Part shown: one piece after another, positions 1 to 36,302 of the stretch | How the letters are laid out: every line of letters starts with the position of its first letter | How positions within the stretch are numbered: position 1 is the first letter of the stretch | NCBI GenBank assembly: GCA_903903975.1 | Contig: CAIVAS010000216.1 | Coordinates: forward strand, 1-36,302 | DNA from: an uncultured Burkholderiales bacterium | Lineage (GTDB): Bacteria; Pseudomonadota; Gammaproteobacteria; Burkholderiales; Burkholderiaceae_E | Reading direction: 5' to 3' | DNA: 36,302 nucleotides | Translations under genes and position numbers: made by a program | The notes under the pieces: generated by a model | Told to the model about the DNA's origin: nothing | The model's input: the letters and a program-made list of their open reading frames with translations, nothing else | The model's database searches: none

Positions 1-1089
1 CACCTCGCCGGATTCATGTGCACCGAGCAGCCGGCCGTTGTCATCCATGACGCCCATGGCCTCGACGATCACGGTGGGCCGCCCACATGACAGCAGGCGA
101 TGACGAAACGCCGGATCGTGCACTGCCTGCGCCATCTCGACGGGCGACATGAAGGTGGTCGGAAAACCCGACTCGGTCTGCCCGAAGGCCTGGCACACCA
201 CCGGCCCGAATCGCTGCACCGCTTCGATGATCTTTTCGGGCGCAAAGGGTGAGGCGGCCGCGATCAGATAACGCAGCGACGAGAAATCGGCGTTCTGTGT
301 CTGCGAATGCGCGAGCAGCACATAAATGAGCGTGGGCGGCAAAAAGAGCGTGTCGACCCGATGCTTGCCGATCAGATCGATCATGGCCCCGACATCGGGC
401 GTCGACATCATGATCGTGGTGCCACCGAACTGGCCCATGCCCAGCGCCACGAAACCGCCGGCGTGCGTGATCGGCGCGACCGCCAGGTTCACCGGCGGCG
501 CGTCGTAGTGCAGGCAGGTGGCCCAGGCCATCGCCGCGGTCAGCATCATCCGGTTGGTGCCGACCGTGAGCTTGGAGCGGCCGGTGGTGCCGCCGGTGGC
601 GCCCTGAAAGCCCTGCGCGTCTTCGGCAATCCGCAGATCGAGCGGCGCATCGCTGGTGTCGCCCAGCCAGTCTTCCAGCGAGGGTGCCCGGGCATCGGTG
701 CCGTTGAGGCACACCAGCTGACCCAGGCTGGGCACGCCCGCCCGGATCTCATCAATCATGGGGGCGGCCGAGCCATCGAAAAACAGCACATCGCAACGGC
801 CAGCCGCAAGGATGTGCAGGATGTCGGGCACCGCCGCGCGCATGTTCAGATTGCACCAGGCCAGGCCTGAGCGCATGCCACCCAGCATGGCCACGAAGGC
901 CCGCGTCGAATTCGGGCTGAGCACCGCAAAGCGCTGGCCCGATCCGAAGCCCGACTCGTTCAGCCGCCGCGCAATGCGGTTGGTCGCGCGCCAGGCCTCG
1001 AGATAGGTGTAGTCGCCGCCGTCGCCGCTCAGCGCCAGACGATTGGGGTGCGTGAGCACGCCGCGAAAATACAGGTCGGTGATATGCAT
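1..1089 (-). CDS. AMP-forming acyl-CoA synthetase/ligase, partial (C-terminus outside window)
   Basis: The frame is open from an ATG at 1089 to the window edge, giving the first 363 residues of an ANL-superfamily adenylating enzyme, which normally makes an acyl-CoA from a carboxylate, ATP and CoA. Upstream of the ATG the minus strand reads GGGAGA, a good ribosome binding site. The phosphate-binding loop lies at about residues 163-173 and reads GATGGTTGRSKL, where the family usually has TSGTTGxPKG. The adenylate-binding motif is FGQTES (302-307) instead of the commoner YGxTE. A LFLPPTLI stretch (about 248-255) matches the family fold. The C-terminal domain with the catalytic lysine is missing only because the window ends. 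The gene is divergent from the amidohydrolase at 1364. The substrate cannot be told from sequence; an aryl or branched acid is possible. The family call is firm. Confidence 0.88.
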   Translation of the reverse strand, partial: MHITDLYFRGVLTHPNRLALSGDGGDYTYLEAWRATNRIARRLNESGFGSGQRFAVLSPNSTRAFVAMLGGMRSGLAWCNLNMRAAVPDILHILAAGRCDVLFFDGSAAPMIDEIRAGVPSLGQLVCLNGTDARAPSLEDWLGDTSDAPLDLRIAEDAQGFQGATGGTTGRSKLTVGTNRMMLTAAMAWATCLHYDAPPVNLAVAPITHAGGFVALGMGQFGGTTIMMSTPDVGAMIDLIGKHRVDTLFLPPTLIYVLLAHSQTQNADFSSLRYLIAAASPFAPEKIIEAVQRFGPVVCQAFGQTESGFPTTFMSPVEMAQAVHDPAFRHRLLSCGRPTVIVEAMGVMDDNGRLLGAHESGEV

Positions 1090-1228
1090 GATGTCTCCCG
1101 TGGCTGGCATCGGTTGGCCTGGCTAAGCAGTGACGATACCGGATCAGCGACCCGCATCGACGAGTGCGGTGAGCCTGACTGTCCGTCCGACGATGCCTGC
1201 CTGCGCGGCAATCATGGGTTGGTGCGAA

Positions 1229-1291
1229 CGCTGTCAAAGTGCACAGCGCCCGGGCTGCGCGGCTGGACAGCGTCGGGTCCGCCAGTTGACA
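1229..1291. promoter_or_regulatory. Divergent control region with inverted repeat and two TTGACA boxes
   Basis: The 274-base gap 1090-1363 separates two divergent genes. It holds an inverted repeat CGCTGT-N8-ACAGCG at 1229-1248. A TTGACA box on the minus strand (1232-1237) lies inside this repeat, and one on the plus strand is at 1286-1291. Neither has a convincing -10 hexamer at 16-18 bases, so these are candidates only. The repeat could be an operator for the ligase gene. Nothing else recognisable was seen in the gap. Confidence 0.3.
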
Positions 1292-1363
1292 ATCAGGCAC
1301 AAGCGCCGCCTTCAAAACAAGCAGATACCCCTGCAGCGGCGCCCCGACGACCCAGGAGACCTT

Positions 1364-3088
1364 ATGAACACTCATCAGACCGTGATCCGCGGCGGCACCG
1401 TCATCGACGGCAGCGGCGCACCTCGCCAGCAGGCCGATGTCGCCATCGACAATGGACGCGTCACCGAAGTCGGCGTGATCAAAGGCAAAGGCCATCGTGA
1501 AATCGATGCCCGGGGCTGTCTGGTGACACCCGGCTTCGTCGACATCCACACCCACTACGACGGGCAAGCCGCCTGGGATCCGCATCTGGCGCCGTCGAGC
1601 TGGCATGGTGTGACCACTGCGGTGATGGGCAACTGCGGCGTCGGTTTCGCACCGGTGCGATCAAGCGATCACGATCGCCTGATCGAACTGATGGAAGGTG
1701 TCGAGGACATCCCCGGCACCGCACTGCACGAAGGCCTGCCCTGGAAATGGGAGACCTTCCCCGAGTACCTGGATTTTCTGGAGACCCTGCCGCGCGACAT
1801 CGACCTCGGCGCCCAGCTGCCGCATTCGGCGGTGCGTGTGAACGTGATGGGATCGCGCGGTGTGGCGCGTGCGCCCGCCACCCCCGAGGACATCGAACAG
1901 ATGGCCGCCATCGCCCGCGAGGCCATCGAAGCCGGCGCGCTCGGCTTTACCACCTCGCGCACGATCAACCATCGCAGCATCAGCGGCGAGCCGATCCCCA
2001 CCTTGCGGGCCGGCGCCGATGAGCTGCTGGGCATTGCCCGCGCCATCGGCAAGACCGGACGCGGCGTGGTGCAGTTCGTGAGCGACCGGCTGCATCACGA
2101 AGACGAACTCGACCTGATCGAGCGCATCGCGGCCGAATCGGGCCGACCGCTCTCGCTGTCGGTCGCGCAGCACCATGCCAAGCCCGACCAGTGGCGCACG
2201 ATCCTCGACCGGCTGGCCAAAGGCAGCGAGCGCGGCCTGACCCTGCGTGCTCAGGTGGCCGCCCGCGCGGTCGGCATCATGACCGGCCTCGAACTGACAC
2301 TGAACCCCTTCATGTACAGCCCGGCCTACAAGGCGATTGCCGACCTGCCGCTCGCGCAGCGCGTCGCCCGCATGCGCGAGCCCTCCGTGCGTCGCGCGAT
2401 CATTGAACAGATGAATATCGATCCCGATGGCGTGCTGGGCAGCAATACCATCGAATCCTTCGGTCAGATGTTCCGGCTCGGCGCGATTCCCAACTACGAA
2501 CCGAACCCTGCCGACTCGGTCGCCGCGACCGCGCAGCGAGAAGGCCGTGCGCCAGGCGAGGTGGCTTACGACTGGCTGCTGGAGGCCGATGGCCGCGCCC
2601 TGCTCTATACGCCCTTTCTCAACTGGCACGGCCGCAACCTCGATGTCGTGCGCGAGATGCTGATGCATCCGGCCGCCATTCCCGGTCTGTCAGACGGCGG
2701 CGCGCATGTCGGCACGATCTGCGATGTGAGCTTTCCGACCACCCTGCTGCAGTGGTGGGGCCGCGACCGGCCCTACGGGCGCATCCCGCTCGAGCGTCTG
2801 GTCTCGCTGCAAAGCCGCAGCACGGCGATGGCGGTGGGTCTGGCCGATCGCGGCCTGCTCGCACCGGGTCACAAGGCCGACGTCAACATCATCGACTTCG
2901 AGGCCCTGCGCCTGCATGCGCCCGAAGTGGTTCACGACCTGCCGGCCGGCGGACGTCGCCTGCTGCAGCGTGCAGACGGCTATCGCCACACCCTGGTCAA
3001 CGGCATCGAAATCATGTGCAACGGGCAGGCGACCGGCGAGTTGCCGGGCAAGCTGCTGCGAGGCGCCAAGCAGCCGGCGATCGCCTGA
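1364..3088 (+). CDS. N-acyl-D-amino-acid deacylase-like amidohydrolase (DAA family)
   Basis: This 574-residue metal-dependent amidohydrolase resembles D-aminoacylases, which hydrolyse N-acyl-D-amino acids to the D-amino acid and a carboxylate in the cytoplasm. The ATG at 1364 is chosen over longer frames because CAGGAG lies 7 bases upstream and the protein then begins with the typical first beta strands. Visible family signatures are the metal-binding HTH motif (H62, H64) in PGFVDIHTHYD, the bridging cysteine C91 in MGNCGVGFAP, a VAQHH segment near residue 270, and the catalytic aspartate D444 in LSDGGAH. The length is slightly above the usual 480-560 residues. It is divergent from the acyl-CoA ligase and convergent with the sulfatase operon. 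The true substrate may be another N-acyl or cyclic amide compound; some relatives are annotated only as amidohydrolase 3. Confidence 0.88.
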   Translation: MNTHQTVIRGGTVIDGSGAPRQQADVAIDNGRVTEVGVIKGKGHREIDARGCLVTPGFVDIHTHYDGQAAWDPHLAPSSWHGVTTAVMGNCGVGFAPVRSSDHDRLIELMEGVEDIPGTALHEGLPWKWETFPEYLDFLETLPRDIDLGAQLPHSAVRVNVMGSRGVARAPATPEDIEQMAAIAREAIEAGALGFTTSRTINHRSISGEPIPTLRAGADELLGIARAIGKTGRGVVQFVSDRLHHEDELDLIERIAAESGRPLSLSVAQHHAKPDQWRTILDRLAKGSERGLTLRAQVAARAVGIMTGLELTLNPFMYSPAYKAIADLPLAQRVARMREPSVRRAIIEQMNIDPDGVLGSNTIESFGQMFRLGAIPNYEPNPADSVAATAQREGRAPGEVAYDWLLEADGRALLYTPFLNWHGRNLDVVREMLMHPAAIPGLSDGGAHVGTICDVSFPTTLLQWWGRDRPYGRIPLERLVSLQSRSTAMAVGLADRGLLAPGHKADVNIIDFEALRLHAPEVVHDLPAGGRRLLQRADGYRHTLVNGIEIMCNGQATGELPGKLLRGAKQPAIA

Positions 3089-3104
3089 GCGATCAGGTCA
3101 GCTG

Positions 3105-3133
3105 AAAAGCGCGGCGCCATGCGAGCGCCGCGC
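3105..3133 (-). terminator. Intrinsic terminator of the sulfatase/FGE operon
   Basis: A perfect 9-bp stem (GCGCGGCGC at 3109-3117, GCGCCGCGC at 3125-3133) with a 7-base loop sits between two convergent genes. Read on the minus strand the stem is followed by TTTTC, the signature of a Rho-independent terminator for the genes to its right. On the plus strand there is no T tract, so for the amidohydrolase it is at best a weak stop. Confidence 0.75.
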
Positions 3134-3151
3134 ACTCTTCAGCGCGCAAGG

Positions 3152-4150
3152 TCAGCGCACGCACCGGAATCCGATATGCCCGGCCGAACTGTCGGGCGAG
3201 GCACCATTGCGCGCCGACACCCGATAGCGGAAACAGTAGGACGGATGGCAGAGATAACTGCCTCCCCGCAAGGCCCGCACCACGCCGAACTCCGGGCGCC
3301 TGGGCTCCACACGCGGATCGGTACGCGGCACTTCGGCGCTGGCCCGGCGCAAGATCATCGGATCGAAGGCATCGGCACACCACTGCCAGCAGTTGCCCAC
3401 CATGTTGTGCAGCCCGAAGCCGTTGGGTGCGAAAGCGTCGACCGGCGCCAGCCCATAAAAGCCATCGGCGCACTCATTGCGATCGGGGAAACTGCCCTGC
3501 CAGACATTGCAGCGATGCTCGCCGCCCGGTGTCTCGTCGTCGCCCCACGGAAACCGTGCACCCTCCAGCCCGCCGCGCGCAGCCCGCTCCCACTGCGCCT
3601 CGGTCGGCAAACGCTTGCCCGCCCAGGCGGCAAACGCGGCGGCATCGGTCCAGCTCACATGGACCACCGGCAATGCGTTACGCGAATCGAGCGTCGAATG
3701 CGGCCCCTCGGGATGACGCCAGTCGGCGCCCGGCACCTCACGCCACCAGGGGGCGGCTGCCACGCCACGGGTCGGCTCGAAATCGTCGGGCAAGAGCCCG
3801 GCAAACACCATCGACGACCCGGTGCGTTCGGCATCGGTGACATAGCCGGTGGCGGCAACGAAGCGTGCAAAGCGGGCATTGCTCACCGCACAGCGATCGA
3901 TCTCGAAGGCGCTCAGCACCACCGGCCGCGACGGCCCTTCGCCATCGCGCGGATAGCCCTCGCGTCGATCGCTGCCCATGCGAAATTCGCCGGCCGCAAT
4001 CGGCACCATGTCGTCGCTGTCATGCAGCAGCGGATACTCGCTCGCCGCACCGCCCGTTCCACTGCCCATCCCACCGCTCGCCCCACCAAACTGAGCCGTC
4101 TGAGCGATGATCGGCGGGGTCGCCGATGGCGGTGTCCCTCCTGCGGTCAT
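3152..4150 (-). CDS. Formylglycine-generating enzyme (sulfatase-modifying factor, SUMF1/FGE family)
   Basis: This 332-residue protein is predicted to oxidise the sulfatase active-site cysteine to formylglycine using O2 and copper. The FGE-sulfatase domain runs from about residue 48 (MVPIAAGEFRMGSD) to the end. It shows HVSWTDAAAFAAWAGKRLPTEAQWERAARGG (split here by description: HVSW at 164-167 and LPTEAQWE at 181-188) and the pair of copper-binding active-site cysteines C301 and C306 in YLCHPSYCFRYRV, with the same five-residue spacing as characterised FGEs. The terminal GHIGFRCVR is also typical. The first ~45 residues are low-complexity Gly/Ala/Pro. The ATG overlaps the sulfatase stop codon (ATGA), which implies translational coupling to its likely substrate. 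The catalytic cysteines make it a true FGE candidate, not an EgtB or an inactive paralogue. An aerobic maturation route is implied. Confidence 0.93.
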   Translation of the reverse strand: MTAGGTPPSATPPIIAQTAQFGGASGGMGSGTGGAASEYPLLHDSDDMVPIAAGEFRMGSDRREGYPRDGEGPSRPVVLSAFEIDRCAVSNARFARFVAATGYVTDAERTGSSMVFAGLLPDDFEPTRGVAAAPWWREVPGADWRHPEGPHSTLDSRNALPVVHVSWTDAAAFAAWAGKRLPTEAQWERAARGGLEGARFPWGDDETPGGEHRCNVWQGSFPDRNECADGFYGLAPVDAFAPNGFGLHNMVGNCWQWCADAFDPMILRRASAEVPRTDPRVEPRRPEFGVVRALRGGSYLCHPSYCFRYRVSARNGASPDSSAGHIGFRCVR

Positions 4151-6411
4151 TGCCGCCCGAGCGTCGTATTTGCATGCAGCGCATCGCCCTGGCGCTCGCT
4201 GCGGTCGATCTTTTCGGGCAACTCGAACACCAGCCGATCAAAGCCGCCCTCAAAGACAAAAGGCGGCGCGTAGTCGGGGCTGACCGCCGACCCAGGGTTG
4301 CGGCCGATATTCAGGCCACTCGAAGAGATCATTTTCATGACTCGCGAGATGTCGATGCTGCCGCAGTCCTGGCCATCAATGCGAAGCGTTGCGCGTGCCG
4401 CCCGATCGAGTCGCTCGAACACCACCGCCACCTCCGACTTGCCAAGCGGCACCGCAATGCTCGACTCGACACGGCTGTGGCGACCGAAACAGTTGTAGTC
4501 GAAGACCAGCCGATCACCCAGCACATAGAGCGCCAGGCCACTGGTCTGCTTGCCATAGGCCAGCAGACAGCCCTGCGTGGTCGCGGTGGCCCGATCAATC
4601 GACGCGGTGATCGTGAAGCTGCGATTGCCAAGCGGCGGGGCGATGTCGGAGTTGAGATAGCTCACCGGCGGATGGAACACGAAGCGGCGCCGATTACGCG
4701 GATTGAAGATCCGTGGCGTCGGGCGCCACAGTTCGGGGCCGCGATCATCCAGCGGCAGCACACCGTTGCGACCAGCTTCGGCCCACCACAGCTCGATCAT
4801 CTCGCGCAGTTTTTCCGGCTTTTCAAGCGCCAGATCCTTGCTCTCGGAGAAGTCGGTCTCCAGGTGATAGAGCTCCCACGGGTCGGTGTCGTAGGAGGTG
4901 CCGCTCTTGTGGAAAGCCACCGCCTTCCAGCCGCCCGCCCAGATGCCACGGTGGCCGAACATCTCGAAATACTGGACCGGCTTGCGGGTCGGCTCGTTGC
5001 GCGCTTCGGCGGCAAAACTGTAGGCCAGACTGGTGCCATGGATCGGCTGCTGCGGCACACCGTTGACCGAGTCGGGTGGCGTCACACCGATGATTTCGAG
5101 CAGGGTCGGCGTGATGTCGGTGACATGATGAAACTGGGTTCGCACGCTGCCGCGATCAGTAATGCCGGCCGGCCAATGCACCACCAGCGGATCGCGCACA
5201 CCGCCGCCGTGGGTGTTCTGCTTGTAGCGCTTGCCCGGCGTGTTACCGGCCTGCGCCCAGCCCCAGGGATAGTTGCTGTGCGAATTCGGGCCGCCGATGT
5301 CGTCAAGGCGAGCCATCGACTCCTCGATGGTGGCCGGAATGCCGTTGTAGTAGCGCATCGAGTCGATCACGCCCATCGGGCCGCCTTCCTGACTGGCGCC
5401 GTTATCCGACATCACCAGGAACACGGTGTTGTCGAGCTCACCGATGGCCTGCAGGAACGACGCGACCCGACCGATATGGTGATCGGTGTGATCAAGGAAT
5501 CCGGCAAAGGCCTCCTGCAGGCGCAAGGCAAGCGTCTGCTCGGGCACGCTCAGCTCCGTCCAGGGCTTGACGCCAGGATTGCGCGGCGCAAGTTCGGTGT
5601 CGGCCGGGACGATGCCCATCGCCTTCTGGCGTGCGAGCCACTGGTCGCGGATCGCGTCCCAGCCGGCATCGAAGCGGCCGCGGTACTTGGCGATGTACTC
5701 GGGCGGCGCCTGATGCGGCGAGTGGGTCGCACCGAAAGCGAGGTAGAGAAAAAAAGGTTTTTCCGGGATCAGAGACTTCTGGTCGCGCACGAAACCGATT
5801 GCATGATCGACCAGGTCTTCGGTGAGGTGGTAGCCGTCTTCCGGGCTCTTCGGCTGATCGACCGAATGATTGTCGTAGTAGAGCTCGGGCACGAACTGAT
5901 CGGTTTCGCCCTGCTGAAAACCATAGAAACGATCAAAGCCACGACCGAGCGGCCACTGATCGTAAGGCCCGGCCGGCGAGGTCTCTTCCATCGGTGTCAG
6001 GTGCCACTTGCCGACCGCAAACGTGGCGTAGCCGGCCGGGCGCAGCATCTCGGCAAGGGTGGCGGCGCTGCGCGCAACCGTGCCGGTGCAGTTGGGATAG
6101 CCGGTATTCCAGTTCGACAGGCCACGCATGCCGACCGAATGATGATTGCGCCCGGTGAGCAATGCCGCGCGGGTGGGTGAGCACAGCGCGGTGGTGTGAA
6201 AGTTGGAATAGCGCAAGCCACCGGCGGCGAGCTTGTCGATATTCGGCGTATCGATCGTCGATCCGTAGCAGCCGAAATGCGAAAAGCCGGTGTCGTCGAG
6301 CAGCACCACGACCACATTCGGTGCGCCCTTGCGAGGCATCGGCATTTCGGGCCAGAAGGGTTGGGAGTCGGCGACCGTGCGGCCGATCTTGCCTTTGAAT
6401 GAGCTGCTCAT
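4147..6411 (-). CDS. Type I arylsulfatase (formylglycine-dependent, alkaline-phosphatase fold)
   Basis: This 754-residue sulfatase is predicted to hydrolyse sulfate esters to an alcohol or phenol and sulfate. The ATG at 6411 is preferred to an upstream in-frame start because the protein then begins just before the first domain; GACGTCACC precedes it with only a weak ribosome site. The sulfatase signature CSPTRAALLTG begins with C77, the residue to be converted to formylglycine. The metal-site LLDDTGFS (D39, D40) and VMSDNGAS are present, as is HSPHQAPPEY in the middle. The C-terminal third (after about 550) is a beta-rich extension found in the long class of bacterial arylsulfatases of 750-790 residues. 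No signal peptide is evident, so it probably works in the cytoplasm, where FGE acts. The stop overlaps the FGE start. The natural substrate is unknown. Confidence 0.93.
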   Translation of the reverse strand: MSSSFKGKIGRTVADSQPFWPEMPMPRKGAPNVVVVLLDDTGFSHFGCYGSTIDTPNIDKLAAGGLRYSNFHTTALCSPTRAALLTGRNHHSVGMRGLSNWNTGYPNCTGTVARSAATLAEMLRPAGYATFAVGKWHLTPMEETSPAGPYDQWPLGRGFDRFYGFQQGETDQFVPELYYDNHSVDQPKSPEDGYHLTEDLVDHAIGFVRDQKSLIPEKPFFLYLAFGATHSPHQAPPEYIAKYRGRFDAGWDAIRDQWLARQKAMGIVPADTELAPRNPGVKPWTELSVPEQTLALRLQEAFAGFLDHTDHHIGRVASFLQAIGELDNTVFLVMSDNGASQEGGPMGVIDSMRYYNGIPATIEESMARLDDIGGPNSHSNYPWGWAQAGNTPGKRYKQNTHGGGVRDPLVVHWPAGITDRGSVRTQFHHVTDITPTLLEIIGVTPPDSVNGVPQQPIHGTSLAYSFAAEARNEPTRKPVQYFEMFGHRGIWAGGWKAVAFHKSGTSYDTDPWELYHLETDFSESKDLALEKPEKLREMIELWWAEAGRNGVLPLDDRGPELWRPTPRIFNPRNRRRFVFHPPVSYLNSDIAPPLGNRSFTITASIDRATATTQGCLLAYGKQTSGLALYVLGDRLVFDYNCFGRHSRVESSIAVPLGKSEVAVVFERLDRAARATLRIDGQDCGSIDISRVMKMISSSGLNIGRNPGSAVSPDYAPPFVFEGGFDRLVFELPEKIDRSERQGDALHANTTLGRQ

Positions 6412-6463
6412 GGTGACGTCTCGACCTTGAAATGGTTGATAGTTGGCTGCGATTCGTGATGAC

Positions 6464-8797
6464 TCAGCGGCGCTCGAATCGCGGCAGGCTGAAGGCCTGT
6501 GTGGGAGGCGCCTCGCCGAGATGCCGCTCGATCTGCACCAGGCAGCTTTGCGCGCTGCAGCCCTGCGAGAGCATCGATGAGCCGGCATCGCGCGTCAGGG
6601 TATTCGGGTTGCCGTGAAGGTCGAGCGAGCTGGCGTCGCCCGGTACCTGCGGATCCCACCAGGCGCCGGTCGACAGCCGCACGACCCCCGGCAGCAGACG
6701 CGCATCGAGCCTTGCCCCTGCCAGACACGCGCCGCGGTCGTTGAAGACCCGCACCAGATCGCCGTCAGCAATGCCCCGACTCGCGGCGTCAGTCGGATGA
6801 ATTGCGATCGGCTCGCGACCGGCCACCTTGTTGGCAGCACTGAGCGCAGAGTGATCGAGCTGGCTGTGCAGCTTTGTGTGCGGCTGGTCGGACAGCATGT
6901 GCAGCGGATAGCGCGCCGCCAGCGGCGAGCCAAGCCATTCGACCGGCTCGAACCAGACCGGATGGCCCGGGCAATCGGCATAGCCGAAGCGGTCGATGCG
7001 CTCGGAGAAGAGTTCGATGCGTCCGCTTGGTGTGGCCAGCGGATGGGCGAGCGGATCGGCGCGGAACTCGGCGAAGGCCACCACCGGCTGTTCATTGGCC
7101 GGGAACCGCACGCCACCGCCCTGCCAGAAGCGCTCGAAGTCGGGCAACTCGACACCGGCTTTGGCGCACTGCGCGACCGACCCGGTATACAGATGCTCAA
7201 GCCACTCGTGCACGCTTCGGCCTTCGGTAAAGACCTCGGCGCAACCGAGGCGCTTCGCGATATCGGCAAAGATCGCATAGTCGTCGCGCGCCTCACCCGG
7301 CGGCTCACAGACCCGGCGCATGGCGATCATCAAGGGATCGCGCGTGGCATGACCGATGTCGTCGCGCTCGAGCGTGGAAGTGGCCGGCAGCACGATGTCG
7401 GCCATCTTCGAATGCGCGTTCCAGAACTGCTCATGGACCACGATGGTCTCGGGGCGCTGCCAGGCACGCGCAAGCCGGTGCAGGTCCTGATGATGATGAA
7501 AGGGATTGCCGCCGGCCCAATAGACCAGCCGGATATCGGGATAGCGGCGACGCTGGCCGTTGTAGTCGAACTCCCCGCCCGGGGTGAGGAGCATGTCGGT
7601 GATCCGGGCCACCGGGATGAACGCCTCGACCGCATTGCGACCCTGCGGCAGGGTCGGCCCGGGCAGCAGGCGGTATGGGCTGCCGATATTGTTGGTCGGA
7701 CCATAGGCGAGCGAAACGCCGCCCCCCGGCAGTCCGATCTGCCCGAGCACCGAGGCCAGTCCCACCGCCGCCCAGAAGGGCTGCTCGCCGTGATCGGCGC
7801 GCTGCAATCCCCAGGCGACATTGATAAGACTGCGATTTGCGGCAAGTTCGCCGGCCAGATCGCGCAGGCGCTGCGCCGACACACCGGCGATCGGTGCGGC
7901 CCACTCGGCGTCTTTCACGACACCATCGGTCTGCCCGAGCAGATAGGCCTGCCAGCGCTCAAAGCCCACACAGTGGCTGGCCAGAAATGCGCGGTCGTGG
8001 CGACCGGCCCGCACGATCTCGCAAGCCAGTGCCAGCATGACCGCGGTATCGGTGCCAGGGCGAATCGCAATCCATTCGAGTGAATCGGCCGGCGCCTGAA
8101 GGTCGGCCCCCACCGGGCTGAAATTGACGAAGCGACAGCCCGCTTGCGCGAGCTTTGCCATGCCGTCCTCAAGGTAATGCTCGGAGGCGCCGCCCGCGCC
8201 GACCTGCGAGTTCTTGATCGGCGCGCCGCCAAAACTCACAAACAACCGGGTGTGCGCTGCCAGCGTGGCCCAGTCGTGCTGATTGCCCAGGAAGTATTCC
8301 ATCGGGCAGATCACATGCGGCAGCAGCACCCGCCCCGCGCCCAGACTGTAGCTGTCGGTATGGCGCACATAGCCGCCGGCGGCGTTCAGAAAGCGGTGGA
8401 CCTGGCTCTGCGCATGATGAAAGCGACCGGCGCTCGACCAGCCATACGAGCCGCCGAAAATCGAGGTATTGCCATGGGCATCGATGACCCGGCGCATCTC
8501 GGTGGCCACCAGATCGGCGGCCTGGTCCCACGAGACTTCGACGAAAGGCTCGCGACCGCGTCCCTCTCCCCGTCGGGGATCGCCGGCAGGCCGATCGAGC
8601 CAGCCGGCTCGCACCGCCGGGCGCTGGACCCGAAGCGGCGAACGATAGGCCTCGAACATCGACAGCCCGATCGGCGACGGGGCACGATCGTCGCGAAACC
8701 CGACAAGACCGTTGGCGGTCGTGCCGGTTCGCTGAACTTCGTAGGCGCCCCAGTGCGAGGAAGTGAGCTCGAGTTCGAGCAGGGTGGCACGCGCCAT
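6464..8797 (-). CDS. Molybdopterin oxidoreductase of the BisC/DMSO-reductase (S/N-oxide reductase) type
   Basis: This 777-residue protein is a bis-MGD molybdoenzyme without an N-terminal CxxC [4Fe-4S] motif and without a Tat signal, the layout of cytoplasmic biotin sulfoxide reductase. S121 in IFGGSYGWSSAGRFHHAQ lies where family III enzymes place the serine molybdenum ligand. Other matches are SFGGAPIKNSQVG, GLQRADHGEQPFWA, LIYWAGGNPFHHHQD-like text near residues 415-430 and a C-terminal molydopterin-dinucleotide-binding domain with HMLSDQPHTKLHSQLDH. A GGAGAC ribosome site precedes the ATG. It lies 52 bases upstream of the sulfatase in the same direction, so co-transcription is likely. It probably reduces a sulfoxide or N-oxide; methionine-sulfoxide or biotin-sulfoxide rescue are the known roles of close families. 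The electron donor is not encoded nearby. An 8-bp inverted repeat (6449-6456/6475-6482) spans its stop codon. Confidence 0.9.
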   Translation of the reverse strand: MARATLLELELTSSHWGAYEVQRTGTTANGLVGFRDDRAPSPIGLSMFEAYRSPLRVQRPAVRAGWLDRPAGDPRRGEGRGREPFVEVSWDQAADLVATEMRRVIDAHGNTSIFGGSYGWSSAGRFHHAQSQVHRFLNAAGGYVRHTDSYSLGAGRVLLPHVICPMEYFLGNQHDWATLAAHTRLFVSFGGAPIKNSQVGAGGASEHYLEDGMAKLAQAGCRFVNFSPVGADLQAPADSLEWIAIRPGTDTAVMLALACEIVRAGRHDRAFLASHCVGFERWQAYLLGQTDGVVKDAEWAAPIAGVSAQRLRDLAGELAANRSLINVAWGLQRADHGEQPFWAAVGLASVLGQIGLPGGGVSLAYGPTNNIGSPYRLLPGPTLPQGRNAVEAFIPVARITDMLLTPGGEFDYNGQRRRYPDIRLVYWAGGNPFHHHQDLHRLARAWQRPETIVVHEQFWNAHSKMADIVLPATSTLERDDIGHATRDPLMIAMRRVCEPPGEARDDYAIFADIAKRLGCAEVFTEGRSVHEWLEHLYTGSVAQCAKAGVELPDFERFWQGGGVRFPANEQPVVAFAEFRADPLAHPLATPSGRIELFSERIDRFGYADCPGHPVWFEPVEWLGSPLAARYPLHMLSDQPHTKLHSQLDHSALSAANKVAGREPIAIHPTDAASRGIADGDLVRVFNDRGACLAGARLDARLLPGVVRLSTGAWWDPQVPGDASSLDLHGNPNTLTRDAGSSMLSQGCSAQSCLVQIERHLGEAPPTQAFSLPRFERR

Positions 8798-8817
8798 GAT
8801 GAATGTCTCCAGCCTGG

Positions 8818-8882
8818 TTGACCGTTTTCGGGAACTCTAGCATCATTCCCAATGACAGACCTGCCGTTCCAAAATACAGAAC
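8818..8882 (+). promoter_or_regulatory. Candidate sigma-70 promoter and IclR-type operators between divergent genes
   Basis: The 89-base gap between the molybdoenzyme and IclR genes contains TTGACC (8818-8823), a 17-base spacer and CATCAT (8841-8846), a 9-of-12 match to the sigma-70 consensus reading toward the regulator gene. Two short inverted repeats overlap or follow it: CATT-CCC-AATG (8844-8854) and GTTC-N9-GAAC (8866-8882). IclR-family proteins usually bind such sites near their own promoter, so both are candidate operators for control of both directions. The short arms keep this tentative. Confidence 0.4.
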
Positions 8883-8886
8883 AACA

Positions 8887-9726
8887 ATGAACAACACGCT
8901 GATCAAAGGGCTGGGGCTGCTCGAAACCCTCTCGCACGCCGATCAGCCGATGGGCGTCACCGAACTCGCCAACCGGCTCGATATCGGCAAGAGCACGGTG
9001 CATCGGCTGCTGCAGGCACTGGTCGAGCAGGGCTATGTCCGACGTAACGAAGCCAGCGGCTCCTATGCCGCCTCGATAAAGCTCTGGGAGCTCGGCTCGG
9101 CGGTGCTGTCCAACCTCGACCTGCGGCATGCCTCGCAGTCATGGATGGCCTGGCTGCTCGAGCGGACCCGCGAGACGGTCCATCTGTCGGTGCTTGATGG
9201 CGACGAAGTGGTCTATGTCCACAAGCTCGACAGTCCCGAGCCGGTTCGCGCCTACAGCTCGATCGGCGGGCGCGCGCCCGCGCATTGCGTAGCCACCGGC
9301 AAGGCGATGCTCGCCTTCGAGCCAATGGCCCACCTCACCTCGCTCAGCCGTCACCTGCAGGCCTGCTCACCCCGAACGCTGACTGTCCCCACCGAGTTCC
9401 TGCGCGAGATGGAACGCATCCGCGAGCAGGGCTACGCGGTCAATCGCGGCGAGTGGCGCGAAAGCGTGGGCGGCGTGGCGGCACCGGTGCGTGACCCCGG
9501 CGGCACGGTGATTGCGGCGATCGGTGTTTCCGGCCCAATCGAGCGGCTGCGGCCAGCCCGGCTGAAGATCCTGTCGGCCGACCTGATCCGTGCGGCCGAC
9601 GGCATCGCGGCGGCGCTGCGCGGGGAGGCCGGCCGCTCGATTCGCACCACCGCTTCCAGCATCCCCCTGAGCGCACCACTGCGTTCCTCTCTCAGTTCGA
9701 CTCCCAAAAAGGCCAGGCAGCCATGA
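8887..9726 (+). CDS. IclR-family transcriptional regulator
   Basis: This is a 279-residue DNA-binding regulator with an N-terminal winged helix-turn-helix (about residues 4-65; GVTELANRLDIGKSTVHRLLQALVEQ carries the recognition helix) and a C-terminal IclR effector-binding domain (about 75-250). The effector domain shows HLSVLDGDEVVYVHKLDS, GRAPAHCVATGKAMLAF and a GYAVNRGEWRESVGGVAAPV segment, all hallmarks of the family. The ATG at 8887 gives the standard start just ahead of the HTH; a longer in-frame extension to 8803 would run into the control region. The stop overlaps the next start codon (ATGA), so the regulator is translationally coupled to the Bug binding protein. Its effector is probably a carboxylate handled by this operon. 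Divergent control of the molybdoenzyme/sulfatase genes is possible. Confidence 0.93.
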   Translation: MNNTLIKGLGLLETLSHADQPMGVTELANRLDIGKSTVHRLLQALVEQGYVRRNEASGSYAASIKLWELGSAVLSNLDLRHASQSWMAWLLERTRETVHLSVLDGDEVVYVHKLDSPEPVRAYSSIGGRAPAHCVATGKAMLAFEPMAHLTSLSRHLQACSPRTLTVPTEFLREMERIREQGYAVNRGEWRESVGGVAAPVRDPGGTVIAAIGVSGPIERLRPARLKILSADLIRAADGIAAALRGEAGRSIRTTASSIPLSAPLRSSLSSTPKKARQP

Positions 9727-10745
9727 CCGATCGTGATCTCCCTCAGCCCGGCGCACAGACGCATGCCGGCCGGCGAAGCGCCCTGCTCACCGGCCTGCGT
9801 GCCACCGGCGCAGCCATCGCCCTGGCCGGCACGCCGCTGCACGCACAGAGCCGATGGCCCGACAAGCCGATCCGCTTCGTCGTGCCGTTTCCGCCCGGCG
9901 GCAACAGCGATGCGCTCGGCCGAGTGCTCGCCGACCGCCTGAAAGACGTGCTCAAGACCAACGTGGTGGTCGACAACCGCCCGGGCGGCACGACCCAGGT
10001 CGGCACCGAAGCGGTGGCCCGCGCCGAGCCCGACGGCTACACCATGCTGCTGGCTGCTGCCACCGCCTTCACCGTGCTGCCCAATCTGCGCAAACTGAAC
10101 TTCGATCTCGACAGCAGCTTCGAGATGGCAGGCGGGGTGGCCGACTACATCGCGATCGCCACCGCCCGCAAAGGGCTGGGCGTCAAGACCCTGCCCGAAT
10201 TCGTGGCGCTTGCGCGCCGCCAGCCGGGCAAGCTCACCTGGGGGTCTGCCGGACAGGCCTCGGCCGGTCACATCTATGGCGAGATCCTCAAGCGCGAAAC
10301 CGGCATCGACATGCTGCATGTCCCGTTCAAGGGCTCGGCCGAACTGGTCACCGCGCTGCTGGGCGATCAGATCGATCTGATCATCGATGGTGTGGGCCTG
10401 GGCCTGGCGCGCAACGGCAAGGCGGTGGCGCTTGCCGCCTTCTACGATTCGCGCCATCCCGAGCTGCCCGACGTGCCCTCGCTCAACGACACCGGCCTGA
10501 AAATCAAGCTGCCGGCAGGTGGCTGGGGCATTGCGTTTCCGAAGGGCACGCCGCGCCCGATCGTCGATCAGACCAGCGCAGCACTCGAACGCATCCTGGC
10601 CGAACCCGACACCCGCGAAAAACTGCTGCGCGCAAGCGTGGTGGCGGCCTGGCAGACCCCCGCCGACTATCGTCGCGGACTCGACGCCGCGCGCCTTTAC
10701 TACGCCGATCTGCTCAAGGCGATCGGCATGAAACAGGAAAGCTGA
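9723..10745 (+). CDS. Bug-family (TctC-like) tripartite tricarboxylate transporter substrate-binding protein 1
   Basis: This 340-residue periplasmic solute-binding protein belongs to the Bug group, which binds carboxylates and related small acids. Residues 1-40 form a signal region with a twin arginine (GRRSALLTGL) and a hydrophobic stretch ending in HAQ, so Tat or Sec export is possible. The mature part opens with WPDKPIRFVVPFPPGGNSD, the first ligand loop of the family, and continues with the second signature LTWGSAGQASAGHIYGE and MLHVPFKGSAELVTALLGDQID. No TctA or TctB membrane gene is nearby, the usual situation for orphan Bug proteins in Burkholderiales. The start overlaps the IclR stop, and its own stop overlaps the next start (TGATG), so regulator, binding protein and CoA-transferase form one coupled unit. 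The ligand is unknown. Confidence 0.93.
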   Translation: MTDRDLPQPGAQTHAGRRSALLTGLRATGAAIALAGTPLHAQSRWPDKPIRFVVPFPPGGNSDALGRVLADRLKDVLKTNVVVDNRPGGTTQVGTEAVARAEPDGYTMLLAAATAFTVLPNLRKLNFDLDSSFEMAGGVADYIAIATARKGLGVKTLPEFVALARRQPGKLTWGSAGQASAGHIYGEILKRETGIDMLHVPFKGSAELVTALLGDQIDLIIDGVGLGLARNGKAVALAAFYDSRHPELPDVPSLNDTGLKIKLPAGGWGIAFPKGTPRPIVDQTSAALERILAEPDTREKLLRASVVAAWQTPADYRRGLDAARLYYADLLKAIGMKQES

Positions 10746-12787
10746 TGACCGATGCTGTGGCCCTGCCGCTTGCCGGCATTCGCGTCGTCGAGTTCTGCCA
10801 TGTGGCCGCCGGGCCGTTTTGCGGCATGCTGCTGGCCGATTACGGCGCCGAGGTCACCAAGGTCGAGCCGCTCGACGGCGACGCCATGCGGCAGTGGCCA
10901 CCGATCACTCATGACGCCAACGACAATGGCTTCAGTGAAAACTTCGCCTCGATCAACCGGGGCAAGCACTCGATCGCGCTCGACCTGAAAGATCCTGCGT
11001 CGCGCGACCTCGCCCGCGACCTGGTGATGGCAAGCGATGTCGTGATCGAGAACAACCGTCCCGGTGCCATGGCCCGACTGGGTCTGGGCTGGGACTGGTT
11101 CGGGCCGCGCAAGCCCTCGCTCATCTATTGCTCGATCTCGGCCTTCGGCCAGGATGGGCCGCGCGGCGCCGAAGGCGGCTTCGACCTCACCATCCAGGCG
11201 GCCGCAGGCGTCATGAGCGTGACCGGCGAACCCGAGGGCGAACCGGTCAAGGCCGGTGTGCCGCTGGTTGATTTCGGCGCCGGCCTGTATGGCGCCTATT
11301 CGATCGCGGCAATGGTGGCGCGCGTGCGCGCCGGCGGGCCCGGTGGCCATCTGGATGTCCCGATGTTCGCCACCACCATCGCGATGTCTGCGCTGCAGAC
11401 AAGCGAATATTTCGGCACCGGGCGCAACCCGCGCAAGCTCGGCTCGGCGCATCCGCGCAATGCGCCCTATCAGGCCTGTCGCTCGCAGGACGGCTGGTTT
11501 GCCATCGCCGCCGGCAACAACAAGCTCTGGCAGCAGGTCTGCGAGATCGCCGGCACACCTGAGCTGCTGGCCGACGCGCGCTTTGTCTCGCCCACCCTGC
11601 GCGCCGCCAATCAGGCCGCCCTGCGCGATCTGCTCGAAGCGCGCTTTGCTGATGACACCACCGACAACTGGCTCGCCCGCTTTGCGCCAGCCGGGGTGCC
11701 CTGTGCGCCGATCAACGGCTATGAGCAGGCCCTGTCCGATCCGCAAACCACCCACCTGCAACTCGTGCAGCCGATGACCCTGCCCAATGGCGTGCAAACA
11801 CGCACGGTGGGATGTCCGGTGCGCATCGATGGCGAGGTTGTGCCACTCGATACCCGCCCGCCGGCGATCGGCGAACACACCAGCCGCGTGATCGATGCCC
11901 TCCGACTCGCCCATCCCACGCCTGCCGCACCGATCCTGCTGCAGATCAGCGACGGCATCGCGAGCATCGAGATCAACCGGGCGCAGCGCGGCAACGCCCT
12001 GAGCAGCGAGCTGGTCGAGGCGGCGCTCGACGCGGTGCACAGCGCCTTGCGCGATCCCTCGGTCCACACTCTGATGTTTGCCGGGGCCGGTCGGCACTTT
12101 TGCACCGGCTTCGATCTGGATGGGCTCGAATCCCAGTCCGATGGCGACCTGCTGCTGCGCTTTGCGCGGATCGAGGCCCTGCTTGATGCGGTCTGGCGGG
12201 CACCGGTGCGAACCGTGGCAATCGCACAGGGTCGCACCTGGGGAGCAGGCGCCGATCTCTTTGCCGCCTGCGACCTTCGGCTTGCGCTGAGCGGTGCGAG
12301 CTTTCGATTTCCGGGCGCAGGATTCGGCATCGTGCTCGGTACGCGCCGGCTTGCCGAGCGGGTCGGCACCGAACGCGCGCGGGCCTGGGTCAGCGAGGGC
12401 GCCACCATCGATGCCGGGGAGGCGCTTGCCTGCGGGCTGGCAAGCCGGCTGATCGATCCGCCGCACAATGCGGCTGAGGCTGCCCAGTCCACACGCTCCA
12501 GGCAGCCCGGTGAGGGCAGTGAGGGCACCGAGCGCACCACCGACGACTGGCGTCGAGGGGTCTGTGGCCCGGTACCAGCAATCGATCGCGATACCCTTGC
12601 CATGATCCGGGCGGCCAGCCGTCCCACCGGCGGGCCGGGCGGCGACATGCTCGCAGACGCCGACCTCGCCGCGCTGGTAAGGTCAGCCCTCAGTTCGACC
12701 ACAAGGTCGGCCACGACCGGCAAAGCCGGGCCGGGGCTGAGGGAGCGGATTGCCGCCTATCGCGATCGCACCCGAGCCGCGCGATAG
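10745..12787 (+). CDS. CaiB/BaiF (family III) CoA-transferase fused to a crotonase-fold domain
   Basis: This 680-residue protein has two enzymes in one chain. Residues 1 to ~390 are a family III CoA-transferase, which moves CoA from a thioester to a free carboxylate: GIRVVEFCHVAAGPFCGMLLADYGAEVTKVEP at the N-terminus, INRGKHSIALDLK, and D147 in GGFDLTIQAAAGVMSVTG as probable catalytic aspartate. After a short linker (HPTPAAP, ~390-397) a crotonase domain begins (LLQISDGIASIEINRAQRGNAL). It keeps the oxyanion-hole regions HFCTGFDLDGL and WGAGADL, but the two catalytic glutamates of enoyl-CoA hydratase are D504 and G524. Residues ~575-615 are a low-complexity Ser/Gly/Thr/Arg linker before a final helix. 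The ATG at 10745 overlaps the preceding stop; the much longer frame upstream reads through the Bug gene and is not used. The CoA-transferase assignment is firm, the crotonase reaction is not. Confidence 0.93.
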   Translation: MTDAVALPLAGIRVVEFCHVAAGPFCGMLLADYGAEVTKVEPLDGDAMRQWPPITHDANDNGFSENFASINRGKHSIALDLKDPASRDLARDLVMASDVVIENNRPGAMARLGLGWDWFGPRKPSLIYCSISAFGQDGPRGAEGGFDLTIQAAAGVMSVTGEPEGEPVKAGVPLVDFGAGLYGAYSIAAMVARVRAGGPGGHLDVPMFATTIAMSALQTSEYFGTGRNPRKLGSAHPRNAPYQACRSQDGWFAIAAGNNKLWQQVCEIAGTPELLADARFVSPTLRAANQAALRDLLEARFADDTTDNWLARFAPAGVPCAPINGYEQALSDPQTTHLQLVQPMTLPNGVQTRTVGCPVRIDGEVVPLDTRPPAIGEHTSRVIDALRLAHPTPAAPILLQISDGIASIEINRAQRGNALSSELVEAALDAVHSALRDPSVHTLMFAGAGRHFCTGFDLDGLESQSDGDLLLRFARIEALLDAVWRAPVRTVAIAQGRTWGAGADLFAACDLRLALSGASFRFPGAGFGIVLGTRRLAERVGTERARAWVSEGATIDAGEALACGLASRLIDPPHNAAEAAQSTRSRQPGEGSEGTERTTDDWRRGVCGPVPAIDRDTLAMIRAASRPTGGPGGDMLADADLAALVRSALSSTTRSATTGKAGPGLRERIAAYRDRTRAAR

Positions 12788-12793
12788 GCACTT

Positions 12794-12834
12794 ACAACAA
12801 CGCATCACCTCAAGAACACACAACAACACATCAC
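12794..12834. repeat. Direct repeat in the intergenic spacer
   Basis: The word ACAACAAC-R-CATCAC occurs twice (12794-12808 and 12820-12834), 26 bases apart, in the 60-base gap between the fusion gene and the next crotonase. The second copy runs into the ribosome site CAGGAG. The spacer is A/C-rich and unlike the coding regions. It may be a slippage product or an unstructured leader that keeps the ribosome site open. Confidence 0.6.
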
Positions 12835-12847
12835 AGGAGACAGCACG

Positions 12848-13588
12848 ATGGAAATGGTCCAGGTCACCAACAACCTCGATGGCACGACACTGATCACGAT
12901 CAACCGGCCCGCCCGCAAGAACGCGATCTGCGCGATCACCGCGCGCGAGCTGCAGCAGGCCTTCGCCGAATTCGATCAGTCGGAGCAACGCGTGGCGGTC
13001 CTCACCGGCGCCGGCAACGACGCCTTTTCGGCCGGTGCTGATGTGACCAATCTGCCCGAGCTCTGGCGCTGCGTGCCGACGGTGGGCATCACCACCGAAA
13101 AGCCGGTGATCGCCGCAGTGGGCGGCTGGTGCGTGGGCGGCGCACTGGTGGTGGCCATGATGTGCGACCTGCTGGTGACCGCCGACAACGGCAAGTTCTC
13201 CTATCCCGAAGCCAAGCTCGGCTTCACCGGCGGCCTGATCTCGGCGCTGCCCACCCGCATTCCGCACAAGATCGCGATGGAGCTGATCATGCTGTGCCGC
13301 ACGATCGACGCCAAGCGCGCCTACGACGTCGGCTTTGCCAATGAAGTCGTGCCGGTTGGCCAGCAGGTCGAGGCAGCACTGGCCATGGCCCGCGAACTGG
13401 CCACCTTTGCACCGCTGGTGCTGCGCACGCTCAAGCGCTTCGTCGTCGACGACGTGATGCCGCAGGGCCCGTCCGAAAAAATGGGCCGCGCGATGCGCGA
13501 TCTGGGCATGGTGCGCGACAGCCAGGACGGCCAGGAAGGCGCACGGGCCTTCAAGGAAAAACGCGCGCCGAAATGGGTGGGTCGATGA
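12848..13588 (+). CDS. Enoyl-CoA hydratase/isomerase family protein (crotonase)
   Basis: This 246-residue stand-alone crotonase has an oxyanion-hole signature AFSAGADVTNL (about residues 58-68) and GGWCVGGALVVAMMCDLLVTA (about 94-114). The position of the first catalytic glutamate of enoyl-CoA hydratase (rat E144) is V101, while the second (rat E164) is retained as E121 in YPEAKLGF. One-glutamate members are often isomerases, decarboxylases or hydrolases, so plain water addition to an enoyl-CoA should not be assumed. An AGGAGA ribosome site lies 8 bases upstream of the ATG. It follows the CaiB-crotonase fusion by 60 bases and precedes a second Bug protein by 46, in the same operon. The family is certain; the reaction is open. 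Confidence 0.92.
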   Translation: MEMVQVTNNLDGTTLITINRPARKNAICAITARELQQAFAEFDQSEQRVAVLTGAGNDAFSAGADVTNLPELWRCVPTVGITTEKPVIAAVGGWCVGGALVVAMMCDLLVTADNGKFSYPEAKLGFTGGLISALPTRIPHKIAMELIMLCRTIDAKRAYDVGFANEVVPVGQQVEAALAMARELATFAPLVLRTLKRFVVDDVMPQGPSEKMGRAMRDLGMVRDSQDGQEGARAFKEKRAPKWVGR

Positions 13589-13612
13589 GCCGGAGTGGAT
13601 CGATGAGCTGCA
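13577..13612. repeat. 18-bp tandem repeat spanning the crotonase stop codon
   Basis: Two units, GTGGGTCGATGAGCCGGA (13577-13594) and GTGGATCGATGAGCTGCA (13595-13612), are identical at 15 of 18 positions. The first contains the final codons and TGA stop of the crotonase gene; the second repeats them 18 bases on, so a second TGA (13604-13606) lies in the same reading frame. It fits the pattern at other gene ends in this window. Confidence 0.75.
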
Positions 13613-13634
13613 CTCGGGCAACAGGAGATCGTTC

Positions 13635-14621
13635 ATGAATCGCTTTCGTCCCGATCGCCGCAACGTCCTTGGCGCAAGCGCCGCACTGGCGACGATGCTG
13701 GTCGGTGCCGATCGCCTGCAGGCACAAACCGCCTGGCCGTCACGGCCGATCAAGCTGATCGTGCCCTACCCGGCCGGCGGCAACGCCGACTCGATCGGCC
13801 GCCTGCTGGCCGATCGGCTCTCGCAGGCGCTGGGCCAGCAGGTGATCGTCGAGAACCGGGTCGGCGCCGGCGCCACCATCGGCGCCCAGGCCGCTGCACG
13901 CTCGCCCGCCGACGGCTATACCCTGCTGCTCGCGCCCACCGCCGTGGTCGCAATCACCCACCATCTGCGCAAGGTGCCCTACGACCCCGAGAACGATTTC
14001 GTGCCGATCGCAAGCCTGTCGAGCAGCTACGGCATCGTTACGGCCCGCAAGGACCTGCCGGCCAACAACATGGCCGAGCTGATCGCGCTGGCAAAGAAGT
14101 CGCCGGGCAAGCTGACCTTCGGCTCGGCCGGCACGGCCACCGCGACCCATCTGACCGGCGAGATCGTCCACAACAAGGCCGGCATCACGCTGCTGCATGT
14201 GCCCTACAAAGGCTCGGCCGAATCACTCGCCGATCTGGTCGGCGGGCGCATCGACCTGATCTACGACCCGGTCGCGCTGTCGCAGATCAAAGCCGGAACG
14301 GTCAAGGCACTGGCCACAACCGCCAACGTTCGCCATCCCGAACTGCCCGATGTTCCCACCCTGCGCGAACAGGGTCTCGAGGTGCCGGGCGGCAGCTGGT
14401 TTGGCCTCTTTGCGCCGCGCGGCACGCCACCCGAGATCATCGAGCGGCTGGCACTCGAAAGCGAAAAAGCCATGTCGGCAAGCGGCACGAGGGAGTTGCT
14501 GCTGAAATTCAGTCAATATCCCGACTACAAGGGGCCGGCTGCATTCGCAAAACAGATCCAGTCGGACAATGCCGTCTATCGCGATCTCATCAATCGTGCC
14601 GGCATCAAGATCGATTCCTGA
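13635..14621 (+). CDS. Bug-family (TctC-like) substrate-binding protein 2
   Basis: This 328-residue periplasmic binding protein is a second, distinct member of the Bug family in the operon. The N-terminus MNRFRPDRRNVLGASAAL carries twin arginines ahead of a hydrophobic segment and an LQAQ-type cleavage site near residue 31. The mature protein begins WPSRPIKLIVPYPAGGNADSIG, matching the ligand-binding loop 1, and has the central LTFGSAGTATATHLTGE and LLHVPYKGSAESLADLVGGRID segments. GNADS and DPVAL suggest an acidic, carboxylate-coordinating pocket as in other Bugs, but no ligand can be named. CAGGAG precedes the ATG by 9 bases. Two binding proteins in one operon could serve two related acids, or one could sense substrate for a regulator. 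Confidence 0.92.
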   Translation: MNRFRPDRRNVLGASAALATMLVGADRLQAQTAWPSRPIKLIVPYPAGGNADSIGRLLADRLSQALGQQVIVENRVGAGATIGAQAAARSPADGYTLLLAPTAVVAITHHLRKVPYDPENDFVPIASLSSSYGIVTARKDLPANNMAELIALAKKSPGKLTFGSAGTATATHLTGEIVHNKAGITLLHVPYKGSAESLADLVGGRIDLIYDPVALSQIKAGTVKALATTANVRHPELPDVPTLREQGLEVPGGSWFGLFAPRGTPPEIIERLALESEKAMSASGTRELLLKFSQYPDYKGPAAFAKQIQSDNAVYRDLINRAGIKIDS

Positions 14622-14639
14622 GCCATCCATTCCTCACCG
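14610..14639. repeat. 15-bp duplication of the Bug-2 gene end
   Basis: ATCGATTCCTGAGCC (14610-14624) contains the last codons and stop of the binding protein. It is followed at once by ATCCATTCCTCACCG (14625-14639), matching at 11 of 15 positions. The copy keeps the reading frame, with TCA in place of the TGA stop. Taken alone it could be chance; it matters because neighbouring genes show clearer cases. Confidence 0.5.
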
Positions 14640-14649
14640 GAGACCCATC

Positions 14650-16038
14650 ATGACCCGCACCCATGCCGAAAACGTCCGCGAGGACGTCCGCAACCTGATC
14701 CATCCCTACACCCCGCTGAACACCTTCGGCGCAACCGGCCCGATGGTGATCCGCAAAGGCGATGGCATCTACGTCGAAGACGACCAGGGCAACCGCTTTC
14801 TTGAAGGCATGGCCGGCCTGTGGTGCACCGCGCTCGGCTTTTCAGAGCAGCGCCTGGTCGATGCCGCGATCCGGCAGATGAAGGAGCTGCCCTATTACCA
14901 GATCTTCGCCGGCCGCTCGAACGAGCCCTCGATCGAATTGTCCGAACGGCTGCTCGCGATGACCCGTCATCTCGGCATGGACAAGGCGCTCTTTGCCAAC
15001 TCCGGCTCCGAGGCCAACGATGCCGCGGTCAAGGTGATCTGGTACTACTTCAATGCACTTGGCAAACCCGAAAAGAAAAAGCTGATTGCGCGCGAGCGCG
15101 GCTATCACGGTGTCACCGTCATGGCGGCAAGCCTCACCGGTCTGCCCTACAACCATGCCGACTTCGACCTGCCGGTCGCACGCGTGCTGCGCACCGGCTG
15201 CCCGAGCCTGTATCACTCGACCCATCCGGGCGAGACCGACGAACAGATGGTCGATCGGCTGGTTGCCGACCTCGAAGCCCTGATCGCCCGCGAAGGCGCC
15301 GACACCATCGCCGCCTTCTTCGCCGAGCCGGTGCAGGGTGCGGGTGGTGTGATCGTGCCGCCAGCCGGCTACTTCGCAAAGATCCAGGCGGTGCTGAAAA
15401 AACACGACATCCTGCTGGTGGCCGACGAGGTCATCACCGGGTTCGGGCGCACCGGCAACATGTTCGGCTGCGACACCTATGGCATCAAGCCCGACATCAT
15501 GACCGTGGCCAAGGCGCTCTCAAGCTCCTACATGCCAATCTCGGCCACGCTGGTCTCCAAGACCATCTACGACGGCCTGGTCAAGGGCAGCGAGCGCAAC
15601 GGCACCTTCTCGCATGGCGTGACCTATGCTGGCCATCCGGTCGCCTCGGCGGTGGCCGTCGAAGCGCTGAAAATCTATGAAGAGCGCGACATCGTCGGCC
15701 ATGTCAAACGTGTCTCGCCCAAGTTCCAGGCACGCCTGGCGGCCCTCTCGGCCCATCCGCTGGTCTCATCAACCCGCGGCGTCGGTCTGATCGGTGCACT
15801 CGAAATCGTGCAGGACAAAGCGACCCGCAAGACCTTCGATGCCACGTCGGGCGTGATCGCACGGCTTGGCAATGCGGTGCTTGAAAACGGCCTGATCACG
15901 CGGCCGCTGCGCGACACGATGGCGGTCTGCCCGCCGCTCATCATCACCGAGACCCAGATCGACGAACTCTTCGACAAGCTCACCCGCGCGCTCGACACCA
16001 CGCTCGACTTCGCACGCGGGCTGAAGCTTGTCGCCTGA
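14650..16038 (+). CDS. Class III (omega) aminotransferase, PLP-dependent
   Basis: This 462-residue cytoplasmic aminotransferase belongs to the class III/omega-transaminase group, which moves amino groups from terminal amines (putrescine, beta-alanine, cadaverine and similar) to pyruvate or 2-oxoglutarate. Signatures include ANSGSEANDAAVKVIWYY (cofactor phosphate binding), RGYHGVTVMAASLTG, LLVADEVITGFGRTG with the PLP-nitrogen-binding aspartate, and K288 in VAKALSSSYMPISA as the Schiff-base lysine. The first residues NVREDVRNLIHPYTPLNTF are typical of the putrescine/pyruvate transaminase clade. The ATG at 14650 follows CCGGAGA; a longer frame starting inside the preceding gene is rejected. The next gene encodes an acetylpolyamine-deacetylase-like enzyme, supporting a polyamine or omega-amino substrate. 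The gene end opens a seven-unit tandem array. Confidence 0.93.
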   Translation: MTRTHAENVREDVRNLIHPYTPLNTFGATGPMVIRKGDGIYVEDDQGNRFLEGMAGLWCTALGFSEQRLVDAAIRQMKELPYYQIFAGRSNEPSIELSERLLAMTRHLGMDKALFANSGSEANDAAVKVIWYYFNALGKPEKKKLIARERGYHGVTVMAASLTGLPYNHADFDLPVARVLRTGCPSLYHSTHPGETDEQMVDRLVADLEALIAREGADTIAAFFAEPVQGAGGVIVPPAGYFAKIQAVLKKHDILLVADEVITGFGRTGNMFGCDTYGIKPDIMTVAKALSSSYMPISATLVSKTIYDGLVKGSERNGTFSHGVTYAGHPVASAVAVEALKIYEERDIVGHVKRVSPKFQARLAALSAHPLVSSTRGVGLIGALEIVQDKATRKTFDATSGVIARLGNAVLENGLITRPLRDTMAVCPPLIITETQIDELFDKLTRALDTTLDFARGLKLVA

Positions 16039-16118
16039 GATTGGCGGCCTGAGCTTGGCGGCATGAAGTTGGCAGTCTGAGATTGGCGGCATCAGGCTGC
16101 TCGCCTGAGCCTCACGCT
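16021..16118. repeat. 14-bp tandem array running from the aminotransferase 3' end through the spacer
   Basis: Seven consecutive 14-base units start at 16021, 16035, 16049, 16063, 16077, 16091 and 16105. Units 2 and 5 are both CTGAGATTGGCGGC, unit 3 differs by one base, unit 4 (ATGAAGTTGGCAGT) by four or five, and units 1, 6 and 7 are more diverged. Unit 1 (CTGAAGCTTGTCGC) is the last coding stretch (L-K-L-V-A) of the aminotransferase, and unit 2 begins with the bases holding its TGA stop. Because 14 is not a multiple of three the frame shifts with each unit, but a second in-frame TGA occurs three units later. The array takes up nearly all of the 102-base gap. Confidence 0.88.
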
Positions 16119-16140
16119 GCCGCGCGCAAGGAGCTGATCG

Positions 16141-17169
16141 ATGCAGATCTTCCACAGCCGGCTGCATGCCGGCCACGTACCCGACCGCTATGCCATCGGC
16201 CGGGACGTGTTGCCGGCGCGTGAGACCCCCGACCGGGTCGACGCGCTGCTCGGCGCCCTGCGCGATCGCGGCCACGATCTGCGCGAACCCATCGACCATG
16301 GTCTGGCGCCACTTCGCACGGTGCACACCGATGACTACCTGAACTTTCTGCAGACCGCCCACACCCGCTGGCAGGCACTGTTTGCCGGCACGCCACGCGG
16401 CGAATGGGTGCAGCCCTATGCCTTTCCCAACCGGCACATGAGCGCACGCCCCGACAGCGTGCTCGGCCAGGCCGGGCATTACCTGAGCAGCACCACCTCG
16501 CCGATCGGTGCCGGTACCTGGGCGGCGGTGCTGAGTGCTGCGCACTGCGCAGTCGACGGCGCCGATGCGGTGCTGGCGGGCGCACCGGTCGCGTATGCCC
16601 TGTGCCGGCCACCGGGTCATCATGCCTATGCCGATCTGGGCGCAGGTTTTTGCTACGTCAACAATGCGGCGGTGGCGGCGCATCGCCTTGCCGCGGCACG
16701 CGGTCGCGTGGCCATCCTCGATATCGACGTGCATCACGGCAACGGCACGCAGGGCATCTTCTGGTCTCGCGGCGATGTCTTGTTCGTGTCAGTCCATGCC
16801 GACCCCGACTGGGGCTATCCCTTCTTTGCCGGGCGCGCCGACGAAACCGGTGAAGGCGCGGGCGCAGGCCAAACGCTCAACCTGCCGCTGCCGCTGCGAA
16901 CCGGCGATGCCCCGTGGCTGGCGACGATTGACCGAGCGATTGCGGCCATCAAAGCCTTCGAGCCGGCAGCGCTGGTCGTCTCGCTGGGCTTTGATGCCTA
17001 CGAGAAAGACCCGTCCGCGCTGCTGTCGGTCAGCACCGCAGGCTTTCGCTGCGCCGGGCAGCGCATTGGCGCGCTCGGCATGCCGACCCTCCTGGTGCAA
17101 GAAGGCGGCTATGCGGTCGAAGACCTCGGCATCAATCTGGCCGCATTTCTCGAAGGCGTCGGGACCTGA
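16141..17169 (+). CDS. Histone-deacetylase-family amidohydrolase, acetylpolyamine amidohydrolase-like
   Basis: This 342-residue zinc hydrolase of the arginase/deacetylase fold is predicted to remove acetyl groups from N-acetylated polyamines such as acetylputrescine. The active-site residues fall almost where the characterised Mycoplana acetylpolyamine amidohydrolase has them: H160/H161 in CRPPGHHA, zinc ligands D196 and H198 in LDIDVHHGNGT and D285 in LGFDAYEKDP, and the transition-state tyrosine Y324 in QEGGYAVED. The segment FPNRHMSARPDSVLGQ and SSTTSPIGAGTW match the polyamine-specific subgroup better than eukaryotic-type HDACs. GCAAGGAG precedes the ATG. Following the omega-aminotransferase, it suggests a short route: deacetylation, then transamination of the free amine. 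Other acyl-amine substrates are possible. Confidence 0.91.
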   Translation: MQIFHSRLHAGHVPDRYAIGRDVLPARETPDRVDALLGALRDRGHDLREPIDHGLAPLRTVHTDDYLNFLQTAHTRWQALFAGTPRGEWVQPYAFPNRHMSARPDSVLGQAGHYLSSTTSPIGAGTWAAVLSAAHCAVDGADAVLAGAPVAYALCRPPGHHAYADLGAGFCYVNNAAVAAHRLAAARGRVAILDIDVHHGNGTQGIFWSRGDVLFVSVHADPDWGYPFFAGRADETGEGAGAGQTLNLPLPLRTGDAPWLATIDRAIAAIKAFEPAALVVSLGFDAYEKDPSALLSVSTAGFRCAGQRIGALGMPTLLVQEGGYAVEDLGINLAAFLEGVGT

Positions 17170-17172
17170 GGC

Positions 17173-17262
17173 GCATGACCAGACTGCCTGGTAACAGCCC
17201 CCTCAGTAACAGTCACCTTAGTACCAGTCACCTTAGTACCAGCCTCTTCAGTACCAGCCTCT
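17173..17262. repeat. 15-bp tandem array with repeated in-frame stop codons at the nitrilase 3' end
   Basis: On the minus strand six 15-base units run from the end of the nitrilase gene to within four bases of the deacetylase stop. The first unit, AGAGGCTGGTACTGA (17248-17262), is the last four codons plus stop (R-G-W-Y-stop). The next are AGAGGCTGGTACTAA (17233-17247), GGTGACTGGTACTAA (17218-17232), GGTGACTGTTACTGA (17203-17217), GGGGGCTGTTACCAG (17188-17202) and a diverged sixth copy (17173-17187). Since 15 keeps the frame, copies one to four each end in a stop codon, so the gene has four consecutive in-frame stops. The whole 78-base spacer is made of these copies. Confidence 0.9.
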
Positions 17263-18132
17263 TTTCACATCGGCGCCCAGCAGTTCGTCATAGACGTCTG
17301 TGCGCCGATCGCGCAGCACCTGGTTGTATTCGTTCCAGTTGCGCTTGCGACGAGCATCCGACAGGTTCACATCGGCATAAATGATGGCTTCATCGGTCTT
17401 TGATGCCGGCCCTGCCACCGGCCAGCCGGTGTAGCTCACGATCAGGCTCTCACCCAGGAAGAGCTGCCCGCGCTCGGTGCCCACCCGATCGGCAGCCGCC
17501 ACGAAGACCGAGTTCGAATGTGCTGCCGCCATGCACAGGATATTGGCCATCGCGCGCTGCGTCGGATCCTGCCCCGGAATCGGCACCCAGTTGGTCGGAA
17601 TACAGATGAGATCGGCGCCCTGCAATGCCAGCAGACGATAGCCTTCAGGGAACCAGCCGTCGTAGCAGATCATGGCGCCGATGCGACCGACCGGCGTGGC
17701 AAAGACCGGGAATCCGAGATTGCCCGGCTCGAAGAAAAGATTTTCTTCGTTCCACAGGTGAACCTTTCGGAAGGTGCCGATGTGACCCTCGGGGCCGACG
17801 ATGGCGGCCGAGTTGAACAGCACTGCACCCTCGCGCTCGGCAATGCCGGCAACGATGGTCAGATTGCGTTCTTTCGCAATCGCGGCCCAGGCACGCGTGG
17901 TCGGGCCATCGGGAATCTCTTCGGCCAATGCAAAGGCTTCCTCGCGCGTCTCGAAGACATAGCCTGAATTGGCCAGCTCGGGCAAGACGATGAGGTGCGC
18001 GCCACCATCGGCCGCACGGCCGATCAGCTCGAGGCTCTTTGCCACATTCGCCGCTTTTTCGCCGACTTTCGGCTCCATCTGGATACAGGCGATCCTGACC
18101 AGCGCTTCACTGCGACCCTTCCGATCATTCAT
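17248..18132 (-). CDS. Nitrilase-superfamily carbon-nitrogen hydrolase (amidase type)
   Basis: This 294-residue cytoplasmic amide hydrolase has the Glu-Lys-Cys catalytic triad of the nitrilase superfamily: glutamate in VLPELANSGY, lysine in TFRKVHLWNE and the nucleophilic cysteine in MICYDGWFPEGYRLLA. The substrate-pocket text CIPTNWVPIPGQDPTQRAMAN resembles stereoselective amidases and N-carbamoyl amine hydrolases more than true nitrilases. The ATG at 18132 is chosen because GGAGAG lies about 9 bases upstream and the beta-strand VRIACIQMEP then follows promptly; two earlier in-frame ATGs lack this. It is divergent from an amide-type ABC transporter that is followed by an amidase, so it probably hydrolyses an imported amide or carbamoyl compound. 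It is also convergent with the polyamine pair, which leaves carbamoylputrescine-like substrates possible. Confidence 0.91.
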   Translation of the reverse strand: MNDRKGRSEALVRIACIQMEPKVGEKAANVAKSLELIGRAADGGAHLIVLPELANSGYVFETREEAFALAEEIPDGPTTRAWAAIAKERNLTIVAGIAEREGAVLFNSAAIVGPEGHIGTFRKVHLWNEENLFFEPGNLGFPVFATPVGRIGAMICYDGWFPEGYRLLALQGADLICIPTNWVPIPGQDPTQRAMANILCMAAAHSNSVFVAAADRVGTERGQLFLGESLIVSYTGWPVAGPASKTDEAIIYADVNLSDARRKRNWNEYNQVLRDRRTDVYDELLGADVKRGWY

Positions 18133-18176
18133 CTCGACGCTCTCCATCAAAGTCATCAAACACAAAGCTTAGCGCC

Positions 18177-18203
18177 ACCATCACGAGGCTGGCGATGGTT
18201 TTT
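18177..18203 (+). terminator. Terminator-like hairpin with T tract
   Basis: ACCATC (18177-18182) and GATGGT (18194-18199) form a 6-bp stem with an 11-base loop, followed by TTTTT (18199-18203). It lies upstream of the transporter operon and could stop plus-strand transcripts that run through the nitrilase gene from the deacetylase operon. The short stem makes it weak. Confidence 0.3.
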
Positions 18204-18239
18204 CAACGACGGTATCGCAGCACATTCAGGTGCACTCAC

Positions 18240-18256
18240 AGCACCATCATGGCGCT
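18240..18256. promoter_or_regulatory. NtrC-like binding site upstream of the amide transporter
   Basis: AGCACCATCATGGCGCT matches the NtrC consensus GCACC-N5-GGTGC at nine of ten core positions and resembles the well-known glnA enhancer site. It is about 150 bases upstream of a sigma-54-like promoter, within the usual enhancer range. A perfect palindrome TGCATATGCA (18256-18265) touches it, and GGTGC-N7-GCACC lies just before it. It is a prediction from pattern only. Confidence 0.45.
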
Positions 18257-18399
18257 GCATATGCACCGCCGAAATCAATTGCCTCGGCAAGGAACGCCGG
18301 GTACATTGGGTCAGCGCCGGTGACGGTTATCGGCAAACCCCCCGGAAAACGGCTCTGATCCAAGCGACCGCTCGATTTGGCTACGCCGCAAATCAGGTC

Positions 18400-18415
18400 T
18401 GGTACGCGTTTTGCT
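18400..18415 (+). promoter_or_regulatory. Sigma-54-like -24/-12 promoter for the amide transporter operon
   Basis: TGGTACGCGTTTTGCT matches the sigma-54 consensus TGGCACG-N4-TTGCW at 11 of 12 fixed positions, with the required ten bases between the GG and GC dinucleotides. With an NtrC-like site upstream and an amide uptake operon downstream, nitrogen-limitation control is a sensible reading. One problem: the predicted start of transcription (about 18426) leaves only some four bases before the ATG at 18430, and no ribosome site is visible there. Confidence 0.45.
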
Positions 18416-18429
18416 CTGAACAGTTGCTC

Positions 18430-19287
18430 ATGGATACCGCCGTTCGCCTCGTCTTCGATATTGCCGCTTTCACCTCGGTGATCGTTCTGATCGTGCTCGG
18501 GCTCGGCGTGATTGCCAGCATGATGGGCATCTTCAATTTCGCGCATGGCGAGTTCGTACTGGTTGGCGCCTACACGCTCTTTCTGTTCCAGGAGTACGGA
18601 CTGCCGCTGTGGGCCGGCCTGATCGCGGCGCCGATCATCGTTGCCCTGCTGGGTCTGGTCCTCGAACGATTCATCATCCGGCGTTTTTACGCGGCACCGA
18701 TTCTCGCCATGCTCGGCACCTTTGCCATCGGCCTGGTGATCCGGGAGGTCATTCGAGGCCTGCTCGGCGGGCACTACAAATCGATCGAAGAGCCGCTGGC
18801 CGGAACCATCACGATCGGCGCGCTCAATTTTTCGGTCTGGCGCACGGTCATCATCGTGACGACCCTGATCGTGATCGCACTCAGCTATTTCTTTCTCGCC
18901 CGAACCTCGATGGGCCTGCGCATCCGCGGCTCGCTCGAGAACCCGATGCTGGCCCGGGCCAGTGGCATTTCCACCTCGCGGCTGTATGCGCTGACCTTCG
19001 CATTCGGATCGGCGCTGGCCGGTCTGGCAGGCGCGCTGATCGTGCCGCTGTATCAGCTTTCGGCCGACATCGGGATCCGCTTCCTGGTGCAGGCCTTCCT
19101 GTCCGTGATGCTTGGCGGTGTCGGTACGTTCGAGGGCCCTGTCCTCGGCGCGGCAGCGGTGGGCGTCATGGCGGCCGGTCTGCCCTGGGTGGTCAACCCG
19201 GTGCTGGCCGACCCGCTGGTTTTTGTCATCGCACTCGCCATCGTGAAATTCCGCCCGCAGGGCTTCATCTCTCAAGGGAGACTCTGA
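18430..19287 (+). CDS. Urea/amide-type ABC transporter permease (UrtB/LivH family)
   Basis: This 285-residue inner-membrane permease of the hydrophobic-amino-acid/urea/amide (HAAT) class has about eight hydrophobic segments. The family motif MMGIFNFAHGEFVLVGAY follows the first membrane helix, and GLRIRGSLENPMLARASGISTSRLYALTFAFGSALAGLAGAL is the cytoplasmic coupling region that contacts the ATPase. The end (KFRPQGFISQGRL) is typical of UrtB. ATG 18430 is chosen because it sits just before the first helix; longer frames upstream have no hydrophobic start and cross the control region. No clear ribosome site precedes it, which is unusual for this window. It is the first gene of a five-gene transporter operon, whereas in the canonical urea operon the binding protein comes first. 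Confidence 0.92.
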   Translation: MDTAVRLVFDIAAFTSVIVLIVLGLGVIASMMGIFNFAHGEFVLVGAYTLFLFQEYGLPLWAGLIAAPIIVALLGLVLERFIIRRFYAAPILAMLGTFAIGLVIREVIRGLLGGHYKSIEEPLAGTITIGALNFSVWRTVIIVTTLIVIALSYFFLARTSMGLRIRGSLENPMLARASGISTSRLYALTFAFGSALAGLAGALIVPLYQLSADIGIRFLVQAFLSVMLGGVGTFEGPVLGAAAVGVMAAGLPWVVNPVLADPLVFVIALAIVKFRPQGFISQGRL

Positions 19288-19288
19288 A

Positions 19289-20560
19289 ATGACTGCTTCA
19301 AACAATGCTGCTGATCCGGTCGACGGCAAGGCCGTCGCCCCTGTCAAAGAACGGCGCCGGCTGCTGACCGGAGCCGGCGCACTCGCCGCTTCGGGATGGG
19401 TTGCCGGTGTGACCGGCGGCTGGATGCTCAAGCCGACCTTCAGCCATGCCGCAGGCCCGATCAAAATGGGTATCGCCACCGACATCACCGGCGCGATTGC
19501 CCCCTCGGGCAATGCCAACTGGCAGGTCGCGCAATTTGCGGTCGACCAGATCAACAAGGGCGGCGGCATCCTTGGCCGTCCGATCCAGCTCTTCCTGGAA
19601 GACACCGCCTCCGATCCGAAGATCGCGGTCGGCAATGTCCGCAAGCTGATCCAGGAAAAGAAAGTCGATGTCGTGCTCGGCGGCATCACCAGCGCAATGC
19701 GTCAGGCGATCAAGGATCCGATCGTCAACCGCGGCAAGACGCTTTACATCTATCCGCAGCTGTATGAAGGCCAGGAGTGCACGCCCAACCTGTTCAACAC
19801 CGGCCCGACGCCGGCTCAGCAGTGCGACGAGCTGATTCCTTACCTGATCAAGACGCTTGGCAAGAAGCGCTTTGCACTGCCCTCGGCCAACTATGTCTGG
19901 CCGCAGCTGCTCAACAAGTACGCCCGCAAAGTCATTGAAGCCAATGGCGGCACGGTGGTCTTCGAGGAGTACTACCCGCTCGACCAGGCCGAATACTCGG
20001 CCACGATCGGCAAGATCCGCGACGGCAAGGTCGACTGCGTCTTCAACACCATCATCCCGCCGGGCCTGCAGCCCTTCGTCAAGCAGCTCTATGAGAGCGG
20101 CTTCCAGAAAAACGGTGGTGTCGTCAGCTGCGTCTACTACGACGAGAACCTGCTCAACTACCACCCGGCCAATGAGATGGACGGTCTGGTGAGCTGCCTC
20201 GACTATTTCCAGGCGGTGGATGATCCCTTCAGCAAGAAGCTGCAGGAGGACTACGCCAAGATGTTCCCGAACACCAAGTACCTCTTCACCGCCGGCAGCG
20301 CGGCAACCGGCATGTATCGCGGCGTGAAGTTCTACGAGGCGGCGGTGATTGCCACCAAGGGCGATCTGACCCGCGACAAGGTCGCAGCCGCGATGGACAA
20401 GGCCAAGCTGGCCAACGGCCCGGGCGGCGGCGCCGAGATGGTCCCGGGCAAGATGCACTGCAAGATGAACATGTACATCGCGGTATGCAAGGTCGAAGGC
20501 GGCAAGACGCGCTACGAGATCGTCAAGAAGTCCGAGATGGTCGATCCGAAGGAGTGCTGA
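19289..20560 (+). CDS. Amide/urea-type ABC transporter substrate-binding protein (AmiC/FmdD/UrtA-like)
   Basis: This 423-residue periplasmic protein of the type I binding fold has a Tat-like leader (ERRRLLTGAGALAASGW, residues 21-37) and a mature part from about residue 55 (GPIKMGIATDITGAIAPSGNANW). NKGGGILGRPIQLFLEDTASDPKIAVGNVRKLI and FNTIIPPGLQPFVKQLYESG are typical of short-chain amide and urea receptors. It is close in length to UrtA and FmdD proteins. GGGAG lies 9 bases before the ATG, and the gene starts one base after the stop of the permease. The presence of an amidase downstream points to an amide ligand; urea or branched-chain amino acids cannot be ruled out. Several cysteines in the mature chain may form disulfides in the periplasm. 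Confidence 0.92.
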   Translation: MTASNNAADPVDGKAVAPVKERRRLLTGAGALAASGWVAGVTGGWMLKPTFSHAAGPIKMGIATDITGAIAPSGNANWQVAQFAVDQINKGGGILGRPIQLFLEDTASDPKIAVGNVRKLIQEKKVDVVLGGITSAMRQAIKDPIVNRGKTLYIYPQLYEGQECTPNLFNTGPTPAQQCDELIPYLIKTLGKKRFALPSANYVWPQLLNKYARKVIEANGGTVVFEEYYPLDQAEYSATIGKIRDGKVDCVFNTIIPPGLQPFVKQLYESGFQKNGGVVSCVYYDENLLNYHPANEMDGLVSCLDYFQAVDDPFSKKLQEDYAKMFPNTKYLFTAGSAATGMYRGVKFYEAAVIATKGDLTRDKVAAAMDKAKLANGPGGGAEMVPGKMHCKMNMYIAVCKVEGGKTRYEIVKKSEMVDPKEC

Positions 20561-20564
20561 GACC

Positions 20565-20603
20565 ATGAAACGCGTTCTGACGACATCGGTATGGCCGGCG
20601 TGA
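20565..20603 (+). CDS. Possible 12-codon coupling ORF before the second permease
   Basis: An ATG just after the binding-protein stop opens a tiny frame (M-K-R-V-L-T-T-S-V-W-P-A, then TGA) that ends 13 bases inside the next permease gene. The permease start itself has no strong ribosome site, so translation of this mini-ORF could carry ribosomes to it. GGAGTG lies before its ATG. It may also be a chance frame. Confidence 0.22.
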   Translation: MKRVLTTSVWPA

Positions 20604-21637
20604 CGACGTCGTCGACAGCGCAGACAGCACGCGGGCGCTTACCCGTTCGCGTGCTGCCAATGGTTGAGCTCGCGGTGCTGGCGGTGCTCATCGTGGCGCC
20701 CTTCACCCTGGGCGATCATCCCGAATTGCTGACGCTTTTCACCAATGTGCTGATCCTGTCGATCCTCGCGATCGGTTTCGATCTGTGCTGGGGTTACTCG
20801 GGCATCATGAGCTTTGGTCAGGCCCTGTTTTTCGGGGTCCCGGCTTATGTCATCGCACTGGTCGGTCGCGACCTGGATTTCAGTCATATCTGGGGAACGC
20901 TGCCGCTGGCCATGCTGGTCGGCCTGCTGCTCGCGCTCGCCTTTGCCGCCTTTTTGCTGCTCGGGCGCAAGACGCCCACGCAGATCTTCATTGCACTGGG
21001 CACACTGACCGGTGCTTATGCCGCCGAGCGCCTGGTCTCAGGATGGCAATACGTCGGCGCCGGCAACGGCCTGTCGTCGATCAAACTCCTGCAGGCAGGC
21101 TCTTTCGAATTCGTCGAGGGCGTGCCCTTTTACTTTCTCGCCTTCGGCTGTCTGCTGGCGGTCTATCTGACCAGCCGCTACCTGATGCGCTCGCAGATGG
21201 GTCTGGTGCTGGCCGGCATGCGCCAGAACGAAGAACGCCTGTCCTTTTTCGGCTATCGCGTGCAGCTCTACAAGGCTGCGGTGTTTGCCTTCGCCGGCAT
21301 GATCAGTGGTCTGGCCGGTGCGCTTTACAGCTATCACCAGGGCTTCATCGGACCGGGCAACATGGGCCCGGGCCTGTCGACCATGGCGGTCATCTATTGC
21401 CTCTTCGGCGGCTCGGGCACGCTCATCGGCCCGATCATCGGCACGGCCTCGATCGAAATCCTCAGCTATGTCCTGGCCGATATCAGCATCGTCAAGCGCT
21501 TCTGGCCAGTCATCCTCGGCCTGGTGCTGCTGCTGGTGGTGACCTTCCAGCCGGGCGGCATTCTCGGCATGTTCGTGCCGAGCCGCGAACGCTTCTTTTC
21601 CTATGGATGGCGCCCCAAGGGCCGCCCTCCGGAGTAA
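20591..21637 (+). CDS. Urea/amide-type ABC transporter permease (UrtC/LivM family)
   Basis: This 348-residue second membrane subunit of the HAAT transporter has about nine hydrophobic segments. Family features are LAIGFDLCWGYSGIMSFGQALFFGVPAYVIAL in the first third, LVLAGMRQNEERLSFFGYRVQLYKAAVFAFAGMISGLAGALY as the ATPase-coupling loop, and the ending FQPGGILGMFVP. Residues 1-20 are a hydrophilic Thr/Ser/Arg-rich tail. The ATG at 20591 has no strong ribosome site; an ATG at residue 24 (VLPMVELAV) is an alternative. It forms a heterodimer with the permease at 18430 in the inner membrane. The following ATPase gene starts six bases after its stop. Confidence 0.92.
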   Translation: MAGVTTSSTAQTARGRLPVRVLPMVELAVLAVLIVAPFTLGDHPELLTLFTNVLILSILAIGFDLCWGYSGIMSFGQALFFGVPAYVIALVGRDLDFSHIWGTLPLAMLVGLLLALAFAAFLLLGRKTPTQIFIALGTLTGAYAAERLVSGWQYVGAGNGLSSIKLLQAGSFEFVEGVPFYFLAFGCLLAVYLTSRYLMRSQMGLVLAGMRQNEERLSFFGYRVQLYKAAVFAFAGMISGLAGALYSYHQGFIGPGNMGPGLSTMAVIYCLFGGSGTLIGPIIGTASIEILSYVLADISIVKRFWPVILGLVLLLVVTFQPGGILGMFVPSRERFFSYGWRPKGRPPE

Positions 21638-21643
21638 GGCATC

Positions 21644-22378
21644 GTGGCGCTTCTTGAAACACGGGGGGTGACCAAGACCTTCGGCGCGCTGCAGGCGCTG
21701 GGCGGGGTCGACCTGACCGTCAGAGCCGGCACCTTTCATGGCCTGATCGGACCGAATGGTTCGGGCAAGAGCACGCTGCTCAAGGCATTGGCTGGCGCGC
21801 ATTTTCCGACCACCGGCTCGATCACCTTCGACGGACGCGACATCACCACCGCGCTGCCTTATGAACGCTCGCGCGCAGGACTGAGTCTGAAGTTCCAGAT
21901 CACCGCGGTGCTCCCCGAACTGTCGGTCTACGACAATGTCCTGCTGGCCCTGCAGGCCAACCGCAGCATGTGGTCGCTGGTGCGCTCGCAAAGCCGCCAG
22001 GCGATGCACTCGAACATCATGAAATCGCTTGATCAGTTCAGGCTCTCGCCGCGCGCTGACGACCTCGCCGGCGAACTCAGCCATGGCGAGCAGCAGTGGC
22101 TCGAGATCGCGATGGCGCTGGCCCCCAAGCCGCGGCTGCTGCTGCTCGATGAGCCCACCGGCGGCATGAGCCCGGAAGAGCGGCGAGTGACCGGCGAGTT
22201 GCTGCTGCCGATCAAGGCCGAATGCGCGCTGGTGATCGTCGAGCACGACCTCGACTTCATCAAGCACATCTGCGATCACCTGACCGTGCTCGATCAGGGC
22301 AAGGTGCTCGACGACGGCACGGTCGAGGAAATCGAAAACTCGAAGAAAGTTCAAGAGGTGTATACCAGCCGTGTCTGA
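21644..22378 (+). CDS. Urea/amide-type ABC transporter ATP-binding protein (UrtD/LivG family)
   Basis: This 244-residue cytoplasmic ATPase subunit has Walker A GPNGSGKST, a Q-loop in LKFQITAVLPELSVYDNVLLAL, the signature motif as LSHGEQQWLEIAM (a shift from LSGGQ common in UrtD proteins) and Walker B LLLLDEPTGGMS. GTG at 21644 is the start, with CCGGAG overlapping the stop of the previous gene. The C-terminal ending YTSRV lacks the long LivG extension. The gene overlaps the second ATPase by eight bases, implying coupled translation and equal amounts of the two partners. Confidence 0.93.
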   Translation: MALLETRGVTKTFGALQALGGVDLTVRAGTFHGLIGPNGSGKSTLLKALAGAHFPTTGSITFDGRDITTALPYERSRAGLSLKFQITAVLPELSVYDNVLLALQANRSMWSLVRSQSRQAMHSNIMKSLDQFRLSPRADDLAGELSHGEQQWLEIAMALAPKPRLLLLDEPTGGMSPEERRVTGELLLPIKAECALVIVEHDLDFIKHICDHLTVLDQGKVLDDGTVEEIENSKKVQEVYTSRV

Positions 22379-23075
22379 GACGCCGAAAATGCTCGAAGTC
22401 CGGGGCTTGAGCGCCGGCTACGGTCGCAGCCAGGTGCTGTTCGATCTGGCGATCGAAGCGCGCTCGCCCGGCATGGTCGCGATTCTGGGTCGCAATGGCG
22501 CAGGCAAGACCACCCTGCTCAAGACCCTGGCCGGCGAAATCAAGCCGATGTCAGGGCAGATCCTGTTCGACGGACGCGAGGCGGTCGGCGAATCAACCGA
22601 ACAGCGTGCGCGCCGCGGTGTGGGCTATGTGCCGCAGGAACAGGCGATCTTCGGCAAGCTCACGGTCAAGGAAAATCTGCTTTTGGGCGCGATCAGCCAG
22701 AAAGGCCCGTCGCGCATCGACTATGTGCTCGACTTTTTCCCCAAGCTTGCCCAGCGACTCGGGCAAACCGCCGCCACGCTGTCGGGCGGCGAGCGAAAGA
22801 TGCTGGCGATCAGTCGCGCGCTGCTCGGCAATCCCAAGCTGATCATGCTCGATGAGCCGACCGAGGGTGTCTGGGTCGGCGTGATCGAAGAGATCGCTGA
22901 CCGGCTGGTGCAACTGTCGAAAGAGCGCAGCCTGATCCTGGTCGAGCAGCATATCGAGCTCGCACTCAGGGTGGCCGACTATGTCTATGTGATGGACCGC
23001 GGCTCGATCGCACTCGAAGGCACGGCTGCCCAGATCAAGGACGATCCTCGGCTGCTGAAATATCTCGCGCCCTGA
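22371..23075 (+). CDS. Urea/amide-type ABC transporter ATP-binding protein (UrtE/LivF family)
   Basis: This 234-residue second ATPase has Walker A GRNGAGKTT, signature LSGGERKMLAISRAL, Walker B LIMLDEPTEGVW and the switch-histidine segment LILVEQHIELAL. The text VGYVPQEQAIFGKLTVKENLL is typical of UrtE. EGVWVGVIEEI replaces the usual EGIQPSII, a minor oddity next to Walker B. GTG at 22371 is the likely start because AGAGG lies in the end of the previous gene; an ATG six codons later is an alternative. With the other ATPase it powers import. An intrinsic terminator follows 20 bases after the stop. Confidence 0.93.
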   Translation: MSETPKMLEVRGLSAGYGRSQVLFDLAIEARSPGMVAILGRNGAGKTTLLKTLAGEIKPMSGQILFDGREAVGESTEQRARRGVGYVPQEQAIFGKLTVKENLLLGAISQKGPSRIDYVLDFFPKLAQRLGQTAATLSGGERKMLAISRALLGNPKLIMLDEPTEGVWVGVIEEIADRLVQLSKERSLILVEQHIELALRVADYVYVMDRGSIALEGTAAQIKDDPRLLKYLAP

Positions 23076-23094
23076 CGATCGCAGCATTCAATTT

Positions 23095-23117
23095 CCCTGG
23101 ATTTTCCGGGGCTTTTT
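23095..23117 (+). terminator. Intrinsic terminator between transporter operon and amidase
   Basis: CCCTGGA (23095-23101) pairs with TCCGGGG (23105-23111), seven pairs including one G-T, closed by a TTT loop and followed by CTTTTTC. This is a compact Rho-independent terminator. It implies that the amidase is transcribed only by partial read-through or from its own promoter in the 45 bases that remain before its start, where no clear promoter was seen. Confidence 0.6.
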
Positions 23118-23161
23118 CGCTGTCGTTTCAACTTTATTCCAACCCGCAGGAGGATGACGCC

Positions 23162-24676
23162 ATGGCTGTTCAAGTCCCGACACCCCAGCAGCTTCGACAG
23201 GTGGCCGATGAAATCGGCCTGTCGCTCACCGATGCCGATGTGACCTCGTTCATTGATCTGCTGCGACCCAACGTCGCGGCCTACAACGTCGTCGATGCCT
23301 TGCCCGACAACCTGCCGATCGTGCGCTATCCGCGCACCCCGGGCTATCGGCCCTCCGCCGAGGAAAACAAATACAACGCCTGGTATGTGAAGACCACGGT
23401 GCAGGGCGCCTCGCGCGGCAAGCTCAAGGGCCGCACAATTGTGCTCAAGGACAATGTGATGCTGGCCGGCGTGCCGATGATGAATGGCGCCGCAACGCTC
23501 GAAGGCTATATGCCCAACATCGATGCGACCATCGTCGAGCGGATCCTGGATGCCGGCGGCACCATCGTCGGCAAGTCGCATTGCGAAAATTTCTGTCTGT
23601 CGGGCGGCAGCCATACCAACGCCACAGGCGCAGTTCACAACCCGCACAAGATGGGCTACTCGGCGGGCGGTTCGTCCTCGGGCAGCGCGGCACTGGTGGC
23701 CGCAGGCGAAGTCGATATGGCGATCGGCGGCGACCAGGGCGGATCGATCAGGATGCCCTCGTCTTTTTGCGGCACCTACGGCATGAAGGCCACCCACGGC
23801 CTGGTGCCCTACACCGGCATCATGCCGATCGAGATCTATGTTGATCACACCGGCCCGATCACCGCCAATGTGTCCGACAACGCCTTGCTGCTCGAAGTGC
23901 TCGCCGGCAACGACGGCTACGATCCGCGCCAGTACAACGTCAAGACCCATGCCTATACCAAGTCCCTCGAGGGCGGTGTCAAGGGCATGAAGATCGGCAT
24001 CGTCACCGAGGGCTTTCAGCAGCCCAATGCAGAGGCAGTGGTCAACGAGAAGGTCCGTGCCGCCGCCAAGCGGCTGGGCGATCTGGGCGCCGACGTCAGC
24101 GAAGTCTCGATCCCGTGGCATATGCTCGGTGGCGCGCTCTGGATGCCGATCGGCGTTGAAGGCCTCACCCAGACCATGATGCACGGCGACGGCTATGGGG
24201 TGAGTCGCCCCGACCTCTACGTCACCAGCCTGATGGACTTTCATCGCAACTGGCGCACCCGCGCCAACGAGATGTCGGAGACCACCAAACTGTTCACGCT
24301 GTTTGGCACCTACATCCGCAAGCACTACGGCAGCCGCTACTACGGCAAGGCGATGAATCTCACCCGCCTGCTCACCGCCGCCTACGATGCCGCGCTGGCC
24401 GAGTACGACCTGCTGCTGATGCCGACCACCGCGATCAAGGCGACCAAGCTGCCGGCACCCGACGCGAGCCGCGAAGAGATCATCGAATTGGCCTTCAACA
24501 TGATCGCCAATACCGCGCCCTTCGACATCAGCCATCACCCGGCCATGGCGATCCCGTGCGGCATGGCCGATGGTTTGCCGATCTCGATGATGCTGATCGG
24601 CAAGCACTACGACGAACCGACCATCTACAAGGCGGCCTATGCTTTCGAGCAGTCGGGCGACTGGAAGAAGATGTGA
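23162..24676 (+). CDS. Amidase-signature family amidase
   Basis: This 504-residue cytoplasmic amidase carries the Ser-cisSer-Lys triad of the amidase-signature family: K96 in TIVLKDNVML, S171 in SAGGSSSGSAAL and S195 in GDQGGSIRMPSSFCG. The spacings of 75 and 24 residues equal those of fatty acid amide hydrolase. The N-terminal ~70 residues before the core (PTPQQLRQVADEIGLSL) resemble enantioselective amidases of the Rhodococcus type, which hydrolyse aliphatic and aromatic amides to the acid and ammonia. A strong AGGAGG lies 7 bases before the ATG. It follows an amide-type transporter, so it probably acts on the imported compound; release of ammonia fits the nitrogen-control sequences upstream. 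GatA-type transamidation is unlikely because no GatB/C partner is present. Confidence 0.94.
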   Translation: MAVQVPTPQQLRQVADEIGLSLTDADVTSFIDLLRPNVAAYNVVDALPDNLPIVRYPRTPGYRPSAEENKYNAWYVKTTVQGASRGKLKGRTIVLKDNVMLAGVPMMNGAATLEGYMPNIDATIVERILDAGGTIVGKSHCENFCLSGGSHTNATGAVHNPHKMGYSAGGSSSGSAALVAAGEVDMAIGGDQGGSIRMPSSFCGTYGMKATHGLVPYTGIMPIEIYVDHTGPITANVSDNALLLEVLAGNDGYDPRQYNVKTHAYTKSLEGGVKGMKIGIVTEGFQQPNAEAVVNEKVRAAAKRLGDLGADVSEVSIPWHMLGGALWMPIGVEGLTQTMMHGDGYGVSRPDLYVTSLMDFHRNWRTRANEMSETTKLFTLFGTYIRKHYGSRYYGKAMNLTRLLTAAYDAALAEYDLLLMPTTAIKATKLPAPDASREEIIELAFNMIANTAPFDISHHPAMAIPCGMADGLPISMMLIGKHYDEPTIYKAAYAFEQSGDWKKM

Positions 24677-24683
24677 TCGTCCG

Positions 24684-24713
24684 CGGGGCCGGCGGCGTCA
24701 GCCTGCGGCCCCG
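24684..24713. terminator. Hairpin between convergent amidase and peptide-transporter genes
   Basis: CGGGGCCG (24684-24691) and CGGCCCCG (24706-24713) form a perfect 8-bp stem with a 14-base loop. It lies just after the amidase stop and overlaps the last codons of the convergent ATPase gene. No T tract follows on either strand, so it may be a weak bidirectional stop or only a barrier. Confidence 0.45.
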
Positions 24714-26377
24714 TCCTGTCGGCTGAAATCCCAGCGCCGACCGGGTGCAGCCGACAGCAGTGCCTGGGTATAAGGATGCCTGGGCCGGCCCAGTACCTCG
24801 CTCGCGCTGCCGTATTCCACCAGCTTGCCCTGGCTCATCACGCCGACCCGATCGCAGATCTGCGCGGCCACCCTCAGGTCGTGGGTGATGAAGAGCACCG
24901 CAAGATTCAATCGTTCGCGAATATCGTCGAGCAGCTCGAGCACCTGCTTTTGCACCGAGACATCGAGCGCCGACACCGCCTCATCGGCCACCAGCACCTG
25001 AGGCGCCATCGCCAGCGCCCGCGCAATGCATAGCCGCTGACGCTGACCGCCCGAGAATTCATGCGGATAGCGCTCGAGCGCGGTCGGGTCGAGGCGCACC
25101 AGACTCATCAGCTCGCGCGCCCGCGCAATCGCCTCGGCGCGGCTCGTGCCGAAATACATCGGTCCTTCGATGATCGACTCGCCGGCGGTGCGTCGCGGGT
25201 TGAGCGAGCGATAGGGGTCCTGAAAGATGATCTGGATGCGCCGGCGCATCTCGCGCATCTCGCCACGCGAGCGATGGCCGATCTCATCAGCCCCCAGGAA
25301 GACCTTCCCGCCGCTCAGATCGATCAGCCGCACCACGCAGCGCGCAAGCGTCGACTTGCCCGAGCCTGATTCGCCGACGATGCCCACGGTCTGCCCCGGC
25401 GAAATTTCGAGACTGACATCATCGACCGCCCGCACTTCGCGGCGGCGCTGAAACAGCCCGCCGCTCACATAGGTCTTGATCAGATGCTCGATGCGAAGCA
25501 CCGGCTTGAGCAGCAGTTCGGTTTGGCCAGCAGACGGATCATCCGGCGGCACGATCGAGGGCACCGAGGCGATCAGCATCCGGGTGTAGTCGTGCGATGG
25601 CTCGCGCAGCACCTGCTGGGTCGGGCCGGCTTCGACCAGTTCGCCATGGCGCAGCACCGCCACCCGATCCGAGATTTCGGCGACCACGCCGAAATCATGG
25701 GTGATGAACAGCACGCCGGTACCGTGCGTGGTCTGCAGCTCGCGAATCAGCTTGAGGATCTGCGCCTGCGTGGTCACATCGAGCGCGGTGGTCGGCTCGT
25801 CGGCAATCAGCAGCGCCGGATCAAGCACCAGCGCCATCGCGATCATGATGCGCTGACGCTGGCCACCCGAGAGCTGATGCGGATAGGCCTCGTAGATGCG
25901 GGGCGGGTCGGGCAGTCGCACATGCAGCAGGATGTCGAGCACCTTCTCGCGCCGCGCACGGGCCGACAGCGCGGTGTGCTTGCGCAGCACTTCGTCGATC
26001 TGATCGCCGCAGGTCATCACCGGATTGAGCGCGGTCATCGGCTCCTGGAAGATCATCGACATGCGCACGCAGCGCGCCTCGCGCAGCCACTGCGCGCTCG
26101 CCGTCAGCACATCGGTGCCGGCCAGCAGGATCTGCCCGCCGCTCGGTGCAAGCCCGCGCGGCAGCAGACCCATCACCGCCTGCGCAATCACCGACTTGCC
26201 CGAGCCCGATTCGCCCACCAGACAGACCACCTCGCCACGCTGCACGGTGAGATTGACGCGCTCGACCGCATGGGTGCGATCGGCGCCGGGCGGCAGACTG
26301 ATCGACAGCTCGCGAAGCTCGAGCGCCGGCGGCGCCGATGAGGCCGATGGGGACGGTTCAGTGCGGTTGATGATCAC
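24698..26377 (-). CDS. Dipeptide/oligopeptide-type ABC transporter, fused double ATPase (DppD-DppF/GsiA-like)
   Basis: This 559-residue protein joins two ATPase domains that are separate in Dpp and Opp systems. The first (about 20-270) has Walker [10 protein letters not shown], signature [15 protein letters not shown] and Walker [15 protein letters not shown]. The second (about 300-550) has [24 protein letters not shown] and [14 protein letters not shown]. Both end in the oligopeptide-type C-terminal region ([13 protein letters not shown]). It energises uptake through the two permeases upstream. The start is GTG at 26377, overlapping the stop of the DppC-like permease; no better ATG exists near the domain start. 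The order binding protein, permease, permease, fused ATPase matches glutathione- and peptide-type operons. The ligand could be a peptide, opine or glycoside fragment. Confidence 0.93.
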
Positions 26378-27342
26378 AGGCGCCGGCTCATCTTGGGGTC
26401 GAGCGTGTCACGCAGGCCGTCACCCAGCACATTGACCGCCAGCACGGTGAGCGCCAGAAAAAGGCCCGGATAGAAGATGTTGTGCGGATGGATGCGAAAG
26501 AGCGAACGGCCCTCGGCAATGATGTTGCCCCAGCTCGGAATCTCGGGCGGTATGCCCATGCCGAGAAACGAGAGGGCAGCCTCCGAGAGCATCGCCGAGG
26601 CACACAGAAAGGTGCCCTGCACGATCAGCGGTGCCAGCGTATTGGGCAGCACATGGCGCACAAGCAGCATGATCGTGGGCGCGCCCACCGAGATCGCCGC
26701 CTCGACATAAGGTTCTTCGCGAACGCTGAGTACGACCGATCGCACCAGTCGCACGACGCGCGGCACATCGGGCACCACGATCGCCAGGATCACGGTGGTG
26801 AGTCCGCCTCCCCAGACCGCTACCAGCGCGATCGCCAGCAGGATGCCGGGGATGGCCATCAGCCCGTCCATCAGACGCATCACCGGGCCATCGAGGCGTC
26901 TGGCAAACCCCGCCACCAGGCCGATCACCAGACCGATCGAGATCGCGATCACCGACACCGTGAACCCGACCACCAGCGACACGCGCGTGCCATAGAGCAC
27001 CCGGCTGTAGACATCGCGTCCGAGGTTGTCGGTGCCGAACCAGGCGGTGTGCTCGCGGCTTTCGCCGTCGGCATTGGTGAGGGTGATCTCGGCACCGGGC
27101 TTGCGATTGCGCGCGGCGGCATCGATCTCGGTCGGGTCGACCGTGCCGAGCCAGGGCGCCAGCAGCGCAATCAGCAGCATCACCATGAGGATCAGGCCGC
27201 CGACCATGACCGCGCGATGGCGCAGCACGCGACGCCAGCGCAAGACCGGCGTCGACGGCCCTCCAGGTGGCAAAGGCGGCGCAGGCAAGCCCGACGCTCG
27301 GTCGAGCGACTCAGTAGCGGATTCGGGGGTCGAGGAAGGCAT
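26374..27342 (-). CDS. Dipeptide/oligopeptide-type ABC transporter permease (DppC-like)
   Basis: This 322-residue inner-membrane permease begins with a ~40-residue cytoplasmic tail rich in Pro and Ser, followed by the first helix ([22 protein letters not shown]) and the conserved periplasmic segment [24 protein letters not shown]. The ATPase-contact (EAA) loop is [30 protein letters not shown], and the end [15 protein letters not shown] is typical of DppC. The start lies 32 bases inside the end of the DppB-like gene, an unusually long overlap; a downstream start would remove part of the tail only. It pairs with the DppB-like permease in the membrane. Confidence 0.93.
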
Positions 27343-28252
27343 AGCCGATATCGATCAGCAGATTGACCAGCAGGTATCCGCAGGAAAACAGCAGAATCAG
27401 CGCCTGGATCACCGGGAAATCACGTGACAGCACCGCCTCGACCGTGAGGCGCCCGAGGCCGGGAATGGCAAACACGCTCTCGGTCACCACCGCCCCGCCG
27501 ATCAGCACCGCCAGACCGATGCCGATGATGGTCAGGATCGGCACCGCCGCATTGCGAAGCGCATGCCCCACCAGCACCTCGCGGTCGGTCAGACCCTTGG
27601 CCCGCGCGGTGCGGATGTAGTCTTCGTTGAGCACCTCGAGCACGCTGGTGCGGGTGATGCGCGCAATCAGCGCGATATAGCCCACCGACAAGGCCACACT
27701 CGGCAGGATGAGCCGCTCGATGAACGGCCAGAAACCATCGGCGATCCTGGCATAGCCCTGTACCGGCAGCCATTCGAGCTCGACCGCAAAGACATAGACC
27801 AGCAGATAGCCCAGCACGAAGAGCGGCAGCGAAAAGCCCATCACTGACAGGCCCATCACCAGCCGATCAATCCAGCTGCCCTGTTTGAACGCGGCCAGCA
27901 CGCCAAGCGGCACCGCCACCGCCACCGCCAGCACCAGGGCACATGCCCCGAGCGCAAGGGTTGGTTCGAGACGCTGGGCGATGAGGTCGGCCACCGGCTT
28001 CTTGAAGAAGAAGCTCTGCCCGAGATCGCCCTGCACCAGTCTGCCGAGCCAGATCGCGAACTGCACCGGGATCGGCTTTTCAAGCCCGAGCCGTTCGCGG
28101 ATATCGCGGACCTGCTCATTGGTCGCGGCATCGCCGGCGATGACCGCCGCCGGATCGCCGGGCACCATCCGCAGCAGACCGAACACCAGCACCGCCACGA
28201 TCAGCAGCACCGGAATCACCGCCAGGACACGGCGGAGGATGAAGCTCAGCAT
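27311..28252 (-). CDS. Dipeptide/oligopeptide-type ABC transporter permease (DppB-like)
   Basis: This 313-residue inner-membrane permease has the standard N-terminus of the family (MLSFILRRVLAVIPVLLIVAVLVFGLLRMVPGDPA), a long periplasmic part with LGLEKPIPVQFAIWLGRLVQGDLGQSF, and the EAA loop YIRTARAKGLTDREVLVGHALRNAAVPIL. The last helix ends [16 protein letters not shown], as in DppB. Six hydrophobic segments are visible. It starts 48 bases after the binding-protein gene; that gap contains no recognisable promoter, so co-transcription is likely. Confidence 0.94.
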   Translation of the reverse strand: MLSFILRRVLAVIPVLLIVAVLVFGLLRMVPGDPAAVIAGDAATNEQVRDIRERLGLEKPIPVQFAIWLGRLVQGDLGQSFFFKKPVADLIAQRLEPTLALGACALVLAVAVAVPLGVLAAFKQGSWIDRLVMGLSVMGFSLPLFVLGYLLVYVFAVELEWLPVQGYARIADGFWPFIERLILPSVALSVGYIALIARITRTSVLEVLNEDYIRTARAKGLTDREVLVGHALRNAAVPILTIIGIGLAVLIGGAVVTESVFAIPGLGRLTVEAVLSRDFPVIQALILLFSCGYLLVNLLIDIGYAFLDPRIRY

Positions 28253-28300
28253 CGAAGATCAGGCGCTGGTGGTCGGAAATCGGCGACGAACACGGCAGCC

Positions 28301-29878
28301 CTAGCTCTTCTTCAGCCCCCAGAACACCGTGATCGGCGCCTTGAAGGTGTACTCGAGCTTGCGGTTCATGGCGCCCACGAAACGCGCCTCACCCAGCGGC
28401 ACGAACACGCCGACCTCGGTATTGCGCTCCTGCACTTCGCGAGCGATGTCGCGCTTGGCCTCAAGCGTGTCGGCGCGGGTATAGGCGTTGCGCAAAAACT
28501 CGAACTTGTCGTCGCAGGGCCAGCCGAGGAAGGAGGTCTTGCAGTTGGCATTGAGCACCGTGCGACCGATTGGGTCGAGCGCATCGCGCGCATCGTAGAA
28601 GGACATGAAAAAGCTCCAGCCGCCGTCGGCAATTTTGTCTTTCTTGCGCAGACGGGCGCCCATCGACTGCCAGTCCATCGGGGCGAGCTGCACCTTGAAG
28701 CCTGCACGCTCAAGCTGCTGCTTGGCCAGCGGCCCGAGCGGCGCGAGCGTCGGCAGGTCGGTCGGATAAGGAATCACCACCGGGGTGCCGTCATAGCCGG
28801 CGTCCTTGAGCATCTGCTGGGCACGCTTGACATCGCCCTGGAAAAAGCCGGCTGAACCCGCGTCGGTCGCCAGCTGCGAGCCGCAGAAATACATCGACTT
28901 GCAGACCTTGTAGTAGCGCGGATCGCCAATCACGCCCTTGAGTATCTGCTCCTGGTTGAGCGCGACCATCGCCGCCTGACGGACTTTGACATTGTCGAAG
29001 GGCGGAAAGGCCCAATTCATGCGGCCAAAGTACTGGCCACTGCTGAAGGGCAGGACGGTGATCGCCTTGTCCTTTTCGACCAGCGGCAACAGGTCGGTCG
29101 GCACGATCTCGACCATATCGACTTCGCCGCGGGTGAGTGCGCTGACCGCGGTCTGAGCATCCGGGATCGCCAGCCACTCGATACGCTCGACCATCGCGAC
29201 CTTGCCACCGGCAAATCCGGACGGCGGCTCGGCGCGCGGCTTGTATTTCGGATTGCGCACATAGACCACCTTCTCGCCCGGCTTCCACTCGTCGGCCTTG
29301 AAGATGAAGGGCCCGGAGCCGATCACCTTCTCGGGCCCGATCGGCTCGGAGGCCGGCGTCTCGGCCACGCGCTTTGGCATGATCAGCATCGGCGACAGGC
29401 TCGGCTTGGCCAGCGTCTCGAGGACCAGCGCATAGGGCTCCTTGAGCTTGAGCCGGAAGGTCTTGGCATCGACCCCCTCGAAGCCGGCAATCGACGGTGC
29501 AAGCCGCAGTCCGGACGGGTCTCGCTGCACGAAGCGCTTGATCGAGGCGATGCAGTCGTCACTGGTGACCGGCGTGCCGTCGTGCCATTCGAGACCGTCG
29601 CGCAGCACGAAGGTGTAGACCAGCTTGTCGGCACTCACCGTCCACCTGGACGCCATTTGCGGGCGCACCTCGTTCTTTTCGTCGAAGGCGACCAGCTGAT
29701 CCCAGACCATATGGCCGTGGTTGCGCACGATGTATTGCGTGCTCACCAGAGGATCGAGCACCTTGATGTCGGAGTGCATCACGACTTTGAGGGTCTGCGC
29801 CTGCACGAGGCCCGAAAATGCCGAAAGTCCAGCAACCAGCGCAAGGGCTGCCATGACGCGAGTGAAGCGGGCTTGCAT
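28301..29878 (-). CDS. ABC transporter substrate-binding protein, family 5 (DppA/OppA-like)
   Basis: This 525-residue periplasmic receptor is the first gene of the peptide-type transporter. Residues 1-27 form a Sec signal (MQARFTRVMAALALVAGLSAF, cleavage near VQA-QT). The mature protein shows DIKVLDPLVSTQYIVRNHGHMVWDQL near its start and TFVLRDGLEWHDGTPVTSDDCIASIKR, the SBP_bac_5 signature. Two cysteines nine residues apart in CKTSFLGWPCDDKF, and CKSMYFC further up, could form periplasmic disulfides. Many members of this family in soil and water bacteria bind non-peptide compounds, so the ligand is left open. A ribosome site GGAGACATC precedes the ATG. It is divergent from the acyl-CoA ligase gene. 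Confidence 0.93.
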   Translation of the reverse strand: MQARFTRVMAALALVAGLSAFSGLVQAQTLKVVMHSDIKVLDPLVSTQYIVRNHGHMVWDQLVAFDEKNEVRPQMASRWTVSADKLVYTFVLRDGLEWHDGTPVTSDDCIASIKRFVQRDPSGLRLAPSIAGFEGVDAKTFRLKLKEPYALVLETLAKPSLSPMLIMPKRVAETPASEPIGPEKVIGSGPFIFKADEWKPGEKVVYVRNPKYKPRAEPPSGFAGGKVAMVERIEWLAIPDAQTAVSALTRGEVDMVEIVPTDLLPLVEKDKAITVLPFSSGQYFGRMNWAFPPFDNVKVRQAAMVALNQEQILKGVIGDPRYYKVCKSMYFCGSQLATDAGSAGFFQGDVKRAQQMLKDAGYDGTPVVIPYPTDLPTLAPLGPLAKQQLERAGFKVQLAPMDWQSMGARLRKKDKIADGGWSFFMSFYDARDALDPIGRTVLNANCKTSFLGWPCDDKFEFLRNAYTRADTLEAKRDIAREVQERNTEVGVFVPLGEARFVGAMNRKLEYTFKAPITVFWGLKKS

Positions 29879-29949
29879 GATGTCTCCTGCGGATCTTCAG
29901 CGGATGAGGTGTCAGGGAAAGCCGCCGCAGCGACAGACCGGCAGCGAGT

Positions 29950-30057
29950 CTTGACGATCCACCGGAAGGCGTCAAGCCGAAGGGAATCGAAATCCGTGGC
30001 CGATTTCCGATCCGAGAAAAAAAGTTGATTTTTAAAAACCGGATCCCGGTCATCAAC
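29950..30057. promoter_or_regulatory. Inverted repeats in the divergent spacer upstream of the binding protein and acyl-CoA ligase
   Basis: The 269-base gap 29879-30147 holds CTTGACG-N13-CGTCAAG (29950-29976) and a nested repeat in which GTTGAT (30024-30029) and ATCAAC (30052-30057) enclose ACCGG-ATC-CCGGT (30038-30050). Read on the minus strand the inner hairpin is followed by TTTTTAAAAA, which resembles an attenuator or terminator in front of the transporter operon. The A/T-rich run 30016-30038 stands out from the GC-rich surroundings. No hexamer pair was convincing as a promoter. Confidence 0.35.
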
Positions 30058-30147
30058 AGGTCGGCGAAAGCCTCGCCAGCGATGGGCATGCGCTTGCGAG
30101 TCGGTTAGCATCGGGGGTTGCGCGCGATACGTCCTGCGGAGATCGTC

Positions 30148-31851
30148 ATGCCCCCCAATTCCCTGTCTTCCCTGTCCTATGACCACGGCACGTCTGAAGC
30201 CAAACTGATCGGCGAGACCATCGGGTCGGCCTTCGATCGGACGGTCGCACGCTTTGCCGATCGGGACGCGCTGATCGTGCGCCATCAGGACGTGCGGTGG
30301 ACCTGGGCCGAACTCGGCGCACGGGTCGACGCCCTGGCGGCGGGTCTGCTCGCGATCGGGCTGGTGCCGGGCGACAGGATCGGCATCTGGGCGCCCAACT
30401 GCTCGGAATGGACGCTGATGCAGTTCGCGACCGCCAAGGCCGGCCTGATCCTGGTCAATATCAATCCGGCCTACCGACGGGCCGAACTCGACTACGCGCT
30501 CAACAAGGTTGAGTGCAAGGCGCTGGTCCTGGCACCGGCGCTCAAGACCAGCGACTACCTGGCGATCGTGCAGGACCTCGCCCCGGAGCTTGCCAGCGCG
30601 GCGCCTCACCAGTTGCACGCCGCGGCGCTGCCGCATCTGCGCAGCGTGATCCGGCTGGGAACGCAGTCGACTCCGGGCATGGTGAACTTCGATCAGATCA
30701 TGCAGGCGGGCGGCGAGGCGCAACGCGCCCAACTGGCCGAGCTCGCAGGCACGCTGCAGTTCGACGACCCGATCAACATCCAGTTCACCTCGGGCACCAC
30801 CGGCTTTCCGAAGGGCGCAACGCTCACCCACCGCAACATCCTGAACAACGGCTTTTTCGTCGGCGAAGCCATCCGGCTGACCCCTGAAGACAGGCTGTGC
30901 GCGCCGGTGCCGCTTTATCACTGCTTCGGCATGGTGATGGCCAACCTCGGCTGCATGACCCATGGCGCAGCGATGGTCTATCCGTCTGATGCCTTCGATC
31001 CGCTGGCAGTGCTTGAGACGGTGCAGGCCGAGCGCTGCACCGCGCTCTACGGCGTGCCGACGATGTTCATTGCCGAGCTCGACCATCCGCGCTTTGCCGA
31101 ATTCGATTTGTCGTCGCTGCGCACCGGCATCATGGCCGGCTCGCCCTGCCCGATCGAGATCATGAAGCGCGTGCAGTCGCAGATGCATCTGCGCGAGATG
31201 ACGATCGCCTACGGCATGACTGAAACCTCGCCGGTCTCGACACAGAGCTCGGTCGACGACTCGCTCGAACGACGCGTCTCGACGGTCGGGCGTGTGCAGC
31301 CGCATATCGAGGTCAAGATCGTCGATTCGCAGGGACGCATCGTGCCGCGCGGCGTCACCGGGGAGTTTTGTACCCGGGGCTATTCGGTGATGCGGGGCTA
31401 CTGGAACGATCCTGAGAAGACCCGCGACGCGGTAGATGTTGCCGGCTGGATGCACACCGGCGATTTAGCCACGATGGACGAGGAGGGCTACGTCAATATC
31501 GTGGGGCGCCTGAAGGACATGGTCATTCGCGGTGGTGAAAATGTCTATCCGCGCGAGATCGAAGAATTTCTCTATCGGCACCCCAAGGTGCAGGACGTCC
31601 AGGTGGTTGGGGTGCCCGATCCGAAGTACGGCGAAGAGCTCTGTGCATGGATCTTGCTGCGCAGTGGACAGACTGCAACACCTGAAGAAATCAGGGAATT
31701 TTGCCGCGGACAAATCGCTCATTATAAAATTCCGAGGCATATCTGTTTCGTTGACGCCTTCCCGATGACGATCACCGGCAAGGTCCAGAAATATCTGATG
31801 CGCCAGCAAAGCATCGACACCCTCGGTCTGACCGAACAGAAAACCGCGTAA
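30148..31851 (+). CDS. AMP-binding medium/long-chain fatty-acyl-CoA synthetase (FadD/ACSF2-like)
   Basis: This 567-residue adenylating enzyme is predicted to activate fatty or related acids to CoA thioesters in the cytoplasm. The phosphate loop [17 protein letters not shown] begins at residue 214, the adenylate motif YGMTETSP at 355, the hinge [20 protein letters not shown] lies in the C-terminal third, and the catalytic lysine is K545 in ITGKVQK. These are all intact, unlike those in the truncated ligase at the start of the window. [21 protein letters not shown] is typical of the ACSF2-like branch. The ATG at 30148 is preferred to an upstream TTG because GCGGAGA lies 6 bases before it. The last ~120 bases are visibly richer in A/T. 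A TetR regulator gene follows 36 bases later and an acyl-CoA dehydrogenase is nearby, fitting fatty-acid-type beta-oxidation. Confidence 0.94.
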
Positions 31852-31882
31852 AAGAATTAATTCTTTAGAATTAGGCTATATT
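31851..31882 (+). promoter_or_regulatory. Palindromic operator and -10-like box in front of the TetR gene
   Basis: AAAGAATTAATTCTTT (31851-31866) is a perfect 16-bp palindrome that begins on the last base of the acyl-CoA ligase gene. The half-site AGAATTA occurs again at 31867-31873, 14 bases from its first occurrence. TATATT (31877-31882) could be a -10 hexamer; the palindrome covers where a -35 would sit. Such an arrangement suits autorepression by the TetR protein encoded next. The hexamer lies only five bases before the ATG, so a transcript from it would be leaderless. The A/T content is far above the surroundings. Confidence 0.55.
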
Positions 31883-31887
31883 TCGTC

Positions 31888-32580
31888 ATGACAACAGAAA
31901 GAAAGAAAACCATCGCGGCTGCCAAGCCAAAGGGCGCAACAAAGCGCAGCGCGCCCGCCCCTCGCGGCCGCAAAACCGCCGAAGCTGCGGCTGCACCTCT
32001 CCCTGCAGGACCGAAGCCTCTTTCACCGGTCCTGGCGGCGGCGGCGGAGCTGCTCGACGAAAAGGGCTTTGAAGGTCTGAGCACCACCGCGGTGGCTCAC
32101 CGGGCGAAGGTGAGTACGGCCACCGTCTACCGTGACTACCCGGACAAGCTCGCGATCCTGAGGGCGCTGATCGTGCATGTCACGATTTCTCGTCAGGATT
32201 TCCTGGTCGCGTCCTTTTCGAGGATCGCTGAAGCGCCCGACTGGCGAGAACCACTCGCCGAAACGCTCCGGAAGGCCTACCACCTGAGGATGAAGTCGCC
32301 GGGGGGTGGCTCGACACGGCGCGCGCTGCAACACTCGCCCGAGCTCTGGTTGTGGGACGAAAAGCATACCGAGGAGCTTGCCGAGGTCTGCGCCAAGTTC
32401 ATCCGCAAGCGCAAACCGGCGATGACGCCAGCGACCGCCAAACGCATCATGCTGGCAGGCATCACCGCCTCAGCGGCCCTTCTCGACATCGCCTGTCTGA
32501 TGCCGGTTCGCAGCGGCCAACTCGTCGTCGAAGAATGTGTCGCGATGTCCGAAGCCTATCTCGCACCCCATCTCGACTGA
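31888..32580 (+). CDS. TetR-family transcriptional regulator with basic N-terminal tail
   Basis: This 230-residue DNA-binding regulator has a TetR helix-turn-helix at about residues 47-95 (AAAELLDEKGFEGLSTTAVAHRAKVSTATVYRDYPDKLAILRALI, cited in parts: STTAVAHRAKVSTATVYRDY is the HTH). The rest is an all-helical ligand/dimer domain without recognisable specificity. The first ~45 residues are an Ala/Lys/Pro/Arg-rich disordered tail (ERKKTIAAAKPKGATKRSAP), longer than in most family members, which could add non-specific DNA contact. No ribosome site stands before the ATG. The gene follows the acyl-CoA ligase in the same direction and converges with the acyl-CoA dehydrogenase, so it may control both; a palindrome lies directly upstream. 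Confidence 0.9.
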   Translation: MTTERKKTIAAAKPKGATKRSAPAPRGRKTAEAAAAPLPAGPKPLSPVLAAAAELLDEKGFEGLSTTAVAHRAKVSTATVYRDYPDKLAILRALIVHVTISRQDFLVASFSRIAEAPDWREPLAETLRKAYHLRMKSPGGGSTRRALQHSPELWLWDEKHTEELAEVCAKFIRKRKPAMTPATAKRIMLAGITASAALLDIACLMPVRSGQLVVEECVAMSEAYLAPHLD

Positions 32581-32588
32581 GACCGGTG

Positions 32589-32609
32589 CCGCCCGCCTGA
32601 TGCGGGCGG
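32589..32609. terminator. Bidirectional hairpin between TetR and acyl-CoA dehydrogenase genes
   Basis: CCGCCCGC (32589-32596) and GCGGGCGG (32602-32609) form a perfect 8-bp stem with a 5-base loop, centred in the 36-base gap between two convergent genes. No T tract follows on either strand. Position and stability favour a shared terminator. Confidence 0.6.
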
Positions 32610-32616
32610 ATGCCGC

Positions 32617-33774
32617 TCAGAACGAACGCGGCAGACCGAGCACATGCTCGGCCACATACGACAGGATGAGGTTGGTCGAGATCGGTGCGACCTGATAGAG
32701 GCGGGTCTCGCGGAACTTTCGCTCGACGTCGTATTCACAGGCGAAACCGAAGCCGCCATGGAATTGCAGGCAGGCATTGGCCGCCTCCCATGAGGCCTTG
32801 GCCGCCAGATATTTCGCCATATTGGCCTCGGCACCGCAGGGCTTGCGGGCATCGAAGAGCTCGCAAGCCTTCCAGCGCATCAGGTTGGCGGCCTCAACCT
32901 CGATATAGGCCTCGGCGATCGGAAACTGCACGCCCTGGTTCTGGCCGATCGGTCGGCCAAACACCACGCGATCCTTGGTGTAGGCGGTGACACGATCGAT
33001 GAACCAGTAGCCGTCGCCGATGCATTCGGCCGCGATCAGCGCACGTTCGGCATTGAGCCCATCGAGGATGTACTTGAAGCCCTGACCTTCTTCGCCGATC
33101 AGGTTTTCGGCCGGGATCTCGAGGTTTTCGAAGAACAGCTCATTGGTCTCGTGATTGACCAGATTCGGGATCGGGCGCACGGTCAGGCCATGGCCGATGG
33201 CATCACGCAGGTCGACCACGAAGATCGACATGCCTTCGGACTTGCGGGCGACCTGATCGAGCGGCGTGGTGCGGGCCAGCAGGATCATCAGGTCGGAATG
33301 CTGAACCCGCGAGATCCAGACCTTCTGGCCGTTGATGACATAGCGGTCCCCCTGGCGCACCGCGGTGGTCTTGATGCGGGTGGTGTCGGTGCCGGTGGTG
33401 GGCTCGGTCACACCCATCGACTGCAGGCGCAACTCGCCGGTGGCGATCTTGGGCAACCAGCGCTGCTTTTGCTCAGCCGAGCCGTGGCGCAGCAAGGTGC
33501 CCATGTTGTACATCTGGCCATGACAGGCGCCTGAGTTGCCGCCGCAACGGTTGATCTCTTCCATGATCACCGAGGCCTCGACCAGGCCGAGCCCCGAGCC
33601 GCCGTATTCCTGCGGAATGAGCGCCGCCATCCAGCCGGCACGAGTCAGTGCATCGACGAAGGCTTCCGGGTAGGCGCGGGCGGCATCGACCTTGCGGAAG
33701 TATTCGTCGGGATATTGGGCGCACAGGGCGCGCACGGCGTCGCGGATGTCGAGATGGTCGGTGGCAGCAGGCAT
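32617..33774 (-). CDS. Acyl-CoA dehydrogenase
   Basis: This 385-residue FAD enzyme is predicted to form a 2,3-enoyl-CoA from an acyl-CoA, passing electrons to ETF. Signatures are MGVTEPTTGTDTTRIKTTA (FAD and substrate binding), GYILNGQKVWIS-like text near residues 145-154 (RYVINGQKVWIS), and CLQFHGGFGFACEYDVERKFRETRLYQVAPIS near the C-terminus, cited in parts: the usual YEGT glutamate is absent there (LYQVAPIS). A glutamate is present instead at E243 in GLNAERAL, the helix-G position used by isovaleryl- and long-chain acyl-CoA dehydrogenases. The ATG at 33774 opens directly into the first helix. It is the only acyl-CoA dehydrogenase in the window and is convergent with the ligase-TetR pair. 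Branched or otherwise unusual acyl chains are possible. Confidence 0.92.
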   Translation of the reverse strand: MPAATDHLDIRDAVRALCAQYPDEYFRKVDAARAYPEAFVDALTRAGWMAALIPQEYGGSGLGLVEASVIMEEINRCGGNSGACHGQMYNMGTLLRHGSAEQKQRWLPKIATGELRLQSMGVTEPTTGTDTTRIKTTAVRQGDRYVINGQKVWISRVQHSDLMILLARTTPLDQVARKSEGMSIFVVDLRDAIGHGLTVRPIPNLVNHETNELFFENLEIPAENLIGEEGQGFKYILDGLNAERALIAAECIGDGYWFIDRVTAYTKDRVVFGRPIGQNQGVQFPIAEAYIEVEAANLMRWKACELFDARKPCGAEANMAKYLAAKASWEAANACLQFHGGFGFACEYDVERKFRETRLYQVAPISTNLILSYVAEHVLGLPRSF

Positions 33775-33864
33775 GGTCGGATTACTCGGAAAGACGGGAT
33801 TAAAAGGGATTGAACAGGCGCGACTCAGGTGCGAAGCGCCATTGTCGGGTTGAATGGTGCGGCG

Positions 33865-33906
33865 ATCAAAGGGCAGCGATCACAGCACGGCAATCAAAGG
33901 GTATTT
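33865..33906. repeat. 14-bp imperfect tandem repeat at the MFS gene 3' end
   Basis: On the minus strand three 14-base units end in TGAT: AAATACCCTTTGAT (33893-33906, containing the last codons and TGA of the transporter gene), TGCCGTGCTGTGAT (33879-33892) and CGCTGCCCTTTGAT (33865-33878). Units one and three match at 10 of 14 positions. A fourth, poorer unit may follow. The rest of the 119-base gap to the dehydrogenase gene shows only two AATCCC words near 33800. Confidence 0.5.
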
Positions 33907-35156
33907 GCCGCGGGGTCGGCTGCGGCGGCCCGCACCGGACGCGGCGGCGGGCTGGCAAAGTAGAACAGCAATGAACCGAGGCCCACCAGCACGGCGAGCA
34001 CGGTAAAGCCGGTGCGGTAGTTGCCGGTGATGTCGGCCAGGCCACCCGCGATCATCGGGCCGCCGATCTGGCCGATTGCCACGATCAGCGTCGACAGCCC
34101 CATGATCATGCCGATCGAGCGACGTCCGAAATAGTCGGCCCGAATCGCCTGCATCAGCGGCCCGCGCAAGCCCCAGGCCGCGCCATGCAGCAACGCGAAT
34201 CCGACCAGCATCGCCAGGCCCTGTGCCCAGGCCAGCAGCATCAGCCCGGTGCCATGCATGAGCATGCAGAAGGCCGCCAGCAGGCGCTTGTTGAGCCGGT
34301 CACCGAAGGCCATGCCGGCCAGCACGCCGACGATCTGCGAGGCGGTCATGAGCGTGATGACCAGCGAGGCCTGCGCCACGGTGTAGCCAAGCGACTCCTT
34401 GATGAGGGTGATCGCATGGACATTGACCGCGGTGACCGCCAGCAGCGCAAAGCCGTGACCGAGCGAGACCAGCCAGAAGGCCCGCGTACGCAGCGCCTCG
34501 CGGGCAGTGAACTCGACGACCCCCTCATCGGAGGCGTTGCCGGCAGCCGCCTTGGCCGCCCCCCAGTCGCCGTCGATTTCCTGGCCAAGCGCCTGCGGGC
34601 GATCCTTGAAAAGCAGCGAAATCGGCCCGCAGAGCACGATGATCAGCACACCGGACCACATCGCGGTCGAGCGCCATCCGAAGGTCTGCATCGAGCCGGC
34701 CACCAGCGGCACGAACAGGCCGCCGACCGCCATGCCGAGCCCGACGATCGACAGCGCCCGTGCGCGATAGCGCTCGAACCAGTGGATCACCGCGATATTG
34801 ATCGGAAAGTAGCCGGCCAGGCTGGTGCCCAGCGCAATCACGACCAGCGCCGCATAAAAACTGCCGAGCGAATCGACCCGGCTGAGCGCGATCATGCCGG
34901 CGCCGAAAATCAGCACGCCAATCCTGATCAGCCGATAGGGCCCGAACCGATCGCACAACCAGCCGAGCACCGGGCCGATGACTGCGGATTCCATCGACTG
35001 CAGCGCCGCACCGCCCGACAGCGCGGTCTTGCTCCAGCCTTTTTCAGCGGCAAGCACCGCCACATAAGCACCGAAGGCCTGCTGCATCAGGGCGGCCTGA
35101 AGCAATTGCAGGGTGGTGCCCGCGGCGACCATGCGCCAACCGTGAAAAGCCTTCAT
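33894..35156 (-). CDS. MFS transporter, monocarboxylate/oxalate-formate-antiporter-like
   Basis: This 420-residue inner-membrane carrier has 12 predicted hydrophobic helices in two halves separated by a hydrophilic loop (KDRPQALGQEIDGDWGAAKAAAGNASDEG). The loop between helices 2 and 3 reads GWLCDRFGPYRLIRIG, the MFS signature region, and the second half has FGDRLNKRLL at the matching place. ATG 35156 (MKAFHGWRMVAAG) is preferred to an ATG 41 codons upstream because the extra residues are hydrophilic, Arg/Pro-rich and unlike any family N-terminus; neither has a strong ribosome site. The general form suggests export or import of a small carboxylate. It is in line with, but 119 bases upstream of, the acyl-CoA dehydrogenase. 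Confidence 0.9.
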   Translation of the reverse strand: MKAFHGWRMVAAGTTLQLLQAALMQQAFGAYVAVLAAEKGWSKTALSGGAALQSMESAVIGPVLGWLCDRFGPYRLIRIGVLIFGAGMIALSRVDSLGSFYAALVVIALGTSLAGYFPINIAVIHWFERYRARALSIVGLGMAVGGLFVPLVAGSMQTFGWRSTAMWSGVLIIVLCGPISLLFKDRPQALGQEIDGDWGAAKAAAGNASDEGVVEFTAREALRTRAFWLVSLGHGFALLAVTAVNVHAITLIKESLGYTVAQASLVITLMTASQIVGVLAGMAFGDRLNKRLLAAFCMLMHGTGLMLLAWAQGLAMLVGFALLHGAAWGLRGPLMQAIRADYFGRRSIGMIMGLSTLIVAIGQIGGPMIAGGLADITGNYRTGFTVLAVLVGLGSLLFYFASPPPRPVRAAAADPAANTL

Positions 35157-35164
35157 GAGAAGAC

Positions 35165-35295
35165 CGATTGTGTCCCACGCCGACCAATCGTGCCGTCTCG
35201 GGCGTTCCGGCAATCGGAAACCGGCAGGAGAGGCGCCGGGATGGGCATCGCGGATTGACCCGGCAACTTGACAAGCCATGCACCGTGGCTACCCT
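35165..35295 (+). promoter_or_regulatory. Divergent spacer with candidate promoter and inverted repeat
   Basis: The 297-base gap 35157-35453 separates the MFS gene and the reductase-like gene. TTGACA (35268-35273), 16 bases and TACCCT (35290-35295) form a possible sigma-70 promoter toward the reductase-like gene; the -10 is poor. CGATTG-N14-CAATCG (35165-35190) lies immediately upstream of the MFS start and could be an operator. A 15-bp tandem duplication is listed separately. No gene was recognised in the gap. Confidence 0.33.
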
Positions 35296-35376
35296 TCCAG
35301 ATTGCCTTGAACGCTGGCCGCAGCGCTTGGCGCGTGCTGCCAGCGCACAGTGCGCGCCGGTCTGAGCGCATCACGC

Positions 35377-35406
35377 GCCGGGCTTGCGAACGCCGGGCTT
35401 GCGAAC
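35377..35406. repeat. Perfect 15-bp tandem duplication
   Basis: GCCGGGCTTGCGAAC occurs twice in direct succession (35377-35391 and 35392-35406) in the leader of the reductase-like gene, 48 bases before its start. The copies are identical, so the duplication is probably recent or maintained. Unlike the other short arrays in the window it lies at a 5' side. Confidence 0.85.
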
Positions 35407-35453
35407 ACTGAGCGCGCCCGGGTCAGCAGACCGGCCATTACAGGAGACAGGAC

Positions 35454-36302
35454 ATGTCAGACGAACAGGAACTGCCGGATATGGCGCCACTGTGGGACGT
35501 CCCCGTCCCGTATATCCGCCGCACCCACGACTGGTACAACGCACTGGGCTACGGCAACCCCTACCGCTATGCGCAGTACACCGAGGTGCCCTTCCAGGCG
35601 CTGGCCAAACCCCTGTCGCGCTCGCGCGTGGCACTGCTCACCACCGCCGCTCCCTTTCAGGCCGACAAGGGCCCGCAAGGCGCCGGCGCACCCTACAACG
35701 CGGGGGCCAAGTTCTACAAGGTCTATACCGGCGACACCTCGATCGATCACGATCTGCGCGTCTCGCATGTCGGCATCGACCGCGATCACCTCACCGATGA
35801 CGCCAACACCTGGTTCCCGTTGCCGGCGCTGCGACGCGCAGCCGCGAGCGGTCACATCGGCGAGATCGCGCCCCGCTTCGTGGGGGTGCCGACCAACCGC
35901 AGCCAGCGCCACACCCTGACCACCGACGCCGCCGAAGTGCTGGCGATCCTGCGTGCCGATCGGGTCGATGCCGCCGTGCTGGTGGCCAATTGCCCGATCT
36001 GCCATCAGACGATCAGCCTGACCGCAAGGCATCTCGAGGCCAACGGCATTCCGACGGTGGTGATGGGCGCAGCGAAGGACATCGTCGAGATGTGCGGTGT
36101 GCCCCGCTTTCTGTTCAGCGACTTTCCGCTGGGCAATGCCGCGGCGCGCCCGAACGATCCGGCATCGCAGGACGCCACACTCGAACTGGCCTTGCGGGTG
36201 CTCGAATCGGCGGTCGCACCCCGCACCACCGTCCAGAATCCGCTGCGCTGGAATGGCCGCCCCGAGTGGCGCCTCGACTATCTCGATCTGTCGCGTCTGA
36301 GC
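35454..36302 (+). CDS. Glycine/sarcosine/D-proline reductase B-subunit-like protein, partial (C-terminus outside window)
   Basis: The first 283 residues run open to the window edge. The protein resembles the selenoprotein B (GrdB/PrdB) family: PFQALAKPLSRSRVALLTTAAPF near the start, the conserved block HDLRVSHVGIDRDHLTDDANTWFPLPALRRAAASGHIGEIA (about 99-137, cited here as HDLRVSHVGID and DDANTWFPL), and a redox site C180-P-I-C183 in VANCPICHQT. No in-frame TGA is present, so cysteine takes the place of any selenocysteine. HLEANGIPTVVMGAAKDIVEMCGVPR follows as in the family. AGGAG lies 7 bases before the ATG. In anaerobes the family cleaves C-N bonds of glycine, betaine or D-proline; cysteine forms in aerobes have no settled role. 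No GrdA, GrdC or thioredoxin partner is visible in the window. The family match is good, the function is not known. Confidence 0.82.
   Translation, partial: MSDEQELPDMAPLWDVPVPYIRRTHDWYNALGYGNPYRYAQYTEVPFQALAKPLSRSRVALLTTAAPFQADKGPQGAGAPYNAGAKFYKVYTGDTSIDHDLRVSHVGIDRDHLTDDANTWFPLPALRRAAASGHIGEIAPRFVGVPTNRSQRHTLTTDAAEVLAILRADRVDAAVLVANCPICHQTISLTARHLEANGIPTVVMGAAKDIVEMCGVPRFLFSDFPLGNAAARPNDPASQDATLELALRVLESAVAPRTTVQNPLRWNGRPEWRLDYLDLSRLS

Follow-up and report, generated by a model that had tools for sequence, protein, structure and literature searches.

The tandem array of 15-bp units between two convergent genes of an uncultured Burkholderiales bacterium is quite probably a degenerate minisatellite, the product of tandem duplication and slippage acting on a tolerant zone at the 3' end of a nitrilase-like gene. 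The stop codons that it carries in frame with this gene are best read as a by-product of minisatellite growth. Other gene-end arrays of the same genome have the same build and a different sequence, and such arrays look like harmless copying slips, not a built-in safety brake. The array lies in a stretch of 36,302 nucleotides (the window; its features are given in Table 1), and the wider scans of this genome were performed on a sample of 1,002,862 bp (25% of the genome, window included) with 810 genes. The gene calls in all scans are those of our own hexamer caller, not of a published one, and their starts are approximate.

The array and its copies

Between 17265 and 17176, the minus strand carries six units in head-to-tail order. 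Copies 1-5 are clear, and the sixth is weak, agreeing with the consensus at 9 of 15 positions (counted by eye) and lacking a stop; of the six copies counted in an earlier note on this DNA, five are thus beyond doubt and one is decayed. The same note had described four consecutive in-frame stops (TGA, TAA, TAA, and TGA), which were confirmed at 15-bp spacing on the minus strand. It had further described each unit as RGWY or a variant followed by a stop, but RGWY itself is found only in the first unit past the stop, the later ones reading GDWY, GDCY, and GGCY. The copies had been said to make up the whole intergenic space, which is nearly so: they cover 72 bp (17176-17247) of the 78-bp gap (17170-17247).

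Table 1. Features of the window, with the array copies in order from 17265 and their translation in the nitrilase frame
Feature	Position	Strand	Unit	Description
Nitrilase-like gene	17248..18165	-		Array at its 3' end; ATG at 18132 is the preferred start
Convergent gene	16141..17169	+		Called a deacetylase in the earlier note; stop 21 bp from the TRF array
Copy 1, likely founder	17251..17265	-	AAAAGAGGCTGGTAC	Last five nitrilase codons, KRGWY; GWY-stop end common in homologs
Copy 2	17236..17250	-	TGAAGAGGCTGGTAC	Nitrilase's own stop TGA (17250-17248), then RGWY
Copy 3	17221..17235	-	TAAGGTGACTGGTAC	TAA (17235-17233), then GDWY
Copy 4	17206..17220	-	TAAGGTGACTGTTAC	TAA (17220-17218), then GDCY
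Copy 5	17191..17205	-	TGAGGGGGCTGTTAC	TGA (17205-17203), then GGCY
Copy 6, decayed	17176..17190	-	CAGGCAGTCTGGTCA	QAVWS, no stop
Second array, same build	16033..16109	+		14-bp units, about five copies, across the aminotransferase-like stop
Third array	33862..33901	-		14-bp units, 2.9 copies, across the stop of gene 33894-35279

The nitrilase-like gene matches NF040852 with an E value of 2.3e-74, a match that falls under the curated cut-off of that model, and the convergent gene has no NCBIfam match. A plus-strand reading frame of 69 amino acids (17175-17384) crosses the array; it is probably a by-product of the array, with no evidence of a gene.

The array has a TRF score of 75. With a minimum of 2.5 copies and periods of 9-40, TRF found 64 arrays in the sample of this genome, 13 of which score at least 75. 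Five 60-bp-block shuffles of the sample returned 0, 1, 1, 1, and 3 arrays, none scoring at least 75; therefore, the array at the nitrilase end is far beyond chance. It consists of tandem head-to-tail units beyond chance expectation, as a minisatellite does, and, as a fail-safe device would, it has more than one stop in the nitrilase frame (four). The genome is in 270 contigs, and assembly errors can come from arrays. An assembly artefact is nevertheless barely credible here, given that the copies are diverged rather than identical and that, at other loci, homologous arrays recur at the same gene end in separate genomes (G006 and G009).

Origin of the array

The C terminus of the nitrilase, GWY followed by a stop, recurs in homologs from several bacterial groups (by record titles), and the gene's own GWY-stop end is probably the founder of the array. 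Of 92 homologous loci examined, 21 lack a complete reading frame by the motif filter, and 71 have a readable end (some loci appear under two ids, and the reading at L164 ends early). At 70 of these ends, no tandem repeat begins closer than about 20 nt to the stop. The remaining end, L161, holds an unrelated 12-bp repeat that starts 12 nt past the stop codon. Relatives with one stop and no array, which the earlier note had held to speak against its proposal, were thus found, but only among homologs of at most 81% protein identity, the closest obtained. The genus neighbors have no close homolog of the nitrilase (best 73%), and G006, G009, and G011, which rank with the genomes most similar to this one at other genes, have only distant matches to it. 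Used as a DNA query against its own genome, the array region (17100-17340) matched only itself (E ≤ 0.001, at which very short matches could escape), and the units of the other arrays differ; a dispersed, MIRU-like mobile repeat family was rejected on these grounds.

We infer that a segment of ~15 bp across the nitrilase stop was tandemly duplicated. Slippage or unequal pairing would have raised the number of copies to five or six, and these would then have drifted apart through point mutation. Such an array could survive because a unit that contains a stop leaves the upstream protein unchanged and because the first tens of bases past a gene would tolerate insertion. The extra stops would be in frame because the copied stop recurs at a period that is, by chance, divisible by three.

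Gene-end arrays in this genome and its relatives

The 64 TRF arrays of the sample comprise 32 in coding sequence, 15 over a stop, six within 20 bp of a stop, two over a start, and nine elsewhere in gaps. Stop-overlapping TRF arrays were also found in G009 (four in 170 gene ends), G010 (two in 32), and G011 (one in 174, sitting in doubly called coding DNA), and there are none in the 481 gene ends of G004, G003, G113, G153, and G018. Among 75 public loci, one such array was found in 355 gene ends, so that the excess in this genome over the public loci alone is modest (15/760 vs. 1/355, P = 0.029). When this genome, G009, G010, and G011 are set against the other five genomes and the public loci, the counts are 22/1,136 and 1/836 (P = 6 × 10−5), a grouping picked after the counts were seen and not in clean agreement with kinship. 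Judged by two genes, G004 and G009 are about equally similar to this genome (G004 vs. G009: 80 and 78%, 93 and 92%), and G010 is further away (52%). The notion that the arrays mark a clean subclade was rejected, as G004 is without TRF stop arrays; their spread among related genomes is patchy.

A permissive two-copy scan was also performed on smaller samples. Noncoding arrays overlapping a stop were 16 of 41 in this genome (5.0 expected), one of six in G004 (0.9 expected), three of eight in the family member G153 (1.0 expected), and eight of 44 in the eight other genomes pooled (5.1 expected, hand-summed). MutS, RecJ, and XseA are all present in this genome, and a loss of mismatch repair or of the two single-strand nucleases was therefore rejected as the cause; a search for MutS found none in G005 and G008.

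Within the window, the second array spans the stop of an aminotransferase-like gene (14569-16038) and is out of frame. A 15-bp duplication at 35376-35406 (CGCCGGGCTTGCGAA, 2.1 copies, 100% matches) was observed upstream of the gene at 35454. In-frame repeats of 12/24 bp occur within coding sequence at L040:17004-17090 and L216:3123-5462 (peptides ESDI and SDVL repeated) and are the coding counterparts of the gene-end arrays.

Turnover between species

Orthologous gene pairs with at least 70% identity between this genome and G009, G011, G004, or G010 (n = 188) were compared under a strict scan. An array was present in this genome only in 12 pairs, in the relative only in seven, in both in none, and in neither in 169; independent turnover events are fewer than these counts because arrays between convergent genes were scored at both genes. 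The G009 ortholog of the aminotransferase-like gene, 96.5% identical, is without the 14-bp array. Two arrays are nevertheless shared. One lies at the end of a gene that we take to be GTPase-like; its units measure 12 bp in this genome and 13 bp in G006, and almost every copy has TGA. The other, the third array of the window, is under the threshold of the strict scan and also occurs in G009, where the three TGA are likewise spaced 14 bp apart. Past the same gene, this array is followed by an 11-bp unit (the two together lie in 33781-33901), which is single here and present in four copies in G009, the flanks being near-identical; this whole-unit change is most simply read as an expansion in G009.

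The earlier note had offered a trace of slippage as one of its two readings, and this reading is supported by the common C terminus as the likely founder, by the repeat-free ends of 70 of the 71 homologs, by the arrays of the same build in the genome, and by the whole-unit difference at another locus.

Position of arrays relative to stop codons

Over the full sample of this genome, the permissive scan gave 127 tandem clusters, 52 of which are not mainly coding. If arrays were placed at random in noncoding DNA, 6.5 stop overlaps would be expected, and 19 were seen (P = 4 × 10−6); for starts, 6.4 overlaps were expected and three seen (P = 0.10). This null is too simple, because stop-spanning duplications may begin inside the gene end without any change to the protein. 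Where the unit takes in the entire stop, the protein is unaffected, and thus the permitted starts reach one unit length before the stop. With each array counted once, array starts fall on 14 of 11,370 positions from -15 to -1 and on 19 of 19,913 positions from 0 to +44 (P = 0.49). The two intervals are about equally dense; therefore, what stands out is the zone immediately after the stop rather than the stop itself. The idea that the stop codon as such is targeted was accordingly dropped once these protein-neutral positions were counted, and an effect of the 3' zone remains.

Array starts are rare deeper inside genes, and their density drops beyond 45-75 nt past the stop. Array coverage is highest in convergent gaps (4.5%), lower in co-directional ones (1.45%), and lowest in divergent ones (0.43%). 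In the 92 co-directional gaps of at least 120 bp, arrays take up 3.4% of the first 60 nt past the stop, 0.55% of the middle, and 1.3% of the last 60 nt before the start. The fall in density past the stop counts against a degenerate minisatellite in merely tolerant DNA, and the low mid-gap coverage is not obviously predicted by plain tolerance. The excess of stop overlaps over the random-placement null, the somewhat better keeping of stop triplets (below), and the two shared arrays that keep their stops likewise count against this explanation.

These patterns bear on the proposal of gene-end-targeted mutation, according to which, in this genome and part of its relatives, tandem duplications form mainly at 3' ends through a process linked to the termination of translation or transcription. 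We regard it as rather unlikely, and it is compatible with the minisatellite explanation, to which it would add a cause, in that where arrays form would depend on the mutation process as well as on tolerance. The proposal could account for the gradient of coverage among gap types, for the coverage just past stops being six times that of the mid-gap, and for the periods of stop-spanning arrays, which are all 11-15 bp; the contrast between grouped gene ends (22/1,136 vs. 1/836) also favors it, the grouping having been chosen post hoc. Nevertheless, arrays could be kept out of the remaining gap by constraint on promoters and leaders, and the stop is not favored within the zone. Kinship is not cleanly followed, with G004 and G009 about equally similar to this genome and TRF stop arrays found only in the latter, and the G011 array sits in doubly called coding DNA. 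In the permissive scan, G153 has three stop overlaps where 1.0 is expected, and the eight other genomes pooled have eight where 5.1 are expected. Furthermore, arrays of 12 and 15 bp occur in coding DNA of this genome too, and its MutS, RecJ, and XseA are present. A more specific version, to which we give an outside chance, is that in some members of one Burkholderiales genus a process at the end of translation or transcription drives duplication of 11-15 bp at 3' ends and so produces stop arrays in multiple frames, perhaps mildly retained. One conceivable driver is the opened DNA beyond the stop codon, together with a transcript left unshielded there.

Reading frame and retention of stops

The other reading of the earlier note was a fail-safe device, in which the copies are retained because their in-frame stops catch ribosomes that read through a leaky TGA. 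The four in-frame stops at the nitrilase end are what such a device would have, and TAA stands twice where the gene has TGA, a change that remains a stop. The period keeps the frame in this array, as had been noted, but this does not extend to the class: the period is divisible by three in only six of the 21 stop-spanning array/gene-end pairs, about chance level, the nitrilase array being among the six. Divisibility by three is more frequent in coding arrays (48/75) than in noncoding ones (21/52; P = 0.011). A second in-frame stop within 60 nt is more common at array-bearing gene ends (14/21) than at others (306/737; P = 0.025), which seems to favor backup stops, but this surplus is expected because copying a stop yields one.

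If the stops were under selection, they would be expected to outlast the rest of the unit. At 22 gene ends (17 in this genome, three in G009, and two in G010, with some arrays counted from both sides), stop triplets were kept as stops in a fraction of 0.84, and other triplets were unchanged in 0.59 (P = 0.008), in a set that is biased because inclusion partly needed a matching stop. Nine arrays are freer of this edge effect (those extending 4 nt or more upstream of the stop, with a single gene end taken for each array and the second L041 row dropped). In these, the fractions are 0.83 for stop triplets and 0.60 for others (P = 0.078; P = 0.21 for the exact triplet), and with later copies alone 0.78 and 0.51 (P = 0.078), so that significance is lost without the edge-biased arrays. 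In the two arrays shared between species, the stops are preserved in full or almost in full. At most, the excess in retention is a weak hint of selection for backup stops.

The absence of a tandem repeat at all but one of the readable homologous ends also argues against such a device. In the systematic test of Ho and Hurst (2019; PMC6764699), additional stops in eubacteria were reported to be scarce rather than enriched, with no evidence of selection for them. A fail-safe terminator is thus not supported and is, in our judgment, improbable. The minisatellite explanation, with in-frame stops as its by-product, is preferred.

Other possible functions

The array occupies the gap between convergent genes, and the plus strand of its unit has more C than G, both of which would suit a transcription terminator, a Rho loading site, or a structured RNA common to the two genes. 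Nonetheless, neither a terminator-like site (a GC-rich stem followed by a T run) nor a promoter-like site was found within 17000-17400. The array folds no better than shuffled sequences on either strand (z = 1.06 and 0.13), and no Rfam family reaches the gathering score within 15900-18600. Gene ends with stop-spanning arrays show no excess of C over G (mean 0.00, P = 0.79). With each search negative, a terminator, an RNA structure, an Rfam family, and a Rho-type bias were all rejected, and a role of this kind is highly improbable.

Relation to known repeats and significance

Minisatellites, or VNTR loci, of bacteria arise by slipped-strand mispairing. The arrays described here resemble them in their short head-to-tail units, in the divergence of copies, and in whole-unit differences between relatives. 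They differ in that the noncoding arrays cluster just past genes, often include the stop codon, and have each their own sequence. Taken singly, the array at the nitrilase end is an ordinary kind of thing.

Tandem or additional stop codons are reportedly found in yeasts (PMC1088959). The arrays share with such stops, and with those surveyed in eubacteria (Ho and Hurst 2019), the presence of further in-frame stops beyond the primary one, but here these come from duplication of a segment that holds the stop, and across the class the frame is usually lost. MIRUs (mycobacterial interspersed repetitive units), the nearest named gene-boundary repeats considered, are also short and disturb reading frames little; according to a review (PMC12548453), they are apparently mobile and insert at start codons, whereas the arrays here differ in sequence from one another and their proposed founder, where there is one, is the local gene end. 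No description of stop-spanning tandem arrays in bacteria was recognized in the open-access literature searched.

The class of arrays shows a route to gene ends with multiple stops that needs no selection, as a stop-spanning duplication leaves the protein as it is. It is thus a warning against taking tandem stops for fail-safe devices. Furthermore, the genomes that bear such arrays could allow a direct measurement of how often, and where, short tandem duplications arise.
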